64,000 bases of DNA from Parasutterella excrementihominis YIT 11859 (GTDB lineage Bacteria; Pseudomonadota; Gammaproteobacteria; Burkholderiales; Burkholderiaceae_F). Where the stretch lies: positions 1 to 64,000 of the forward strand of contig NZ_GL883708.1 in assembly GCF_000205025.1 (NCBI RefSeq), written 5' to 3'. A model generated the notes under the pieces. That model did no database searches. It was given only the letters and a program-made list of their open reading frames with translations, and was not told the origin of the DNA. Of this stretch, positions 1-64,000 are shown piece by piece; the first letter of the stretch is position 1, and each line of letters begins with the position of its first letter. The translations under genes and the position numbers were made by a program.

Positions 1-1143
1 GTTGGGAGCAAAGGGGTTCCATGTCATTAAATTCTGTTTCAGATCTTGGACATTATTGTTAAGAAAGACAAAAATACCATCGGAACCTTCACTCTGATTC
101 ATCTTCAGCTCAGAGGCTAATATAGACTTAGCTTTATAATCCGATTCCCCGATAAAAAGCTGAACCTTTGAGTTATTTCCATCGGGTCTCAGTTCAATCA
201 CACCGTTTCCGGAACCTACATTCACAATTGAAAATCGACTGAACAGCAACGAAGTAGTGTTGTTATCAGACCCAATCACCTGAATATTCGCAGCTTTTAC
301 ACCAGCTCCTTTGCTGTTGGCAATTTGGAAATAAGTCGTCGGTGCATCATTGGCACCTTGAAGAATAAAATCCCCACCGATTTCTGCGGCGGCCGTACCT
401 ATACTTGCATCAAAGAAAAGACCGTTCGGATCGAAGTTATTGTTTTTCGTTATATGATTGCTGAACGTAAAATCTTTACCAACTTTTAGACTGATTGGAA
501 CATTTTTACTGTTTGCAATGTAGAAACTTCCTTTATCGGAAATATTAACCGTCAGACCGCCTTTAACCTCTAAGATACCGTTGTACTGAGCACTTATTTT
601 ACTGTCTTCGGTCTCAGTGAAATTTCCTTCAACAGATATCTTCGTGTTGGTATTGGTATTTTTCCCATTAATCCACACATCCAAATTGGATGCATTGATA
701 TCCCCTTTGACAGTCAATGTAGAGTCACGGTTTGTCGTCCCGATAACATGGATAATGTTTGTTCCAGTTGCGGTGATAGATCCGACTGTCAGCGACCCTC
801 CGCTGGAGATCGCCTTGGCATTTTGATAAGGGAAGTCAGGGCCTCCGACCTGCAAACGAACATGATTGCCTGTCAATTTAACATTAGATAAATCCAGCTG
901 AACCCCGTCAACCCAAATAGCTCCAAGCTCAGTAAGGAAAAATTCATTGTAGGATGCTAGGTGTTTCCCAACATCTTGGAGAGTTGTTTCATTGACGATC
1001 TGAGGAACTGAAATTGTCTCGGTATTCGCGAGCGCGGAAGAAGACAGCAGAGACGCAGCAGAAACCGCCATCACGCAAAGTAATTTTTTTCTTAAATTAA
1101 CAGTTTTTCTGTTATGAACTCTAGTCGTACTGGTTTTTGTCAT
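1..1143 (-). CDS. Autotransporter-like secreted protein, N-terminal part (cut by window edge)
   Basis: An uninterrupted frame of 381 codons runs from an ATG at 1143 to base 1 without a stop, so the C-terminus lies outside the window. The first 40 residues form an extended signal peptide: a polar, basic stretch, then NLRKKLLCVMAV, a hydrophobic core and a likely cut after SSALA. The rest is rich in Asn, Gly, Ser, Thr and Val, with short repeating strand-like units (for example GSLTVGS, STLTVKGDI, GILEVKGGLTV). This is the look of a beta-helical passenger of a type V autotransporter. The beta-barrel that would prove this is not in view. Upstream of the ATG there is only a weak G-rich ribosome site. 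Function of the passenger (adhesin or other) cannot be told. Confidence 0.7.
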   Translation of the reverse strand, partial: MTKTSTTRVHNRKTVNLRKKLLCVMAVSAASLLSSSALANTETISVPQIVNETTLQDVGKHLASYNEFFLTELGAIWVDGVQLDLSNVKLTGNHVRLQVGGPDFPYQNAKAISSGGSLTVGSITATGTNIIHVIGTTNRDSTLTVKGDINASNLDVWINGKNTNTNTKISVEGNFTETEDSKISAQYNGILEVKGGLTVNISDKGSFYIANSKNVPISLKVGKDFTFSNHITKNNNFDPNGLFFDASIGTAAAEIGGDFILQGANDAPTTYFQIANSKGAGVKAANIQVIGSDNNTTSLLFSRFSIVNVGSGNGVIELRPDGNNSKVQLFIGESDYKAKSILASELKMNQSEGSDGIFVFLNNNVQDLKQNLMTWNPFAPN

Positions 1144-1371
1144 AACACAACCCCAACCTATATAGGAATCGTCTTACTTACGATTCAGAAAATGTCTTGC
1201 AATTAAAATGATAGGGTGGCAATTGTCTGAGGTAATTGAAAAACTGTCTTTTTGGGGATGGCAAACAATGGTTGTTAGAAACAACAACTTCTCGATTAAA
1301 GCGAATAAATTAATTAAATACCCCCACATTCTCTCTAAATTTATTCCAACTTTTACTCCCAAAATGAGGTA

Positions 1372-1409
1372 AAAAAAGCCTCCCGGGCTTTGTCACCCGA
1401 GAGGCTTGT
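1372..1409 (-). terminator. Intrinsic terminator of the yjiHG-iadA operon
   Basis: On the minus strand GCCTCTCGGG and CCCGGGAGGC form a stem followed by seven T, about 20 bases after the iadA stop codon. Confidence 0.85.
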
Positions 1410-1429
1410 AAGATCAAACTAGTTGGTTC

Positions 1430-2575
1430 TTATTCTTCGAAGGCACCTTTAACGATAACTTCCGAATCTTTCATGACCTGACGCCCCTTCATGAAGAGGT
1501 GGAGCGGTTTAAGATCCTTATCCATCACTAAAAGGTCTGCGTCTTTACCGGCTTCGATCACGCCTTTATTACCCAAGCAAAGAGCCGTGGCAATAGTACG
1601 TGTCAAAGGCAGCAACGCTTTTTCAAGACCAATCTTACCAGCAAGTTCCTGAAGCATCTTCAGGTTGTCGGAGACTTTGCAAACCGTCAGACCGATCATT
1701 TCGCCGTTCTTATCGAAACGAGGCATCGAGCCGTGGCCGTCAGAAGAGAACGTAATACGATCGATCGGCGCACCTTCTTCCAAAGCCATCACAAAGGCAT
1801 CTGCTGCAGAACCCATATAGTTGCCGCCGCTGGTTGTGATATCGATGTATCCGCCGGCTTTGGTAAATGCAATTGCCTGAGCAAAAACTTCAGGGTGACG
1901 GCCGACATGCGTCGGACGAATGTGCTTAATCGGCATTCCCATTTTTACGCATTCCATAAAAGCCGGGAAAGCGATGGGAAGGTCACCGAGGTGAACATGC
2001 AGATAAGAATCGTGTCCGCAGATCATGCCTCCGACGCGGCAGTCGGAAAGAACTCTTAAAACTTCCTGAGTTGTCGGGAAGGAGCAGCGATGGTCGCCCA
2101 TTGCAATCTTCACACCCAAGCATTCGGGAATCGTCAAGAGGTCTTTACGGACGTCGCCGGTAACCGTTGTCGGAGGATAACGATAGTTGGAAGTCCACAT
2201 CCAGCCGGTAGCACCTTCTTTGGTTAAGGCGCGAACCTTAGCCATCAGAGCTTCGATCGGACGGGTTTCGCTATCGGTTCCGGAAACACCGACAAAGGAA
2301 GTGATTCCGCCTTCCACGAGCTCGGAGAAGTTAAGCTCCGGAGCGCGTGTCAGGGGACCGCCTTCTCCGCCGCCGCCAGTCACGTGAATGTGCTGGTCGA
2401 TAAGACCCGGCGTAACGATTGCGCCGTTTAGATCGATCACTTCCAGACCGGGAAGGTCGGCAGAGATTTCATCCTCCACAGCAATGATTTTGTCATTGAC
2501 TGTCAGAATCTGTTTGATGCCCTTATGTTCAGGAGCGTACAGATCTGCATTTTTAAAGAGAATTGCGGTAGCCAT
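1430..2575 (-). CDS. iadA: Isoaspartyl dipeptidase (beta-aspartyl peptidase)
   Basis: This amidohydrolase-fold zinc enzyme cleaves beta-aspartyl dipeptides left over from the breakdown of aged proteins, releasing aspartate in the cytoplasm. The 381-residue length is usual for IadA. Visible metal ligands are DQHIH (His62, His64), Lys156 in GVKIAMGDHR (the lysine that is carboxylated in the family), His195 in LHVHLGD, His224 in PTHVGRHPE and Asp279 in FSSDGHGSMP. The glycine-rich GGGGEGG after the HxH motif is typical of IadA. It is the last gene of an operon with the membrane proteins YjiG and YjiH, the same association as in Escherichia coli, which suggests uptake or export of the same peptides. 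An intrinsic terminator follows. Confidence 0.95.
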   Translation of the reverse strand: MATAILFKNADLYAPEHKGIKQILTVNDKIIAVEDEISADLPGLEVIDLNGAIVTPGLIDQHIHVTGGGGEGGPLTRAPELNFSELVEGGITSFVGVSGTDSETRPIEALMAKVRALTKEGATGWMWTSNYRYPPTTVTGDVRKDLLTIPECLGVKIAMGDHRCSFPTTQEVLRVLSDCRVGGMICGHDSYLHVHLGDLPIAFPAFMECVKMGMPIKHIRPTHVGRHPEVFAQAIAFTKAGGYIDITTSGGNYMGSAADAFVMALEEGAPIDRITFSSDGHGSMPRFDKNGEMIGLTVCKVSDNLKMLQELAGKIGLEKALLPLTRTIATALCLGNKGVIEAGKDADLLVMDKDLKPLHLFMKGRQVMKDSEVIVKGAFEE

Positions 2576-2606
2576 TGATTACTAAATCCTTTGAAAGTTC
2601 GTCAGA

Positions 2607-3080
2607 TTACGATCCCAGAACGACCAGGCGCATGACCCACAGAGAGAGCAAAGCGACGATCGGAGGAACGGCCATGATCTTGAACATATCGGAACCCTGG
2701 ATGCCGATAACGCCAAGGCAGCGGCCCATGTACTGAACCTGAGAACCCATGAGGTAAATAGCGGGAATCACGATAGCGAGCTGCGTACCGTCAACAGCGC
2801 CTTTATCGAACAAGGCAACTGCCACACCGACACCGCCGCCCATGGACATCCACCCGCCGAGCAGAATCATGGCAGCTTCGCCTGGCAGACCGAAGATGGC
2901 CATAACCGGTCCGAGGCATGTACCGATGAAGTCCAAAGCGCCGGAGATGTTCAGCATTTTGATGATCACGAAAGCCATCAAAACGTTAGGAATCGTGGAG
3001 TGTGTAGCAATGTTCCAACCCTGAAATGCACCGTTGACGAATACGTCGGTGATCATCATTTTTTTAGATGTAGTAGCCAT
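2607..3080 (-). CDS. yjiG: YjiG family inner-membrane protein (SpmB/nucleoside-recognition type)
   Basis: A 157-residue, very hydrophobic protein with about four membrane segments and the gate-like motif GGWMSMGGGVGVAVALFDKG, as in the YjiG/SpmB (Gate domain) family. It starts 15 bases after yjiH and ends 31 bases before iadA, all on one strand. In Escherichia coli yjiG, yjiH and iadA are also neighbours. YjiG and YjiH are thought to form one transporter, by analogy with SpmA/SpmB. The substrate is unproven; a beta-aspartyl dipeptide or aspartate is the natural guess from the operon. The start at 3080 has a good AAGGAG site. Confidence 0.85.
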   Translation of the reverse strand: MATTSKKMMITDVFVNGAFQGWNIATHSTIPNVLMAFVIIKMLNISGALDFIGTCLGPVMAIFGLPGEAAMILLGGWMSMGGGVGVAVALFDKGAVDGTQLAIVIPAIYLMGSQVQYMGRCLGVIGIQGSDMFKIMAVPPIVALLSLWVMRLVVLGS

Positions 3081-3095
3081 TTCGTATTCTCCTTA

Positions 3096-3827
3096 TTAAG
3101 CGCTCTTCTTAAGGTTAATCTTTCCGCCCATCTGGATGACGCGCATGATGTTGGCAGCGAGGATCTTGCCGAGGAACAGAATACCCAAGCAAGCCCCGAT
3201 GCTGACCGGAACTGCAGGCTTGCCGTCAGCAGCAAGCAGCGTGAACAGAACCGCGCCGGAAGAGAGGAAGTTAGTGATGAGAGCGTCGGCTGTCATCTGG
3301 AAAGTAGCAAAGTTATTCAGCTCTTTAGCTGTCAAAACATTGTCATCTTTGAGCTGGCGAGTCAGAGCCGCGCCGCCGTCAGTAGACTGCAGAGAAGCGA
3401 TCAGAGCGAGACCAGCACCGCCGGGAACGCCGATCAACGGACGAAGAATCGGAGTAAGCATCTGGCGAGCAGCTTTCAGAGCACCGTAGTGGTCGAAAAC
3501 AGTGATCATCGCAAGAGCGAACATAACTGTCGGGACCAGTGTCAAAGCAAACATGAAGCCGTCGATAGCACCGGAACCGCCTTTACCGCGGAAGTTGGCC
3601 ATCGCGGTGTGAATGCCGTCAGCGTTCTGAGAAACAGCTGTGACAACCTTACCGAAGGAGCCGTTAATTGTGGTGAAGTCGAAAATGCCCCACCATTGGT
3701 TTGTAGCGCAGACACCGGAGAAGAAAACGCAAGCCATAATCAGGGAAATGTAATTTCCGATGGTGACTTTCTTTTCTTTGTCATCTGCCAACTCAGGTTT
3801 TTTATCGTTGAGGTTAGAAGAAGCCAT
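3096..3827 (-). CDS. yjiH: YjiH family inner-membrane protein
   Basis: The frame is open up to 3986, but the first 53 codons look unlike protein and lack a ribosome site. The ATG at 3827 (MASSNLNDKK) is preceded by AAGGATAG, so I take 243 residues. The protein has a short charged N-terminus, then several membrane segments with the Gate-domain motif PGGAGLALIASLQSTDGGA, typical of YjiH. It is the promoter-proximal gene of the yjiH-yjiG-iadA operon. Its likely job is to form a membrane transporter with YjiG; the substrate is not known. Confidence 0.85.
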   Translation of the reverse strand: MASSNLNDKKPELADDKEKKVTIGNYISLIMACVFFSGVCATNQWWGIFDFTTINGSFGKVVTAVSQNADGIHTAMANFRGKGGSGAIDGFMFALTLVPTVMFALAMITVFDHYGALKAARQMLTPILRPLIGVPGGAGLALIASLQSTDGGAALTRQLKDDNVLTAKELNNFATFQMTADALITNFLSSGAVLFTLLAADGKPAVPVSIGACLGILFLGKILAANIMRVIQMGGKINLKKSA

Positions 3828-4443
3828 AGGACTATCCTTAAAAGTAACAAACAAAGCAAATTTCGTTTTTTGAATGTGCTTATCTGCGGCCCCAGGCTCT
3901 CTTAAAGCCCTTTTACCACCGTGCGATAAGCCGTTTTTCTCATCCGAAAAAAAAAAAGCATGTCCGCGAGGTTTTCGCGTGACCACATTATGAAAGGATT
4001 TTTACGATGTAAATATTCAGGCTTACCCTGAAATCCGTATTCAAATATGGTGTTAATACTGACAAGAAATAAGGCGATTTACGTTTTTTACATTTGCGTT
4101 AGCGGGAAATTTTTTCGCAAATATAAACATTGTTTTCAAACGTACAGCAACAAATCAAGGCTTATTTTGGTTTTTAATGAAAAAATATTCGAACGAACTG
4201 TCGCAGGGTGAAAAATTCAACCTATTTCAACCTAAAACGCCACTGTTACTAAATTACAACAACTAAAAATAGTTTCCTTGTCGCTCTTGCAAAGTATTCT
4301 GATTTTTGAACCTACTACCCAACTTAATACTGTTTGAGATTCGAAGAACCACTGCAAATCTAAAATTTCTCTTGCCAGTCCGAATAGCTTCTCACTAGGC
4401 CTTACCGGAGGATTTTTCGGAAGAAATTTTTAGCAGAGGCTGC
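3828..4443. promoter_or_regulatory. Divergent intergenic region between yjiHG-iadA and the AEC permease gene
   Basis: About 600 bases without a convincing gene. It is AT-rich and should carry the promoters of both divergent units. I cannot name specific boxes with confidence and see no strong dyad. Confidence 0.4.
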
Positions 4444-5409
4444 ATGTTTTTCAACATTATTTTTAATGATATTGTCCCGATCTTCGTTGTGATGGCATTA
4501 GGTTATGCCGGTGCGAAGATGAATGCTTTCACGCCGAGTCAAACCCAGGCACTCAACAAAGTTGTTTTGAACTTCGCTTTGCCGGCCGCACTTTTTGTCT
4601 CTATTACTAAAGCAACCCGCGCGATGCTTTTCGAAGATCTCACGCTGACGCTCGTCTCATTAATCGGTATCGTCGCCCTCTTCTTCGTTTGCTATTGGGT
4701 TTGCAGAAAGGTCTTCCATCACACAGCTGCCGAAGCCGCAGTCTGCGGTCTGACCGCGGGCTCCCCGACTATCGGCTTCTTAGGCTTCGCTGTCCTTGAT
4801 CCGATTTACGGAGCAACCACTCAGACGGGATTGGTAGTTGCAATCGTAGCAATCGTTGCAAATGCCGTGATTATTCCGATCGGCATGTACTTGATGAGCT
4901 TAGCCGGGGCTATGGGATCCGGAAACGGCTCTTCTTCCGGAACCGGCTCTGCCATTTTAAATGCCGTCAAGCAACCGGTCGTTTGGTGTCCGACGCTTGC
5001 GGTCGTAATTGTCTTATTAGGGATCAAGCTTCCGATCGCGGTCTATCCTTCCTTTGACCTGATTGCCCACGCCAATTCCGGTGTTGCCGTTTTTGCAGCA
5101 GGTTTGGCTTTGGCTACAGTGAAATTCAGCGTCAACACTGAAATTCTTTGGAACGCTATATTCCGTGTATTCATTACTCCGCTCTGCATCGCCATTGCGG
5201 CTATCCTCTGCGGTCTCAGCGAAGAAAAGCTTTCGATGCTAACGATGGCCTGTGCTCTTCCGCCGGCTTTCTCCGGCATCATCATCGGTTCTCGGTATAA
5301 CGTTTACGTTCAGGACGGCGCTTCTATTTTGGCTGTCAGTACGCTGATGTTTGCTTTCGCAGCTCCTTTCTGGATTTGGTTCTGCCCAATCTTACAAAGC
5401 TGGCTCTAA
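4444..5409 (+). CDS. AEC family permease (auxin efflux carrier type transporter)
   Basis: A 321-residue protein made almost wholly of membrane segments, with the two-half architecture of AEC carriers. The N-terminus (DIVPIFVVMALGYAGAK, then LNKVVLNFALPAALF) carries the conserved ALP-type helix break, and the C-half repeats it with MACALPPAFSGIIIGSRY. AEC members in proteobacteria usually carry malonate or other dicarboxylates or hydroxy acids; the substrate here cannot be told. AGAGG lies 5 bases before the ATG. It stands alone, divergent from yjiH, with a terminator behind it. Confidence 0.8.
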   Translation: MFFNIIFNDIVPIFVVMALGYAGAKMNAFTPSQTQALNKVVLNFALPAALFVSITKATRAMLFEDLTLTLVSLIGIVALFFVCYWVCRKVFHHTAAEAAVCGLTAGSPTIGFLGFAVLDPIYGATTQTGLVVAIVAIVANAVIIPIGMYLMSLAGAMGSGNGSSSGTGSAILNAVKQPVVWCPTLAVVIVLLGIKLPIAVYPSFDLIAHANSGVAVFAAGLALATVKFSVNTEILWNAIFRVFITPLCIAIAAILCGLSEEKLSMLTMACALPPAFSGIIIGSRYNVYVQDGASILAVSTLMFAFAAPFWIWFCPILQSWL

Positions 5410-5426
5410 GATCCTTTGGGGCATAG

Positions 5427-5470
5427 AAAAAGAGCGGAGGAATCAAATCCTTGTCGCTCTTTTCTTTTTG
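5427..5470. terminator. Bidirectional terminator between AEC permease and cupin genes
   Basis: AAAAGAGCG (5428-5436) pairs with CGCTCTTTT (5455-5463). T-runs occur on both strands, so it can serve the two converging genes. Confidence 0.75.
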
Positions 5471-5484
5471 ACCTTCCAAATTAA

Positions 5485-5898
5485 TTAAGGCAGTTTGTCA
5501 TAGACTTCATCGGTCACCGGTTCTAACCATTCATTAGAGGTGCCTTCTCCCGGGACTTCAAGAGATAAGTGCTGGAACCAACTGTCTTTTGCTGCACCGT
5601 GCCAATGTTTAACATTAGGCGGAATATTGAAGACTTCGCCGCCTTTCAATTCATGAGCCGGTTCGCCTTCCAGTTGTACCCAACCTCTGCCGTAAACACA
5701 AATCAGCATCTGACCGCCGCCTTTTTGGGCATGATGGATATGCCAGTTGTTGCGACATCTCGGTTCAAAAGTAACGTTATAAGTCGGAACTTGTTCCGTT
5801 GTTAACGGAGCTAGCCAGCTTTGACCGATGAAATATTTAGCGTAAGCGTCATTGGGTTTCCCAACCGGAAAATCACTAAGTTTTGGAACTTCCTTCAT
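5485..5898 (-). CDS. Small cupin-domain protein
   Basis: A 137-residue single cupin barrel. The metal-binding signature is visible: WHIHHAQKGGGQMLICVYGRG (His, His, a spaced Gln/Glu position) and later PPNVKHWHGA with His. The set resembles the small cupins often annotated as carboxymuconolactone-decarboxylase-like or quercetinase-like proteins of gut anaerobes, often encoded near redox enzymes. It has no signal peptide. The reaction is unknown. It is monocistronic between a shared terminator and an intergenic region. Confidence 0.8.
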   Translation of the reverse strand: MKEVPKLSDFPVGKPNDAYAKYFIGQSWLAPLTTEQVPTYNVTFEPRCRNNWHIHHAQKGGGQMLICVYGRGWVQLEGEPAHELKGGEVFNIPPNVKHWHGAAKDSWFQHLSLEVPGEGTSNEWLEPVTDEVYDKLP

Positions 5899-6087
5899 AA
5901 AACCACCAACATTTGCTTCGGCGAAAGTCTTAGGGCCCCGCCTCTATTTTTAAATTCAATGTAGAAATAATAAATCTTCAAAAGTTATATAGAATTAAGA
6001 TCTATGCGATCTATGCATAAGTATTGATTCAGTTGCAATTTTTCGTTCAATAGTTTCTGTAAATAATTATCGATATCATTTCTGTGA

Positions 6088-6107
6088 TTTGAGATAATTG
6101 CCTCAAA
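6088..6107. promoter_or_regulatory. Inverted repeat upstream of the HutW-like gene
   Basis: TTTGAG and CTCAAA flank an 8-base AT-rich spacer, 28 bases before the start of the radical SAM gene. It may be an operator. An AT-rich stretch just before it (6061-6080) only weakly resembles a Fur box. Confidence 0.3.
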
Positions 6108-6134
6108 AGAATCAACCTCGTCCGGAGATTAGTC

Positions 6135-7604
6135 ATGCCGTCTTTTGAAACCGGTGTCCGACTGCTTAAAAATATCCTTATTAAGAAGAGAAGCTATTCC
6201 GCATTCTTTGCGGATGAAACCGACGCGCTCCACAAAGCCTTTCCTGCTAAAGCTACGGTTCATGCAGGACCGTTTGGCATTCCGATGCTTTGGAATTCGG
6301 CTAGAAACTTCCTAGAAAAGAAGTCTTTTGAACCCAGACAAACGGACGGAATTGCTTACGTTCACATTCCTTTCTGTGAAAGCCGGTGCCTTTTCTGCAT
6401 GTTTTATCAGAATCCATATGCTTCGGAAGCAGCAGATGCTTACACGAATACGCTTATAAAAGAGTTTGAGCTCTGGAATCAACGAGCTGCTCAGAATTCT
6501 GCACCGATTAAGGCGTTGTATTTCGGCGGAGGCACACCGACCGCACTTGAGCCTTACAACATTAAAAAGATCCTAGACGCTGTTAGAACGAATCTTCCGC
6601 TCGCCGAAGACTGTGAAATTACCTTCGAGGGCAGACTTCACGGACTAACTGATGAGAAGCTCTCCGCCTGCGTAGAAGGAGGCGTCAACCGACTCTCTAT
6701 AGGAGTTCAGACATTCAACGCCGATATCCGAAAAGAAATGCAGCGCCTCGATTCCCCTGAATATATTATTCGTCGACTCGAGAAAATCTCCGCCATCGAC
6801 AATCTTGCCGTAGTGATCGACCTCCTCTTCGGCTTCCCGGGACAAAAAGGAAAAGTCTGGACAGACGATTTAAAGATCGCTTCCGAGCTTCCTATTGACG
6901 GAGTCGACTGCTACCAGCTGAATGTCTTTGAGAAATCGCCGCTCAACACGCGCATCAAATCCGGTCTTTTTGATCCGGCAGCGACGCTTGCTGAAGCGGC
7001 CGACATGTATGCAGAAAGCGTTGAGCATTTTTCTTCTCATCCAAATTGGCATCGTCTTACCAATACTCATTGGGCCAGAACGCCGCTTGAAAGGAATCTC
7101 TACAACCGTTTAGCAAAAGGTCCGAGTGACTGCCTTCCCTTCGGCTGCGGAGCCGGTGGAAAACTTTTCGGTTACAGCTGGATGCAGGAGCGCAAACTTG
7201 CCAACTGGTCGGAAATGGTTGAGAAAGGACTCAAGCCGGTCTTTGTCATGATGAAACCTCAGGAACACTGGCACTTGATGAGAACTTTGGCGAGCAGCGT
7301 GGAATCCGGCCCCTTCAATTTGAAAGAAATCGGTGACAACTTCAGCGTCGATATTGAAAAGCCGCTAAAACCCGTCATGGATCAATGGATTAAAGCCGGC
7401 CTTCTTGAAAAGTCGGGAGACATCTATTCTCCGACTGTTGCCGGTCAGTTTTGGTATGTGACCATGGCTCAGCTCGCTACGGAAGCGCTGACCATGACCA
7501 TTGCAAAAGAAGATTCTTTCAAAGCGGATCCGATTACGCAAAGCGTATATTCACCCAACCAAGCCGAAGCGTGGTTAAAAACTATCAACAAGCGCAAAGA
7601 ATAA
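6135..7604 (+). CDS. HutW/ChuW-like radical SAM protein (heme-degradation family), paralogue 1
   Basis: A 489-residue radical SAM enzyme of the HemN/ChuW/HutW branch. The iron-sulfur motif CESRCLFC (Cys81, Cys85, Cys88) fits CxxxCxxC, and the SAM-binding GGGTPTALE follows about 45 residues later. The HemN-like C-terminal domain is present. ChuW uses SAM radical chemistry to open heme without oxygen and release iron. The same fold is seen in the second copy at 48423, and the two align along most of their length, so this is a paralogue. It stands outside the main heme operon, followed 88 bases later by a small protein of unknown function. Oxygen-independent coproporphyrinogen oxidase is the main alternative, but the closeness to the HutW copy argues against it. 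A GGAG site precedes the ATG. Confidence 0.8.
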   Translation: MPSFETGVRLLKNILIKKRSYSAFFADETDALHKAFPAKATVHAGPFGIPMLWNSARNFLEKKSFEPRQTDGIAYVHIPFCESRCLFCMFYQNPYASEAADAYTNTLIKEFELWNQRAAQNSAPIKALYFGGGTPTALEPYNIKKILDAVRTNLPLAEDCEITFEGRLHGLTDEKLSACVEGGVNRLSIGVQTFNADIRKEMQRLDSPEYIIRRLEKISAIDNLAVVIDLLFGFPGQKGKVWTDDLKIASELPIDGVDCYQLNVFEKSPLNTRIKSGLFDPAATLAEAADMYAESVEHFSSHPNWHRLTNTHWARTPLERNLYNRLAKGPSDCLPFGCGAGGKLFGYSWMQERKLANWSEMVEKGLKPVFVMMKPQEHWHLMRTLASSVESGPFNLKEIGDNFSVDIEKPLKPVMDQWIKAGLLEKSGDIYSPTVAGQFWYVTMAQLATEALTMTIAKEDSFKADPITQSVYSPNQAEAWLKTINKRKE

Positions 7605-7692
7605 CAGAAGGAAAACGTTTAGGTATTTGAAAGAATTTGTATTTTCAAAAGAGTTGAAATAAGATAACGTTTCATTTCAAAAAGGAGTAAAA

Positions 7693-8049
7693 ATGACGGC
7701 ACCTCTCGGCAATGTTAAAGCCTCGGTCCCCCCTGAGCAGTTAAAGGCAAAAATGAATCCCGGCGATGTTTCTTTCCTCGGATTCGAACGCAAAGATAAC
7801 GTTTTCACCGTTACTTTTGCTTGGATTGACATGATTGGCGGCCATCACGAGCACACTTTCGCTCGCGGTGACATCTTCGCAGACTTCAACAAAGTCCTGA
7901 AGGTCTTCACTGACGGCGGTCTGCCTATCGACCCGGCCAAAGCTGACGACTTCCATATGCGTCTCTGCCAGCTCTCTACCGTTATGGTTCAGGAGCAGGC
8001 TCCGGCCGCAAAAGCAGAAGCCAAAAAAGAAGAAGCTCCTGCTAAGTAA
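7693..8049 (+). CDS. Small protein of unknown function next to the HutW-like gene
   Basis: I do not recognise this 118-residue protein. It has no signal peptide. The middle contains a histidine cluster, IGGHHEHTF, flanked by strand-like segments (FTVTFAWID and FNKVLKVF), and the tail is a run of Ala, Lys, Glu and Pro (AKAEAKKEEAPAK). A good AAAGGAG site precedes the ATG. It lies 88 bases after the HutW-like gene with a terminator behind it, so the two may be one unit. The histidine cluster could bind heme or metal, which is only a guess. Confidence 0.65.
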   Translation: MTAPLGNVKASVPPEQLKAKMNPGDVSFLGFERKDNVFTVTFAWIDMIGGHHEHTFARGDIFADFNKVLKVFTDGGLPIDPAKADDFHMRLCQLSTVMVQEQAPAAKAEAKKEEAPAK

Positions 8050-8077
8050 TGCATTGAACACTTAATCGTGTTTAGAG

Positions 8078-8106
8078 ATTGCCGCTTTACGCGGCAATTT
8101 CTTTTT
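8078..8106 (+). terminator. Intrinsic terminator
   Basis: ATTGCCGC and GCGGCAAT form a stem with a short TTTAC loop, followed by TTCTTTTT. It closes the HutW-like unit. Confidence 0.85.
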
Positions 8107-8267
8107 GTACTTGAAGTTTTCTTCAAATTCCTTCGAAAACCGCTAAATCTTTGTGAGCATTTACCCGCAAAAAAACAATTGCTCCTGCCGCAATCCGTTT
8201 TCACATTGTGCATCGATTAAAATTTTAGAATCGTATCTAAAATAAGACCCGAAGGAGTTCCAAAGAG

Positions 8268-8756
8268 ATGCTTGAACAGCTCGTGACGCGAAGAAAACTG
8301 ATCCTCTTAGCTTCAGTTTCCTCCCTGCTTTCCGGCTGCTCGATGTTCTCTTCTGACCGTTATAGCTATCAACCGGTCTCCTATGACAACTCAGAAGGAT
8401 CAAAAGTCCTCAGAACCGCAATGAGTCAGTACGGAGCTAAATATAAATACGGGAAAGCTTCTCCCTCGGACGGTTTCGACTGTTCGGGTCTCATTTTCTG
8501 GGCTTACGGCAAACATGGAATTACCGTTCCCCGCCACACCGCCGCTCAATCAAAAGCAGGCAAATGGGTGGCTGCCCGCAACGCCCGGCAAGGCGATATT
8601 GTTGTTTTCAGGATCGGCCGAAGACTTCACACGGGCTTAGTCGCCGACAAAGGACGCTTCCTTCACGCACCCTCTTCCGGCGGTTACGTTCGAATGGAAA
8701 GTCTCTCGGGCGTCTATTGGAAGAACAAGATCGTCGGATACCGAAGAATCGTGTAA
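8268..8756 (+). CDS. NlpC/P60 family lipoprotein (peptidoglycan endopeptidase)
   Basis: A 162-residue lipoprotein. The signal peptide ends in a lipobox, LLSGC (Cys at about residue 24). The rest is an NlpC/P60 papain-like domain: catalytic Cys in FDCSGL, catalytic His in RLHTGLV and a third polar residue in FLHAP. Members cut stem-peptide bonds (gamma-D-Glu to diaminopimelate) in peptidoglycan, as Spr/MepS and NlpC do. It should be attached to the inner leaflet of the outer membrane. GAAGGAG lies before the ATG. It sits 52 bases before ilvD; the two are probably unrelated in function. Confidence 0.9.
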   Translation: MLEQLVTRRKLILLASVSSLLSGCSMFSSDRYSYQPVSYDNSEGSKVLRTAMSQYGAKYKYGKASPSDGFDCSGLIFWAYGKHGITVPRHTAAQSKAGKWVAARNARQGDIVVFRIGRRLHTGLVADKGRFLHAPSSGGYVRMESLSGVYWKNKIVGYRRIV

Positions 8757-8808
8757 AGCAAACGATATTATTCATAAAAACCACATCGTTACATAGGTAA
8801 TTAAAAAA

Positions 8809-10467
8809 ATGCGCAGTGACAAAATAAAAGTTGGCCCTCAGGCCGCTCCCCACCGCTCCCTTCTCTATGCACTGGGATTAACCGATGAAGAACTCAAGAA
8901 ACCTCTCATCGGTATCGTGAGTTCCCAGAACGACATCGTTCCGGGACATATGAACCTGGACAAGATCGTTGACGCCGTTAAACAAGGCGTTGCCCTTGCC
9001 GGCGGTGTTCCTATCGTCTTCCCCGCTATTGCCGTTTGCGACGGTATCGCCATGGGACACGAAGGCATGAAATATTCTCTCGTCAGCCGTGAACTGATCG
9101 CTGACAGTACCGAAGCGATGGCTATTGCACATGCTTTTGACGCTTTGGTCATGGTTCCGAACTGCGACAAGAACGTTCCGGGCCTTTTGATGGCTGCTGC
9201 TCGTTTGAATATTCCGACTATTCTTGTTTCCGGCGGCGCAATGAGCGCCGGCATCATCGGTAAGAAGAAACTCTCTCTTGTCTCCGCCTTCGAAGGGGTC
9301 GGCGCATACAAGGCAGGAAAGATTGATGCCAAGAAACTGACGGAAATCGAACAGAAATGCTGCCCGTCCTGCGGCTCCTGCTCCGGCATGTTTACCGCAA
9401 ACTCTATGAACTGCCTGACTGAAGTTTTGGGCATGGGACTTCCGGGCAACGGCACGATTCCCGCTGTTCAAAGTGCTCGTATCCGTCTTGCAAAACAGGC
9501 CGGCATGAAGGTGATGGAACTTCTTGAAAAGAATATCCGTCCTCGTGACATCATGACTTACGATGCTTTCCTCAACGCCATGACCGTCGATATGGCTTTA
9601 GGATGCTCTACGAACTCCATGTTGCATCTGCCTGCTATCGCTCATGAATGCGGCTACAAGCTCGACATGCACTTGGCAAACGAAATCTCGGAAAAAACTC
9701 CGAACCTCTGCCATCTTTCTCCTGCCGGTCCTCACTTTATTGAAGAGCTCAATGAAGCCGGCGGCATTCCTGCAGTGATGAAAGAGCTCGACAAGAAAGG
9801 ACTTCTCAAGACCGACTTGATGACGGTTACCGGCAAGACAGTTGCCGAAAACATTGCTGATGCAGAAAACAAGGACGAAGAGATCATTCGTCCGATCGAC
9901 AAACCTTACAGCGAAACCGGCGGTATTGCCGCCCTCTTCGGCAACCTCGCTCCTGAAGGTTCCGTTGTGAAGCGTTCTGCTGTTGCTCCTGAAATGCTTG
10001 TCCATAAAGGACCAGCTCGTGTCTTCGATTCTGAAGAAGAAGCCATTGCAGCTATTTGGGGCGGAAAGATCAAAGACGGCGATGTCGTTGTCATTCGCTA
10101 CGAGGGTCCGAAGGGCGGTCCCGGCATGCGCGAAATGCTTTCTCCGACTTCCGCCATCATGGGCGCCGGCTTAGGTTCTACCGTTGCTTTGATTACCGAC
10201 GGCCGCTTCTCCGGAGCCAGCCGCGGTGCAGCCATCGGCCACGTTTCTCCTGAAGCAGCACTGGGCGGTCCCATCGGCCTGATTGAAGAAGGCGACATCA
10301 TTTCCATCAACATCCCTGAACACAAGCTTGACCTTGAAGTCTCGAATGAAGTTTTGAAAGAACGCCGTAAGAACTGGAAGCCTCGTCAGCCGAAGATCAC
10401 AACCGGCTACTTAGCGAGATACGCCAAGCTTGTTTCTTCCGGCACTTCCGGAGCTGTTTTAAGCTAA
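8809..10467 (+). CDS. ilvD: Dihydroxy-acid dehydratase
   Basis: Third step of valine, isoleucine and leucine synthesis: removes water from 2,3-dihydroxy-3-methylbutanoate or its pentanoate analogue. The 552-residue length and motifs fit IlvD: iron-sulfur cysteines in PNCDKN and [10 protein letters not shown], the metal-binding region after VCDGIAMGH, and the C-terminal [10 protein letters not shown] and GHVSPEA. Cytoplasmic and sensitive to oxygen in most bacteria, which suits an anaerobe. No other ilv gene is next to it; leuCD-like genes lie 17 kb away. A strong terminator follows. Confidence 0.97.
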
Positions 10468-10480
10468 TCAAGTGATTCGG

Positions 10481-10511
10481 ACCGGCGCTTTAAGCGCCGG
10501 TTCTTCTTTTT
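10481..10511 (+). terminator. Intrinsic terminator of ilvD
   Basis: ACCGGCGCTT and AAGCGCCGGT form a near-perfect stem followed by TCTTCTTTTT. Confidence 0.9.
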
Positions 10512-10777
10512 GCGGCCGCTGGAAAAGCATGTTAGTTCTTTCGGCCTTTGATTTTCCTGTAGTAAATCTTTAATAACCAAAACTCAGGAAATTCGTTAAA
10601 ATTCCCTGAGCCTCAAGCATTCTTCAATTTTTACTTTTTCAAACTCGTGTAGTAATAGCTTCCGAGAAATGATTTCCGCTGTCCTTGTCTACTGTCTTTT
10701 AGCCGTTGGCGTCTGACGCTATTCCAAGGTTGAGACGGAAATTCAAGACAAACCATTCACTGATTATTACTTGCGAG
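10512..10777. other. Intergenic stretch with an asparaginase-side hairpin and a doubtful 41-codon frame
   Basis: A hairpin at 10583-10610 (CTCAGG...CCTGAG with AATT inner arms) followed on the minus strand by TTTT may terminate the asparaginase transcript. A 41-codon minus frame at 10631-10756 ends in LGSYYYTSLKK and has no ribosome site; I do not call it a gene. It could be the tail of a decayed gene. Confidence 0.35.
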
Positions 10778-11785
10778 TTAGGCTTTTAAGAACACTTCTG
10801 CTGTTTTTTCGTGGCAGTAGCCTGCAGCTAAACACAGCTGAAGAAGCACTCTTGCCTTCTGAGGATTCAAAGTTCCGGCGTTGATCATGCCGGCTTCTGT
10901 CCATTCAGGTGAAGAATCAACCACCTCACCGCTTCCGCAGCGGGACGCACGAACTACCGGAATTCCTTCTTCCAAGGCCTTCTCAAGTTCAGGCAAATCT
11001 TTGCAATGGATGGAACCGTTGCCCATACCGGCATAAATAATACCTTTAGCGCCCGATTGAATGGCCGCCTTGATCAAACGACCGTCGCCGTTTGAATGAG
11101 CGTAAATGATGTCGACAATCGGAAGATGTTTGTGATCAGATAGAAGCTCAGAGGTAAATGGAGTTTTGAGCGTATGCGGACGGGTGCTTTCTTTAAAGAA
11201 GGAAACTCTTCCGCCGGTGATAAAACCAAGTGCTCCTAAACGCGGAGATGCAAATGTATCGCAGTTGGTTGTATTGGTCTTTATAACATCTCTGGCACCG
11301 TGAATTTCATCATTCAAGACAACCAAAACACCTTTGCCTTTAGCCTCCGGAGTAGTCGCCACTTTCGCCGCGTTCAGAAGATTCATAGGGCCGTCGGCAG
11401 AAATCGAGGTTGCCGGTCTCATGGAACCAACGAGAACAACAGGCTTCTCGCTCTTCAAAACTTGATTGAGCATGAAAGCCGTTTCTTCCAAAGTGTCTGT
11501 ACCGTGCGTAATAACAACACCGGCAACTTCGGGGTCTTTCAGCTGACTCTCTGTTTCTTTAACCAAGCACGCCCAAATTTCATCCGTCATATCTTCAGAG
11601 CCGATATTGGACACTTGGACAGAGGTAAGGTTGGCGATGTCTTCTAACCCGGGAACAGAGGCTAAAAGATCTTCAACAGTAGCTGAGCCCGGAACATAAC
11701 CGGTCGTTGCAGAGGCAGATCCGGCTTTTCCGGCAATCGTACCGCCGGTGCCGAGGATGGCGATGGTGGGGAGGTCTTCTTTCAT
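10778..11785 (-). CDS. L-asparaginase (type II-like, no signal peptide)
   Basis: Hydrolyses asparagine (and perhaps glutamine) to aspartate and ammonia. Both catalytic threonine motifs are visible: GTGGTIAG near the N-terminus and HGTDTLEETAF in the middle. The frame is open to 11833, but a strong serS terminator at 11799-11824 lies inside that extension. The ATG at 11785 (MKEDLPTIAI) directly follows GAAAGAAAA, so I take 335 residues. By sequence type it is closest to the AnsB/glutaminase-asparaginase branch, yet there is no export signal, so it probably works in the cytoplasm. Aspartate made here could feed fumarate respiration, in line with the isoaspartyl peptidase nearby. Confidence 0.9.
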   Translation of the reverse strand: MKEDLPTIAILGTGGTIAGKAGSASATTGYVPGSATVEDLLASVPGLEDIANLTSVQVSNIGSEDMTDEIWACLVKETESQLKDPEVAGVVITHGTDTLEETAFMLNQVLKSEKPVVLVGSMRPATSISADGPMNLLNAAKVATTPEAKGKGVLVVLNDEIHGARDVIKTNTTNCDTFASPRLGALGFITGGRVSFFKESTRPHTLKTPFTSELLSDHKHLPIVDIIYAHSNGDGRLIKAAIQSGAKGIIYAGMGNGSIHCKDLPELEKALEEGIPVVRASRCGSGEVVDSSPEWTEAGMINAGTLNPQKARVLLQLCLAAGYCHEKTAEVFLKA

Positions 11786-11798
11786 TTTTCTTTCAGGT

Positions 11799-11824
11799 AA
11801 AAAAGACGCTGCCGAAGCAGCGTC
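11799..11824 (-). terminator. Intrinsic terminator of serS
   Basis: GACGCTGC and GCAGCGTC close a TTCG tetraloop on the minus strand and are followed by six T. It lies just after serS and before the asparaginase start. Confidence 0.92.
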
Positions 11825-11842
11825 ACTATTCAACGAAATGAA

Positions 11843-13452
<1,610 letters not shown>

Positions 13453-13533
13453 ATGAACACACGGACAGCAATATTTAAGTTAGAAGCACTGCTAAGTGTT
13501 TCTTGTTGTCCTTGTTGCCAGCGAATGTGTTGA
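13453..13533 (+). CDS. Cysteine-rich leader peptide (putative attenuation uORF)
   Basis: A 26-codon frame with an AAAAGG ribosome site 8 bases before its ATG. Its end reads SVSCCPCCQRMC, with five cysteine codons in the last nine. It sits about 100 bases before a MetQ-like binding protein and cysK, both linked to sulfur amino acids. Such a Cys cluster in a leader is what is expected if ribosome stalling for lack of Cys-tRNA controls the genes behind it. The last codons overlap the left arm of a possible hairpin that precedes eight T. The coding nature and the function are inference from composition and place. Confidence 0.6.
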   Translation: MNTRTAIFKLEALLSVSCCPCCQRMC

Positions 13534-13564
13534 TTTAATTAAGCACACGCTTATCGTTTTTTTT
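13522..13564 (+). terminator. Possible attenuator hairpin after the leader peptide
   Basis: GCG-TGTG (with a two-base bulge, starting inside the last leader codons) can pair with CACACGC; a smaller TAAGC/GCTTA stem is an alternative fold. Eight T follow at 13557-13564. The stem is weak. Confidence 0.4.
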
Positions 13565-13637
13565 CATACCAATCACTCAATTCCCTATGGTTCTGTTTGA
13601 GCCACATCAGGGGTTATGTAATCCAAAAGGTGTCTTT

Positions 13638-14429
13638 ATGCTTCGTAGAAATATTTTATTAACTTCTCTTGCAGTATTAATACCAAACTTTGTTTTGGCC
13701 TCTGAACAGACCAAAACACTTAAGATCGGTGTGACTGCAGGCCTCCACGCACAAATTCTTGAACAAGTTCTTCCGATAGCTAAGAAAAACGGTCTCAATA
13801 TCAAAATAGTTGAATTCCAAGATTATGTACAGCCAAATGCCGCTCTGGCTGCAGGTGATCTGGATGTAAATATTTTTCAGACCAAGCCTTTTTTAGACGC
13901 GGCGAACCGAGATAGAGGCTATGACCTCGTACCAGTCGGCGAAACTATAACTTTCCCGATGGCTTTTTATTCTAAAAAATATTCTAACTTAAGCGACCTT
14001 CCTAATAAATCAACACTGGGAATCCCAAATGATCCTTCCCAAGGCGGTCGCGCTTTAATCCTTCTTGCTTCTCAGGGACTTATTAAACTTAAAGACAGCA
14101 AAAACCTTCTTTCGAGTCCCCTCGATATTGTCAGCAATCCTCATCATTACAACATAATTGAGCTTGAAGCAGCTCAGCTTCCCCATTCCCTTTCTGACTT
14201 GGACGCTGCTGCCATCAATGGCAATTACGCTTCAGCCGCAGGCCTGAATCCAAGCAAAGACGGAATTCTTATCGAAGATCCGAACGGCCCCTATGTTAAT
14301 CACATCGTGGTTCGAGCACAGGATAAAAATCAACCTTGGGTAAAACCGTTGATTCAGTCTTATCAACAACCCCAAATTCACGACTTTATATTGAAAACTT
14401 TCAAAGGCGCCGTTATTCCGGCTTTTTAA
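13638..14429 (+). CDS. MetQ/NlpA family periplasmic substrate-binding protein
   Basis: A binding protein of the methionine ABC importer type. The open frame reaches back to 13587, but AAAAGGTG precedes the ATG at 13638 ([10 protein letters not shown]), giving 263 residues. It has an ordinary signal peptide, probably cut after FVLA, not the lipobox usual for MetQ. The mature protein has the family pattern LKIGVTAG, then [28 protein letters not shown], and AAAINGNYA late in the chain. No MetN or MetI gene is beside it, so it must use transport subunits encoded elsewhere. Being between a Cys-rich leader and cysK, it may bind methionine, cysteine or a related compound. Confidence 0.85.
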
Positions 14430-14472
14430 TAAATCATTTTTTATCATCCACTTGTTTATAAAGGAATCAAAA

Positions 14473-15399
14473 ATGGCTATTCGTCAATCCATTAAAGAAC
14501 TTATCGGCAACACACCGCTTGTCCAACTGAACCGTTACGCCGCCAAACGCGGTCTGGGTGCAAACATCCTTGCCAAAATTGAATATTTCAATCCTGCCGG
14601 ATCCGTAAAAGACCGCGTCGGTTTTGCCATGCTTGATGCTGCTGAAAAAGCCGGCAAACTCAACAGCAAAACCGTCATCATTGAACCGACCAGCGGAAAC
14701 ACCGGTATCGGTTTGGCCGCTGCGGCCGCCGCAAGAGGACTTCGCATCATTCTGACGATGCCAGAAACCATGAGTGTCGAACGCCGCAACCTTCTTAAAG
14801 CTTACGGGGCCGAGCTGGTCTTAACAGACGGCAAGAAAGGCATGAAAGGCGCTATTGCCAAAGCTGAAGAGCTGGCTAAAGAAAACCCCAACAGCTTTAT
14901 TCCCGGACAGTTTGTAAACCCGGTCAACCCGGAAACGCATTTCAAGACAACAGGTCCAGAAATTTGGAAGGATACGGAAGGAAAAGTTGATATTTTCGTG
15001 GCTGGGGTGGGCACAGGCGGTACCATTACCGGAGTTGGCAAGTATCTCAAATCTCAAAATCCGAACATTAAGATTTATGCGGTCGAACCGGATACTTCCG
15101 CGGTCCTGAGCGGAGAACCCTCCGGTCCTCATAAGCTGCAAGGCATCGGCGCAGGCTTCATTCCCGACACGCTTGATACAAAAATTATCGATGAGATTAT
15201 TAAGATCGGCGCTCAAGAAGCTTATGAAGCCGGCAAGGCACTTCCCAAAGAAGAAGGTTTCTTGGTCGGCATTTCTGCCGGCGCCGCTTTAGCCGCCGCA
15301 ACACAGCTTGCCAAACTGCCTGAAAATAAAGGCAAGAATATAGTTGTTCTGCTTCCGGACAGCGGAGATCGTTACCTCTCAAGCGAAATGTTCGCTTAA
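14473..15399 (+). CDS. cysK: Cysteine synthase A (O-acetylserine sulfhydrylase)
   Basis: Pyridoxal-phosphate enzyme that makes cysteine from O-acetylserine and sulfide. The PLP lysine is in [11 protein letters not shown], the substrate loop is [11 protein letters not shown], and the phosphate-binding loop is [12 protein letters not shown]. The start at 14473 (MAIRQS) has an AAAGGAA site; an upstream in-frame ATG at 14452 has none. The 308-residue length is normal. It lies 43 bases after the MetQ-like gene, so both probably share the promoter behind the Cys-rich leader. A terminator follows. Confidence 0.95.
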
Positions 15400-15408
15400 T
15401 TAAGACTT

Positions 15409-15435
15409 GAGCCTCGCTTTGCGAGGCTCACTTAT
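15409..15435 (+). terminator. Intrinsic terminator of cysK
   Basis: GAGCCTCGC and GCGAGGCTC form a stem with a TTT loop, followed by ACTTATTTTTA. It lies between converging cysK and rarA and may serve both. Confidence 0.85.
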
Positions 15436-15437
15436 TT

Positions 15438-16892
15438 TTATTCGGTGTGAATGTTCGGGTCAGGTTCGCTGGCCTGTTTCGTTCCGACACTTCTGCCTTT
15501 TGGCATATCGCCGCTTCTTCTGACCTCCTCGTTCAACGCATGAAACTGAGCGAGTTTCTCGCCGATCTTGATTTCCAGGCCTCTTGGCGAAGGTTTGTAA
15601 ACCCGAATCTCGTCCATATCATCCGGAAAGTATTTAACGCCGGCGGCAAAGGATCCGGGTTCATCCGGCGGATAACGATAACCGGCGCCGTTTCCGACTT
15701 TTTGCATGAGCTTTGTCGGAGCGTTGCGAATGTGCATCGGAACGGGACGAGTTCCGTCCTGCTTCACAAACGCCCTCATCTTATTAAATGCCTTGTAAAC
15801 CGAGACTGACTTCGGAGCACAGGCCAAATACACAACCGCATTGGCTAGGGCTAACTCACCTTCCGGGGAGCCGAGTCTTTCGTAAATATCAACGGCATTG
15901 GTCGTGATCTCCATTCCGCGAGGATCAGCCAAGCCGATATCTTCGATCGACATCCGCATTAAGCGCCGTGCAATGTACAAGGGATCCACGCCGCCGTCGA
16001 GCATTCTGCACATCCAATACAGAGCCGCATCGGGATCTGATCCTCGAACGGATTTATGCAGAGCGGAAATTTGGTCATAAAAGTTATCACCGCCCTTATC
16101 AAATCGGCGAATCGTTGCAGGTAATGCTGCTCGAACGAACTTCTCATCAATGACTTTAATGCCTCGATCTTTTGCCATCGTGGCGGAAACTTCCAGAGCG
16201 TTCAGGAAGCGTCTGGCATCGCCGTCAGCAAGTCCGATGAGGATTTTCTCAGCCTCTTCATTGACTTTAAGGCCCAGATATTCGCGCTCAAGCGCACGAT
16301 GGAGCAGCTCTTCTAAGTCTTCTTCTTTGAGAGACTCAAGCACATAAACCGTCGAACGGGACAAGAGCGCTGAAATCACTTCGAAGCTTGGATTTTCTGT
16401 AGTTGCTCCGATGAAAGTAAAGAGTCCGCTCTCTACATGAGGCAGGAAAGCATCCTGCTGGCTCTTTGAAAAGCGATGTACTTCGTCCACAAAAACTACC
16501 GTTGAACGGCCTGTTTTTTCTCTATTCGCTGTAGCCTTTTCCACCGCATCCCGAATATCTTTCACGCCGCCGAGAACGGCAGAAATCGAAATGAACGGAA
16601 GACCGAAAGCATCAGCCATCAAACGGGCAAGCGTGGTTTTGCCGACACCGGGAGGCCCCCACAAAATCATGGAGTGCGGATGTGCGTTTTCAAATGCACT
16701 TCTCAAGGGTTTTCCGGGGCCAAGCAGATGCTTTTGACCCACAACTTCGTCAATCGTTTTAGGACGAAGACGTTCCGCCAAAGGTGAAGCCTGATCTTTA
16801 GGCGCAGCCTTACGGGTCGCTTTAGCGGCTTCCGCCGCAGCGTTTTTAATTGTGTCAGGCGAGTCCGGATTTCCGAAGAGATCTGTTTCCAT
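15438..16892 (-). CDS. rarA: Replication-associated recombination protein A (AAA+ ATPase)
   Basis: RarA/MgsA is a clamp-loader-like AAA+ ATPase that acts at stalled replication forks. Visible are Walker A GPPGVGKTT, Walker B VVFVDEVHRF, sensor 1 GATTENPSF and the MgsA C-terminal domain (from about FYDQISALHKSVRGSDPDAA). The frame runs up to 17042, overlapping nothing, but the family N-terminus fits the ATG at 16892 (METDLFGNPD), giving 484 residues. It lies 92 bases after the uvrA-like gene on the same strand, so two DNA maintenance genes are side by side. Confidence 0.92.
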   Translation of the reverse strand: METDLFGNPDSPDTIKNAAAEAAKATRKAAPKDQASPLAERLRPKTIDEVVGQKHLLGPGKPLRSAFENAHPHSMILWGPPGVGKTTLARLMADAFGLPFISISAVLGGVKDIRDAVEKATANREKTGRSTVVFVDEVHRFSKSQQDAFLPHVESGLFTFIGATTENPSFEVISALLSRSTVYVLESLKEEDLEELLHRALEREYLGLKVNEEAEKILIGLADGDARRFLNALEVSATMAKDRGIKVIDEKFVRAALPATIRRFDKGGDNFYDQISALHKSVRGSDPDAALYWMCRMLDGGVDPLYIARRLMRMSIEDIGLADPRGMEITTNAVDIYERLGSPEGELALANAVVYLACAPKSVSVYKAFNKMRAFVKQDGTRPVPMHIRNAPTKLMQKVGNGAGYRYPPDEPGSFAAGVKYFPDDMDEIRVYKPSPRGLEIKIGEKLAQFHALNEEVRRSGDMPKGRSVGTKQASEPDPNIHTE

Positions 16893-16984
16893 GAAAAAGC
16901 ACTCAAAAATTCTTTGCGATATTTTCGGATATTTTCTAAAAATCTGCTGAACGGCTAAAGACTTATTAGTGAATTGACTGTACG

Positions 16985-19492
16985 CTATTTGTCTTCCGAC
17001 AGCACTTTCTTGAGATATCTTCCGGTGATGCTTTCGGGACATGCCGCCACTGCCTCGGGCGCTCCTTCAACCACTACTCTTCCGCCCTCCGTTCCGCCCC
17101 AAGGGCCCATATCAATGATGTAGTCGCAGTTGGTGATGAGCTCTAAGTCGTGCTCAATCACAATCACCGTTGCACCCAACTGAATCAGATGATCAAAGAT
17201 CAATATCAGTTTCTTAACGTCCTGAGGATGCAGACCGATCGTCGGTTCGTCGAAAACAAATACGGAACCCTGCTGAGGCATCTCCATCTCGTAAGCGAGT
17301 TTTAGCCTTTGAGCTTCACCGCCGGATAATGGAGGCATGGCTTCTCCGAGAGTAAGGTAACTCACGCCCAAATCCTGAAGAATCTTGAGCTGCTTAGCGA
17401 TTTTTGTTTCTTCATGCAGGAGATCAGCGGCCTCTTCCACCGTCAGTTTTAGTACACCCGGAAGGGAGACCGACACGGAATCCTTTTCCTTGCTCTTCCA
17501 CAAAATGTCATAGGCTTCTTTGCCGTAGCGGGAACCTCCGCAGCTCGGACAGATGGTATCGACATCCGGAAGAAACTGAACGTCCATGGAGATAATGCCG
17601 GTTCCGTCGCAAACGGGACATCGCAATTTGCCCGTGTTGTAAGAAAAATCTCCGGCTTTTAATCCTTTCGCCTTTGCATCCGGTGTTCTGGCAAACAATT
17701 TCCTTAAGTCGTCGAATACGCCGTCATATGTCGCAACCGTAGATCGAACATTTGCTCCGATCGGCTTAGAGTCGATGACTTTGACGGATTGAATACCCTT
17801 AGCCTCTAGCGAATAAACATGCTCAGGAAGTTTTGAGCCTCGAATAACTGCCTGAAGCGCAGGTACCAGACATTCAATAACAAGGGAAGTTTTACCGGAA
17901 CCTGAGACACCGGTGACAGCAATCATTCGACCTTTAGGGATAGAAACATCCAAGGCTTTGACGGTATAGAACGGCTTTGTCTTAATCTTGACCGAACCAT
18001 TCTCGAACATATTTTCTTCTGTGGCTCGAGTGCGCACTTTCAAAGATTCTTTACCTGACAGATAAGGACCGATTAGAGAATGAGGATTCTTTTCAGCCTC
18101 CAAAGGAGTTCCCTGCGTGACGATTCGTCCGCCTTCTTTACCGGCGCCGGGACCGATTTCAATCAATTGATCCGCGTCCATCAAAATTCTCGGATCGTGG
18201 TCAACCAAAACGACCGAGTTTTTGCGATCAACCAACTCCCGAACAATCTTCATCAGGCCATCCACATTGTATGGATGAAGTCCGATTGAAGGTTCGTCGA
18301 GAACATAAAGAACACCTGTCGTGTCGCTTCTTACCGCACGAGAAATTTGAACGCGCTGAAGCTCTCCGTTTGACAGCGTGCCGCCGGCTCTGTCCAAAGA
18401 CAAATAGGAAAGGCCGAGGTTCGTCAGCCGTTCAGCTGTCCTCAAGAACTCGTTGACGATACTCTGGGCCATATCCTTCATTTCAGAGGGCATTTGTTCG
18501 GGTATCTTCTTCACCCAGACAACCAGTTCTGAGAGCGTCATCGCGCAGACTTCTGCGATGTTTTTGCCCATGAGTTTGGTCGACAGTGCTCGTTCATTAA
18601 AGCGTGTTCCATGACAGGCAGGGCACTGTCCTTTGGTCAGGAACTTCTCAATGCGTTTCATCCCCTTTTCGTCTTTGACTTTCGAGAGCGCATTCTCAAC
18701 CGTACGGACGGCATTGAAATACGTAAAGTCCAGCGGGACAGCCTGACCGCTGCCTTTGTTGGTATAGACGATATGCTTTTTAACGGCGCCCCCGTCATAG
18801 ACGATTTTCTTTTCTTCCGGTGTTAAATCTTTAAAGGGAACGTTCGTTCGTACACCCATAGCCTTGCAGACTTCCGTCATCAACGACCACATGAGTGTGC
18901 CCCATGGTTTAACCGCACCGTCGTCAATACTCAGCGATTCATCAGGCACCAGACTCGCCCGATTGACCGTAACTGCAATTCCTGTGCCTCCGCACGTCGG
19001 ACAAGCACCGGAACTATTGAAAGAAAAGTCTTCGGCACTCGGCGCATCAAATTCAACGCCGCAGACGGGACATTTGAGTTTCTGGCCGAGGGCGACTGCC
19101 GGTGTCGGAGGAAGATAGTGCCCGTTCGGACAGCGGTGCGAGCCGAGTCGGGAGAACATCAGTCGGACGGAATTGAAAAGCTCAGTCAGTGTACCGAACG
19201 TGCTTCGAATATCCGGTGTGGAGGGTCTTTGATGTAGGGCAAGAGCGGCCGGAATGTTCTCTACGGAATCAACTTTTGCGTCCTGAGTTTGCGTCAGGCG
19301 CCGGCGTGTGTAGGCAGACAACGCTTCTAAGTAACGGCGCGACCCTTCGGCATAGAGCACGCCTAATGCCAACGAGGACTTTCCGGAACCGGACAGACCT
19401 GAGATCGCTACCAGCTCATTGAGCGGTATATCCACATTCATATTCTTGAGATTGTGAACTTTTGCGCCTCTTACCAGGATGTCGTCCTTCAT
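16985..19492 (-). CDS. UvrA-like ABC ATPase, class II (no UvrB-binding domain)
   Basis: A tandem ABC ATPase of the UvrA family. It has Walker A SGLSGSGKSS and SGVSGSGKTS, signatures LSNGELQRVQ and LSGGEAQRLK, zinc fingers (CPNGH, CPVCG, CPTCGG; CPVCDG, CPSCGG) and DEPSIGLHP/DEPTIGLHP. The start at 19492 (MKDDILVRGA) has an AAGGTGG site, giving 835 residues, about 100 short of UvrA1. The missing part is the UvrB-binding insert that normally follows the first zinc finger region. This is the mark of class II UvrA (UvrA2/DrrC), linked in other bacteria to tolerance of DNA-binding drugs rather than core repair. The true uvrA is expected elsewhere. Confidence 0.88.
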   Translation of the reverse strand: MKDDILVRGAKVHNLKNMNVDIPLNELVAISGLSGSGKSSLALGVLYAEGSRRYLEALSAYTRRRLTQTQDAKVDSVENIPAALALHQRPSTPDIRSTFGTLTELFNSVRLMFSRLGSHRCPNGHYLPPTPAVALGQKLKCPVCGVEFDAPSAEDFSFNSSGACPTCGGTGIAVTVNRASLVPDESLSIDDGAVKPWGTLMWSLMTEVCKAMGVRTNVPFKDLTPEEKKIVYDGGAVKKHIVYTNKGSGQAVPLDFTYFNAVRTVENALSKVKDEKGMKRIEKFLTKGQCPACHGTRFNERALSTKLMGKNIAEVCAMTLSELVVWVKKIPEQMPSEMKDMAQSIVNEFLRTAERLTNLGLSYLSLDRAGGTLSNGELQRVQISRAVRSDTTGVLYVLDEPSIGLHPYNVDGLMKIVRELVDRKNSVVLVDHDPRILMDADQLIEIGPGAGKEGGRIVTQGTPLEAEKNPHSLIGPYLSGKESLKVRTRATEENMFENGSVKIKTKPFYTVKALDVSIPKGRMIAVTGVSGSGKTSLVIECLVPALQAVIRGSKLPEHVYSLEAKGIQSVKVIDSKPIGANVRSTVATYDGVFDDLRKLFARTPDAKAKGLKAGDFSYNTGKLRCPVCDGTGIISMDVQFLPDVDTICPSCGGSRYGKEAYDILWKSKEKDSVSVSLPGVLKLTVEEAADLLHEETKIAKQLKILQDLGVSYLTLGEAMPPLSGGEAQRLKLAYEMEMPQQGSVFVFDEPTIGLHPQDVKKLILIFDHLIQLGATVIVIEHDLELITNCDYIIDMGPWGGTEGGRVVVEGAPEAVAACPESITGRYLKKVLSEDK

Positions 19493-19567
19493 TTCCTTTC
19501 CACCTTCATTCAATACAAAGAAAAATCGGCCAAAGATTTTGTCTCTGACCGACCTTCTAAAGCTCAA

Positions 19568-20617
19568 TTACTTAACGTTATCGCTAAGCCACTTTTCCAC
19601 TACCTTGGCGACTTCTGCGCTGTTCTTATCGGAGAACGGAAAGTGCGTATTGCCCTTGATGCCGATGTCCGGCAAATGGAACACTTTAGCATGACCGCCT
19701 TCGGCATTAACGGCGTTGACAAATTCCTGAGCCATTGTCGAAGCTGCTCTCCAGTAATCTTGGTACGGATTCTTAACTTCGGTCTTGGGAATATTGTCAC
19801 CGTATACGATGAGGATCGGGAACCTTGTCAGCTTTTTGAACTCACTAAGGGGAACGCCGACTGCTTTTGTCGGGCCGAAGAATCTGTTGTTGGAAATCGG
19901 TGCAGGCACTTTGCCTTCCGGGAAAATAAAGCCGGAACCCGGTTCAAAGGCAATGATGCCCTTCAGATTCTTCCCTGCTTCGGTTCCGATCAGCCATCCG
20001 GGTCCGCAACCCTGGGAATGCGTGACAAGAACTGTGCCTTCCGTCTTCTTCAAAGCATCTGTCACAGCATCGGCGATGACTTTGTCATTGTACGGTGCTG
20101 TATTTGGCGTCATCTGGCGCCAGAAGGAGTTGAGATCTTTTTGGCTTGCAAAGGCAGAGTTGTCATAGAACTTCGGCCATAAACCCATACGGAACTGACC
20201 GAACCAGAACTGTTCATCCGGGCTTGCTTTAATCGTTCCATCGACCGTTGCCCTGCCAGCATCACCGCGGCGAGGCTGATCGATCAAATAAACCGGGTAG
20301 CCTTTACGCAGGAACACGCTCTGGAAGCCTTCTCTCCCGTCCGGCGTGGTCTGCCAAGTTCTCATGGACTGCCCGGCGCCGTGAAGGAACATTAAAGAAA
20401 CAGGCTTTGCATGGGCTGGAATTTGATAAATGATGTTTGCGTGATCGCCGTGCAGCGGCATGGCGTCCGGTTCCGGGTGGTACGGATCGAAAGTCTTCTT
20501 TGCTTCGATGACTGTACCGCCCGCAGAGAATGCTCCTTGCTTCTCGATCGTGATCGGCTGAGCGAAGGAAGCCAGAGCGAAGGAGCCAAGCAAAACTGCG
20601 AGTAAAGTTTTCTTCAT
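19568..20617 (-). CDS. Exported alpha/beta hydrolase
   Basis: A 349-residue protein with a clear signal peptide (MKKTLLAVLLGSFALASFA). The start at 20617 lies 14 bases after the stop of the preceding aldo/keto reductase gene; the longer frame overlaps that gene. The fold is alpha/beta hydrolase: oxyanion region MFLHGAGQS, nucleophile in VTHSQGCGPGW, a strand IVYGDN before the acid, and a late His in KGNTHFPF. The mature enzyme should work in the periplasm as an esterase or lipase-like hydrolase. The substrate is unknown. Last gene of a likely four-gene operon (23443 to 19568). Confidence 0.82.
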   Translation of the reverse strand: MKKTLLAVLLGSFALASFAQPITIEKQGAFSAGGTVIEAKKTFDPYHPEPDAMPLHGDHANIIYQIPAHAKPVSLMFLHGAGQSMRTWQTTPDGREGFQSVFLRKGYPVYLIDQPRRGDAGRATVDGTIKASPDEQFWFGQFRMGLWPKFYDNSAFASQKDLNSFWRQMTPNTAPYNDKVIADAVTDALKKTEGTVLVTHSQGCGPGWLIGTEAGKNLKGIIAFEPGSGFIFPEGKVPAPISNNRFFGPTKAVGVPLSEFKKLTRFPILIVYGDNIPKTEVKNPYQDYWRAASTMAQEFVNAVNAEGGHAKVFHLPDIGIKGNTHFPFSDKNSAEVAKVVEKWLSDNVK

Positions 20618-20631
20618 GGTTTGTCTCGGAA

Positions 20632-22465
<1,834 letters not shown>

Positions 22466-22477
22466 TTCATCTTTTCC

Positions 22478-23443
22478 TTATTTTGAATTCTTAAGCCAAA
22501 AGTCGAGCGCTTCCTGTGCCCAGCCCTCGGCAGGTGTTCCTGTTCCTAAGCCGAATCCGTGCGGCATGCCGCGAATGAGTCTGAATTCGGCCGGCGTTCC
22601 CTGGGCTTTAAGACGATTGATCCTTTGTTCCATGGTCCAGGAGCTTGCGATACCGTCTTGGTCTCCGACAACAGCAAAAGTTGCGGGTTCTGTACCGCTG
22701 ATATCCGTGTGACCCGTATATTCCATAATGACGGCGCTCGGACGCTGTTTTGTTTTGCCGCCGAGCTCGGTCGCGCCGTAGCTTCCGAGATAGGCCGCCA
22801 TTCTGGCGCCGGCGGAGCCGCCCCACAAAGAATAATTTTTAGTTGAAACTTGGAGTTCCTTTGCGTGGTCAAAGATGAAGTCGATGCCTTGAGCCAAATC
22901 GTCGCACGCGGCTTGCGCACTGCCGTCACGATAGACAATCACAAAAGCATTGATGCCCTTTCCGGCAAGGAACTTCGCGATCGGAAAACCTTCGTGAATC
23001 GCGCCGACGTATTGAAATCCGCCGCCCGGGCAAATAATCGCGAAAGGCGCATCCGGCTTACCGCGGAAAAAGAAGAGTCCCGCAACCGGTCTGCCGTTTG
23101 AAGCTGTTTTTAAGGGGTAGAAGATCTTCTTTCCCTTTAGGACTTCATCTTTCATGTAATTCAGCACTTCAGCAGATTCTTTCGGCATCACATAACTGTG
23201 ATAAGGAAGAAGTCTGCTTGCCTCTCTCAGCCTTAGGCCTGCGGTGCGGCCTCTTGGAAAGAGCAAATTTGAATAGCCGGAAAAAGCCGGATCATCTTTG
23301 ATTGTGTCCAGCAAAGTATTTTCATCGAATTTCGTTTTATGTTCCTCCGATGCTACAGGAGAAAGTTTTCTTTCTTCTGCATCAACGGTTTTTGCGGCGA
23401 ACAAGGTCGCAAAAATGCTACTTAAAAAATTACGTCTTTGCAT
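22478..23443 (-). CDS. Exported alpha/beta hydrolase (acetyl-esterase/BD-FAE-like)
   Basis: Start at 23443 (MQRRNFLSSIFATLFAA) gives a 321-residue protein with a signal that has two arginines and may use Tat or Sec. The longer frame to 23548 adds residues without protein character. The hormone-sensitive-lipase-like oxyanion motif is CPGGGFQYVG, the nucleophile is in WGGSAGARMA, the acid in VVGDQDG and the His in MPHGFG. This set fits acetyl-xylan or feruloyl-type esterases. First gene of a four-gene operon with two AKRs and another exported hydrolase. Confidence 0.83.
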   Translation of the reverse strand: MQRRNFLSSIFATLFAAKTVDAEERKLSPVASEEHKTKFDENTLLDTIKDDPAFSGYSNLLFPRGRTAGLRLREASRLLPYHSYVMPKESAEVLNYMKDEVLKGKKIFYPLKTASNGRPVAGLFFFRGKPDAPFAIICPGGGFQYVGAIHEGFPIAKFLAGKGINAFVIVYRDGSAQAACDDLAQGIDFIFDHAKELQVSTKNYSLWGGSAGARMAAYLGSYGATELGGKTKQRPSAVIMEYTGHTDISGTEPATFAVVGDQDGIASSWTMEQRINRLKAQGTPAEFRLIRGMPHGFGLGTGTPAEGWAQEALDFWLKNSK

Positions 23444-23730
23444 CTGTGCACCATTTGTCGTTGAGTATTTTGAGCCAATCGAACCCAAGAGAAAACCTCT
23501 CGAACCCCTCTGCTGAGAACCCTCCGGGAATCGGTCCAAAAACGGCAAGAAAATCAGATAAAAGGTTTTGCGATAAATATTTCTTGCTGCCTTTCATCAT
23601 TTTTCGGGGTTTTCCAAGTGTCGATTCTTTTGGCCTTCCTGAATCTCCCCTAATTTCGGAAGGAAAAGCTTAAATTTTTAGGCAAAGGTTTTTATCCTCA
23701 AAATGGGAAACTTTATTTCGAATCACCCTC

Positions 23731-23764
23731 GAAAAAGAAGCCTGAACTCGACAGAGATCAGGCT
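23731..23764 (-). terminator. Intrinsic terminator behind the 23787 hydrolase gene
   Basis: AGCCTGA and TCAGGCT form a stem, followed on the minus strand by TCTTTTTC. Confidence 0.7.
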
Positions 23765-23786
23765 CGCTTCAATAGGAACTGTTCAG

Positions 23787-24866
23787 TTAGTTCAAACTTT
23801 TATCGAAAAACTCAACGAGCTGATTGATCGGCATGTATTCCGGTTTGTCATACAAATCGAAGTGGCCGGCTCCCTTAACCTCAACCAATTTCTTCGGTTC
23901 CGCTGCTTTTGCATATGCATCTTGTGTGAACGGTCTCGAATGAGCCTTCTCACCCATCACAAACATCATCGGACGCGGAGAAATGGTTTCGATATCGTTG
24001 AACGGGTAGAAGTTCATAAACTTTACGTTCGAAGCCTTATCTGAACGGGTATTCTCTTCCCACTTCTCGCCTTTAGGAATGAATTTGCCGCGATCACGAT
24101 AGAAAGCATAGGAATGCTGGCGAGTCGCCGGAGATTTTTCATCAACTTTAAACGGGGAGCCGCCCACAAGGACTTGATCTCCGCCGGTGAAATCAGAGTA
24201 GCGCTGTTCGGCTGCATCGGCGATGACTTTCTTGCGCTGCTCTAAAGAAACAGAATTGCGGATACCGCTGCGGCGCATTTCACCGATGTTGTACATGCTG
24301 ACCGTAGCCACGGCCTTCATACGTGGATCGATCTTGGCGGCCGAGATCACAAAGCTGCCGGAACCGCAAATACCTAAGATACCGATTTTATTGCGGTTCA
24401 CAAAATTCCTAGTACCAAGGAAATCAACGGCTGCGCTGAAAGCTTCGGCATACAGATCAGGAGAAATGGCGTGACGAGGATAGCCCGAAGATTCACCCCA
24501 GAACTGCTGGTCAACCGCTAAGGTCACAAAACCGTGTTCTGCCAAGGCCGCGCCGTAATTGGAAGCTGCTTGTTCTTTCGAAGCACCCATAGGATGGCCG
24601 ATCACAATGGCTTTAGCTTTGCCTTTGAGATCTTTTGGTACGAAAAGATATCCGACAACCTCCATACCGTATTGATTGCTGAAGCTGACGTGATACAGTT
24701 TGACGGATTCAGGAACCTTGAATGTCGTGAAGTCTCTTGTTGTAATTTCCGTCATCGTGGTTTGAGGACGGTTGGGAACTGTCGGAGCAGCGTATACGGC
24801 TGAGGAAAGCGAAACGGCGGTCAGCGCCGTCAGTGCTGAAAGCACTATTGTTTGACGAAGCTTCAT
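23787..24866 (-). CDS. Exported alpha/beta hydrolase (dienelactone-hydrolase-like)
   Basis: A 359-residue protein with a clean Sec signal peptide (cut near VYAAP). The core has IVIGHPMGASKEQ, an AVDQQFWGES segment, the nucleophile elbow GICGSGSF and a late His in KGAGHFDLY. Similar proteins are common in gut bacteria, usually annotated as alpha/beta hydrolases of unknown substrate. It has its own terminator, and two perfect palindromes lie just upstream (24887-24937), so it is controlled apart from the operon that follows it. Confidence 0.82.
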   Translation of the reverse strand: MKLRQTIVLSALTALTAVSLSSAVYAAPTVPNRPQTTMTEITTRDFTTFKVPESVKLYHVSFSNQYGMEVVGYLFVPKDLKGKAKAIVIGHPMGASKEQAASNYGAALAEHGFVTLAVDQQFWGESSGYPRHAISPDLYAEAFSAAVDFLGTRNFVNRNKIGILGICGSGSFVISAAKIDPRMKAVATVSMYNIGEMRRSGIRNSVSLEQRKKVIADAAEQRYSDFTGGDQVLVGGSPFKVDEKSPATRQHSYAFYRDRGKFIPKGEKWEENTRSDKASNVKFMNFYPFNDIETISPRPMMFVMGEKAHSRPFTQDAYAKAAEPKKLVEVKGAGHFDLYDKPEYMPINQLVEFFDKSLN

Positions 24867-24886
24867 GATTTCTCCTGCTTGAGATT

Positions 24887-24937
24887 TGTATTAATACATA
24901 CTTAATTTTGCAGGAGAGCAGAGAATGACAATTGTCA
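24887..24937 (-). promoter_or_regulatory. Two perfect 12-bp palindromes upstream of the 23787 hydrolase gene
   Basis: TGTATTAATACA (24887-24898) and TGACAATTGTCA (24926-24937) are both perfect dyads, 20 and 60 bases before the start codon. The second contains TTGACA, a consensus -35 box on the minus strand. They look like operators of TetR, MarR or LysR-type regulators; the regulator is not known. Confidence 0.55.
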
Positions 24938-25070
24938 AAGAGTGTTTGGTATTTGCTCGATTATTTTAGATTTTTTCGCTTGTCGAAAAATAAGCAAAAA
25001 TCAGCGGTCCACGATGTATTCATCTGTCACCGGTATTTTTCCGGCTCTTACGAAAGCCGGATAATCGGTT

Positions 25071-25439
25071 TTAGGCCACTTCGTAGCCAGAAGCCTTCAA
25101 AGCCTGCTGCGCCTTCTGAAGGTTTTCTTTCTTCACCAAAATGTAGTCGGTGTTATAGGTTGAGACAACAAATATTCCGATCTTGTTGTCTGCCAAAACT
25201 TTAGATATTTCGGACAAGATACCGATCAAGGAAAAGTCCAGTACACCTTCTATCCGAAATGTTCTCCAGCCATCGACGCGATCCGTGGTGTTTTCTGGAA
25301 CGTCTGACGTTAGGCATACAAGTGAGATTTCTTCGTCAGTTTTGCCGATGAAAAAGAACTTACCGTTCAGATCAATGTCGGAGATAGAGACTACCTTGCA
25401 AACTGACAGTTCTTGGTCAAGTGTTTTAAGCTTCATTTG
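25071..25439 (-). CDS. ACT-domain protein
   Basis: A 122-residue protein resembling stand-alone ACT-domain proteins (tandem ACT, CASTOR-like). The second half has the classic pattern DFSLIGILSEISKVLADNKI with IFVVSTYNTDYILV after it. The ATG at 25439 follows GGAGG by eight bases, so the upstream TTG at 25454 is not the start. ACT domains bind amino acids and regulate enzymes or act alone as sensors. Not in an operon; it is divergent from the RibD-like gene. Confidence 0.8.
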   Translation of the reverse strand, partial: QMKLKTLDQELSVCKVVSISDIDLNGKFFFIGKTDEEISLVCLTSDVPENTTDRVDGWRTFRIEGVLDFSLIGILSEISKVLADNKIGIFVVSTYNTDYILVKKENLQKAQQALKASGYEVA

Positions 25440-25634
25440 CGTGTCCTCCGACAAGCCGATTAGGAAAGGTCTTCGTTAGTCTAACCGTCTTTGATCCTTT
25501 GAAAGGCAATCGTTATGTCCATCAATCAAACAACCTATTCAACTCTGAGATCATTAGACAACTAACCGAGAAGTTTAGGTAAGAAACAAGATTCTCTTTT
25601 CCCCATAATGAGTTAGTTGAAAAAAGGAGGGAGA

Positions 25635-26351
25635 ATGGATCGACCAGAAGTCATTTGTCATATGGCCAGTACTATAGACGGAAAAATCGCGGGACAATCC
25701 TTTGCCGCAGAAGGACTCGGACCATATTTAGAGTTTTACGTTAAGACAAAACAAAAGTTTGGGACACAAGCAACGGCTTACGGTGCTTCCACAGCAAAGG
25801 AAATTTTCGTTGGAAAAGACAAGGAAACCTTTAAAGGATCAACTGCCGCCACAGATGAATCGGATTACATCTGCGGAGAAGACGCACCTTACTTTGTCGT
25901 CGTCATTGACCCACTCGGTGAGATTCCCTGGAAATCCGGCAAGCCTGTGGGAAGACAGGGTCTTGAAGACGCAAGAATCATTGTTATTACTTCGTCTCAA
26001 GCTTCAAAAGAATATCTTGACCTTCTTAAACAAAAAGGTATCGCCTACCTCATTTCACGCGGTACTGAGTTCCGCTTGACTGAGCCGATGGAAAAACTGA
26101 AGTCGATTTTCGGAATCCACCGAATTTCCCTGCAGGGCGGCAGACTGGTAAACGGAACGTTTGCCAACGAAAAACTGATCGACAAACTGAGCTTGGTCGT
26201 TATTCCTTTCGTCGATAGCTCAGGCTCTGTGCCGACAACTTTTGAGACCGGATCGTTTTTCAAGCACGCGATTTCTCCGATCGAATTCAAACTCAAGGAA
26301 ATACAGAAGATCGAACCGGAAGGTTTGTGGCTTTTCTATGAACGCAAATAA
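25635..26351 (+). CDS. RibD C-terminal-like (dihydrofolate-reductase-fold) protein
   Basis: A 238-residue protein of the RibD-C/DHFR superfamily. The N-terminal CHMASTIDGKIAG matches the NADPH-binding start of these reductases, and ISLQGGRLVNGTF and the last strand GLWLFYERK fit the fold. It begins at 25635 with an AAGGAGG site. Members include the pyrimidine reductase of riboflavin synthesis and many reductases of unknown substrate. It lies 12 bases before an SDR gene, so the two are one operon. Confidence 0.8.
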   Translation: MDRPEVICHMASTIDGKIAGQSFAAEGLGPYLEFYVKTKQKFGTQATAYGASTAKEIFVGKDKETFKGSTAATDESDYICGEDAPYFVVVIDPLGEIPWKSGKPVGRQGLEDARIIVITSSQASKEYLDLLKQKGIAYLISRGTEFRLTEPMEKLKSIFGIHRISLQGGRLVNGTFANEKLIDKLSLVVIPFVDSSGSVPTTFETGSFFKHAISPIEFKLKEIQKIEPEGLWLFYERK

Positions 26352-26363
26352 TTAGGATTAAGT

Positions 26364-27194
26364 ATGAAAACATGGCTGATTACCGGATGTTCATCCGGAT
26401 TTGGTAAAAATTTGGCTGAAACACTCCTGTCCGAAGGCGAACAAGTGGTTGTGACAACGAGAAAACCTGAAACGATTCAGCATTTCGCAGAAAAATATCC
26501 TCAGACGGCTTTATGCCTGCGGTTGGATGTCACTAAAAAAGACACCATCGATTCCGCTGTAAAAGAAGCGATTGAAAAGTTCGGCGAGATCGACGTTCTC
26601 ATCAACAACGCCGGCTACTGCCTGCGCGGCGCAGTCGAAGAATGCACCGAAGAAGAGATCTATGCTGAATTCAACACGAATTTCTTCGGTGCTGTTCGAA
26701 TGATCCAGGCTGTTCTTCCTCACATGAGAAAAGCCGGCTCCGGCGCCATTATTAACTATTCCTCGATTGCCGCTCTGGATACCTCTGCCGGTTCGGCTTT
26801 TTACGGCGCTGCCAAGTGCGCGCTAGAAGGTTTGTCCTGCGGACTAAGAAAAGAAGTTGAGCCGCTCGGCATTAAGGTCATGGTGGTTGAGCCGGGCCCC
26901 TTCAAGACAGACTTCTTTGATCGTTCGATCGACATCAATCCGAATCGTATTGCAGCCTACGACGGTACGGCGAACAAGAGAAAAGTCAAAATCAGCGACC
27001 TTTCTAAGGTCGATATGAAATGGTGCGATATGGGCCGCGCCTGCAAATTGATCACCGACATCATTCAAAGACCGGACACCCCTCACCACATCCTCTTGGG
27101 TTCTATGGCTGTAGGAATCGGCGAAAAATTTGTCAAAGACCGCGCCGAAGAAATTCAAAAATGGAAAGAAGCTTCAGAAAGCCTTGATGCTTAA
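26364..27194 (+). CDS. Short-chain dehydrogenase/reductase
   Basis: A 276-residue classical SDR. Cofactor motif TGCSSGFG near the N-terminus, NNAG at about residue 80, catalytic Ser in YSSIAA and YxxxK in FYGAAK are all present. The pattern, with a long tail, is that of the SDR group often called oxidoreductases of unknown substrate. It ends the operon with the RibD-like gene and is followed by a strong hairpin terminator. Confidence 0.9.
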   Translation: MKTWLITGCSSGFGKNLAETLLSEGEQVVVTTRKPETIQHFAEKYPQTALCLRLDVTKKDTIDSAVKEAIEKFGEIDVLINNAGYCLRGAVEECTEEEIYAEFNTNFFGAVRMIQAVLPHMRKAGSGAIINYSSIAALDTSAGSAFYGAAKCALEGLSCGLRKEVEPLGIKVMVVEPGPFKTDFFDRSIDINPNRIAAYDGTANKRKVKISDLSKVDMKWCDMGRACKLITDIIQRPDTPHHILLGSMAVGIGEKFVKDRAEEIQKWKEASESLDA

Positions 27195-27233
27195 CTTCTG
27201 GGCTTTGTCTGGAAACCCGACGAATAAAGAGTT

Positions 27234-27270
27234 GCGGCTCTCAATTAAAGAGAGCCGCTTCTTTTATTCA
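27234..27270 (+). terminator. Intrinsic terminator of the RibD-like/SDR operon
   Basis: GCGGCTCTC and GAGAGCCGC close a 7-base loop, followed by TTCTTTTATT. Confidence 0.88.
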
Positions 27271-27412
27271 GTAAGTTTCGGAATCAATTTAGAATTAATC
27301 TTCTCTGGCAACCTGCAGCTCAGGAAGTAGAGAATCTGCAGCGTAGCGGCACTGGTTAAGAACACAGACCAAGCCGCATCCGGAGTCTTACCTTTCATGT
27401 TATCTTGGTTGA

Positions 27413-28021
27413 TTATGCCAGCCAGGGAAACTTCTTGAAGTAGTCTTCTTCAAAGTTTTTGATTTTCTCTTCCGACTTAAGTGTCAAAGCCACCGGATCT
27501 AAGCCTTGGAGAAGTTTTTCTTTTCTAGACGGCTCGATCTCAAAATGCAAAATGGCGCCCGAGGGAGTCGTCACGGTTTGAGCCTCTAGATCAACGGTAA
27601 CGTTCTTCGATTCGGAGTTTTGAACTTCCTGAATGAGCGCAGAAACTGTCTCCTTCGGAAGCACAATGGCGAGAACGCCGTTGTTTGCACAGTTATCAAA
27701 GAAGATCCCGGCAAAAGAAGAACCGATCAGACATTTGATGCCTCGCTTCTCCAATCCCCAAACGGCATGTTCTCTGGAAGAGCCGCATCCGAAGTTAGAT
27801 CCCGTCACAAGAATTTTCGCGCTTCGGTATTCAGGCTGATTCAATACAAAACCTTCTCGTTCTCTTCCGTCCTCGTAAAGGCGAACATCATGGAACAGAC
27901 CTTCTAGGACGCCTTCCTTGTCGATACGCTTCAGGAATGCCTTCGGCATGATGATGTCCGTGTCGATATTAGAAGCGGGCATCGGAGCTGCAACTGCAGT
28001 GAGTTTTTCAAATTTTTCCAT
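27413..28021 (-). CDS. leuD: LeuD-like small subunit of an isopropylmalate dehydratase-type hydro-lyase
   Basis: A 202-residue swivel domain of the aconitase superfamily. Motifs: NIDTDIIMPKAFLK near the N-terminus and GSNFGCGSSREHAVW in the middle, as in LeuD of bacteria (about 200 residues). It starts 3 bases after the large subunit, so both are translated together. In leucine synthesis the pair turns 2-isopropylmalate into 3-isopropylmalate. No leuA or leuB is nearby, so a related substrate is possible; see leuC. Confidence 0.88.
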   Translation of the reverse strand: MEKFEKLTAVAAPMPASNIDTDIIMPKAFLKRIDKEGVLEGLFHDVRLYEDGREREGFVLNQPEYRSAKILVTGSNFGCGSSREHAVWGLEKRGIKCLIGSSFAGIFFDNCANNGVLAIVLPKETVSALIQEVQNSESKNVTVDLEAQTVTTPSGAILHFEIEPSRKEKLLQGLDPVALTLKSEEKIKNFEEDYFKKFPWLA

Positions 28022-28024
28022 GAG

Positions 28025-29434
28025 TTACTCCTCTCTGATGTCAGCGATAAAACCTTTAACACTCGCCAAAGCAACCATCGCCGGACTTGCCAAATGGGTT
28101 CTGGTTTGAACGCCCTGCCGTCCTTCAAAATTACGGTTTGTCGCAGAAATGCATCTGTCACCGGCGCCCAAGATATCGCCGTTCATTGCCAGACAAAGCG
28201 AACATCCGGAATTTCGCCACTCCCATCCGGCATCTTTAAAAATCTTATCAATGCCCTCTTTTTCTGCCTGCACACGGACTTGTGTGCTTCCCGGAACAAC
28301 AAAGGCTTTAACGCCAGGAGCAAGTTTTTTGCCCTTCAGAACTTCGGCTGCTGCTCGGAGATCCTCGATTCTGGAATTCGTGCAGGAACCGATGAAGGCA
28401 TGAGTAATCGGAAGTCCTTTAATTTTCTGTCCAGCTCCAAGACCCATATAGTTCAGCGCTCTTTCGTAATCAGCACGAATCTTCGGATCAGAGATTGAAG
28501 CAGGATCAGGAATAGATTCGGAAATCGAGCAGTTCTGATCGGGGCTCGTACCCCAGGTAACGGAAGGCTCGAGACCCGTGATGTCAATCTCGACGTCCTT
28601 ATCAAATACAGCATCTTCGTCAGATTTGAGCGTTTTCCAAAATTCCACTGCCTTGGGCCACATTTCGCCTGAGGGCGCAAATTCTCTGCCTTCTAAATAG
28701 TCAAAGACTTTTTGATCCGGCGCGATGATCGAAGACCTAGCAGCACATTCAACGGCCATGTTGCATAACGTTAAACGCTCTTCAACGGATAGATCTCTGA
28801 TCACCGGACCGCACAATTCGACGCAATGGCCTGTGCAGCCGCCGGCTCCCAGCTTCTTTACGATAAAAAGAACAATATCTTTAGCTGTGACAGAAATGCC
28901 TCTGACACCGGTGACCCGAACGCGCATATTCTTGAGCTTCTTGTATCGAAGCGTAGAAGTAGCCAGATAATGATAAATATCGGACGTTCCGATGCCATAG
29001 GCAACAGCACCAAGTGCACCGTACATAGCGGTATGGCTGTCTCCGGCGCCGATCAGCATTCCGGGAAGGACTTTTCCGCGTTCTACCATCACGACATGCT
29101 CAATACCTTGCTTGGGATTTCCGTTGTTGAGAACTTCAAAATCAAAGTCCGAGCCGTTCTTTATCAAGTACTTGACTTGTGTACAGGCATTTTCTTCTGC
29201 CGGGAATTCCGTTCTGTCAGGTGCGCTGGAATTCACATGATCAATCGTGCCTAACGTCGCTGACGGGCGCCAGACCTTTAAGCCGTTTTCTCTCAACAGA
29301 GAGAAGGCTTGCGGACTGGTGTATTCGTTTACAACCGTGCGATCAATATAAACGAGCCTCTCAATGCCATCTGCCGAAAGTTTTTCAATGGTATGAAGAT
29401 CGACTATCTTGTCGTACAAGGTTTTTGTGGTCAT
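28025..29434 (-). CDS. leuC: LeuC-like large subunit of an isopropylmalate dehydratase-type hydro-lyase
   Basis: A 469-residue aconitase-family large subunit with cluster cysteines in FIGSCTNSR and in NSGCSLCLAMNGD, and substrate motif GAGDSHTAMYGALGAVAYGIG. The length fits proteobacterial LeuC. Some segments (for example IDHVNSSAPDR, where LeuC usually has DHN, and NEYTSPQAF) look unusual for housekeeping LeuC. Related enzymes hydrate citraconate or dimethylmaleate. Its place behind two LysR genes, with a divergent exported flavoprotein reductase and no leuA/leuB, leaves the true substrate open. Probably cytoplasmic and oxygen-sensitive. Confidence 0.85.
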   Translation of the reverse strand: MTTKTLYDKIVDLHTIEKLSADGIERLVYIDRTVVNEYTSPQAFSLLRENGLKVWRPSATLGTIDHVNSSAPDRTEFPAEENACTQVKYLIKNGSDFDFEVLNNGNPKQGIEHVVMVERGKVLPGMLIGAGDSHTAMYGALGAVAYGIGTSDIYHYLATSTLRYKKLKNMRVRVTGVRGISVTAKDIVLFIVKKLGAGGCTGHCVELCGPVIRDLSVEERLTLCNMAVECAARSSIIAPDQKVFDYLEGREFAPSGEMWPKAVEFWKTLKSDEDAVFDKDVEIDITGLEPSVTWGTSPDQNCSISESIPDPASISDPKIRADYERALNYMGLGAGQKIKGLPITHAFIGSCTNSRIEDLRAAAEVLKGKKLAPGVKAFVVPGSTQVRVQAEKEGIDKIFKDAGWEWRNSGCSLCLAMNGDILGAGDRCISATNRNFEGRQGVQTRTHLASPAMVALASVKGFIADIREE

Positions 29435-29515
29435 TTTGCTTCTCCATGGGATCTCTAAAATTTTACTATTGCTTTCGTTCGCGCAGACCTTTTTTCATAT
29501 CACCCCTTAACTGCT

Positions 29516-30316
29516 TTACTTAGTAAGCAAGAGATTTCGGTGATGAGTAAAGAAGTGAGCTAATTCGTTAGACGACGAATTAATTTCTAGATTCCAGCCA
29601 TCTTCCGGAAGCTCAATCGGAAGCAATAGCAATGATCCTGCTGTAACCAATTGAAGAACTGTGTTCTCCGAAAAGACAAAACAAAAGCCCAAGCCTAGTA
29701 CGGCAGAGCGAATCGCCTCATCGGCTCCGTTGACGATTAAAGTCGGCTTTAGTCTGTTCAATGGTTCGGAATCCAAATCTCGTGACAAAGCAACGTAAGG
29801 AAATTCGGATAGCTGCCTGAAGGTGATGGGCTTAGCCTTTCCGCTCAAAAGTCTTGGACTAATGACAGCTGAACGTCTGAATCCTTGAAGTCCTTTTCCC
29901 GGCTGCAGCTGAACGGAAAGATAGTCCTCCGTGTTCTTTCCGTCGCCGGAACAATCAAAAATCAAACCGGAATCGATTTGCCTGTACCGACTCAGGAGCA
30001 ATAACAAGCGCGAAAAACTTATTCTTGCATCATATTGAACCGAAACCACCTTGGGCTTAGGTTCAGCCAACTCGACTTCAAGCGGCGCCATCAGTTCTTT
30101 TATTTTGAATTGGTAGGCGATTCCCTCATCAGTCAGCCTGAGACCTCGAGGGGATCGAGTAAAGAACCTCAGATTCAATGCTGACTCCAGTTTGTCCAGG
30201 GATCGTTTGATGTTGGCGGAGTCAAGATCTAGAACTTCGGAAGCTTTCCGAAAACTACCCTTTTCAGCCAAAACTTCGAAGATCTTCCAATCGCTTAATT
30301 TGACTTGTCCGGACAT
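29516..30316 (-). CDS. LysR-type regulator, second of a tandem pair
   Basis: A transcription regulator with an N-terminal winged helix-turn-helix (WKIFEVLAEKGSFRKASEVLDLDSANIKR pattern, residues about 10-40) and a LysR-like co-inducer domain. The ATG at 30316 (MSGQVKLSDW) gives 266 residues and overlaps the end of the upstream regulator gene by 22 bases, a sign of translational coupling. The longer frame to 30439 lies within that gene and is discarded. The effector domain is shorter and divergent. Likely acts on the leuCD-like genes behind it or on the divergent flavoprotein gene. Confidence 0.8.
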   Translation of the reverse strand: MSGQVKLSDWKIFEVLAEKGSFRKASEVLDLDSANIKRSLDKLESALNLRFFTRSPRGLRLTDEGIAYQFKIKELMAPLEVELAEPKPKVVSVQYDARISFSRLLLLLSRYRQIDSGLIFDCSGDGKNTEDYLSVQLQPGKGLQGFRRSAVISPRLLSGKAKPITFRQLSEFPYVALSRDLDSEPLNRLKPTLIVNGADEAIRSAVLGLGFCFVFSENTVLQLVTAGSLLLLPIELPEDGWNLEINSSSNELAHFFTHHRNLLLTK

Positions 30317-31203
30317 TTGAAATTCTCTCTTTGAGACGCCAAGGACGCCTGAACATACTTGACCCATTCTTCGATAATCGGGTTCACCAGCTTTTGGTTG
30401 GGAGTAATTGCTCGCAGCGGCAGGGAGGAAACGTTCCAATCCGGAAGAAGCCGCACCAATTCTCCGCTGTTAAGGAAAGACTGGGCTAAAAATCGGGGAA
30501 CGGAAAGAGCTGCTCCCTTTCCGGTGAGTGAGCAATGAAGGGCAGCCAGATTATTTCTGCAAACGATCTGCGGATGAAAAAGAACGACCTCCTCCCGGCT
30601 TCCTTTCGTAAATCGAACACTCCGACGCTCCACGGCATCTCGAGCACCAAAGACCTGATATCTCTCCAAATCCTTCGGCCGAGAAACCGGATGTGTTTTG
30701 ATCCATGCAGGTGTGGCGCAAACGATTCTTACGGCATCGGCAAGAAAATACTCTCTGACGTCTTCGTAGCTGTAAGTATCGTGGACCACTCGCAAATCGG
30801 TGTTGTACCAAACGGGCAAACCTGAACCGGTTGCAAGCTGAATATCAAATTTAACCTTCGGATACCGCTCGGCAAACAAAGTAGTCAGCGACGAAAACAC
30901 CACGGCACCGGTGGTAAACGGAAAGGCGAAGTGCAAGGTATCCGCAGAAACCTCAGTATCAGAAGAAAGAAGTTTGAGCTGAGAAATAGACGGGCTCCAT
31001 TGCCGAAACAACTTCAACCCCACTGAAGTCGGTTTTCCTTTTTTCCTGTTCTCAAATAAAGATCGCCCAAGTTTCGCTTCCAGTTCGTCGATCAATCTGG
31101 AGGCTTTCTCCTCGCTCATGTGGGAAGAGCGGGCTCCCTGGTAGAAGCTTTTCAGCCGAACCGCTTCACAGAATATTTCCTGCGCCTGGATCAAATCTCT
31201 CAT
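30295..31203 (-). CDS. LysR-type regulator, first of a tandem pair
   Basis: A 302-residue LysR-like protein. The N-terminal helix-turn-helix region (AQEIFCEAVRLKSFYQGAR, then RLIDELEAKLGRSLFENR) and the periplasmic-binding-protein-like domain (VSADTLHFAFPFTTGAVVFSS onward) are visible. The ATG at 31203 (MRDLIQAQEI) is taken; in-frame GTG and TTG codons lie 4 and 3 codons upstream. It is divergent from the flavoprotein gene at 31390, the usual layout for a LysR target, and the 11-base inverted repeat between them may be its operator. Confidence 0.85.
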   Translation of the reverse strand: MRDLIQAQEIFCEAVRLKSFYQGARSSHMSEEKASRLIDELEAKLGRSLFENRKKGKPTSVGLKLFRQWSPSISQLKLLSSDTEVSADTLHFAFPFTTGAVVFSSLTTLFAERYPKVKFDIQLATGSGLPVWYNTDLRVVHDTYSYEDVREYFLADAVRIVCATPAWIKTHPVSRPKDLERYQVFGARDAVERRSVRFTKGSREEVVLFHPQIVCRNNLAALHCSLTGKGAALSVPRFLAQSFLNSGELVRLLPDWNVSSLPLRAITPNQKLVNPIIEEWVKYVQASLASQRENFKCPDKSN

Positions 31204-31207
31204 ATTT

Positions 31208-31320
31208 CGCAACACTAAGATTGAGATTTCAAAAATCTACTCTTTAATTTTTCACTTAATGCTCAATAAATTCAATATTCCTCAGTAGTTTTACTTGGTT
31301 TAAGCGATTTTAGTGTTGCG
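31208..31320. promoter_or_regulatory. Spaced 11-bp inverted repeat in the LysR/flavoprotein divergent promoter
   Basis: CGCAACACTAA at 31208-31218 and TTAGTGTTGCG at 31310-31320 are exact inverted copies about 91 bases apart. One lies just before the LysR start, the other 70 bases before the flavoprotein start. This is a likely pair of regulator sites that can be bridged by a looped tetramer. Confidence 0.6.
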
Positions 31321-31389
31321 TTTTACTGAAGGTTATTGGTTATAAATAAACTGGCATCAATCTCTTCAAACGAACTCAAAGGAGTCAAA

Positions 31390-32874
31390 ATGAATCGCCG
31401 CAAATTCTTCAAAAATTCCGTCCTCTCTGCTATTGGTACTGCAGGTTTACTGAAAACCGCCGAAGCCGCAGAAGCGGCCAAATCCTCAGATCAGAACGTT
31501 CAGGAATATGACATTGTCGTGATCGGATCCGGCTGCGCGGGACTCACTACTGCTATTGAAGCCGCTGACCTCGGCGCAAAAGTGGTTGTGCTCGAAAAAA
31601 TGTTCGGACCCTTCGGCAACACGATTTATGCCGGCGGCAACTTCAATGCAACCAACACCTGGGTCCAGAAACGTGACGGTATCAAAGATACAGTTGAAGA
31701 TTTCTACAACGATCTGATGAAAGTCTCTATGTATCGAGGCGACCCGGTTCTCACCAAAATGTTTGCCGAACAGAGTGCTGATGTCGTTCAATGGCTCACG
31801 GACAGAATCCACATGGAATGGAAACCGATCGACGTTCAGATCGCTCCAATGCTCGGCAGATGCCATGAAGTCGGCGGTAAATTAACGCCGGGCGGAAACC
31901 AGCTGCTTCGCAATATGCTCGACGAATGCAAACTGCTGAATATTCCTATCCACACTCGTACCAAAGCCGTAGAACTTCTTCGCGACGAATCTCTTAACTG
32001 CACAGGCGTAAAAGCTGTCGGTCCGAACGGTCCCGTCACCTACAAAGCCAAAGGCGGTGTTGTGATCTGCACAGGCGGTTTCCACAACAACAAAGACCTG
32101 GTCACTCGCTATATGGGCGGCAATGTTGCCTGGATGCCGTTAAGAGGCTCGGCAATCATTACCGGCGAAAACTACACACTGACTCAGCCCTTCTTCCCTC
32201 AGTATGTGAATATGGATCAATTCCACGCCGGTCCGATCCACCCGACCACACGCGCTAACCCGTCCAACATGGTCAACTTCGGCATCTGCGTCACACCGCA
32301 AGGCAAACGCTATATCGACGAAGGTCAGACTTACGTTTACGTGGGCCAGAACACGCCGAAGCTGATCAAAGAAAACCGAGCTTTCATCGTTATTGATTCC
32401 CGCGTTGTCGATGAACCGATTGTTGCGAGACGAATCAAGCGCTACCAGAAAGCAAAGGCTGAAATCTACAAGGCAGATACTATTGCCGAACTTGCAAAAC
32501 AGATGGGCGTTCCCGCTGAAACGCTTGAAAAAACCGTCAAAGAATTCAATGCTGCAGTCCATAACGGCACGACCGACAAACTTGCTGTTCCGACCACGCT
32601 TGAAAAGCCTTACACCATCGAAAAGGCGCCCTTCTACGGCTTCATGTTTGCCGGCGGCATGACAGCAACTTTCGGCGGTCCGAAGATCAATCCCAAAGCT
32701 CAGATCATCAATACCGAAGGTCAGCCGATTCCCGGACTTTACGGCGCCGGTAACGCTGTCGGCGGTATCTTCTACGACAACTACCTCGACGGTTCTCAAT
32801 TAACGGCCGCCGTGATATGGGGACGTATCGCTGCTCGAGAAGCATTGGCTCGAGCTAAAGCGATGAGAGGCTAG
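31390..32874 (+). CDS. Tat-exported FAD flavoprotein of the fumarate reductase/TcuA type
   Basis: A 494-residue flavoprotein reductase with a twin-arginine signal (NRRKFFKNSVLSAIG, cut near AEA). The FAD-binding fold starts at YDIVVIGSGCAGLTTAIEAA. The start at 31390 follows GGAGTCAAA; the longer frame to 31336 does not. There is no FMN-binding or heme domain, so a partner must deliver electrons in the periplasm. The C-terminal loop reads GGIFYDNYLDGSQL where true fumarate reductases have an NRxGG arginine; this loop is closer to the TcuA/ketosteroid-dehydrogenase branch, so the acceptor is probably not fumarate. Divergent from two LysR genes. Terminated by a strong hairpin. Confidence 0.88.
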   Translation: MNRRKFFKNSVLSAIGTAGLLKTAEAAEAAKSSDQNVQEYDIVVIGSGCAGLTTAIEAADLGAKVVVLEKMFGPFGNTIYAGGNFNATNTWVQKRDGIKDTVEDFYNDLMKVSMYRGDPVLTKMFAEQSADVVQWLTDRIHMEWKPIDVQIAPMLGRCHEVGGKLTPGGNQLLRNMLDECKLLNIPIHTRTKAVELLRDESLNCTGVKAVGPNGPVTYKAKGGVVICTGGFHNNKDLVTRYMGGNVAWMPLRGSAIITGENYTLTQPFFPQYVNMDQFHAGPIHPTTRANPSNMVNFGICVTPQGKRYIDEGQTYVYVGQNTPKLIKENRAFIVIDSRVVDEPIVARRIKRYQKAKAEIYKADTIAELAKQMGVPAETLEKTVKEFNAAVHNGTTDKLAVPTTLEKPYTIEKAPFYGFMFAGGMTATFGGPKINPKAQIINTEGQPIPGLYGAGNAVGGIFYDNYLDGSQLTAAVIWGRIAAREALARAKAMRG

Positions 32875-32912
32875 TTTTCGGCGATTCACAGCCACTCTCC
32901 CCGGTTGTGCTT

Positions 32913-32946
32913 GCACTGCAGAACTTATGTTCTGCAGTGCTTTTTT
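32913..32946 (+). terminator. Intrinsic terminator of the flavoprotein gene
   Basis: GCACTGCAGAAC and GTTCTGCAGTGC form a perfect 12-bp stem with a TTAT loop, followed by six T. Confidence 0.95.
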
Positions 32947-33136
32947 GTTTTCGCAGCCAGTATGGTTTCAGAATCAAATATTTTTGGTCGAGATTTGAGA
33001 TTTCGTTCTTCTCAGAAAAAGGTTTCGAAAGAACTCGCAAACCGTATTCAGTTGCCGATGCTCAAATAAGTCAGCAGTGATTAAGCGAGAATCCTTATAA
33101 TCAGTCTACTTTTTTCGTCGAATTGAAACCGTAAGC

Positions 33137-34240
33137 ATGTCTTCTCGTGTTATTCCAATTAAGGCCGCAACTAAAACGGTCCCGCTGGTCGGTGAAATCC
33201 GTCGTGACGATACGCACTGGATTGATTCCCGCGGACGCCCTTTACGCGATGTCAGAATTTCTATTACTGACCGCTGTAATTTCCGCTGCCGTTACTGCAT
33301 GCCGAAGGAAAAATTCGAGAAAGATCACTGCTTTCTTTCCCACACCGAAGTTCTTTCTTTTGAGGAAATCATTCGTCTGGGCAAAATCTTTGCCGCCAAC
33401 GGCATCGAAAAAATTCGCCTGACGGGCGGAGAACCCCTGCTCAGAAAAGGCATCGAATTTCTGATCGAGGAGCTTTCCAAACTCAAAACTTGGAACGGCA
33501 AACCGCTTGACGTGGCTGTGACGACGAACGGTGCTGCCTTGTCCGCAAAAGCAAAATCCTTAGCTGCCGCCGGACTTAAACGCCTGACTGTTTCACTGGA
33601 CGCTATGGATCCCCAGATCTATAAGGATCTCAACGACGTCAATTTCCCGATTGAGAAGACGCTTGCCGGAATTCAGGCCGCAAAAGACGCCGGCATTCCA
33701 TCGATCAAGATCAATGTCGTCGTTAAACGCGGAGTCAATGAAAAAGAACTCATCAAAATCGCCGAGCACTTCAAAGGCACCGGCATCATTGTCCGTTACA
33801 TTGAGTTCATGGATGTCGGCACCTCCAACGGCTGGAGGCTTGACGATGTTATCCCTTCCCGCCAGATCGTCGAAGAGATCAACCGCGTTTATCCGATTGA
33901 GCCGTTAGATCCGAATTACACAGGCGAGGTCGCCACTCGCTGGGGCTACAAGGACGGCAGCGGTGAGCTCGGATTCATTTCGTCTGTGAGCGAACCTTTC
34001 TGCAAAGAATGCTCGCGTATTCGTTTGTCTGTTGACGGCAAACTTTACAAATGTCTTTTTGCGACGGAAGGCTTCGATATTCGTCAGATGCTCCGCGGCG
34101 GTGCCTCGGATGAAGAAATCGAACAAGCGATCGGACGAATTTGGACCACTCGAGACGAACACTACTCCGAAATTCGTACGGAAGAGACCGTCAAAGCCAG
34201 GGCCGGCAAACGAATTGAGATGTCTTATATCGGCGGTTAG
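33137..34240 (+). CDS. moaA: GTP 3',8-cyclase (molybdenum cofactor synthesis)
   Basis: First step of molybdopterin synthesis: radical SAM conversion of GTP. N-terminal cluster motif CNFRCRYC, SAM motif TGGEPLLR, and the second cluster (FCKECSRIRLS ... KCLF) are visible. The essential C-terminal Gly-Gly tail is present (SYIGG). The 367-residue length is normal, with a slightly longer N-terminus. Other moa genes are not in view. Needed for molybdoenzymes such as nitrate, TMAO or DMSO reductases, in line with an anaerobically respiring organism. Confidence 0.96.
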   Translation: MSSRVIPIKAATKTVPLVGEIRRDDTHWIDSRGRPLRDVRISITDRCNFRCRYCMPKEKFEKDHCFLSHTEVLSFEEIIRLGKIFAANGIEKIRLTGGEPLLRKGIEFLIEELSKLKTWNGKPLDVAVTTNGAALSAKAKSLAAAGLKRLTVSLDAMDPQIYKDLNDVNFPIEKTLAGIQAAKDAGIPSIKINVVVKRGVNEKELIKIAEHFKGTGIIVRYIEFMDVGTSNGWRLDDVIPSRQIVEEINRVYPIEPLDPNYTGEVATRWGYKDGSGELGFISSVSEPFCKECSRIRLSVDGKLYKCLFATEGFDIRQMLRGGASDEEIEQAIGRIWTTRDEHYSEIRTEETVKARAGKRIEMSYIGG

Positions 34241-34355
34241 GATTAATGCTCTCGGATTTTCCTTGACTTTTCGATAATTTGTTTTTGGGATTCCGTACAG
34301 ACTCGCCTCCTTCGTTATGATTGAAACATAAGGTAAATTTTGTTTCAGTCTAAAA

Positions 34356-35855
34356 ATGAATTTCTCACCAATCTCAATCACCTTCTTCGCCTATTTGGTC
34401 GTCATGGTGGCTGTCGGCTTAGTGGCTTGGCGCTACACCAAAAATTTCAACGACTATATCTTGGGCGGCCGCCGTTTAGGCGCTGTTGTTACCGCATTGT
34501 CCGTGGGCGCTTCCGACATGAGCGGATGGCTCCTGATGGGACTGCCGGGCGCGGTTTTCCTCTCCGGTATCTGCGAATCCTGGATCGCCATCGGTTTGGC
34601 ACTCGGCACGCTGGCCAACTGGCTCATCGTTGCCGCTCCGCTTCGCGTCTATACCGAAACCGCACACAACGCTCTGACGCTTCCGGACTACTTCTCTCAT
34701 CGCTTTGAAGACAAATCCCGCCTGCTGCGCATTATCTCGGCTGTCGTGATTCTGCTTTTCTTTGCGATTTACTCTGCCTCCGGCATGGTCGCAAGCGCCC
34801 GACTCTTTGAAATCGTCTTAGATCTTCCCTATTCCACTGCTCTAATTTTCGGTACGTTTGCCACTCTGGCTTATGTATTCCTCGGCGGCTTCCTGGCTGT
34901 CAGCTGGACCGATACCATCCAGGCGGCCATGATGTGCTTAGCGCTCATCATTGCGCCGGTTGCCGTGATGATCGACTTAGGCGGCTTTACAGCAACGGTT
35001 GAACAGGTCAGATCCGTTGACCCGACGCACCTCAATATGCTTCAGGGCCAAACCTTCATCGGCGTGATTTCTCTGCTTGCCTGGGGTTTAGGCTACTTCG
35101 GTCAGCCGCATATTCTGGTTCGCTTCATGGCAGCCAAGAACGCTTCCGTTATGCCGCGCGCCTGCAAGATCAGCATGATTTGGCTCATCTTCTCTCTCTC
35201 CGGCGCCGTTGCTGCAGGCTTCTTCGGATCTGCTTTCTTCTCTGCCCATCCGGATCTCGGCAAGGCCGTTGCAGAAAACCATGAGCGCGTATTCATGATT
35301 CTTTCTACGACACTGTTTAATCCCTGGATCGGCGGCATTCTTCTCTCCGCCATTCTGGCAGCCGTGATGAGTACCCTTTCCTGCCAGCTTCTGGTTTGCT
35401 CCTCCGTACTGACAGAAGACTTCTATCGCGTGTTCATTCGTCCGCATGCTGCTCAGAGAGAGCTCGTCTGGATCGGCCGCCTGACCGTGGTTGCCGTCAG
35501 TGCTGTCGCGATCTTGATTGCTACGGATCCGAACAACCTTGTTCTTTCTTTGGTCAGCTATGCCTGGGGCGGCTTCGGCGCTTCCTTCGGCCCGATCATC
35601 ATCCTTTCTCTTCTGTGGAAAGGCGTCACTCGCAACGGTGCATTGGTCGGCATTATCGTCGGGGCTCTGACAGTTCTCGTCTGGCACCAGGGTGCATGGT
35701 GGGGCATGTACGAAATCATCCCTGGTTTCGTGCTCTCCTTCATTGCCATCATCGTAGTCAGCCTGCTTGACCCGAACAAGCCGTCGGCCACTATGATCGA
35801 AACCTTCGACAAAGTTCAGCACAGGCTTGAAGATGTTAAGAAACAGCTTGCTTAA
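34356..35855 (+). CDS. putP: Sodium/proline symporter
   Basis: A 499-residue solute:sodium symporter with about 13 membrane segments. Typical PutP features are the N-terminal DYILGGRRLGAVVTALSVGASDMSGWLLMGLPG pattern and FGQPHILVRFMAA in the middle. Takes up proline with sodium; close relatives carry pantothenate or other solutes, but these signature segments fit PutP. It stands alone 115 bases after moaA and is closed by a strong terminator. Confidence 0.93.
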   Translation: MNFSPISITFFAYLVVMVAVGLVAWRYTKNFNDYILGGRRLGAVVTALSVGASDMSGWLLMGLPGAVFLSGICESWIAIGLALGTLANWLIVAAPLRVYTETAHNALTLPDYFSHRFEDKSRLLRIISAVVILLFFAIYSASGMVASARLFEIVLDLPYSTALIFGTFATLAYVFLGGFLAVSWTDTIQAAMMCLALIIAPVAVMIDLGGFTATVEQVRSVDPTHLNMLQGQTFIGVISLLAWGLGYFGQPHILVRFMAAKNASVMPRACKISMIWLIFSLSGAVAAGFFGSAFFSAHPDLGKAVAENHERVFMILSTTLFNPWIGGILLSAILAAVMSTLSCQLLVCSSVLTEDFYRVFIRPHAAQRELVWIGRLTVVAVSAVAILIATDPNNLVLSLVSYAWGGFGASFGPIIILSLLWKGVTRNGALVGIIVGALTVLVWHQGAWWGMYEIIPGFVLSFIAIIVVSLLDPNKPSATMIETFDKVQHRLEDVKKQLA

Positions 35856-35873
35856 CAACTAAGTAACTCTCAG

Positions 35874-35899
35874 ATCGGGCCGCTTCGGCCCGATTTTTT
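35874..35899 (+). terminator. Intrinsic terminator of putP
   Basis: ATCGGGCC and GGCCCGAT with a short GCTTC loop, followed by six T. Confidence 0.95.
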
Positions 35900-36080
35900 A
35901 TGTCCCAACCGAAGTTTTTGGCTCCTTAACTTTCTGATTCCCTTAGTTTTAGTAAACAAAGTATTTCAGTTGTTTCATTCCGTTTCTCCCCGCTCAATTC
36001 GCACAATTTTTACTAGGTGAATTAGTAGTAACCCCGTAAAATCTCCGTCACCAGGAAAATTTAAGAAATAGGAGTTTTAT

Positions 36081-36377
36081 ATGAAATTAGTTAAAGTTTT
36101 ACTTCCCCTTGCCGCTGCCGGTTTGATCATGGGCACAGCTTCTGCCCGCGACTACGACGGCTTCTATGGCAAAGTTGAACAGATGCCGGCAACCGGAAAC
36201 GGTGATTGGGTTATCGGCGGTAAGACATTTAAGGCTGACCAACGCACTAAGATCGATCATCGCCGCGATCAGAAGATCGGCGTCGGTTCCTGCGTTAAGG
36301 TTGAAGGCGACATTGACCGTGAGGGTAACTTCTTCGTTTCTGAAATCGAACAGAAACGCGACAATCGCTGCCGTTAA
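36081..36377 (+). CDS. Small secreted OB-fold-like protein (DUF5666-like), copy 1
   Basis: A 98-residue protein with a signal peptide (cut near ASA). The mature part has a short beta-rich pattern: YGKVEQMP, WVIGGKTFKAD, then GSCVKVEGDID and FFVSEIEQK. This is the pattern of the small DUF5666/BOF-type OB folds found in periplasmic proteins. Its neighbour at 36441 is a clear paralogue. A GGAG-type site (AATAGGAG) precedes the ATG. Function unknown; perhaps envelope stress or metal binding, which I cannot show. Confidence 0.75.
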   Translation: MKLVKVLLPLAAAGLIMGTASARDYDGFYGKVEQMPATGNGDWVIGGKTFKADQRTKIDHRRDQKIGVGSCVKVEGDIDREGNFFVSEIEQKRDNRCR

Positions 36378-36390
36378 TTTTTAATTGAGT

Positions 36391-36415
36391 CGAGCAGCCT
36401 TCGAGCTGCTTTTTC
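36391..36415 (+). terminator. Intrinsic terminator between the two OB-fold-like genes
   Basis: AGCAGC and GCTGCT form a stem with a CTTCGA loop followed by TTTTTC. It separates the paralogues, so copy 2 may need its own promoter or read-through. Confidence 0.75.
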
Positions 36416-36440
36416 TTTGTCCGATTTTTTTGAAAACCAA

Positions 36441-36734
36441 ATGAAAAAATTTCTTCTTGCTTTAGCCGCTCTGAGTTTCTCTTTGTCCGCTTTCGCTGCC
36501 GGGGACGATGATGCTTTTTACGGAAAAATTGAAAAGATGCCCTCAGCACAAAATCCGACTTGGGTTATCGGAGGCAAGACTTTCAAAGCTGACGCTCGTA
36601 CAAAGGTTGAGAGCCACGGCGGCCACAAATTTGACGTAGGCGCCTGCGTCAAAGTAGAAGGTGATATTGATCACCGCGGTGAATTTTTTATTTCCGAGAT
36701 GGAAATCAAAAATGAGACCCGCTGCCATAAATAA
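36441..36734 (+). CDS. Small secreted OB-fold-like protein (DUF5666-like), copy 2
   Basis: A 97-residue paralogue of the preceding gene with its own signal peptide (MKKFLLALAALSFSLSAFA). The mature part shares WVIGGKTFKAD, a GACVKVEGDID segment and FFISEMEIK with copy 1. The start at 36441 is chosen because the signal peptide starts there; the ribosome site is poor (GAAAACC), so expression may be low or coupled to copy 1. Likely a tandem duplication. Confidence 0.72.
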   Translation: MKKFLLALAALSFSLSAFAAGDDDAFYGKIEKMPSAQNPTWVIGGKTFKADARTKVESHGGHKFDVGACVKVEGDIDHRGEFFISEMEIKNETRCHK

Positions 36735-36821
36735 GGTCTCTAAGGGCCGTTAGCCCCCTTACCTTTTCCTGACTTTTTGAGAGTTTTGGCTGACCAGCCT
36801 GTAAATTCTTAGAAAGGGCTT

Positions 36822-36865
36822 AAAAAAATCTCGTCCCGTGAAGGCAACGCGGACGAGATTTTTTA
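36822..36865. terminator. Bidirectional hairpin terminator
   Basis: AAAATCTCGTCC and GGACGAGATTTT form a long stem with A- and T-runs at both ends. It sits between the OB-fold-like genes and the entericidin genes, which converge on it. A second, smaller hairpin (GCAAGTG...CACTTGC) lies at 36867-36887. Confidence 0.88.
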
Positions 36866-36898
36866 AGCAAGTGCATTCAACACTTGCGGAGATTTCAA

Positions 36899-37045
36899 TT
36901 ACATCTTATTTGAAACGGTAGTCGCAGCGTGGTCTACGCCATTACCTAACGCAGCTACGTCCTTGCCCACTCCTTTAACCGTATTGCATCCGGCAAGTCC
37001 GATCAAAAAAGCAGCCAAAATAGCAAGCAGTGAAAACTTTTTCAT
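36899..37045 (-). CDS. Entericidin-like small lipoprotein, copy 1
   Basis: A 48-residue lipoprotein found by reading the minus strand directly. The signal peptide ends in the lipobox GLAGC (Cys20), and the mature part reads NTVKGVGKDVAALG, the hallmark of EcnA/EcnB entericidins. These small lipoproteins are involved in envelope stress in other proteobacteria, though their toxin role is debated. GAGGTAGAT precedes the ATG. Adjacent to a paralogue of equal length. Confidence 0.85.
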   Translation of the reverse strand: MKKFSLLAILAAFLIGLAGCNTVKGVGKDVAALGNGVDHAATTVSNKM

Positions 37046-37082
37046 ATCTACCTCTATTGCAATGATTAACTAGCGGCACCCA

Positions 37083-37229
37083 TTAAAGTTTCTTTTGCAC
37101 AGCAGTTGCTGCGGTATCAATGTCGTCGCCGACGGCTGAAACGTCCTGGCCAACACCTTTTACAGTAGAACAAGCTGATACAGAAAGCGTAAAGGCAGCG
37201 GCCATAACCATCAGTACCCATTTCTTCAT
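37083..37229 (-). CDS. Entericidin-like small lipoprotein, copy 2
   Basis: Also 48 residues. Lipobox VSAC (Cys20) and mature start STVKGVGQDVSAVGDDI match the entericidin family and copy 1. A strong GGAGG site precedes the ATG. The two genes are 37 bases apart on one strand with the shared terminator at 36822-36865 behind them, so they form a two-gene unit. Confidence 0.85.
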   Translation of the reverse strand: MKKWVLMVMAAAFTLSVSACSTVKGVGQDVSAVGDDIDTAATAVQKKL

Positions 37230-37371
37230 TTTTTCCTCCGAAAAATCTTTTTCTTGATGTGGTTAATTTAAGCCTTTCCCGATCAAAGACCGTCCTAACT
37301 GATTCAAAACGGGACTCCTTTTTTGAGAAGCCCCGTTCAGAATAGAAACTGGATTCGACAGTCCGAAATGA

Positions 37372-38208
37372 TTAATTCGGCTTTGTCAGATCCGCGCCGA
37401 AATATTTCACGGATAGTTTGGATAACGTTCCGTCATTCTTCATTTCCTGAAGAGCATTGTCGATTGCCTTCTTCAGTGATGCGTTGTCTTCACCCTTCTT
37501 CATCGGAATGGCATATTCCGTCACTTTATCCATCGTAGCTGCAATCTTCAAAGGTTCATCGGGACGATGCTTCATGTAGTCCCCGTAAGAAGTGGAGGCG
37601 TTGATAGTTGCCTGTACCTGTCTGTTTTTAACCATCTGAAGCGTTTCAGCCAGAGTATCGACACCGCTGACTTTGGCTCCGTACTTTTCGCCGATCTCCT
37701 GGTATGTCGAGCCAATAGAATTTGCGGTAGTTTTACCTTTCAAATCATTAAAAGAGTGAATATCGTTGTTGTCGGACCGTGTAATTAGCACCGTGCGGTC
37801 ATAGGCGTAAGGTGTGGAGAAATCATAAGTTTTCGCGCGGTCAGGCGTAACGTCTACACCATTAATCACCAAGTCATATCTTCCCGTATCCATACCGGCG
37901 AAAAGACCGTCCCAGGGGCCTTCAACAATCTTGGCTTTGACTCCCAATTTCTTGGCTAAGTTCTGAGCGACTTCAACGTCATATCCGACCAACTGATCTT
38001 TTTCATTGTGGAAGGAGAACGGCTGCCAGTCCCCTTCTAAGCCGACCTTCAATTCACCGGATGATTTAATTCTTGCCAGGTGATCTTGAGAAGCCGAAGC
38101 GGAATTGCGGCTCGGCGCTTTATCGCATCCGACCAACATAAGAGAGGCAGAACCGGCAAGGAAAAGGCCCAGGCCGAACTTCATCAATAATCGAAAATTA
38201 TGTGTCAT
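37372..38208 (-). CDS. Cystine/polar amino-acid ABC importer, substrate-binding lipoprotein
   Basis: A 278-residue solute-binding protein. The signal peptide ends in a lipobox, LVGC (Cys28). The mature part has LKVGLEGDWQPFSF, GYDVEVAQNLAKKLG and YDFSTPYAY, and it ends in the KYFGADLT motif also found in the cystine-binding protein TcyJ/FliY. By this similarity cystine is the likely substrate; other polar amino acids remain possible. It is the last gene of an operon permease-ATPase-binding protein, 20 bases after the ATPase gene. Confidence 0.88.
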   Translation of the reverse strand: MTHNFRLLMKFGLGLFLAGSASLMLVGCDKAPSRNSASASQDHLARIKSSGELKVGLEGDWQPFSFHNEKDQLVGYDVEVAQNLAKKLGVKAKIVEGPWDGLFAGMDTGRYDLVINGVDVTPDRAKTYDFSTPYAYDRTVLITRSDNNDIHSFNDLKGKTTANSIGSTYQEIGEKYGAKVSGVDTLAETLQMVKNRQVQATINASTSYGDYMKHRPDEPLKIAATMDKVTEYAIPMKKGEDNASLKKAIDNALQEMKNDGTLSKLSVKYFGADLTKPN

Positions 38209-38228
38209 ATCTAAATCATCAACAAAAA

Positions 38229-39056
38229 TTAAAGAGAATTCATCGCGTTTTCTGCTTCGCGCTGCTTCTTGAAGGCTTCCAAGGCTGAGCGCTGGGCCTC
38301 TTGAGAACCGCTTGCCAAACGAAGGAAAGCTCGGGTACGTTCGTTTTGAGGATGTTCGAAAATCTGCTCGGGGCTGCCTTGCTCAACAATCAAACCATGA
38401 TCCATAAAAATGACTCTGTTGGAAACGTTACGAGCAAAGTTCATTTCATGCGTCACCACGACCATTGTCATGCCTTCTTGAGCGAGCTGACGCATTACCT
38501 CTAATACTTCATCCGTCAGTTCAGGGTCTAAAGCCGAAGTAGGCTCATCAAAATAAATAATTTCCGGGTCCGTGGCGAGAGCCCGAGCAATTGCAACCCG
38601 CTGCTGCTGACCTCCGGAAAGTTCGCTCGGATAGGAATTGGCTCTGTCTTCCAGACCAATCTTACGGAGAAGCATCATGCCTTTTTTTACCGCGTCTGCT
38701 CTGCTCATGCCTCTGCCGGAAGTCAGACCAAGCGTAATGTTCTCAAGCGCCGTCTTATTTCTAAAAAGATTGTAGTTCTGAAAAACAAAGCCCGTTTTTC
38801 TTTGGATTTCGGACGCCTGTTCTTTAGTGGCCGTTTTTAAATCGATAGTCTTATCGTCCAAACTGATTGACCCGTAATCAGCCCTTTCCAGGAAATTGAC
38901 GCAGCGAAGCAAGGTGGTTTTTCCGGAGCCTGACGGTCCGAGAATTGAAACCACATCGCCTTTATAAACATCGATGCTGATATCTTTCAACACTTCTAAG
39001 GTGCCGAAAGATTTTTTCACATGGCTTATGAGAAGGAGCGAATCGGTTTTTTCCAT
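38229..39056 (-). CDS. Cystine/polar amino-acid ABC importer, ATPase
   Basis: A 275-residue ATPase of the polar amino-acid type. Walker [10 protein letters not shown], signature [16 protein letters not shown], Walker [14 protein letters not shown] and the switch His in [10 protein letters not shown] are all intact. Drives the importer whose permease lies 27 bases upstream and binding protein 20 bases downstream. The tail beyond residue 245 is slightly longer than usual. Closest in character to TcyN. Confidence 0.92.
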
Positions 39057-39083
39057 TACTAATTTGACTGCAAAAATGAATCG

Positions 39084-39752
39084 TTAGTTTGTACCGTATT
39101 TGCCGAGTTTCTTTTCCCCGCGGCGCTGTAAGTACTCAAGAATCGTCGAGAAAATTAAATAAATGAGCGCGACTTCGATGTACACCGCCATAGTTTCATA
39201 AGTTCTTCCGGCAATTCTCTGGGCTTGGAAGAACATCTCAGCCACCGTAATGTTAGCCGCCAAAGAAGTGTCTTTAACCATTGAAATCATGGAGTTGCCC
39301 AAGGCCGGGAACGCAGTTCTAAAGGCCTGAGGCAGAACGACGTGCCACATGATCTGAAAATAATTGAGGCCGACGCAGCGTCCTGCTTCCATCTGGCCCT
39401 GAGGAACTGACTCTAACGCGCCGCGAATCGTTTCGGCGTTATAGGCGCCTTCGTTGATTGAGAAAACAATAACGGCGGCCAGGAAGGCGTCCACCATGAT
39501 GCCAATACTCGGCAGCCCGAAGAAAACGACATACAGCTGCACAAGCAGCGGCGTTCCTCTAATCACCCAGACATAGAAGCGGCAAATTTGCCGAAGAACC
39601 GGAACTTTCGAGTACTGGATCAGTGCTACAACGACTGCAATGACCATGGAAAGAGCGAACGAAATGATCGTCAAAGGTATCGTTACAGTGATGCCTTTGA
39701 ACAATAATTGCGGAAAAGCATCCACCATTACTTGCCATACGTGCGGATCCAT
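39084..39752 (-). CDS. Cystine/polar amino-acid ABC importer, permease
   Basis: A 222-residue inner-membrane permease with the HisM/TcyL-type EAA loop: AFRTAFPALGNSMISMVKDTSLA. The length matches TcyL. AGAAGGAAGGGG precedes the ATG. First gene of the operon. Together with cysK and the Cys-rich leader at 13453 it suggests that cysteine supply is regulated at several points in this genome region. Confidence 0.92.
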   Translation of the reverse strand: MDPHVWQVMVDAFPQLLFKGITVTIPLTIISFALSMVIAVVVALIQYSKVPVLRQICRFYVWVIRGTPLLVQLYVVFFGLPSIGIMVDAFLAAVIVFSINEGAYNAETIRGALESVPQGQMEAGRCVGLNYFQIMWHVVLPQAFRTAFPALGNSMISMVKDTSLAANITVAEMFFQAQRIAGRTYETMAVYIEVALIYLIFSTILEYLQRRGEKKLGKYGTN

Positions 39753-39904
39753 TGGCGCCCCTTCCTTCTGATAAAGTCGGCTTCTTTTAAATTAACTTTG
39801 TAACATTGTAAGTTACTCTCCATCTGCTTCTTTGCTTATTTATTTGAATTAGCTCTGGAGCAAAAGATAGATTATTATTTGTGCGATGCCTGAAAAACAT
39901 TTTA

Positions 39905-39961
39905 CGGGGCGCAGCCAAAGGTTTTGGTAGGCCGTAGCGGGTTCAACTCCCGACGCCCCGA
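39905..39961 (+). tRNA. tRNA-like element lacking the anticodon arm (tRNA-Pro-like remnant)
   Basis: A 7-bp acceptor stem (CGGGGCG with CGCCCCG), a D-arm-like hairpin (GCC...GGC with a GGTTTTGGTA loop) and a T arm (CGGG, loop TTCAACT, CCCG) are all present, but nothing fits between the D and T arms where the anticodon arm should be. The acceptor and T arm recall bacterial tRNA-Pro. The discriminator A is followed by CTG, not CCA. It may be a deleted tRNA gene or a functional tRNA mimic. Confidence 0.5.
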
Positions 39962-40444
39962 CTGCAACCTTTTCTTCTCCAGTTTTAACTTAATCCCTCT
40001 TTTCTCTTACTCCTGTTCTCATATCAAAACGAATGCCCTAGCTATAGAAGTTCTCTTTCCGTTTATCTGAGAGAGTTGTCTCAGACGAGCTCAACAATCC
40101 TTCTTACCGCAAACCTGACCGAAGCCTTTGATTATGAAGCCTTCGCTGGACCCCATCTTTAATCCGTCAAAATAGCCAACCCGCAATAATAAGCTCCGGT
40201 GCTCGTTAAGAGGACCTAAGCTATACAGATTACGTCAGTGCTTAGGCCTGCCCTTTTATTAAGAAGTTAGAGAATAAGACAGTTACAAAGAAAGATTAAA
40301 AGATGAACTTGTATGAGTACCTAACCGCGGATTCAATTGCTTATAAGACGTTCTACTAGATGGAAGTGAAACTGCAAAACCCATTGAATTGGCAGGTTTA
40401 TAGGTCTTTTTGAGAAAAGGAAAGATTTTTAGCGCACCTAAGGC
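39962..40444. other. Intergenic region with several hairpins, no gene assigned
   Basis: About 480 bases without a coding frame I trust. Local hairpins are visible: TCTGAG...CTCAGA near 40068-40087, two copies of GAAGCCTT-type sequence near 40112-40130, and CCTAAGC...GCTTAGG (40215-40247) followed by CCTGCCCTTTTATT, which could end a small RNA on the plus strand. No known RNA family could be assigned by eye. Confidence 0.3.
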
Positions 40445-40535
40445 TGGCGGAAGAGGTGGGATTCGAACCCACGGATGAGGATCACTCATCGACAGTTTTC
40501 AAGACTGCTGCATTCAACCGCTCTGCCACCCTTCC
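40445..40535 (-). tRNA. tRNA-Ser(UGA)
   Basis: A 91-base cloverleaf on the minus strand. Acceptor GGAAGGG pairs with CTCTTCC, discriminator G, encoded CCA. The anticodon loop CTTGAAA gives anticodon UGA, reading UCA serine codons. A long variable arm (GATGAGTGATCCTCATC) is typical of serine tRNAs. The T arm is GTGGG-TTCGAAT-CCCAC. Confidence 0.96.
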
Positions 40536-40643
40536 GAAAGAGAATTGAATTATACGCAATTTCCCAAAACTGGCAAATCGCTCAAAAAATGAATGACAGC
40601 AACGCTTACTCCCTCCTCCCTCACTCAAGTTTCTCATCTTTTG

Positions 40644-41456
40644 TTAATCAAGACTGTACCGAATCGGAACCTGGATCTTCATCCCAGCATTAGGAACATT
40701 AAAAGCCGTCCCGATGATTCGATTGCTTAACTCCTGAGAGGCTGAGTCCAAGGGACCGTTGCCCGATTTCTTAATGACTGAGGCGCCGGTAACTTTACCG
40801 CTTGAGTCGACCGTAAATTCCACTAAAACGACGCCTTCCATTCCCGCCCTTCTCGCTGCTTTCGGATAACGCTTGTGTTTTTCAACCAAACTCACAAGCA
40901 TTGCAGTGATGCTTTTCCTTTTAGGTGCCTGCTCTGCAACAGCATGCGAGGCCGCCTTCGCTTCAGCAGATTCAGAAGCTTTTTGAAGCGCGGGTTCTCC
41001 CTTTTCTGCCTTAGGTTCTTTTGGCTTCTTAGCCGGTTTCGGCTTCTCTAAAGCTTTAGGCTTAGGTTTCTCCGGGTCAGCCTTCTTCGGTTTGGACTGC
41101 TCAGCGGGTACGGGCGCCGGAGGTACCGGTTTTGCTTCAGATTCAGGAAGCTTTTCTTCTACAACCTTTTCAGGTTCGACTTTAAATTCCGATTCATCTG
41201 TGAGAAGTTTTTTGGGTTCTTCGATGACCGGTTGTGGTTGAGGTTCCGGCCGGACTTCCGGTGCTTCTTCCGGTTGAATATCCTGAATCTGAGAAAAACT
41301 CAGTTCTATCGTCCGTGGCTGCTGAGAAGACTGCGGGACATCTGTTTTTAAGGTGCACCCTGCCCAAGCGAACGCGCAGGCAAAGGCAGCCAAAGCAGCT
41401 TTGGAGAGCCGCTTGGCTTTAAGTAATTCATTGTCTTTGCGTGAAGGGCTAAACAT
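40644..41456 (-). CDS. tonB: TonB energy transducer
   Basis: A 270-residue TonB protein. A single hydrophobic segment near the N-terminus (about residues 18-34) is followed by a long Pro/Lys/Glu-rich spacer and a C-terminal TonB domain from about KHKRYPKAARRAGMEGVVLVEFTV. It hands proton-motive energy to the outer-membrane receptor at 46342. The membrane segment ends FAWAGC and has no histidine of the usual SxxxH motif, which is unusual for a TonB. First start at 41456 is one base after the exbD stop, so tonB and exbD are tightly coupled. Confidence 0.88.
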   Translation of the reverse strand: MFSPSRKDNELLKAKRLSKAALAAFACAFAWAGCTLKTDVPQSSQQPRTIELSFSQIQDIQPEEAPEVRPEPQPQPVIEEPKKLLTDESEFKVEPEKVVEEKLPESEAKPVPPAPVPAEQSKPKKADPEKPKPKALEKPKPAKKPKEPKAEKGEPALQKASESAEAKAASHAVAEQAPKRKSITAMLVSLVEKHKRYPKAARRAGMEGVVLVEFTVDSSGKVTGASVIKKSGNGPLDSASQELSNRIIGTAFNVPNAGMKIQVPIRYSLD

Positions 41457-41457
41457 C

Positions 41458-41850
41458 TTAATTCTGCGGTACAGATGCTTTGGTACTGATTACGAAACGG
41501 CCTTCCCTATTTACTTTTGCAAGATCGGCCAAGTAAACAAAAGCCTCAAACGGAGCCTTCTCATCAACCATCAGGTTGAGCGAGCCTTCCGGATGCTCGG
41601 AGAGAAAACGAGGAAGATCTTCCTTGAGGATCTCTTGATCATTAAAGAAATACTTTCCGTCAGGCTTCACACTAATCACGAGTTCGGCAGACTTTTTCTT
41701 GACCTCGGAGTTCTGGGCCGCAGGCAATACGACGTCCAGCACGGGTTTGCTGAATGTCATGGTCATCACAAAAAAGATGACCAGCATGAAAATTACGTCT
41801 ATGAGCGGCGTCAAATCCACCCGAGGCTCTTCTTCGAGTTCGTCAAACAT
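41458..41850 (-). CDS. exbD: ExbD biopolymer transport protein
   Basis: A 130-residue protein with one N-terminal membrane segment: VDLTPLIDVIFMLVIFFVMT, where the Asp in PLIDVIF is the conserved proton-carrying residue. The rest is periplasmic. With ExbB it forms the proton-driven motor for TonB. It sits between exbB and tonB. Confidence 0.93.
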   Translation of the reverse strand: MFDELEEEPRVDLTPLIDVIFMLVIFFVMTMTFSKPVLDVVLPAAQNSEVKKKSAELVISVKPDGKYFFNDQEILKEDLPRFLSEHPEGSLNLMVDEKAPFEAFVYLADLAKVNREGRFVISTKASVPQN

Positions 41851-41866
41851 ATCTTTGTCTCAAGTC

Positions 41867-42508
41867 TCAGGCCGCTTTTTGCTCAATTTCTTCCAAGTTC
41901 TGAGCACAGCGGCAAGGTTCTCGGCGGATATTTAAAGCTCGATAACTGTACTCCACAGCTTCAATTCGAAGCTCTTTAACCTTGAGCATCAGGTAGTAAT
42001 AAGCCATCAAAGCCGGAATTGCGACAACCAAGCCCATCACAGTCGTAATTAAAGCGGTCCAGATGCCGCCCGCAAGCATTGTCGGATCGGGAGAAACATT
42101 TTCAGAGATTGTGCGGAAAACTGTCACCATGCCAATGACCGTACCTAAAAGACCCAGCAGCGGGGAAACTGCTGAGATTAACTTGAGCCAGGTCAATGCA
42201 TTGTTCACAGGCTTGAAGTGCTTATGGAACAGGTAAGCGACTTCTGCACGAATGTCGTCGGAATGCGCGCCATGTGTCATAACGATGTCTCGCACAATGC
42301 ATTCCAGCGGATTAGTGCTCTCTCCGAAATATCGGCGAATGCGTTCCGGCGTCACTTTGTCCATTCCGCGGAAATGCTGTTTAAACTTGGAGAGGACCCC
42401 TCTTAGATAAAGAAAGTTCCATACGGTAATGTACAAGGCAAAGATGCCGATTACAACTAGAGCGATACCGGCGCACCCGATCAGGCTGTAAATCTCTTTA
42501 ATTTCCAT
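41867..42508 (-). CDS. exbB: ExbB biopolymer transport protein (MotA/TolQ/ExbB)
   Basis: A 213-residue inner-membrane protein with the ExbB layout: one membrane segment near the N-terminus, a cytoplasmic loop, then two segments around LKLISAVSPLLGLLGTVIGMV and LITTVMGLVVAIPALMAYY. Family motif LLGLLGTVIGM is intact. Starts 2 bases after the flavodoxin stop and is followed by exbD 16 bases on. Confidence 0.93.
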   Translation of the reverse strand: MEIKEIYSLIGCAGIALVVIGIFALYITVWNFLYLRGVLSKFKQHFRGMDKVTPERIRRYFGESTNPLECIVRDIVMTHGAHSDDIRAEVAYLFHKHFKPVNNALTWLKLISAVSPLLGLLGTVIGMVTVFRTISENVSPDPTMLAGGIWTALITTVMGLVVAIPALMAYYYLMLKVKELRIEAVEYSYRALNIRREPCRCAQNLEEIEQKAA

Positions 42509-42510
42509 GT

Positions 42511-43017
42511 TTATTTATCATTCCGGAAGTTTTTAAGAAGCTCCAAAGCCCATGCTCCTGCCTGAGCCTGATCTTCGGCCGTCGGATGTTTGGCGGCTTC
42601 ATCCAATCGTGCCTGGCGCTCCGGCGTCATCGGTTTGGCTCCGGGCATCTTCGCCATAGCAGCCAAGATCTTCGGATCGATCTTGCCCTGCCAAACACGA
42701 AGACCCTTGAAGTTCTCGCACGGGAAAAGACCGGCCACTTTATTCACCCAGGCTTGTCCGCGCTCGCTGTTGGGATCACCTCCCATGGTTCCGAAGTATG
42801 CGATCGGTCTTGCTTTGGCGTCTTTCTGGAAGGCCTGCCAGACTTCATCCGGAGTTCCCTTATCGCACCAGAAACCGGCAAAGATGAAGTCGTAATCCTG
42901 AGGATTAAGATCAGCGGGCAGTTTTTTGAGATCGGCGCCGGGAATTGCGGAAGCAATGGCGCGGGCAATGATCTCAGTGTTTCCGGTAACGGTGGCGTAT
43001 GCAACTAAAACTTTCAT
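42511..43017 (-). CDS. Flavodoxin-family protein of the heme locus
   Basis: A 168-residue flavodoxin. The FMN phosphate loop is AYATVTGNTEIIARAIA near the N-terminus (the T/S-x-T-G-N-T pattern), and FAGFWCDKGTPDE and YFGTMGGDPNSE are the other flavin-binding loops. The ATG at 43017 follows GAGAGGAAG. It lies between exbB and hutX, 13 bases from hutX. Anaerobic heme opening by ChuW/HutW needs reducing electrons, and a flavodoxin beside hutX and hutW is a good candidate donor. Not shown for this gene. Confidence 0.85.
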   Translation of the reverse strand: MKVLVAYATVTGNTEIIARAIASAIPGADLKKLPADLNPQDYDFIFAGFWCDKGTPDEVWQAFQKDAKARPIAYFGTMGGDPNSERGQAWVNKVAGLFPCENFKGLRVWQGKIDPKILAAMAKMPGAKPMTPERQARLDEAAKHPTAEDQAQAGAWALELLKNFRNDK

Positions 43018-43030
43018 TCTCTTCCTCTCA

Positions 43031-43540
43031 TTAAGCTTTGTACTTCTGCTGGAGGGCAAGGAATTTTTCTTTGGCGCTTTCAATTAACTTGTGTTTTTCG
43101 CGGCCGACGTACATGGAGTAAGCAACTTCGCCGGAAGTTGTAAAGAAAGCGGCGAAGTGGCTTTCACGGCCCATGAACGGCATCGTCACAAAGCCGATCT
43201 CGGAAATGTCGCCGTACTTAAAGTGACCTTGAAGCGGGCTCTTGCCTCCCATCAGATTGTAGTAGCCCATCGCTGCTTTGCCTGTCACGAGTTTGGTTTC
43301 AACTTCGATGACGTTGCCGTGTGCAGTCACGATGAAAGTAATTTTTTCCCATTCGGCGATCGCGGCCCAAACGCTTTCAAAATCGGAACCCGGAGCAAAG
43401 GTGGCGGAACCTTCCGGCAGAAGATGAGCCGCTTCCTGCGCTGTCACGGAGAGCGCCTGGGCAATCGTCTCCAATGTTACGGGACGGCCGCTGTTTAAAA
43501 GTTCATTAATTTTGTTCTGCTGTTCAACGATTGTTGTCAT
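43031..43540 (-). CDS. hutX: HutX/ChuX-type heme carrier protein
   Basis: A 169-residue cytoplasmic heme-binding protein. Features of HutX/ChuX: GHFKYGDISEIGFVTMPFMGRESHFAAFFTTSGEVAYSMYVGRE-like C-terminal half with its conserved His and the FVTMPFMG segment. It receives heme after import and passes it on to the degrading enzyme. In Vibrio it passes heme to HutZ; here the degrading enzyme would be HutW. Next to the flavodoxin and behind the ECF genes in one operon. Confidence 0.88.
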   Translation of the reverse strand: MTTIVEQQNKINELLNSGRPVTLETIAQALSVTAQEAAHLLPEGSATFAPGSDFESVWAAIAEWEKITFIVTAHGNVIEVETKLVTGKAAMGYYNLMGGKSPLQGHFKYGDISEIGFVTMPFMGRESHFAAFFTTSGEVAYSMYVGREKHKLIESAKEKFLALQQKYKA

Positions 43541-43556
43541 AGGTTTACCGGTTAAT

Positions 43557-44978
43557 TTATTGAAAAGTTGCTGAAAGATTTGTTTTTTGAAGCGGGAGTC
43601 TGATGGCGCTGTCGCACACCATGTCCACTAGCTCCAGGTCATGAGTAATGACAAGCACGGCTTTGCCTTCGTCAGAAAGCTGCCTCAGGGCGCCGGCAAT
43701 TCGATGAAGATTTGCGCCGTCTAAGCCGCTTGTCGGTTCATCCAAAATGATGACATCCGGTTTTTTGGCAAACGCGCAGGCAATCACTAGCCTTTGCTGC
43801 TGGCCGCCGGAAAGGGAATGCGGATGGCGGTCTCTGAGTTCTGTCAGATCAAAAAGCTGCAGCAGCTCCTCGGCGGCTTGCTGACCCCCTCGGCAGCCTG
43901 CAGCTTCCAGACTTGTCAGAAGCTCATCAAAAACCGTCCGCATATACAGCTGATGGTCTGCGTTCTGGAGGACCACTGCAACATGCTTAAGGCATTCCTG
44001 AGGTTTGACCTTCTTGCCTCTTATTTCTAGTGTCCCTTGGGCTGGTTTATTTAAACCTGTGAGAATCCGGGCCAAAGTCGTTTTGCCGGTACCGTTCGGG
44101 CCGAAAAGCCCTGTTATACCTTTGCGCAGTTCCAAGTCGGTGCCGTTAAAAATCTTCGGCTTTCTCGAGTAAGCAAACGAAAGATCCGAGACCTTCATTA
44201 CGGTTTCTTTGCCCTGGGACAACGACGGAAGTTCGTGTCTTTTATCTTCGACATCGACTTTTCTCAATCCGTAGCGTTCTCGGACTTCGTCGCTAAGATC
44301 ATCAAAAGTGCCCTCCTGGACGATTCTTCCTTTTTCCATCACGCAGACGCGGTCAGCCACGTCTTTTAACCAGTACAAGCGATGGTCGACAATCAGGACG
44401 GCAACGCCCTTCTCTTTTAACCGCAGAATCTCCTCGGCCAAATCCATCGTAGATTCCGGATCGAGGTTTCCTGTCGGTTCATCCAGAATCAGCACCTGCA
44501 GCGGTTCCATCATTAAGGAAGCCAGACCGACCTTCTGTTTTTGTCCCTGAGAAAGTTCGTGGATCGTATTTTTTAAAACGGAATTCAGACCGAAACGCTG
44601 AGAAGTTTTAGCAATGAGCTCTCGGATTTTATCGGGAGGCATTCCTCGAGATTCGGGTTTGAATGCCATCTCTTCTTCTACACCGAGCGCAAAAAACTGC
44701 GTTTCAGGGTTTTGGAACAACGTACCGACTCGGGTGCTGATTTCATGCAGTTTGAGTTTTTGGTTGTCTTGACCTGCAACATGAACGGTTCCTTGAAGTT
44801 CTCCTCCGAAATAATGCGGGCAAAGACCGTTAATCAGACGGATTAAGGTAGATTTGCCGCACCCGGAGACACCCGTGCAAAGCACTGCTTCACCGGGACG
44901 AACCTTCAAAGAAATATCTTCAAGCGCGTTTCTGTCAGAGAACGGATAACGATAAGTGACGTTTTTCAGTTCAATCAT
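43557..44978 (-). CDS. ECF-type importer ATPase (two ABC domains fused)
   Basis: A 473-residue protein with two complete ABC domains, that is, EcfA1 and EcfA2 joined. Domain 1: Walker A TGVSGCGKST, signature LSQGQKQKVG, Walker B LILDEPTGNLDP. Domain 2: Walker A FGPNGTGKTT, signature [10 protein letters not shown], Walker B IILDEPTSGLDG. Energises the T and S components that follow upstream. It overlaps the T gene by 4 bases. ECF importers normally take vitamins, metals or heme; here heme or its precursor is suggested by the surrounding hut genes. Confidence 0.93.
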   Translation of the reverse strand: MIELKNVTYRYPFSDRNALEDISLKVRPGEAVLCTGVSGCGKSTLIRLINGLCPHYFGGELQGTVHVAGQDNQKLKLHEISTRVGTLFQNPETQFFALGVEEEMAFKPESRGMPPDKIRELIAKTSQRFGLNSVLKNTIHELSQGQKQKVGLASLMMEPLQVLILDEPTGNLDPESTMDLAEEILRLKEKGVAVLIVDHRLYWLKDVADRVCVMEKGRIVQEGTFDDLSDEVRERYGLRKVDVEDKRHELPSLSQGKETVMKVSDLSFAYSRKPKIFNGTDLELRKGITGLFGPNGTGKTTLARILTGLNKPAQGTLEIRGKKVKPQECLKHVAVVLQNADHQLYMRTVFDELLTSLEAAGCRGGQQAAEELLQLFDLTELRDRHPHSLSGGQQQRLVIACAFAKKPDVIILDEPTSGLDGANLHRIAGALRQLSDEGKAVLVITHDLELVDMVCDSAIRLPLQKTNLSATFQ

Positions 44979-45745
44979 CTCATTGCCGCCTTAATGTCGG
45001 TAGGAAAGTAAATTTGAAGTAAAACCGCCCCCGTACAGATTAAGAGAACAAGGGTAATGGCTGCGATGTCATGCTTCCCGAATCTCCTTCTGTGCATAGA
45101 ACCCGAATTACTCCCGGCATGAAGACCTTTGAGTTCAGCTGCAATGCCCAACTCGTCGCTGGTTTTGAGCGCTCTGAAGAGAAGCGGCGTAAACAAAAGA
45201 CGCGTCGTACGAATCGGATGAATCGTGCACTGCCATGGATTGATCTTGAAACCTCTTATCTTCAAAGACTCCCAGATCTGCTTCACATCGCCGGCAAACG
45301 TCGGAATAAAACGAATAATCACAGCGGCCGGAAGATAAATAATGAACGGAAGCTTCAGCTGCTGAAGACCGTTAAGAATATTCTGTAGTCTTCCAGTAAA
45401 AGCCATCGGCAAAATCGTGTTCATCACTGTCAGGGCTCTCAGGAACGGAATACACAGAGAACTCAGTTCCAGACTTTTACCCATGGAAGGAATGAACAAA
45501 GCCAACACAGAGGCAAATCCCACGGACAGCGCCATCATCAGAAGCGAGGCAGCATAGCTCACAAAAATTAGTTTGTATCGACCGAGCGCAAATAGATAAA
45601 GCAGCGACGTTGTAAAAAGCAGCAGCTGCGAATTCAGAGAAGAAAGCGCAATCGTCATCACAGCCGCTAATGCGGCAATGAGCATTTTGCTGCGGACATC
45701 CAGCCGCGTTAAAACATCAAACTTAGAAGCGGACGATGCCTGCAT
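44975..45745 (-). CDS. ECF-type importer transmembrane coupling protein (EcfT)
   Basis: A 256-residue membrane protein of the EcfT/CbiQ family. N-terminal DVLTRLDVRSKMLIAALAAVMTIALSS and later coupling helices KQIWESLKIRGFK and ALKTSDELGIAAELKG are typical: the latter carries an A-R-G/A-L-K-like motif that touches the ATPases. It overlaps the S gene by 23 bases and the ATPase gene by 4. Confidence 0.9.
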   Translation of the reverse strand: MQASSASKFDVLTRLDVRSKMLIAALAAVMTIALSSLNSQLLLFTTSLLYLFALGRYKLIFVSYAASLLMMALSVGFASVLALFIPSMGKSLELSSLCIPFLRALTVMNTILPMAFTGRLQNILNGLQQLKLPFIIYLPAAVIIRFIPTFAGDVKQIWESLKIRGFKINPWQCTIHPIRTTRLLFTPLLFRALKTSDELGIAAELKGLHAGSNSGSMHRRRFGKHDIAAITLVLLICTGAVLLQIYFPTDIKAAMR

Positions 45746-46307
45746 GTCTTAACTCCTTCATAGAACGGCAGCCCGTGTAAAGACCGAGCAAAGAACCGGC
45801 ATAGCCGATTAAAACGATCGGAAGAACTACTGCCATCAAAGCGGGAGATTCGCGCATCATGAGATAGGAAACTGCAAGAGACAATCCTTTGGAAAGGAAG
45901 TCAAAGCAGCCGACACCCCAGAACACGGCACCTTTCCAGCCGAGGCTTTTAACGAACTTCATCACGACTTCGGAGACAAGTGCAGCCGCCAGCATCGGAG
46001 GAATAAGTGTGACGTTTCCGCCCAAAAGCAGGAAGTTCACCAGCGCGCTCACGATTACAAAGAGAGTCAGAGTTCCCGGCTGTCTAACTTTGTAAAGCAT
46101 GATCACAAGCAATGTAGTGAACACCACATTTTTAAGCAGAAGGCTGACCGGATTCATTCCTCCGCCCACCATAGCGATTAAAACCGTGGAGAGTTTTGCG
46201 GTTGCGGCAAAAACCCCGATCACCACAAGGTCACGAGCACCCCAGCGGTCACCGAACCTTCTGAGCCAAGACTGCCCCTCCTTTCTCTCCAATACCATTT
46301 CCGTCAT
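45723..46307 (-). CDS. ECF-type importer substrate-binding component (MptS/Trep_Strep type)
   Basis: A 194-residue protein with about six membrane segments and a basic, soluble N-terminus (MTEMVLERKEGQSWLRR). The ARDLVVIGVFAATAK start of the first segment fits the Trep_Strep/MptS family of S components. The substrate is not known for this family with certainty; here its genes lie in a heme operon between the receptor and hutX. It is 35 bases after the receptor gene. Confidence 0.78.
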   Translation of the reverse strand: MTEMVLERKEGQSWLRRFGDRWGARDLVVIGVFAATAKLSTVLIAMVGGGMNPVSLLLKNVVFTTLLVIMLYKVRQPGTLTLFVIVSALVNFLLLGGNVTLIPPMLAAALVSEVVMKFVKSLGWKGAVFWGVGCFDFLSKGLSLAVSYLMMRESPALMAVVLPIVLIGYAGSLLGLYTGCRSMKELRHAGIVRF

Positions 46308-46341
46308 GTTGATTTCCGTTGAAATGAATCCGTATTACTTC

Positions 46342-48426
46342 TTAGAACTTAGCGCTCAGCTTGAAGTTGAAGTGCCGTCCCGGTTCGTAGATCGAATCGC
46401 CGTAGGAATAAAGTTGATTGGTAATGTTGATAGCCTCAGCACTGACCATGTAGCGCTTCTGAGGGCCGAAATGATAAGTTGTCGCAAAGTTAAGCGTTGT
46501 ATAACCGGCAACGCGGGTCGTCTCATTACTGGATGGCGAATAAGACTTTGACGCGGTCTTGCTTCTGAGGTAGGTATCCGTATTCCAACGACCGTTAAAG
46601 ACATCGAACTCAGTCTTCACGCCATAACGAGCCGTGAAACCTGCGACGCCCGAATCATAGGTCGAGACTCCGCTGCCCCACTCTGTTTTTCTGCGCAGCC
46701 AAGTCATGCTGGCATAGGGGAAGAAGTGGTCCGTCGGCTTAAAGTTCACAGAGAGCTCCGCACCGAAAGTCTTGGCCTTATCAGCGTTCAGATAGGTATA
46801 CTCAGTTTTGCTTATATGCACGGAGGAAATATAGTCGTCTGCAAGGTTGTAGAACAAAGCAAAGTCTGCCTCTAGAGCATTTCCTGCATAACGGGCTCCA
46901 ACCTCAAAGTTGTTTGATTTCTCAGGCTTAAGGTCTGCGTTGCCGAATGTCGTACCACCGCCCATACTGTTAATAAGGTATTTTTCCTGGAGGTTAGGAA
47001 CACGGAAGCCTTGAGACCAGCCCGCTCTCAGCGAGGTATCCGGCATTCCCGTCCAGTTCAGGCTCAGGTTAAAGACGGGACGGCTGTTTTTATCGCTGCC
47101 GACTTTACCCACCTTGTCGTCCGGAGCATTAACATATTTAACTCTGCCCATTCCCGCATAACCGTTTTTGACCCCGACAGCTTTGCTCAGCTTGGAATCA
47201 ACCCATGTATATCGAACGCCATAATTAAGCGTGAAATCCATCGGCAAAGTTGTTTCCATGGATGCAAAAATCGCATTGGTTGTTTCTTTGCCCTTTACAT
47301 AACGGTTTGTCACGGTATTGAGCATCGGCGCCATGGTTGTCTTGGCCAAGGTATCAGCTTCCAACTGATCCTGAACAAACTCGTAACCAGTAATCAGGAA
47401 ATTCGATTCTCCCAGCTGCCAGTCAGCCTGAAGACTTGTTCCGTAAGATTTGATTCGGTTATCGGCGTGAGAATCGGTAACAACTTTCATGGGGCCTTGT
47501 GGCTGAGAAACATAATTTCTCATGTTCTTATGGTTCTTCTGCCAATAGCCGTCCCAACGCAGACGGGTCAGGTATTCATTAAGGTTCTTGCCTTCTGCAA
47601 AGAGTGCAACCTTGTCTCGCTTCCACTTCGGAATGCGAACAAAGAACTCGCTGTTCGGGTCTTGTTCGTATTCCCAGCTAGAGGAATTGATGTCGCTGTC
47701 AAAAGTATCCGCACGCAGACCGGCTGTGAAATGCTCATTGAAGTCATAGCTCAGGAAAGCAGAAGCATTCTTCTGACGGAAGTCAGTGCCTTTTTGATAT
47801 CCCAGCGGCGTCTTGATGTTGCCGTGACTCTGATAACCGGCGTCCAAATGGTAATTTAAACCTTTATAGGTTCCGCCGAGAGAAATCGTTTCTGCCCAAC
47901 CGTGACCGGCGCCGTTCCAAGCAACAGAACCCTCAGCTTCAAAAGGTTTCTTAGATCCTTTTTTTGTGATGATATTTACCACACCCCCTAAAGCGTCAGA
48001 ACCGTAAAGCACGGAGGCCGGTCCTTTGATCACTTCAATGCGTTCAATGGAGCTCGGATCGATAAGAATCGAAGCGCCGGACATGGATTTCTGTTCGGAA
48101 ATCTTCTGGCCATCAATGAGAGTCAGGGTTCTGAAGGTATCTTCCCCGCGGATGGAAACGCGCTTTAAGCCTTGAGAACCGGCGTTATTAACCATAACCC
48201 CCGGAATGTCTTCCAGGAGTTCTCCGACATTGCGGGCGGATGATTCCTGGATTTCCTGATTGGTCACAACCGTGACAGCCATCGGAACTTCGAGAAGCTG
48301 CTGTTCAACGCGGCTTGCGGTTACCGTCACTTCAGAGGTTTGAACGGTTTCTTCTGCCTGAACGGCCAGTGCGCACAAGGTTAAAGCAGCTGCGGCCGAC
48401 AATTTAAAAGTCAATTTAGTGGTCAT
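46342..48426 (-). CDS. TonB-dependent outer-membrane receptor (heme/iron type)
   Basis: A 694-residue receptor. The signal peptide ends near AVQAE, followed by a TonB box-like TSEVTVTAS. The plug domain (VPMAVTVVTNQEIQES, GVMVNNAGS, SIRGEDTF, VEVIKGPASVLYGSDALGGVVNIIT-like pattern) and the barrel ending in KLSAKF are complete. The start at 48426 overlaps the hutW stop by the ATGA junction; the longer frame is inside hutW. Given its neighbours, heme is the likely ligand, though I cannot see a decisive His pair. Confidence 0.88.
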   Translation of the reverse strand: MTTKLTFKLSAAAALTLCALAVQAEETVQTSEVTVTASRVEQQLLEVPMAVTVVTNQEIQESSARNVGELLEDIPGVMVNNAGSQGLKRVSIRGEDTFRTLTLIDGQKISEQKSMSGASILIDPSSIERIEVIKGPASVLYGSDALGGVVNIITKKGSKKPFEAEGSVAWNGAGHGWAETISLGGTYKGLNYHLDAGYQSHGNIKTPLGYQKGTDFRQKNASAFLSYDFNEHFTAGLRADTFDSDINSSSWEYEQDPNSEFFVRIPKWKRDKVALFAEGKNLNEYLTRLRWDGYWQKNHKNMRNYVSQPQGPMKVVTDSHADNRIKSYGTSLQADWQLGESNFLITGYEFVQDQLEADTLAKTTMAPMLNTVTNRYVKGKETTNAIFASMETTLPMDFTLNYGVRYTWVDSKLSKAVGVKNGYAGMGRVKYVNAPDDKVGKVGSDKNSRPVFNLSLNWTGMPDTSLRAGWSQGFRVPNLQEKYLINSMGGGTTFGNADLKPEKSNNFEVGARYAGNALEADFALFYNLADDYISSVHISKTEYTYLNADKAKTFGAELSVNFKPTDHFFPYASMTWLRRKTEWGSGVSTYDSGVAGFTARYGVKTEFDVFNGRWNTDTYLRSKTASKSYSPSSNETTRVAGYTTLNFATTYHFGPQKRYMVSAEAINITNQLYSYGDSIYEPGRHFNFKLSAKF

Positions 48427-49775
48427 TTTGTCTGAGATTTGAAGTAGTCGAGGAGATGCTGAGTCATACGGCCTTGCCAAAATTGGCCGGAAACCGTAAG
48501 TTCAAAACGGTTTCCGACGGGGGCAAGGAGCCCTGCTTCAGTCCAGTTATCGATCAATGGATTCCACAAAGTTGCAAACTTCTCAGAAAACTCGTGAGCC
48601 AGTTGGGAAGGGTTAAAGAAATTCAATTCAAGCTGCTCAGCGACCGCACGTCCCAGTTCCCAGAACAGAGGCGGTTTGGTCATCATGGCAATTGGTTTGA
48701 CACCGCTTTCGACAGCCTTGGCCCAAGCATCCGGCTGACGGTGCTGCATGAAGCCGTAACCGCTTAAGTTGCCGCCGGCGCCGGGACCGAAAGCTAAACA
48801 ATCGGTACGGGTCTTTGCGTAGTAGTTATAAAAATTTCGTTCACGGGTGTTTGAAGCCCAATGGGAGATGGAAAGGCGCTTCCAGCCTGCTTCATGCATG
48901 CTTTGCACGGCTTCCTGGAACATCGCAGCGCGAAGTTCATGATCCGGTCCGGGAGGAAGTTTGCCGTTCTGAATATATTTATAAAGAGGAGACTTCTCAA
49001 ACACGCGGAGCTGGTAGCAGTCGATGCCGTCAAGGTTAAGCTCTCGGCCAATTCGTAAGTCTTCTTTCCAAGTTTCCAAGGTCTGGAACGGAAAACCGTA
49101 AATCAAATCAATCACGACAGCTGCCTGATCATAGCTCATCAGTTTCTCGAGCTGACGAATCAAGGTTTCCTTATCTGAGCGGCGGCCGACAGCCTGACGA
49201 ATCTTCGTATCAAAACTCTGGACCCCCAGAGAGAAACGGTTGGCGCCCCCGGCCAAAGCGGCTTCCATTTTGTCAGTTCCAAAACCGGACAAACGCCCTT
49301 CATAAGTGATTTCGCAGTCATTGGCGAGCGGAAGATAGCGGCGAACGGCTTTGATGATTCTTTCAATATCACAGGCTTCCAAAGCAGTAGGCGTACCGCC
49401 GCCGAAATATACAGCGTGTACGGGCTCACCCTTTTGCACCGGTTTGTCTGACCAAAGCTGAAGTTCTTTGATTAAAGTATCGGCAAAAGCCTTGCTTTCT
49501 TCTTTGTTTCGATACGGCTTGATATAGAACAAGCAATACAAGCAGCGAGTTTCGCAGTAGGGAACGTTGATATAGGCAACCGTTCGGCGTGTACGAGGTT
49601 TAGAAACGAGTTCGGAAAGCACCTCCGGCATTTCCGTAGGCAGGAGCATGGAGCTGTCCATCCCCGGATGGATATCAATCTTTTCCGGAAAAGCTTCGAC
49701 AATCGGATTCTGAGAAACTTTGGCCAGCCAACGACTGATGTCGTCCGGCACTCTTCTCTGGAAAGCATTAAACAT
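48423..49775 (-). CDS. hutW: Anaerobic heme-degrading radical SAM protein HutW/ChuW
   Basis: A radical SAM enzyme that opens the heme ring without oxygen. Cluster motif CETRCLYC gives CxxxCxxC; SAM motif GGGTPTALE and a HemN-like C-terminal domain follow. GAGAAAG lies 8 bases before the ATG at 49775 (MFNAFQRRVP), so I take 450 residues. An ATG at 49814 has no ribosome site. First gene of the heme operon, behind a perfect Fur-box dyad. It overlaps the receptor gene by 4 bases. Its paralogue is at 6135. Confidence 0.88.
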   Translation of the reverse strand: MFNAFQRRVPDDISRWLAKVSQNPIVEAFPEKIDIHPGMDSSMLLPTEMPEVLSELVSKPRTRRTVAYINVPYCETRCLYCLFYIKPYRNKEESKAFADTLIKELQLWSDKPVQKGEPVHAVYFGGGTPTALEACDIERIIKAVRRYLPLANDCEITYEGRLSGFGTDKMEAALAGGANRFSLGVQSFDTKIRQAVGRRSDKETLIRQLEKLMSYDQAAVVIDLIYGFPFQTLETWKEDLRIGRELNLDGIDCYQLRVFEKSPLYKYIQNGKLPPGPDHELRAAMFQEAVQSMHEAGWKRLSISHWASNTRERNFYNYYAKTRTDCLAFGPGAGGNLSGYGFMQHRQPDAWAKAVESGVKPIAMMTKPPLFWELGRAVAEQLELNFFNPSQLAHEFSEKFATLWNPLIDNWTEAGLLAPVGNRFELTVSGQFWQGRMTQHLLDYFKSQTK

Positions 49776-49832
49776 CGGGACTGCTTTCTCTCGGTCAGTG
49801 TGTTGTGCTTGCATAATGCTAAAATATCGTAT

Positions 49833-49847
49833 TGATAATGATTATCA
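49833..49847. promoter_or_regulatory. Fur box upstream of the heme operon
   Basis: TGATAAT-G-ATTATCA is a perfect 7-1-7 dyad, the known Fur consensus. It lies about 60 bases before hutW and 200 before the divergent ABC genes, so iron should repress the heme operon and maybe both. Confidence 0.85.
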
Positions 49848-49882
49848 TTTGAATAAATTTAGCGCTAAGACAATTTTAATAC

Positions 49883-49903
49883 AAACGATTATTATTATCG
49901 TTT
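49883..49903. promoter_or_regulatory. Second AT-rich inverted repeat in the same intergenic region
   Basis: AAACGAT and ATCGTTT flank a 7-base TATTATT. It could be a second Fur site or the operator for the divergent ABC genes; it matches Fur only partly. Confidence 0.4.
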
Positions 49904-50047
49904 ACCCGAGTTTTAACCCTCAAAATGTATAAAAATTTAAAAACTCCCGATATAAATAAATTTTTGATAACCAATTACTCCGTCGAGTTAACTCGTTGTT
50001 CATAAAAATAATTATGTTTAGTGAAGCAATTTAAAGAGGAAATTTCA

Positions 50048-50965
50048 GTGGCTGATTTCAGTATTCCTGCACTTCGAATTGCCGGCATTTCAAAGAGTTT
50101 TCACGCCGGTAAAAATCAGAAAAAAGCACTTTCGGATGTCAGCTTTTCGATTGAACAAGGTGATTTTTTCGGCTTGCTCGGACCTAACGGCGCTGGCAAG
50201 AGCACTTTGATCGGCGTTTTAGCCAAGACGGTAACCCCCGACTGCGGAGATGTATCTGTTCTTGGTTTTGACATTCGCAGGGACTGGCAGCAATTCAAGA
50301 TGGCGATCGGCATTGTTCCTCAAGAAATTACTTTTGATCCTTTCTTGAGCGTTTGGGAGACATTAAGACTGCAAAGCGGATATTTCGGTCTGCGTCATAA
50401 CGACAAATGGCTCAATGAACTGCTTGAGGTCCTGGATTTAGCTGATAAAAAGAAAGAAAGCGTTATGCGCTTGTCCGGAGGTATGAAAAGACGTGTCTTA
50501 ATTGCTCAAGCTCTTGTACACAAACCTCCTCTGATCGTTTTAGATGAACCGACGGCCGGCGTCGACATCAACCTTCGTCATTCGCTGTGGACCTTTATGG
50601 AAGAACTCAATCGTAAAGGTCACACGATTATTTTGACAACGCATTACCTTGAAGAAGCGGAAAGACTATGCAGAAACGTCGCCATGCTCAATCACGGACG
50701 CATTGCGGCTTTGGAAAACACACGCGATCTTCTGAAGAAATATTCCAAAGATCGTGTCGTTTTTACGCTTTCAAGACCGCTGCCAGAGGATTTCCCGATT
50801 CAAGTCGAGAAACTGCAAGACGGTTTCTATTGTCTTAATTATGACAATCCCGAAGCTCTAAGAACTCTTCTCGACGAGCTACATAAGCGCTGTTTAGAGC
50901 CGGAGGGCTTGGAAATCGGTAAAGCCAACTTAGAAGAAGTCTTTATGAGAATTACATCAAAATGA
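50048..50965 (+). CDS. ABC-2 type transporter ATPase (YadG/NodI-like)
   Basis: A 305-residue exporter ATPase. Walker A GPNGAGKST, signature MRLSGGMKRRVLIAQAL, Walker B LIVLDEPTAGVD and the switch His in ILTTHYLEE. The start is GTG at 50048 (ADFSIPALRI follows), preceded by AAAGAGGA at a good distance; the upstream codon at 50021 has no such site. It overlaps its permease by 4 bases. YadG/YadH of Escherichia coli are the nearest known pair; substrate unknown. Divergent from hutW across the Fur-box region, so iron control is possible. Confidence 0.9.
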   Translation: MADFSIPALRIAGISKSFHAGKNQKKALSDVSFSIEQGDFFGLLGPNGAGKSTLIGVLAKTVTPDCGDVSVLGFDIRRDWQQFKMAIGIVPQEITFDPFLSVWETLRLQSGYFGLRHNDKWLNELLEVLDLADKKKESVMRLSGGMKRRVLIAQALVHKPPLIVLDEPTAGVDINLRHSLWTFMEELNRKGHTIILTTHYLEEAERLCRNVAMLNHGRIAALENTRDLLKKYSKDRVVFTLSRPLPEDFPIQVEKLQDGFYCLNYDNPEALRTLLDELHKRCLEPEGLEIGKANLEEVFMRITSK

Positions 50966-51753
50966 ATTTCAAAATAAAACCGCAGCCTTACCGACCGGGA
51001 GCATCCTTCCTGACACTGTTGGAAAAAGAGATTCTCCGATTTAAAAAAATTGCGCTTCAGACGATTTTTGCACCGGTTCTCATGGGACTTTTGTATTTGC
51101 TCGTGTTCGGGCAAGTCTTAGCCGGCAAAATGCCGACTTTTGACGGCGTGAATTACCTGCACTTCCTTGTTCCCGGTCTCGTAATGATGACGATGCTGCA
51201 GAACGCTTTCGGAAACAGCTCTTCTTCGATGTTGTCTTCGAAAATCATGGGAAGTCTGATTTTTATCCAGCTGCCGCCCTTTGCCGGCTGGGAGCTGTCA
51301 TTAGCGATGATCGGCGCCTCTATTGTACGTGCCTTAATCGTCGGCGCAGGTGTTTTGCTTGCTTCGTTCCTTTGGTCTCCTCCTCCGATGGACCATATTC
51401 TTTGGATTTTGGTCTTTGGGTTTATGGGCGCCGCTCTTATGGGGTCCCTAGGCCTTATCTGCGGATTATGGGCTGATAAGTTTGATCAGGTCGGAGCTTT
51501 TCAAAGTTTTGTTATTCTGCCGCTAACCTTCCTTTCAGGTGTCTTCTATTCGATTAACCAGCTGCCCCCGATTTTCCAGACTTTATCGAGATTTAATCCG
51601 TTCTTCTACATCATTGACGGATTTCGGTACGGTTTTTTCTCCCAAAGCGACTTCAATCCATGGGTCAGCCTGTCTGTTGTAACGATCTCAGGCGTGGCTG
51701 CAGCAGCCTTTGCGACGTATTTATTGCAGGTTGGATACAAGATCCGGAGATAA
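50962..51753 (+). CDS. ABC-2 type transporter permease (YadH-like)
   Basis: A 263-residue permease with six membrane segments of the ABC-2 type. GVNYLHFLVPGLVMMTMLQNAFGNSSSSMLSSK and FLSGVFYSINQLPPIFQTLSRFNPFFYIIDGFRY-type pattern are seen in YadH and NodJ. Works with the ATPase it overlaps. Cargo unknown. Confidence 0.9.
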   Translation: MNFKIKPQPYRPGASFLTLLEKEILRFKKIALQTIFAPVLMGLLYLLVFGQVLAGKMPTFDGVNYLHFLVPGLVMMTMLQNAFGNSSSSMLSSKIMGSLIFIQLPPFAGWELSLAMIGASIVRALIVGAGVLLASFLWSPPPMDHILWILVFGFMGAALMGSLGLICGLWADKFDQVGAFQSFVILPLTFLSGVFYSINQLPPIFQTLSRFNPFFYIIDGFRYGFFSQSDFNPWVSLSVVTISGVAAAAFATYLLQVGYKIRR

Positions 51754-51849
51754 TTATTAACGGCAATTCAGTAAAGACAACTATTCAGGGAGCCGAGAAA
51801 TGTAAGGAACCGTCGGCTGCTCAGGCACCATAGCCGATGAATACTCAGA

Positions 51850-52326
51850 TCACTGCCGCTCAATTTTGTTCCTGGCAGCCAGCTGGCTTCTTCCTTGCTC
51901 AACAAGCAGCGCTTGAGCAACAGAATGGTCAACGCAAACTTTTCCGACCGGCTGAAGCAGAGTTCCGAGCGATTTAGCCATCACAATGGCAACCGGAATA
52001 CCGATAATGCTGCAAAAACAGCAGACAATCTGTACCAGAGTCAGTATGACCATCGGGATGCCCAAAAAGAGTACGTAGACCGCTTTTAGAATGAATCCGT
52101 ATGTTTGCCAAAGAATATTTTTATCTGCATCGCCGTCTATCTCAGATTTAGAAACCATGTCATAGGAAAACGGCAGGAGCAAAAATTTCGAATACTGGAT
52201 GAGACCTAGACCGATCGGCGCTGCGATGATCGTAACAACAAACAAAAGGCCAATCAGAAAAACGAGAGCCGCCGTAACAAAGCCTAGAAATGGGATGTTC
52301 CAAATAATATTTCCTAAGGTACGCAT
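51850..52326 (-). CDS. YccF-type inner-membrane protein
   Basis: A 158-residue membrane protein that begins GNIIWNIPFLGFVTAALVF and has a second hydrophobic unit with IVCCFCSIIGIPVAIVMAKSL, the two-unit pattern of the YccF (DUF307) family. The typical pattern of TII(G)IP and a PF(S/G) segment is recognisable. The C-terminal 30 residues are polar. Function unknown in any organism. It converges with the ABC-2 genes. Confidence 0.72.
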   Translation of the reverse strand: MRTLGNIIWNIPFLGFVTAALVFLIGLLFVVTIIAAPIGLGLIQYSKFLLLPFSYDMVSKSEIDGDADKNILWQTYGFILKAVYVLFLGIPMVILTLVQIVCCFCSIIGIPVAIVMAKSLGTLLQPVGKVCVDHSVAQALLVEQGRSQLAARNKIERQ

Positions 52327-52928
52327 TCAATATTTCCAATCAAGTAAGAGGCAATTAAGCGGAGATATTTTACTGAAGAGGCCTTCCTGAACTCGGGTTA
52401 GACGGCGATAGGTCATTGTCCGTTACGGGTTTTTCTAGCCATCGCATAATTCAAATCATCGGCGCGAACTTGAGTAATCTTATTTCAACAGAAAGTGAGT
52501 TGTAAAAAAAATCGACAGACGAATCAATGATTCTGCCTGCCGTTTTCCCAATGATTGCACGCTAGGTAAGATTGCATCGTTCAGGAAGAAAAAATCGTTT
52601 CACTACATATCTTGATTATTTAAATGGTATTTTCAAATTCTAATAATGATATTGCTTCTAAATCAACGTTTATTCTAATAAAACTGACAAATATGTCGCA
52701 AAAAAGCAAATAAGGTTAAAGAGTAAGGGATTTAAATCGAACAAATTCTTTCTTTGAGACATCAAATAGGATTTCTTGCTGCCTGCTGACAAAAACTCTC
52801 TTCTCGAGTTTGGCTTATATCTGCCGCCTAGCTATAGAGTTTAGGAGCCGCTCTTCTCTGAATCCTCTTTTGTTTTCCGAAGTTGCAAAAGCCAAAGTTC
52901 ATAAAAAATAAAGAAGAAATTCTCTTTT
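52327..52928. other. Intergenic region without a recognised gene
   Basis: About 600 bases. It is AT-rich, holds the yccF promoter and lies upstream of the flavocytochrome-like gene. No frame, repeat or RNA that I can support. Confidence 0.4.
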
Positions 52929-52949
52929 CCTCCCCCGTACAGGGGTATC
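52929..52949 (+). promoter_or_regulatory. GGGGTATC motif upstream of the FMN/FAD flavoprotein gene
   Basis: CCTCCCCCGTACAGGGGTATC contains a dyad (CCCC and GGGG around CGTACA or GTAC) 53 bases before the start. A similar motif is found upstream of the dehydroquinate dehydratase gene (58838), beside the two-component system genes. It is a candidate binding site of the TtrR-like regulator. Confidence 0.45.
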
Positions 52950-53001
52950 GATCAGCTGGCTGCCTCACTAGACTGACTATTGTCTATCAAGAGGTTTTCA
53001 C

Positions 53002-54798
53002 ATGAAAAAACTTTTACTCACTTCTGCCCTTCTAGCCGCACTTCCTTTGGTTGTCCAAGCTTCTGATGTCACTTTTAGAGCTGGGACTTATGAGGCTTCT
53101 GCCGATGGAATTCACGGCCCCGTTGTAGTCAAAACAACCTTTTCAGAGCATAAAATCGATTCCATTCGGATCGTTAAGCAAACGGAAACCGAAGGAATTG
53201 GCACTGTAGCAGCTTCCGAGCTTCCGAAAAAGATTCTTAATGCGCAGTCAACTAAGATCAACGGCATTGCAGGAGCTTCGATAACTTCCAAGGCTATTTT
53301 CTCTGCGGTAAATAAATGCATTGAACAAGCAGGCGTAAAGCCCGACCAACTCATCCCGGTAATCACTAAAAAACAAACCAAAGAAGAAAAATTGTCAGCA
53401 GATATGGTTGTTGTCGGAGGAGGCGGATCCGGAATGGCTGCTACGATCGAAGGCAGAATGAGGGGATTAAAAGTAGTCCTCGTTGAAAAAATGCCTTACA
53501 TCGGCGGAGCTGCCGCGATTTCGGGAGGCCAAGTCGTTGCTCAGGGATCAAAACTTCAGAAACAATTTGGTTCAACCAAAGACAGTCCGGAATCCATGAT
53601 GAAGGACTTCCTTGCCAACGGGCATAATCTTAATGACAAACGCATGCTGTCTTTGTACGCCCATAATGTTGGACAAACAATCGATTGGCTGCATGACAAA
53701 GTCGGAGTGAAATTCATTCCAAATGATTTGCCTTATCTTGCGGAGTATTCGCATCGACGCGCGCTGGAATTCCAAGGGGGAGCCAAGACGATGGCTCAGC
53801 ACCTTAAGAAAGTGATCAGCGAGAACGGTGCCAATGTTCTTTACAACACACGTGTACAAAAACTTTTGACAGACGACAAAGGAAATGTCACAGGGGTGCG
53901 CGCTGTCGATAATAATGGCGTGACTTACACTATCACTTCAAAGGCCACTCTGCTGACAACCGGCGGATTCGGAAATAACAAAGAAATGCTTTCCGAACCG
54001 GTCAAGAGTGCCCTGTACTATGGGCCTGTCTCTTCAACCGGCGACGGACATCAAATGGCCTTGTCTTTAGGCGCTAAGACCCAGCTGATGCAGTATGGAA
54101 AACGTTATCCAAACGGTATCGAAGTCTCTCCCGGAAAAGCAAAATCCACGATTTATGCCAACGTCGGTGCCTTCGACCACTCAGGAATCCTAGTAGACGT
54201 TAACGGGAAGCGATTTGTCAATGAAAAAGCGAGCAATCGCCATATCTTGGACCCGATGATGGAAACCTCCAACAAACAGGCCTACGTATTTATGGATGAA
54301 GGCTCTTGGAAAGGTTTTTACAAACGCCTTCCCGAAACAGGTGTTTCCCACGAAGACGCTGATAAGTATTTAGCACAAGACGGAAAGTCGTCTCCTCTCT
54401 TTGTTAAAGGCGCTACGCTCGAACAAGCTGCTAAGAAAGCGGGGATCAATGCTGAAAATCTTGCTAAGACCGTTGCTCGTTACAACGAATTCGTAAAAAC
54501 CAAGAAAGACGCTGACTTTAACCGTCCCCTCCAATACATGAAGAGCGAAATCTCTTCTCACGGACCTTATTACATCGTAGAGCAGAAACCTAGATTCGCT
54601 ACTACGATGGGCGGCTTAGTCACTAACGATAAACTCAATGTCGTTCGCAAGGATGGCAGTACGATCGGAAATCTATACGCTGCCGGTGAATTGGTCGGGG
54701 GCACAATGGGAGATGATTCTCCTGCCGGTGCCAATGTCGGTTGGGCATTAACCAGCGGTAAATTTGCAGCAGACCGTATTGCTGATCAAATTAAATAA
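53002..54798 (+). CDS. Exported FMN-binding/FAD flavoprotein reductase (UrdA/fumarate reductase type)
   Basis: A 598-residue exported reductase. The Sec signal peptide is cut near VVQA. An FMN-binding domain (about residues 24-105) carries GIAGASITS, in which Thr95 is the likely covalent FMN site made by ApbE; ApbE is not in this window. The FAD domain begins at ADMVVVGGGGSGMAA (about residue 135). The catalytic C-terminal loop reads GGTMGDDSPAGANVGW, without the substrate-binding NRxGG arginine of fumarate reductase, so the acceptor is probably not a C4 dicarboxylate. The same two-domain layout is found in urocanate and other enoate reductases. It converges with a two-component operon. Confidence 0.9.
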   Translation: MKKLLLTSALLAALPLVVQASDVTFRAGTYEASADGIHGPVVVKTTFSEHKIDSIRIVKQTETEGIGTVAASELPKKILNAQSTKINGIAGASITSKAIFSAVNKCIEQAGVKPDQLIPVITKKQTKEEKLSADMVVVGGGGSGMAATIEGRMRGLKVVLVEKMPYIGGAAAISGGQVVAQGSKLQKQFGSTKDSPESMMKDFLANGHNLNDKRMLSLYAHNVGQTIDWLHDKVGVKFIPNDLPYLAEYSHRRALEFQGGAKTMAQHLKKVISENGANVLYNTRVQKLLTDDKGNVTGVRAVDNNGVTYTITSKATLLTTGGFGNNKEMLSEPVKSALYYGPVSSTGDGHQMALSLGAKTQLMQYGKRYPNGIEVSPGKAKSTIYANVGAFDHSGILVDVNGKRFVNEKASNRHILDPMMETSNKQAYVFMDEGSWKGFYKRLPETGVSHEDADKYLAQDGKSSPLFVKGATLEQAAKKAGINAENLAKTVARYNEFVKTKKDADFNRPLQYMKSEISSHGPYYIVEQKPRFATTMGGLVTNDKLNVVRKDGSTIGNLYAAGELVGGTMGDDSPAGANVGWALTSGKFAADRIADQIK

Positions 54799-54819
54799 GA
54801 GTTCCTCTACCGTCCTGGA

Positions 54820-54850
54820 AGACCTTGTGAGATCCACACAAGGTCTTTTT
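54820..54850 (+). terminator. Intrinsic terminator of the FMN/FAD flavoprotein gene
   Basis: AGACCTTGTG and CACAAGGTCT form a 10-bp stem followed by a T-run. It may act on both converging genes. Confidence 0.88.
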
Positions 54851-54878
54851 ATGTCTTATCCCGAAAACGGAATAAACC

Positions 54879-56282
54879 TTAAGATCGAGCTGCATTTTTA
54901 CCGCTGATGCGACCCATTACTAAGCAATTTGCCAACGAGCCTCCGCCGATCCTGTCTTTACCAAAAATACCTCCCACAACCTCTCCGGCCGCAAATAAAC
55001 CGAGAACTACTCTGCCGTCCTTGTCAAGAACACGAGCCTCTTCATCGGTCTTCAGTCCGTCCAGACTCGTATGGATATAAATATTTTCTTTTCCCCAATA
55101 GAACGGAGGTTTTTCAATCCGCTGGGTAAATACCGTTTTACCGAATTTATCTCTCCCGGCTTCGACAGATTGGTTATATTCATCTAAAGTTTTACGAAGC
55201 TTTTCTTCCGGAATTCCCATCCCTACCGCCACCTCACGGATAGAAGAGGCTTTCTTAACAATTCCGCTCAGTAGTTTGACTCCAAGAGTCGCTCCTTTCT
55301 CGGACTGCGTATCTGTAATGACAGTGAATTCAGTTTTCGGCCATTCCAAAATGACCTCTACGATCTTATGCCATGGAAGATTTTCATCGACAAATCTTTC
55401 TCCCTCAGCATTTAAATAAATGTCGCCTCCAGCATAGTCAAGAACCCGACCGCCCCAAAAAGGAACAATCTGATACCCGTTCCCCTGAGTAACTTTTAAA
55501 CCGATTTTCTCTCCGATATCTAATGCATCTCCATCTGCACCGTCCCAATTATTTCCCCACGGATTAGCACTGGTTTTTAAATTGATTCCAAGGCGACGAT
55601 CATAGTCGAGGCGCCTAAAAACATTAGCAGTCGAACCGCCGGTTGCCAAAACCAACGACTTGGTTCTAAAAGTTTTATCCCCCTCTGGAGTGTCAGCCAA
55701 CACAGACCAGCCCTCAGCGATTGGGATTAGCGCTAGAAGTCGATGCTCAAGAAAAAGCGGGATATTCTCCTGCACACGAGCATGATTCAAAATCATGACA
55801 TAACTTCTGCCTGCTGAATTTCCCGGCATAGAAAACCCACGTGCGCGCAAGCCGGATTTAGCCTGAAAAGGTTCTCCGAAAACCACACCCTTCGCCTCTA
55901 ACCAATCCAATCCCTCTTCCGAATGAAGGGCGATTTGTTCCAAAATTTCAAGATTTCCTTTTCTTTCACCTAATTCATAGGCATCTTTGACGAAAAGCTC
56001 GACGCTGTCTCGAAGTCCTTTACTACGTCGTTTATCCCCTCTAATCATGGCTGAAATTGTCCCGCTGGAAAAAAGGGTGTGTCCTCCGATTAAAGGTCCT
56101 TTTTCTAAAATCAAGACTTTTTCTGCACCATTTTCCTTGGCAGACAACGCGGCACAGAGACCTGCCATCCCGCTGCCGACAACGATCACGTCCCATTCAA
56201 GCTCTTCCGGGAAGGCCTTAGGCAAGTAAGCTGATGAAACGCAAAGAGGAAAATAAGTAATTAAACTCCTTCTGGAAATCAT
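54879..56282 (-). CDS. Exported FAD flavoprotein reductase in the two-component operon
   Basis: A 467-residue FAD protein of the fumarate reductase superfamily with a twin-arginine-like start (ISRRSLITYFP) and FAD motif WDVIVVGSGMAGLCAA at about residue 29. No FMN or heme domain. The C-terminal loop keeps the arginine: GIFGKDRIGGGSLANCLVMGR. Its ATG overlaps the regulator stop by four bases (ATGA), so it is the third gene of sensor-regulator-flavoprotein. It may work in the periplasm together with or in place of the 53002 reductase. Substrate unknown. Confidence 0.87.
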   Translation of the reverse strand: MISRRSLITYFPLCVSSAYLPKAFPEELEWDVIVVGSGMAGLCAALSAKENGAEKVLILEKGPLIGGHTLFSSGTISAMIRGDKRRSKGLRDSVELFVKDAYELGERKGNLEILEQIALHSEEGLDWLEAKGVVFGEPFQAKSGLRARGFSMPGNSAGRSYVMILNHARVQENIPLFLEHRLLALIPIAEGWSVLADTPEGDKTFRTKSLVLATGGSTANVFRRLDYDRRLGINLKTSANPWGNNWDGADGDALDIGEKIGLKVTQGNGYQIVPFWGGRVLDYAGGDIYLNAEGERFVDENLPWHKIVEVILEWPKTEFTVITDTQSEKGATLGVKLLSGIVKKASSIREVAVGMGIPEEKLRKTLDEYNQSVEAGRDKFGKTVFTQRIEKPPFYWGKENIYIHTSLDGLKTDEEARVLDKDGRVVLGLFAAGEVVGGIFGKDRIGGGSLANCLVMGRISGKNAARS

Positions 56283-56914
56283 GGAGCCTTCTCCTTAAAA
56301 ACGTCTCCGGGCACTTTCTGAAGCCATTGATAAGCTTCTAACCGAGATCTCACCCCCAGCTTGCCGTATGCGTTTGAACAATGCATTTTTACTGTTTCTT
56401 GTCCGATTCCCAGTTGATCAGCAATTTCACGATTGCTCGCCCCTTTGGCTGCGAGCACAATGACATCTTTTTCCCGGTTCGTCAAAGAATTGAAGGTTTC
56501 TTCAAACTTTTCCTCTTCTTTTTTCTGCCTCCAGTATTGACGAGATCTTTCGCAAGCCTTGGAAACAGAGTCTCGAAGTTTGAGAGGATCACCGCGTTTT
56601 TCGAAAAAATCTACAGCCCCATATTTCATGGTATATACGGCCGTTTCGATATCTCCGTGACCCGTCAAAAAGATAATGGGTAACTTATTGCCTCGTACGT
56701 AAAGCGCTCGCTGCAATTCAAGGCCCGTCATCTCAGGCATTCTTATATCGAGCACAAGACAACCAGGGACGCGGGGATCGTCTTCTTCCAAAAAGCGAAC
56801 CGGATCAGCCCAATCTTTCACCTCATACCCGCACATAGATAAAAAGAGCTTTTGGCTCTCCCTGAACGCGTCGTCATCATCAACTAAACGAACCAGCGGA
56901 GAAATTTCGGACAT
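56279..56914 (-). CDS. TtrR-like response regulator (LuxR/FixJ family)
   Basis: A 211-residue regulator. The receiver has acidic DDDD near its N-terminus, the phosphorylated Asp in VLDIRMPEM and Thr in FLTGHGD. The C-terminal LuxR helix-turn-helix reads LTNREKDVIVLAAKGASNREIA, then GIGQETVKMHCSNAYGKLG. This is the FixJ/TtrR type. It starts 7 bases after the sensor gene and is coupled to the flavoprotein gene. Its target is probably the GGGGTATC motifs before 53002 and 58937. Confidence 0.9.
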   Translation of the reverse strand: MSEISPLVRLVDDDDAFRESQKLFLSMCGYEVKDWADPVRFLEEDDPRVPGCLVLDIRMPEMTGLELQRALYVRGNKLPIIFLTGHGDIETAVYTMKYGAVDFFEKRGDPLKLRDSVSKACERSRQYWRQKKEEEKFEETFNSLTNREKDVIVLAAKGASNREIADQLGIGQETVKMHCSNAYGKLGVRSRLEAYQWLQKVPGDVFKEKAP

Positions 56915-56921
56915 AAACTTT

Positions 56922-58826
56922 CTATCCTCCTATTTGAGCAGACTGACCTTCCGGCAAGATGTCGAACCTTAATGCAGCTTTCAATTTTTTGTCAGCTAAT
57001 TGAAAACTTAACGATGCTCCATGACGATCACAAATTCCGCGGCAAATACTCAAACCAATCCCAAGACCAGTCGTTTTTGTAGAGACGGAATAACTTTTCT
57101 CATTAATCATTTCAAGCTGAGACTGAGACATTTGAGACGCTGGATTTTCGATTTCACACAGCCATTGTTCTGCTCTTGCGTCTTTTGATATCTTAACGTG
57201 AATCGTGCCGCTAACGTCGTCAGATAACGCATCAGCCGCATTCCTAAGAAGGTTCAAAAAAAGAATTTGCAGCTCCAAAGCATTCCCTTTTATCGGGTAG
57301 TATGTGCGGACGGACCAATCAAAAACAATCTGATTTTCCAATTGTCTTCCGCGCTCGGCGATCAAAGAACCGGCTGACTTCTTAAGCAGCAGAGCTAGAT
57401 CACAATCCTCCTGGCGTGAATAATTATTTTTAGCGTACCCCCTCACACGGTCAATGATTTTTGACATAGTTAAAACTTGCTCTTCAATACCATTGAGTGC
57501 TTTTTGTTTTACTTCTTTGGAAAAAGGTATTTTGGACGAGCCCTCCATCTTCAGCAGCGTCACATAGGTTCTAATACTTCCTAACGGAGAGCTGAGTTCG
57601 TGGGCAATCATGCCGCTCATCTGCTGCACAATAGAACGTTTCTCGTAAGCATTCAGCGCTTTTCTGACTTTGATGGCTTTAGCTTCAAAATTGTCTTTTT
57701 CCAAAAGAGCATTGGCAAGCATTGCCGTACGTCTTTTAATAAGAACATTCAAACGGAGCTCATTCAACAGCAAAAATACGAACAAAAGGAACACAAACCA
57801 GACGGCTCCTTTATGCCGTTCATACAATGCAGCCGGCGTAATATCTCGAAGATACCGGTAAGGTCCTTCTTTCAATCGCTCAAACAATTCCATGATCCGG
57901 CGTTCACTAACATTTGGCACCCACTGGCGACTCAAATCTCCGCCCGTTTTATACAACGCAATCGTCAGGTCTTTCACTTCTTCTCGCGGCGTACCCTCCG
58001 CCGCCCACAGGCTGATATCCGGAAATAGATCTGTTGAATGCCTACAGCCAAGCGGAGAGTCTTTCTTTTGATGAACAATTCGAATCAATCCCTTCTTAAT
58101 CAGACCTTGTTCTTCAAGGTTTTCCAGAAGACAGGCAGGAATAATTCCGACATCTGCTTTTTTATTAAGCAGTGCGCTTAGTACGTCAGGATATGCGTTA
58201 TTGCTGAAGGATATCTTCGAAAAAAAGTGTTCATCATCATAATGATTTTTCTTCAATTCATTGCGAACGCTCAGCCAGCTGTCAATCGTATTCGGAAGAC
58301 CGCTCTGCGCTGTTTTATGTTGCAGATCAGCAAGAGATACGAGTTCTTTTCTGTCATTCAACACAGCGAGCGCTGCACCGACAGACTGTTCAGGGTCCCC
58401 GCTCTTGAGATTGATTCGAGTAGCAATTTTGTAGGTATTTTGTGCCGGAGAACCGTCTATCGTGGCAAAGAAACCTGTCGGAGCCAAAATAAAATCCGGT
58501 TTGTCTTTTCTCAAGGCATCAAGACCATCAGCAGCTGAAAATGTTATGGTTGCTACGTGATATTTGGGAAGACTTCGCCTGAGCTCGGAGAGCATTTTTT
58601 GAAGTTCGATAACGTCTTTGGGATTGACAAGCGTATCAGGGATACCTATTGTCAAAGAAGGCTGCGAAATTTCTATCGGCGCACTTGCAGCATTCGCTTG
58701 AACTACTAAAGGCTGAGAGAAAAATAATCCAACGACAAAAATCAGTTTGCCGACCACTCCTTTCTCCGCCAAAAAGAAAACGAAAAATTCGACAAAAAAT
58801 CCTTGACTCTGAGGTTGTTCAATCAT
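56922..58826 (-). CDS. TtrS-like sensor histidine kinase with a PhnD-like periplasmic sensor domain
   Basis: A 634-residue sensor. An N-terminal hydrophobic signal/anchor is followed by a periplasmic substrate-binding-like domain (TIGIPDTLVNP..., FILAPTGFF, ADVGIIPACLLE) of the PhnD/TtrS type. A second membrane segment, GAVWFVFLLFVFLLLNEL, leads to a coiled coil, the H-box SGMIAHELSSPLGSI and an ATPase domain (NLLRNAADAL, TTGLGIGLSICRGICDRHG). The ATG at 58826 is chosen over a TTG at 58871. In Salmonella TtrS senses tetrathionate; here the ligand is unknown and may be a compound used by the neighbouring enzymes. Confidence 0.88.
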   Translation of the reverse strand: MIEQPQSQGFFVEFFVFFLAEKGVVGKLIFVVGLFFSQPLVVQANAASAPIEISQPSLTIGIPDTLVNPKDVIELQKMLSELRRSLPKYHVATITFSAADGLDALRKDKPDFILAPTGFFATIDGSPAQNTYKIATRINLKSGDPEQSVGAALAVLNDRKELVSLADLQHKTAQSGLPNTIDSWLSVRNELKKNHYDDEHFFSKISFSNNAYPDVLSALLNKKADVGIIPACLLENLEEQGLIKKGLIRIVHQKKDSPLGCRHSTDLFPDISLWAAEGTPREEVKDLTIALYKTGGDLSRQWVPNVSERRIMELFERLKEGPYRYLRDITPAALYERHKGAVWFVFLLFVFLLLNELRLNVLIKRRTAMLANALLEKDNFEAKAIKVRKALNAYEKRSIVQQMSGMIAHELSSPLGSIRTYVTLLKMEGSSKIPFSKEVKQKALNGIEEQVLTMSKIIDRVRGYAKNNYSRQEDCDLALLLKKSAGSLIAERGRQLENQIVFDWSVRTYYPIKGNALELQILFLNLLRNAADALSDDVSGTIHVKISKDARAEQWLCEIENPASQMSQSQLEMINEKSYSVSTKTTGLGIGLSICRGICDRHGASLSFQLADKKLKAALRFDILPEGQSAQIGG

Positions 58827-58837
58827 TTTTGTTTTTT

Positions 58838-58856
58838 CCACCCATTCGGGGGTATC
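58838..58856. promoter_or_regulatory. GGGGTATC motif in the divergent promoter of the sensor and dehydratase genes
   Basis: CCACCCATTCGGGGGTATC resembles the motif at 52929, sharing CCC and GGGGTATC with similar spacing. It lies 80 bases before the dehydratase gene and 11 bases before the sensor start, so it could control both. Confidence 0.45.
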
Positions 58857-58936
58857 AGAAAAAGCCTTCAAATCTCAAAATACTTCCATACGAGATCAAT
58901 CAATCTCAGTTTTAAATTCTATTAGGAGTCCATAAG

Positions 58937-59794
58937 ATGCAAAAAGCCAAACTTTCCCTTATCGCAGCCGCTCTTCTCGTTCCCGCATTCGCACTTTCTG
59001 CCTATGCTGCAGATTTTGTTCGCCCTATGCCTACCCACCCGATCCAAGCCGGTCCAACTCTTCTTGGCGGTGAACAGCCCGTTATTTGTTCTCCCCTTGT
59101 AGGCAAAAATCTTAAAGCCATCAAAGCAGAAGCGAAAACAGTAAAAGCTCTGAATCCGGACATGGTTGAAGTTCGCGCCGATTATTGGGACTTCATTGAA
59201 GATACCGATAAAGCCATTGAAGCTCTCCAAGCAATTCGTAATATTATCGGCGACACACCGATTCTTCTGACAGTCCGTGTCGCGGAGGAAAGAGGTTTCA
59301 AAAAAGTTGGTCAAAAACCGAAGTTTGATTTTTACAAGAAGGCCGCAGCTCTCAAACTACCTAACCTGATTGACGTCGAATTGGTGTATGGGGCAGACAC
59401 TATTAAAAATCTCAAAAAGGATTTAAACGGAGTCCCTGTTGTCGTTGCCTATCATGATTTGAAAGGTACTCCGAGCAGCGAAGAAATTGCTAACATTCTC
59501 AAAAAGGAAATTGATGCTGGCGGCGATGTCGCCAAAATCGTGGTGAAACCCAATTCTCAAGCCGATGTTCTCCGTTTCCTCAATGGAACACTTGAATTTA
59601 GAACGAAGAACCCTGCATATCCGGTCATTGCTTCTGCCAGTGGGCAGGAAGGAAGAATCACTCGTTTAGCCGGCGGCCTTTTTGGTATTGATTTGACGTT
59701 TGCATCCGGTGTTAAAGGCTCCAATCCCTGGCAGATGCCGGTTCAGACAGTACAAGAGATTAACAAGGTCATCTATCCGGTTACTAAGAAGTAA
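58937..59794 (+). CDS. Periplasmic type I 3-dehydroquinate dehydratase
   Basis: A 285-residue protein: signal peptide (MQKAKLSLIAAALLVPAFALSA, cut near YAA) and a type I AroD barrel. Active-site residues are visible: EVRADYWDF (Glu and Asp), His in VVAYHDLKGTP, Schiff-base Lys in AKIVVKPNS, and Arg in GRITRLAGGLFG. The reaction turns 3-dehydroquinate into 3-dehydroshikimate. Biosynthetic AroD is cytoplasmic, so an exported copy points to catabolism or respiration on a dietary compound. Divergent from the two-component sensor and close to two exported reductases. Closed by its own terminator. Confidence 0.9.
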   Translation: MQKAKLSLIAAALLVPAFALSAYAADFVRPMPTHPIQAGPTLLGGEQPVICSPLVGKNLKAIKAEAKTVKALNPDMVEVRADYWDFIEDTDKAIEALQAIRNIIGDTPILLTVRVAEERGFKKVGQKPKFDFYKKAAALKLPNLIDVELVYGADTIKNLKKDLNGVPVVVAYHDLKGTPSSEEIANILKKEIDAGGDVAKIVVKPNSQADVLRFLNGTLEFRTKNPAYPVIASASGQEGRITRLAGGLFGIDLTFASGVKGSNPWQMPVQTVQEINKVIYPVTKK

Positions 59795-59846
59795 TGTTTT
59801 CTCCGCCGAAAAATCGAGTATCTGGTTAGATTAACTCGATGAGGTG

Positions 59847-59878
59847 ATGCTCCGGCTCAAAAGTCGGAGCATTTTTGT
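59847..59878 (+). terminator. Intrinsic terminator of the dehydroquinate dehydratase gene
   Basis: ATGCTCCG and CGGAGCAT form a stem around CAAA, followed by TTTTGTT. A smaller hairpin (ATCGAGT...ACTCGAT) precedes it. Confidence 0.85.
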
Positions 59879-59963
59879 TCAGTGAACGTTGCTGCACAAT
59901 GCTAGAGAAAATGTGAAAAAAGTATTGCTTGAGTGAGTCTTCGCGTATCAGCTCCAACAAACG

Positions 59964-61406
59964 CTAGGTATAGATAAATTTGCCACGGTTTTCCAAGACA
60001 GACATTCCATTTTCAAAGGACTTAACGATAGTGATGCGTCTGACTGCTTTAGCATTCACGGTAACTTTAATTACTTCTGAGTCGCTTTTTTCTCCAATGC
60101 AAAATGATCGAAAAAGATATATGTTATATAGCTTCTCCCCTTTCGGACTTTTCCCATTCTCGCAGAAAAAAGGAAGCTCTTCCGAAGTTGCTCCCAAGTT
60201 ATGAAGAAATTCAGAGACATTGAAACGAATAATATCAATGAGACAAGCTTCTTCGGGGAATTCTGAAGCCGAGAGTGTAATCTCTCGGCTATAGCGAAAA
60301 ATGGAATCACAAGCATATGGCGTCAGCTCAGAATGCTGGAAGTTTTCCGATAACAAACAGTTATCCCCTTGGAAAATATCCTTGCTGCCAATGGGAAGCT
60401 CTTTAAGAGACACAAAGCCGAAATTTTCCTTTGCGCACCCAACTTTCTTCTTACCCATAAAAATAAATAGCCTTCTATCTGGAATCCATCTTCTAAATAT
60501 CACATTGGAGAGCCAATCCCTAACAATTTCCTTAAAGCGGTCTTTGAATATGTAGGCAATCACGAGAGCGAAGAATAAATTCCGGCTCAAAGACCCATAT
60601 CTGTCTTGATAGAAGAATGCCACCACCGTCGCAAAAAGCATCGATAGTGCCGCCGCTGATCCGTAAATAGAATGCGTAAGTAAGGGAGCACCTTGCTTAT
60701 AACGAATGTCAAGAAAAAGAGAACTCTGAACAAATTTTTTCAGAAAGGACCATCGCATCAAGAATGCCGATTCCTTACTCTCTCCTTCGATTGATTTAAC
60801 CGGAAAGCGGCTTGCGCGGTATTTCTCAACTTCCTGCCAAAAAGACAATATTTTGTTTCTCGGCTCACCGATGCAGACTTCATTGAGATCTTTAAGGCAG
60901 AATGCGGTCACCACAGTGAGATATTCGTCAAGTTTATCGAGCTGCCGAACCTCTCGTTCTGAATTTTCTTGTGAGAACTTTATGTTTCTAAACTCATCAA
61001 GCAGCTTATAGACAGTCTGCAGAAAAGTTTCAGTTTCTTCCGCGGACAGTTCTTGTTTCTCCATCAAAGAGCGGCTGCTCTCTTGAAGTGCAGTTTTATA
61101 TTTGAGACAGAAGCGTTTGAAGAAATCATCAAATTTCTCCTCTTTGCCTGAAGATATTCTCCGAGCAACAAGTTCCTTGAGGAGACCATCCAGACTAGGG
61201 CTTTGCTCACTCAGACTAAGGTAGCACTTCAGATTATGTTTGAACTCTTCTTTTTTGAAATTATTTTCCGTGATTTGAAGCGCGCCGGGAAAAATAAAGA
61301 ATGTGTCAACCCGGTACTTGAGTTTTTTAGTTTTATCTGTGATGCGGATTTTTTGCTTAACTTCGATTTGTTTTTTGCCGTGCTGCTTAATCGCGTCTAT
61401 GAGCAT
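59964..61406 (-). CDS. Membrane protein of unknown function
   Basis: I do not recognise this 480-residue protein. The N-terminal half is soluble, charged and helical (residues about 1-230). Two close membrane segments follow around SAAALSMLFATVVAFFYQD and NLFFALVIAYIF. The rest is soluble, beta-rich, with RRITIVKSFENG near the end. It may be a two-segment anchor between two cytoplasmic domains. A GCAGGAG site precedes the ATG. A strong hairpin separates it from the DASS transporter gene upstream. Confidence 0.7.
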   Translation of the reverse strand: MLIDAIKQHGKKQIEVKQKIRITDKTKKLKYRVDTFFIFPGALQITENNFKKEEFKHNLKCYLSLSEQSPSLDGLLKELVARRISSGKEEKFDDFFKRFCLKYKTALQESSRSLMEKQELSAEETETFLQTVYKLLDEFRNIKFSQENSEREVRQLDKLDEYLTVVTAFCLKDLNEVCIGEPRNKILSFWQEVEKYRASRFPVKSIEGESKESAFLMRWSFLKKFVQSSLFLDIRYKQGAPLLTHSIYGSAAALSMLFATVVAFFYQDRYGSLSRNLFFALVIAYIFKDRFKEIVRDWLSNVIFRRWIPDRRLFIFMGKKKVGCAKENFGFVSLKELPIGSKDIFQGDNCLLSENFQHSELTPYACDSIFRYSREITLSASEFPEEACLIDIIRFNVSEFLHNLGATSEELPFFCENGKSPKGEKLYNIYLFRSFCIGEKSDSEVIKVTVNAKAVRRITIVKSFENGMSVLENRGKFIYT

Positions 61407-61445
61407 GAGTTCTCCTGCAAAATAAACCGACTAAAGAGGATGGAA

Positions 61446-61484
61446 AAACATCGTGCCGCAAAGTCTTGGGAAACTTTGCGGCAC
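61446..61484 (-). terminator. Hairpin between the DASS transporter gene and the 59964 gene
   Basis: GTGCCGCAAAGT and ACTTTGCGGCAC form a perfect 12-bp stem; on the minus strand GATGTTTTT follows. It is likely a terminator, so the 59964 gene may depend on its own promoter or read-through. Confidence 0.7.
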
Positions 61485-61501
61485 AGCGTATCACTATTTC
61501 G

Positions 61502-63022
61502 TTAGAAGAATCCGGGAGTGATGCCGAGCCATTTAAAATAAGTTGCTCCGGCAAGCATCAAACCCAGCCAGTAGAGAAAAGACATAACGAAGCCATAGTA
61601 GAAAGATTCGCCCATCGTATATTTATTTGTACCGTAAAGCATTGCGTTCGGTTTAGCATTAAACGGGAGGCTCCAGCAAACGTTAATGCAGAGTGCCACA
61701 GGAATCGCTAACGAAAGAATATCGATCTTTAATTCCTGCGCAATACCAATAACTATCGGCATGAAAATAATCGTCCTCATGTTCTTGCTTTGGAAAATGA
61801 AGTGACTTGCGATAAAGATGCCGGTCAGAAGAGCATACAGACTGAAATAGCTCATAGAAGCCAGTCCTAACCCGTCCATCATAGCTTTGGTGAGAGTGTC
61901 CATCAATTTAGTAGCTGTGAGTCCTGCCCCAAGCGCATAAGCTCCCGCGGAGAAGATCATTAGATGCCAAGGGATATCAACATCGTTCCAATTTAGCAAT
62001 TTGAACTGTGGTGCAAGCATAATGACGGCGCCAGTCATAGCCACAACTGTTGCATTGATGCCGTGAATTTTATCCGTGGCCCAAACTAAAAGTACCAAAC
62101 CGAAGATAGCGATTGCCTTTAGCTCGTCCATCTTGAACGGCCCGAGCTCCTCATATGCCTTTTGAAGGGATTCCATGCCGCCCTGCAGCTTCGGCTGTTT
62201 GTCTTCTTCGGATACGGGAAAGATAAATCGCATGCCGAGTCCGTACCCGATAATTCCAAATCCAATAACAAGCGGAAGGCCGGCCATTAGCCAATCAAAA
62301 TAGTAAATCGTGCATCCGGCTCCCGCGAGCAAAGCGATTGCAAGAAGGTTGGCACCGGAACCAGTCATAAACGCGTTGCAGCTGGCGTTGATCATGACTA
62401 AGTTGTAAAGTACCAAATTTCGAGAGAAGTTATTCGTTGTATCAGTCCCCGGAGCACCGTAAACAGCAGAGATGACCATGAAAAGCGGCATCATAAGCGC
62501 AGCTTTCGCTGCTGTGGCGTTTACAAACGCAGCCAAAAGAACGTTAATACCAAGAAAAGTCAGAAAGATTGCTGAGGCATTTCGTCCAAAACGAAGAATC
62601 AGCCAAAGCGCTACTCGCTTAACTAGTTGTGTCTTCACTAAAGCGCTTGCAAGAACAAATGCTGAAACGTTTAGCCAGATAACCGGATCCCCCAAGGTTG
62701 CCATTGCCGGTTTCGCTTTTAAAATTCCTGTCAGCACAAGGCCGCAGATTAAAAGCATTGAGGTAACGTAGTTCGGCAGCGCCTCGCTGATCCAAAGAAA
62801 AAGAGCTGTTGCAAAAAGGGCAAACATTATCTCTTGTTTCTGATTCAGAATGGGAATTTGTACGACATACGCAAGGACAAAGAACAGAATTGCAGCAATC
62901 GGTAGTCCCCATTTCTTAAAAAATGCCCCGGTTTTAGTGAGCTTTTTCTTTGGAAGCCGATTTAGAGAGTAGCTGTTTAAATCCAGAGGGTCGTAATTGG
63001 TTTGGACGGTGCTTGTTGTCAT
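61502..63022 (-). CDS. DASS/SLC13 family sodium:carboxylate or sulfate symporter
   Basis: A 506-residue membrane transporter of the divalent anion:sodium symporter family. About 11 to 13 segments are visible. The two repeated substrate/ion regions appear as FVNATAAKAALMMP with ASCNAFMTGSGANLLA in the first half and FIFQSKNMRTIIFMPIV in the second. Members carry succinate, citrate, tartrate, sulfate and others; the anion here is unknown. A 24-base hairpin (63030-63053) ends 7 bases before the start codon and leaves no ribosome site, which may matter for expression. Confidence 0.88.
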   Translation of the reverse strand: MTTSTVQTNYDPLDLNSYSLNRLPKKKLTKTGAFFKKWGLPIAAILFFVLAYVVQIPILNQKQEIMFALFATALFLWISEALPNYVTSMLLICGLVLTGILKAKPAMATLGDPVIWLNVSAFVLASALVKTQLVKRVALWLILRFGRNASAIFLTFLGINVLLAAFVNATAAKAALMMPLFMVISAVYGAPGTDTTNNFSRNLVLYNLVMINASCNAFMTGSGANLLAIALLAGAGCTIYYFDWLMAGLPLVIGFGIIGYGLGMRFIFPVSEEDKQPKLQGGMESLQKAYEELGPFKMDELKAIAIFGLVLLVWATDKIHGINATVVAMTGAVIMLAPQFKLLNWNDVDIPWHLMIFSAGAYALGAGLTATKLMDTLTKAMMDGLGLASMSYFSLYALLTGIFIASHFIFQSKNMRTIIFMPIVIGIAQELKIDILSLAIPVALCINVCWSLPFNAKPNAMLYGTNKYTMGESFYYGFVMSFLYWLGLMLAGATYFKWLGITPGFF

Positions 63023-63029
63023 AGTTTTT

Positions 63030-63053
63030 ACGGCGGCTGCTTAAAACCGCCGT
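63030..63053 (-). promoter_or_regulatory. Hairpin directly before the DASS start codon
   Basis: ACGGCGG and CCGCCGT pair to a 7-bp stem with a 10-base loop, followed by AAAAACT and the ATG. There is no T-run, so it is not a terminator. It could block or position ribosomes. Confidence 0.45.
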
Positions 63054-63075
63054 TCCGGTTAATTCCAATAAAGCT

Positions 63076-63714
63076 TTAGTTCATACCAAGAACTTGTTTA
63101 GCCGCTTTCAGATAGTTTGTGTTGGGAAGCTCTGAAATTCCCAGAGCCTGCGTCGCCTTTTTCATGCCTTCATAATTCTCGCTTTCGCAGCAGGCTGTCT
63201 CTACCATTGCGCCATTGAACCAAACCTGAGCATATTCGCAAATAATCCCTTCAACTGAGAAACCATAGCGTTTCTTTTCCACACGAACGACGGCTAGTTC
63301 TGAATTCTCTTTGGCCATCTCTATGAACTCCTCAAGGCTGTAAACGTCTTTTGTCAGTTCAAGCGCAACTTCGAGATGCTTGAGGATTTCGCCCAACTCT
63401 TCCCGTTTAACTGGGAATTTAAATTTGCCGCGAGGCTGAAAGATTTCATAGCCCTCCGGTGTTTCTCCGACTTTAGTCTTAATGTCAAGCAGACCGTCGC
63501 GAACTTTGACATTGGCTTCGTTGGTACGTCGAGAGAGGAAATAGATCTCTTCCGGCATTACGCGAGCTGCGTAAAGGGTCGCTTTACATTTCCACATATG
63601 CTCCTGAACGCCGGCAATAATGTTCTTTCCAAAGACGCGGAATTCAGCGCGGGGAATGATTTTGGCAGCTTCATCAGCACTAATTGCTTTATTTTTGTCG
63701 TATGGATTTGTCAT
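63076..63714 (-). CDS. Divergent CYTH/TTM-like protein
   Basis: A 212-residue protein that I read as a divergent CYTH-fold (triphosphate tunnel) protein. Segments that fit are the start EFRVFG, EIYFLSRRTNEANVKVRDGLLDIKTK, the VRVEKKRYGF strand and NTNYLKAAKQVLG at the end. The ExExK start motif is degenerate (EFRVF), so catalysis may be lost. It lies 9 bases after a canonical CYTH gene and 54 bases before the DASS transporter. No signal peptide. Function unknown. Confidence 0.6.
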   Translation of the reverse strand: MTNPYDKNKAISADEAAKIIPRAEFRVFGKNIIAGVQEHMWKCKATLYAARVMPEEIYFLSRRTNEANVKVRDGLLDIKTKVGETPEGYEIFQPRGKFKFPVKREELGEILKHLEVALELTKDVYSLEEFIEMAKENSELAVVRVEKKRYGFSVEGIICEYAQVWFNGAMVETACCESENYEGMKKATQALGISELPNTNYLKAAKQVLGMN

Positions 63715-63722
63715 TTGATTAC

Positions 63723-64000
63723 CTACTTATTCCATGTGGTGTAAGGATGAGAGAGGAGGTTGGAATTGAAATAACGAGGATCTGAAGAGACCTCTTCGCC
63801 AAGCCAGTCAGGTTTCTCGAAGGATGTATCTTCGGAGGGAACTTCTATTTCAGCTACGATCAAACCTTCATTAACCCCGTGGAATTCGTCTATTTCCCAT
63901 GTAAGGCCGTTCCCGGCCGGAATCTTGTAGCGGGTTTTTTCGATAATCGGTTTTTCTGCAAGCTCATCGAGCATCTTGACGCAATCGTCATATGGAATTG
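63723..64000 (-). CDS. CYTH domain protein, C-terminal part (cut by window edge)
   Basis: The frame is open to the window edge, so the true start lies outside. The visible 91 residues read as the second half of a CYTH domain: KTRYKIP, TWEIDEFHG, LIVAEIEVPSED, KPDWLGEEVSSDPRYFNSNLLSHPYTTW. CYTH proteins hydrolyse triphosphates in a metal-dependent way (inorganic triphosphatase, thiamine triphosphatase or adenylate cyclase class IV). The downstream gene follows by 9 bases and is likely co-transcribed. Confidence 0.85.
   Translation of the reverse strand, partial: IPYDDCVKMLDELAEKPIIEKTRYKIPAGNGLTWEIDEFHGVNEGLIVAEIEVPSEDTSFEKPDWLGEEVSSDPRYFNSNLLSHPYTTWNK

What the first reader, a model, noticed from the sequence alone, without database searches (positions are those of the whole stretch)
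40644..49775. An ECF-type importer sits in place of HutBCD inside a heme operon
TonB, ExbBD, a receptor, HutX, HutW and a flavodoxin all point to heme uptake and anaerobic degradation, yet the only inner-membrane importer is an ECF set: fused ATPases, EcfT and an MptS/Trep_Strep-type S component. Heme uptake by ECF transporters has been reported in a Gram-positive, so its use in a Gram-negative heme locus is worth testing.
Basis: partly seen in the sequence, partly recalled or inferred. Interest (0 to 1): 0.7.

Follow-up and report, generated by a model that had tools for sequence, protein, structure and literature searches.

The report
ECF importer built into heme operon
A gut bacterium's heme-uptake operon carries an ECF-type importer, a kind known mainly for vitamins and trace metals, where heme operons normally carry a HutBCD-type importer; the same arrangement recurs in many anaerobic Gram-negative bacteria of several phyla, so it is probably a widespread but untested way of bringing heme across the inner membrane.

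Summary
A compact ten-gene operon (49814 to 40644, minus strand) with a Fur-box-like site upstream reads hutW, heme-type TonB receptor, ECF S component, ecfT, fused ecfA, hutX, flavodoxin, exbB, exbD, tonB. It holds no FecCD permease and no periplasmic binding protein. The pattern recurs: 49 of 56 named loci encoding this S component, from Sutterellaceae, Desulfovibrionaceae, Deferribacterota, other deltaproteobacterial groups, Kiritimatiellota, Lentisphaerota and Verrucomicrobiota, also carry hutW. S and HutW co-occur in 19 of 22 Sutterellaceae (p=8e-11) and 32 of 34 Desulfovibrionaceae (p=2e-35). None of the 56 ECF loci contains FecCD, whereas 8 of 13 hutW loci of other Pseudomonadota do, and none of those has S or EcfT. 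Eight of 33 genomes with the ECF locus showed no FecCD anywhere, so the best explanation is ECF-mediated heme import feeding HutX/flavodoxin and HutW. Transport itself is inferred, not shown. The window's own genome holds one FecBCD of unknown substrate, whose presence in the family shows no detectable link to HutW. Heme-binding ECF is known (LhaSTA, Gram-positive); a TonB-coupled version tied to anaerobic heme degradation appears undescribed in the papers I could search.

The parts
49834..49852 (.). Fur-box-like site upstream of hutW
   Evidence: 16/19 match to GATAATGATAATCATTATC; the only match with up to 3 mismatches in 64 kb, 0.01 expected
48423..49814 (-). hutW: radical SAM anaerobic heme-degrading methyltransferase (alternative start at 49775)
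   Evidence: TIGR04107, 488 bits, cut-off 400
46342..48426 (-). TonB-dependent outer-membrane receptor, heme/hemoglobin type
   Evidence: Plug and barrel domains; best NCBIfam models TonB-hemin 213 bits and TonB-hemlactrns 211 bits, below their cut-offs
45723..46307 (-). ECF S component, proposed membrane heme receptor
   Evidence: PF09605 31.4 bits; AlphaFold2 pLDDT 83.6, six membrane helices plus an N-terminal helix; best fold match an ECF S component, 5edl, prob 1.00, E 6e-3
44975..45745 (-). ecfT: ECF transmembrane scaffold
   Evidence: PF02361, 62 bits
43557..44978 (-). ecfA1A2: fused double ECF ATPase
   Evidence: TIGR04520, 316 bits over two stretches; Walker A and B and signature motifs readable in both halves
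43031..43540 (-). hutX: cytosolic heme carrier
   Evidence: TIGR04108, 142.7 bits, cut-off 110
42511..43014 (-). flavodoxin of the Flavodoxin_3/BilS type, possible HmuF-like heme carrier or anaerobilin reductase
   Evidence: PF12641 102.9 bits; BilS model 70 bits, cut-off 155; function by analogy with HmuF, PMC10404700
41867..42508 (-). exbB/tolQ-type proton channel
   Evidence: PF01618
41458..41850 (-). exbD
   Evidence: PF02472
40644..41456 (-). tonB
   Evidence: PF03544

Best explanation
This is a heme uptake and anaerobic heme degradation operon in which an ECF transporter does the inner-membrane step. The TonB-dependent receptor, energised by the operon's own TonB-ExbBD, brings heme into the periplasm. 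The S component captures it directly in the membrane, so no periplasmic binding protein is needed. EcfT and the fused EcfA drive its release into the cytoplasm with ATP. HutX and/or the flavodoxin carry heme to HutW, which opens the ring and frees iron. Gene identities, order, linkage and replacement of FecCD are shown here; heme as substrate, the order of steps and iron regulation are inferred.
For: Conserved gene order across Sutterellaceae. HutW present in 49 of 56 named loci across several phyla; five of the seven without it are on short or cut contigs. Co-occurrence 19/3/3/42 in 67 Sutterellaceae and 32/2/2/211 in 247 Desulfovibrionaceae, with S within 6 kb of HutW in 30 of 33. The S profile was found in no other genome among 398 Pseudomonadota sampled, although 13 of those others have HutW. 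Eight of these 13 HutW loci carry FecCD and none carries S or EcfT; none of 56 ECF loci carries FecCD. Eight of 33 genomes with the ECF locus showed no FecCD, including three of three Opitutales/Verrucomicrobia tested, whose loci also hold receptor, ExbB and ExbD. Fur-box-like site upstream here and in 14 relatives. The S protein has the S-component fold, with GGG(M)NP and R152-E153 conserved in loops predicted to face the periplasm. Precedent: LhaS binds heme and LhaSTA imports it (PMC7299338).
Against: No binding or transport data. No conserved histidine on the predicted periplasmic side, whereas LhaS spectra suggest His ligation; M51 is P in the four Opitutales-type rows and L in two others. 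Three Sutterellaceae keep S-T-A without HutW. The window's genome has one FecBCD of unknown substrate that could also carry heme. Receptor scores lie below the heme-receptor cut-offs.
Confidence: 0.84

Rival explanations
1. The ECF set imports a cofactor or vitamin that the heme-degradation enzymes need (for example a flavin precursor for the flavodoxin, or cobalamin), and heme crosses by another route.
For: Most characterised ECF transporters carry vitamins or metals (stated in PMC7299338). In Kiritimatiellota the locus is only HutW-S-T-A-flavodoxin without recognised receptor or HutX.
Against: S tracks HutW almost one to one in two families, which a general vitamin importer should not. The FecCD importer is missing from the same loci and was not found in eight whole genomes. 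Fur-box-like site upstream in many loci.
Confidence: 0.08
2. Heme is imported mainly by the FecBCD set elsewhere in the genome (G000:C4:132215-133159 and neighbours); the ECF set is auxiliary.
For: One complete FecBCD set exists; its binding protein resembles iron-complex binding proteins. LhaSTA in S. lugdunensis coexists with IsdEFL (PMC7299338).
Against: FecCD occurs in 37 of 45 family genomes without HutW and 21 of 22 with it (p=0.25), so it is not detectably tied to heme use; it sits beside a methyltransferase, with no recognised heme gene near. Several genomes with the ECF-HutW locus showed no FecCD.
Confidence: 0.05
3. The ECF set imports a tetrapyrrole other than intact heme, such as another porphyrin or a heme breakdown product.
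For: The S protein lacks a conserved periplasmic His ligand, and the locus's enzymes act on tetrapyrroles.
Against: The Fur-box-like site and heme-type receptor point to iron supply; the genome has HemB, so porphyrin scavenging for synthesis seems unneeded.
Confidence: 0.06

Closest known systems
LhaSTA heme ECF transporter of Staphylococcus lugdunensis (PMC7299338)
   Same: ECF S, T and A genes inside a heme locus with a Fur box; S component acts as a membrane heme receptor needing no binding protein.
   Different: Gram-positive, with a conventional heme importer beside it; no TonB receptor or HutW. Here a Gram-negative, TonB-coupled operon with a fused double ATPase and no FecCD in the locus.
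HutBCD/HmuTUV/ChuTUV heme importers (FecCD type)
   Same: Same place in the pathway, next to TonB-ExbBD, HutW and HutX.
   Different: FecCD permease and periplasmic binding protein are absent; S plus EcfT plus EcfA instead.
HmuTRUVWF heme operon of Fusobacterium nucleatum (PMC10404700)
   Same: Anaerobic heme degradation enzyme together with a heme-binding flavodoxin.
   Different: Carries hmuTUV genes, not an ECF set.
Trep_Strep/MptD S-component family (PF09605, TIGR02185)
   Same: Weak but significant profile match and S-component fold.
   Different: A stronger Trep_Strep member (84.7 bits) in a Desulfovibrio MAG lacks the GGGMNP, R152 and RHAG features (WGAMDP and KE instead).

Membership tests
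ECF transporter with dedicated T and A genes | EcfT, ECF ATPases and an S component encoded together | tested here: met
   PF02361, TIGR04520 and PF09605 in one overlapping gene set
ECF transporter with dedicated T and A genes | S-component fold | tested here: met
   AlphaFold2 pLDDT 83.6; best PDB matches are S components 5edl (prob 1.00, TM 0.60, E 6e-3) and TmRibU
ECF transporter with dedicated T and A genes | T and A not shared with other S components | tested here: inconclusive
   The only other EcfT in the genome lies with a CbiM-type gene and its own ATPase, but stand-alone S components were not surveyed
HutBCD/HmuTUV heme ABC importer | FecCD permease and periplasmic heme-binding protein in the operon | tested here: not met
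   None among the operon's genes; no FecCD in 56 related loci
Heme-transporting ECF (LhaSTA-like) | S component binds heme | not testable with these tools
   Needs purified protein
Heme-transporting ECF (LhaSTA-like) | Iron-regulated, in a heme locus | tested here: met
   Fur-box-like site and operon content; regulation inferred from sequence only
Heme-transporting ECF (LhaSTA-like) | Homology of the S component to LhaS | not tested
   LhaS sequence could not be fetched
Anaerobic heme degradation operon (HutW/ChuW) | HutW equivalog with HutX carrier | tested here: met
   Both above curated cut-offs

The most novel reading that the evidence does not exclude
A distinct S-component subfamily defines a Gram-negative class of TonB-coupled heme importers that stands in for HutBCD in anaerobes of several phyla, spread partly by gene transfer together with HutW.
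Probability: 0.75. Interest if true: 0.72.

Novelty: new variant of a known kind. Interest (0 to 1): 0.64.

Why it matters
The Gram-negative heme importers of standard models use a FecCD permease with a periplasmic binding protein (own knowledge). If this ECF set carries heme, many gut anaerobes, including Sutterella and Desulfovibrionaceae, take iron from heme by an overlooked route with no binding protein, and annotation that looks for HmuTUV will miss it. It also gives a large, defined set of S components in which to work out how an ECF transporter binds a large tetrapyrrole.

Tried and rejected
Profile search of solved structures with the S alignment gave nothing. HemB was searched to see whether genomes keeping S-T-A without HutW are heme auxotrophs; HemB is nearly universal in the family, so this did not discriminate. 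No clear Fur box was found upstream of HutW in the Kiritimatiellota, Lentisphaerota and Verrucomicrobiota loci. Papers holding both 'ECF' and 'anaerobilin' turned out, where read, to concern a sigma factor or E. coli protein names; HtsTUV appears in one comparative paper without a substrate in the passage read. The HutW tree does not show a single ECF clade: FecCD-linked and ECF-linked HutW proteins interleave (4 changes for the ECF label), so one simple replacement event is not supported; long branches make the deep order unsure.

Full report
What is there. The operon runs 49814 to 40644 on the minus strand: hutW, TonB-dependent receptor, S component, ecfT, fused ecfA, hutX, flavodoxin, exbB, exbD, tonB. 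Neighbouring genes overlap or lie 1-34 nt apart, so one transcript is likely. HutW and HutX pass their curated cut-offs. The receptor fits heme/hemoglobin receptor models best but below cut-off. The S component is only a distant Trep_Strep relative. A Fur-box-like site (16/19) lies about 20 nt upstream of hutW and is the only such site in the window.

The S component. AlphaFold2 on a 49-row alignment gives pLDDT 83.6 with six membrane helices plus a short N-terminal helix. The best solved-structure match is an ECF S component (5edl, prob 1.00, TM 0.60), followed by TmRibU; Foldseek E-values are weak (6e-3 and up), so the fold match supports but does not prove the class. Residues G49, G50, N52, P53, R152, E153 and H188 are invariant in 49 sequences. 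By helix order, with the N terminus inside (inference), the first two groups lie in periplasmic loops and H188 in the cytoplasm. A stronger Trep_Strep protein from a Desulfovibrio MAG lacks most of these features, so the signature marks a subfamily.

Linkage. In 67 Sutterellaceae genomes S and above-cut-off HutW occur together in 19, S alone in 3, HutW alone in 3, neither in 42. HutW alone: two genomes (G017, G035) where the HutW found has no hut neighbours in the stretch read, G035 on a 3-kb contig, and one (G056) with a short receptor frame and no S. A scan of 84,980 species genomes gave 56 loci in Sutterellaceae, Desulfovibrionaceae, Deferribacterales, other deltaproteobacterial groups, Kiritimatiellota, Lentisphaerota and Verrucomicrobiota (the scan uses short patterns, so it is not exhaustive). 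HutW is present in 49. Of the seven others, five lie on short or cut contigs (L088, L097, L103, L119, L129); L080 and L092 are taken as real exceptions, being the genomes G008 and G013 inspected. In 247 Desulfovibrionaceae genomes the counts are 32, 2, 2 and 211 (p=1.8e-35), with S within 6 kb of HutW in 30 of 33. These counts treat genomes as independent, which relatives are not; the recurrence in separate phyla carries more weight than the p values.

Replacement of FecCD. Among 398 Pseudomonadota sampled, the S profile is found only in the window's genome, and HutW above cut-off in 14 genomes including it. Of the 13 other HutW loci, 8 contain FecCD and none S or EcfT. None of the 56 ECF loci contains FecCD. 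Of 33 genomes with the ECF locus, 8 showed no FecCD at all: one Mailhella, four assigned to Kiritimatiellota, Lentisphaerota or Verrucomicrobiota, and three of the Opitutales type. Most are MAGs and may be incomplete. The window's own genome has a single FecBCD set next to a methyltransferase. FecCD is present in 21 of 22 HutW-positive and 37 of 45 HutW-negative family genomes (p=0.25), so it shows no detectable tie to heme degradation. The genome's other EcfT sits with a CbiM-type gene and its own ATPase, which fits a nickel/cobalt importer.

Mechanism. Receptor plus TonB-ExbBD deliver heme to the periplasm; the S component binds it within the membrane; EcfT and EcfA release it inside; HutX and the flavodoxin hand it to HutW. 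The flavodoxin role follows HmuF of Fusobacterium, which binds heme, passes it to HmuW and reduces anaerobilin (PMC10404700). The absence of a periplasmic binding protein is what an ECF importer would predict. All transport steps are inferred.

Known or new. Heme import by an ECF transporter was reported for LhaSTA of S. lugdunensis as the first iron-acquiring ECF system (PMC7299338). I found no paper on an ECF heme importer in a Gram-negative; the searchable library lacks most subscription journals, so absence of a report is weak evidence. A Lactobacillus sakei heme ECF system is recalled from memory only. The case is therefore a new variant of a known kind.

Evolution. Labels on the HutW tree are strongly clustered, but ECF-linked HutW proteins do not form one clade; long branches limit this. 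The patchy spread over distant phyla suggests some gene transfer (inference).

Noticed in passing
window 6135-7604 (+): A second HutW (470.7 bits, above cut-off) without hut neighbours; it groups with other solo HutW proteins of Sutterellaceae. Role unknown.
   Followed up: partly
L039, L032 and L044: Three Sutterellaceae genomes keep S, EcfT and EcfA without any HutW nearby; in L044 a near-copy of EcfA lies beyond an intervening ORF on the other strand.
   Followed up: partly
L026:6390-7811: HutW of Turicimonas muris is split by an in-frame TGA; sequencing error or decay not resolved.
   Followed up: no
L159:3348-5824: In G056 HutW is followed by a receptor frame of only about 200 residues and no ECF genes in the stretch read, which looks like a broken operon.
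   Followed up: no
L107 to L115, L118, L130: In the Kiritimatiellota-type loci the set is HutW-S-EcfT, with EcfA and often a flavodoxin where the contig reaches that far; no receptor, HutX or TonB genes were recognised.
   Followed up: partly
L002:6731-10362: FecBCD set followed by a methyltransferase gene; FecCD is common in the family, substrate unknown.
   Followed up: partly
window 36081-36377 and 36417-36734 (+): Two similar small secreted-looking proteins in tandem; the first matches DUF5666.
   Followed up: no
window 53002-54798 (+): FMN-binding plus FAD-binding fumarate-reductase-like protein with a signal-peptide-like start.
   Followed up: no
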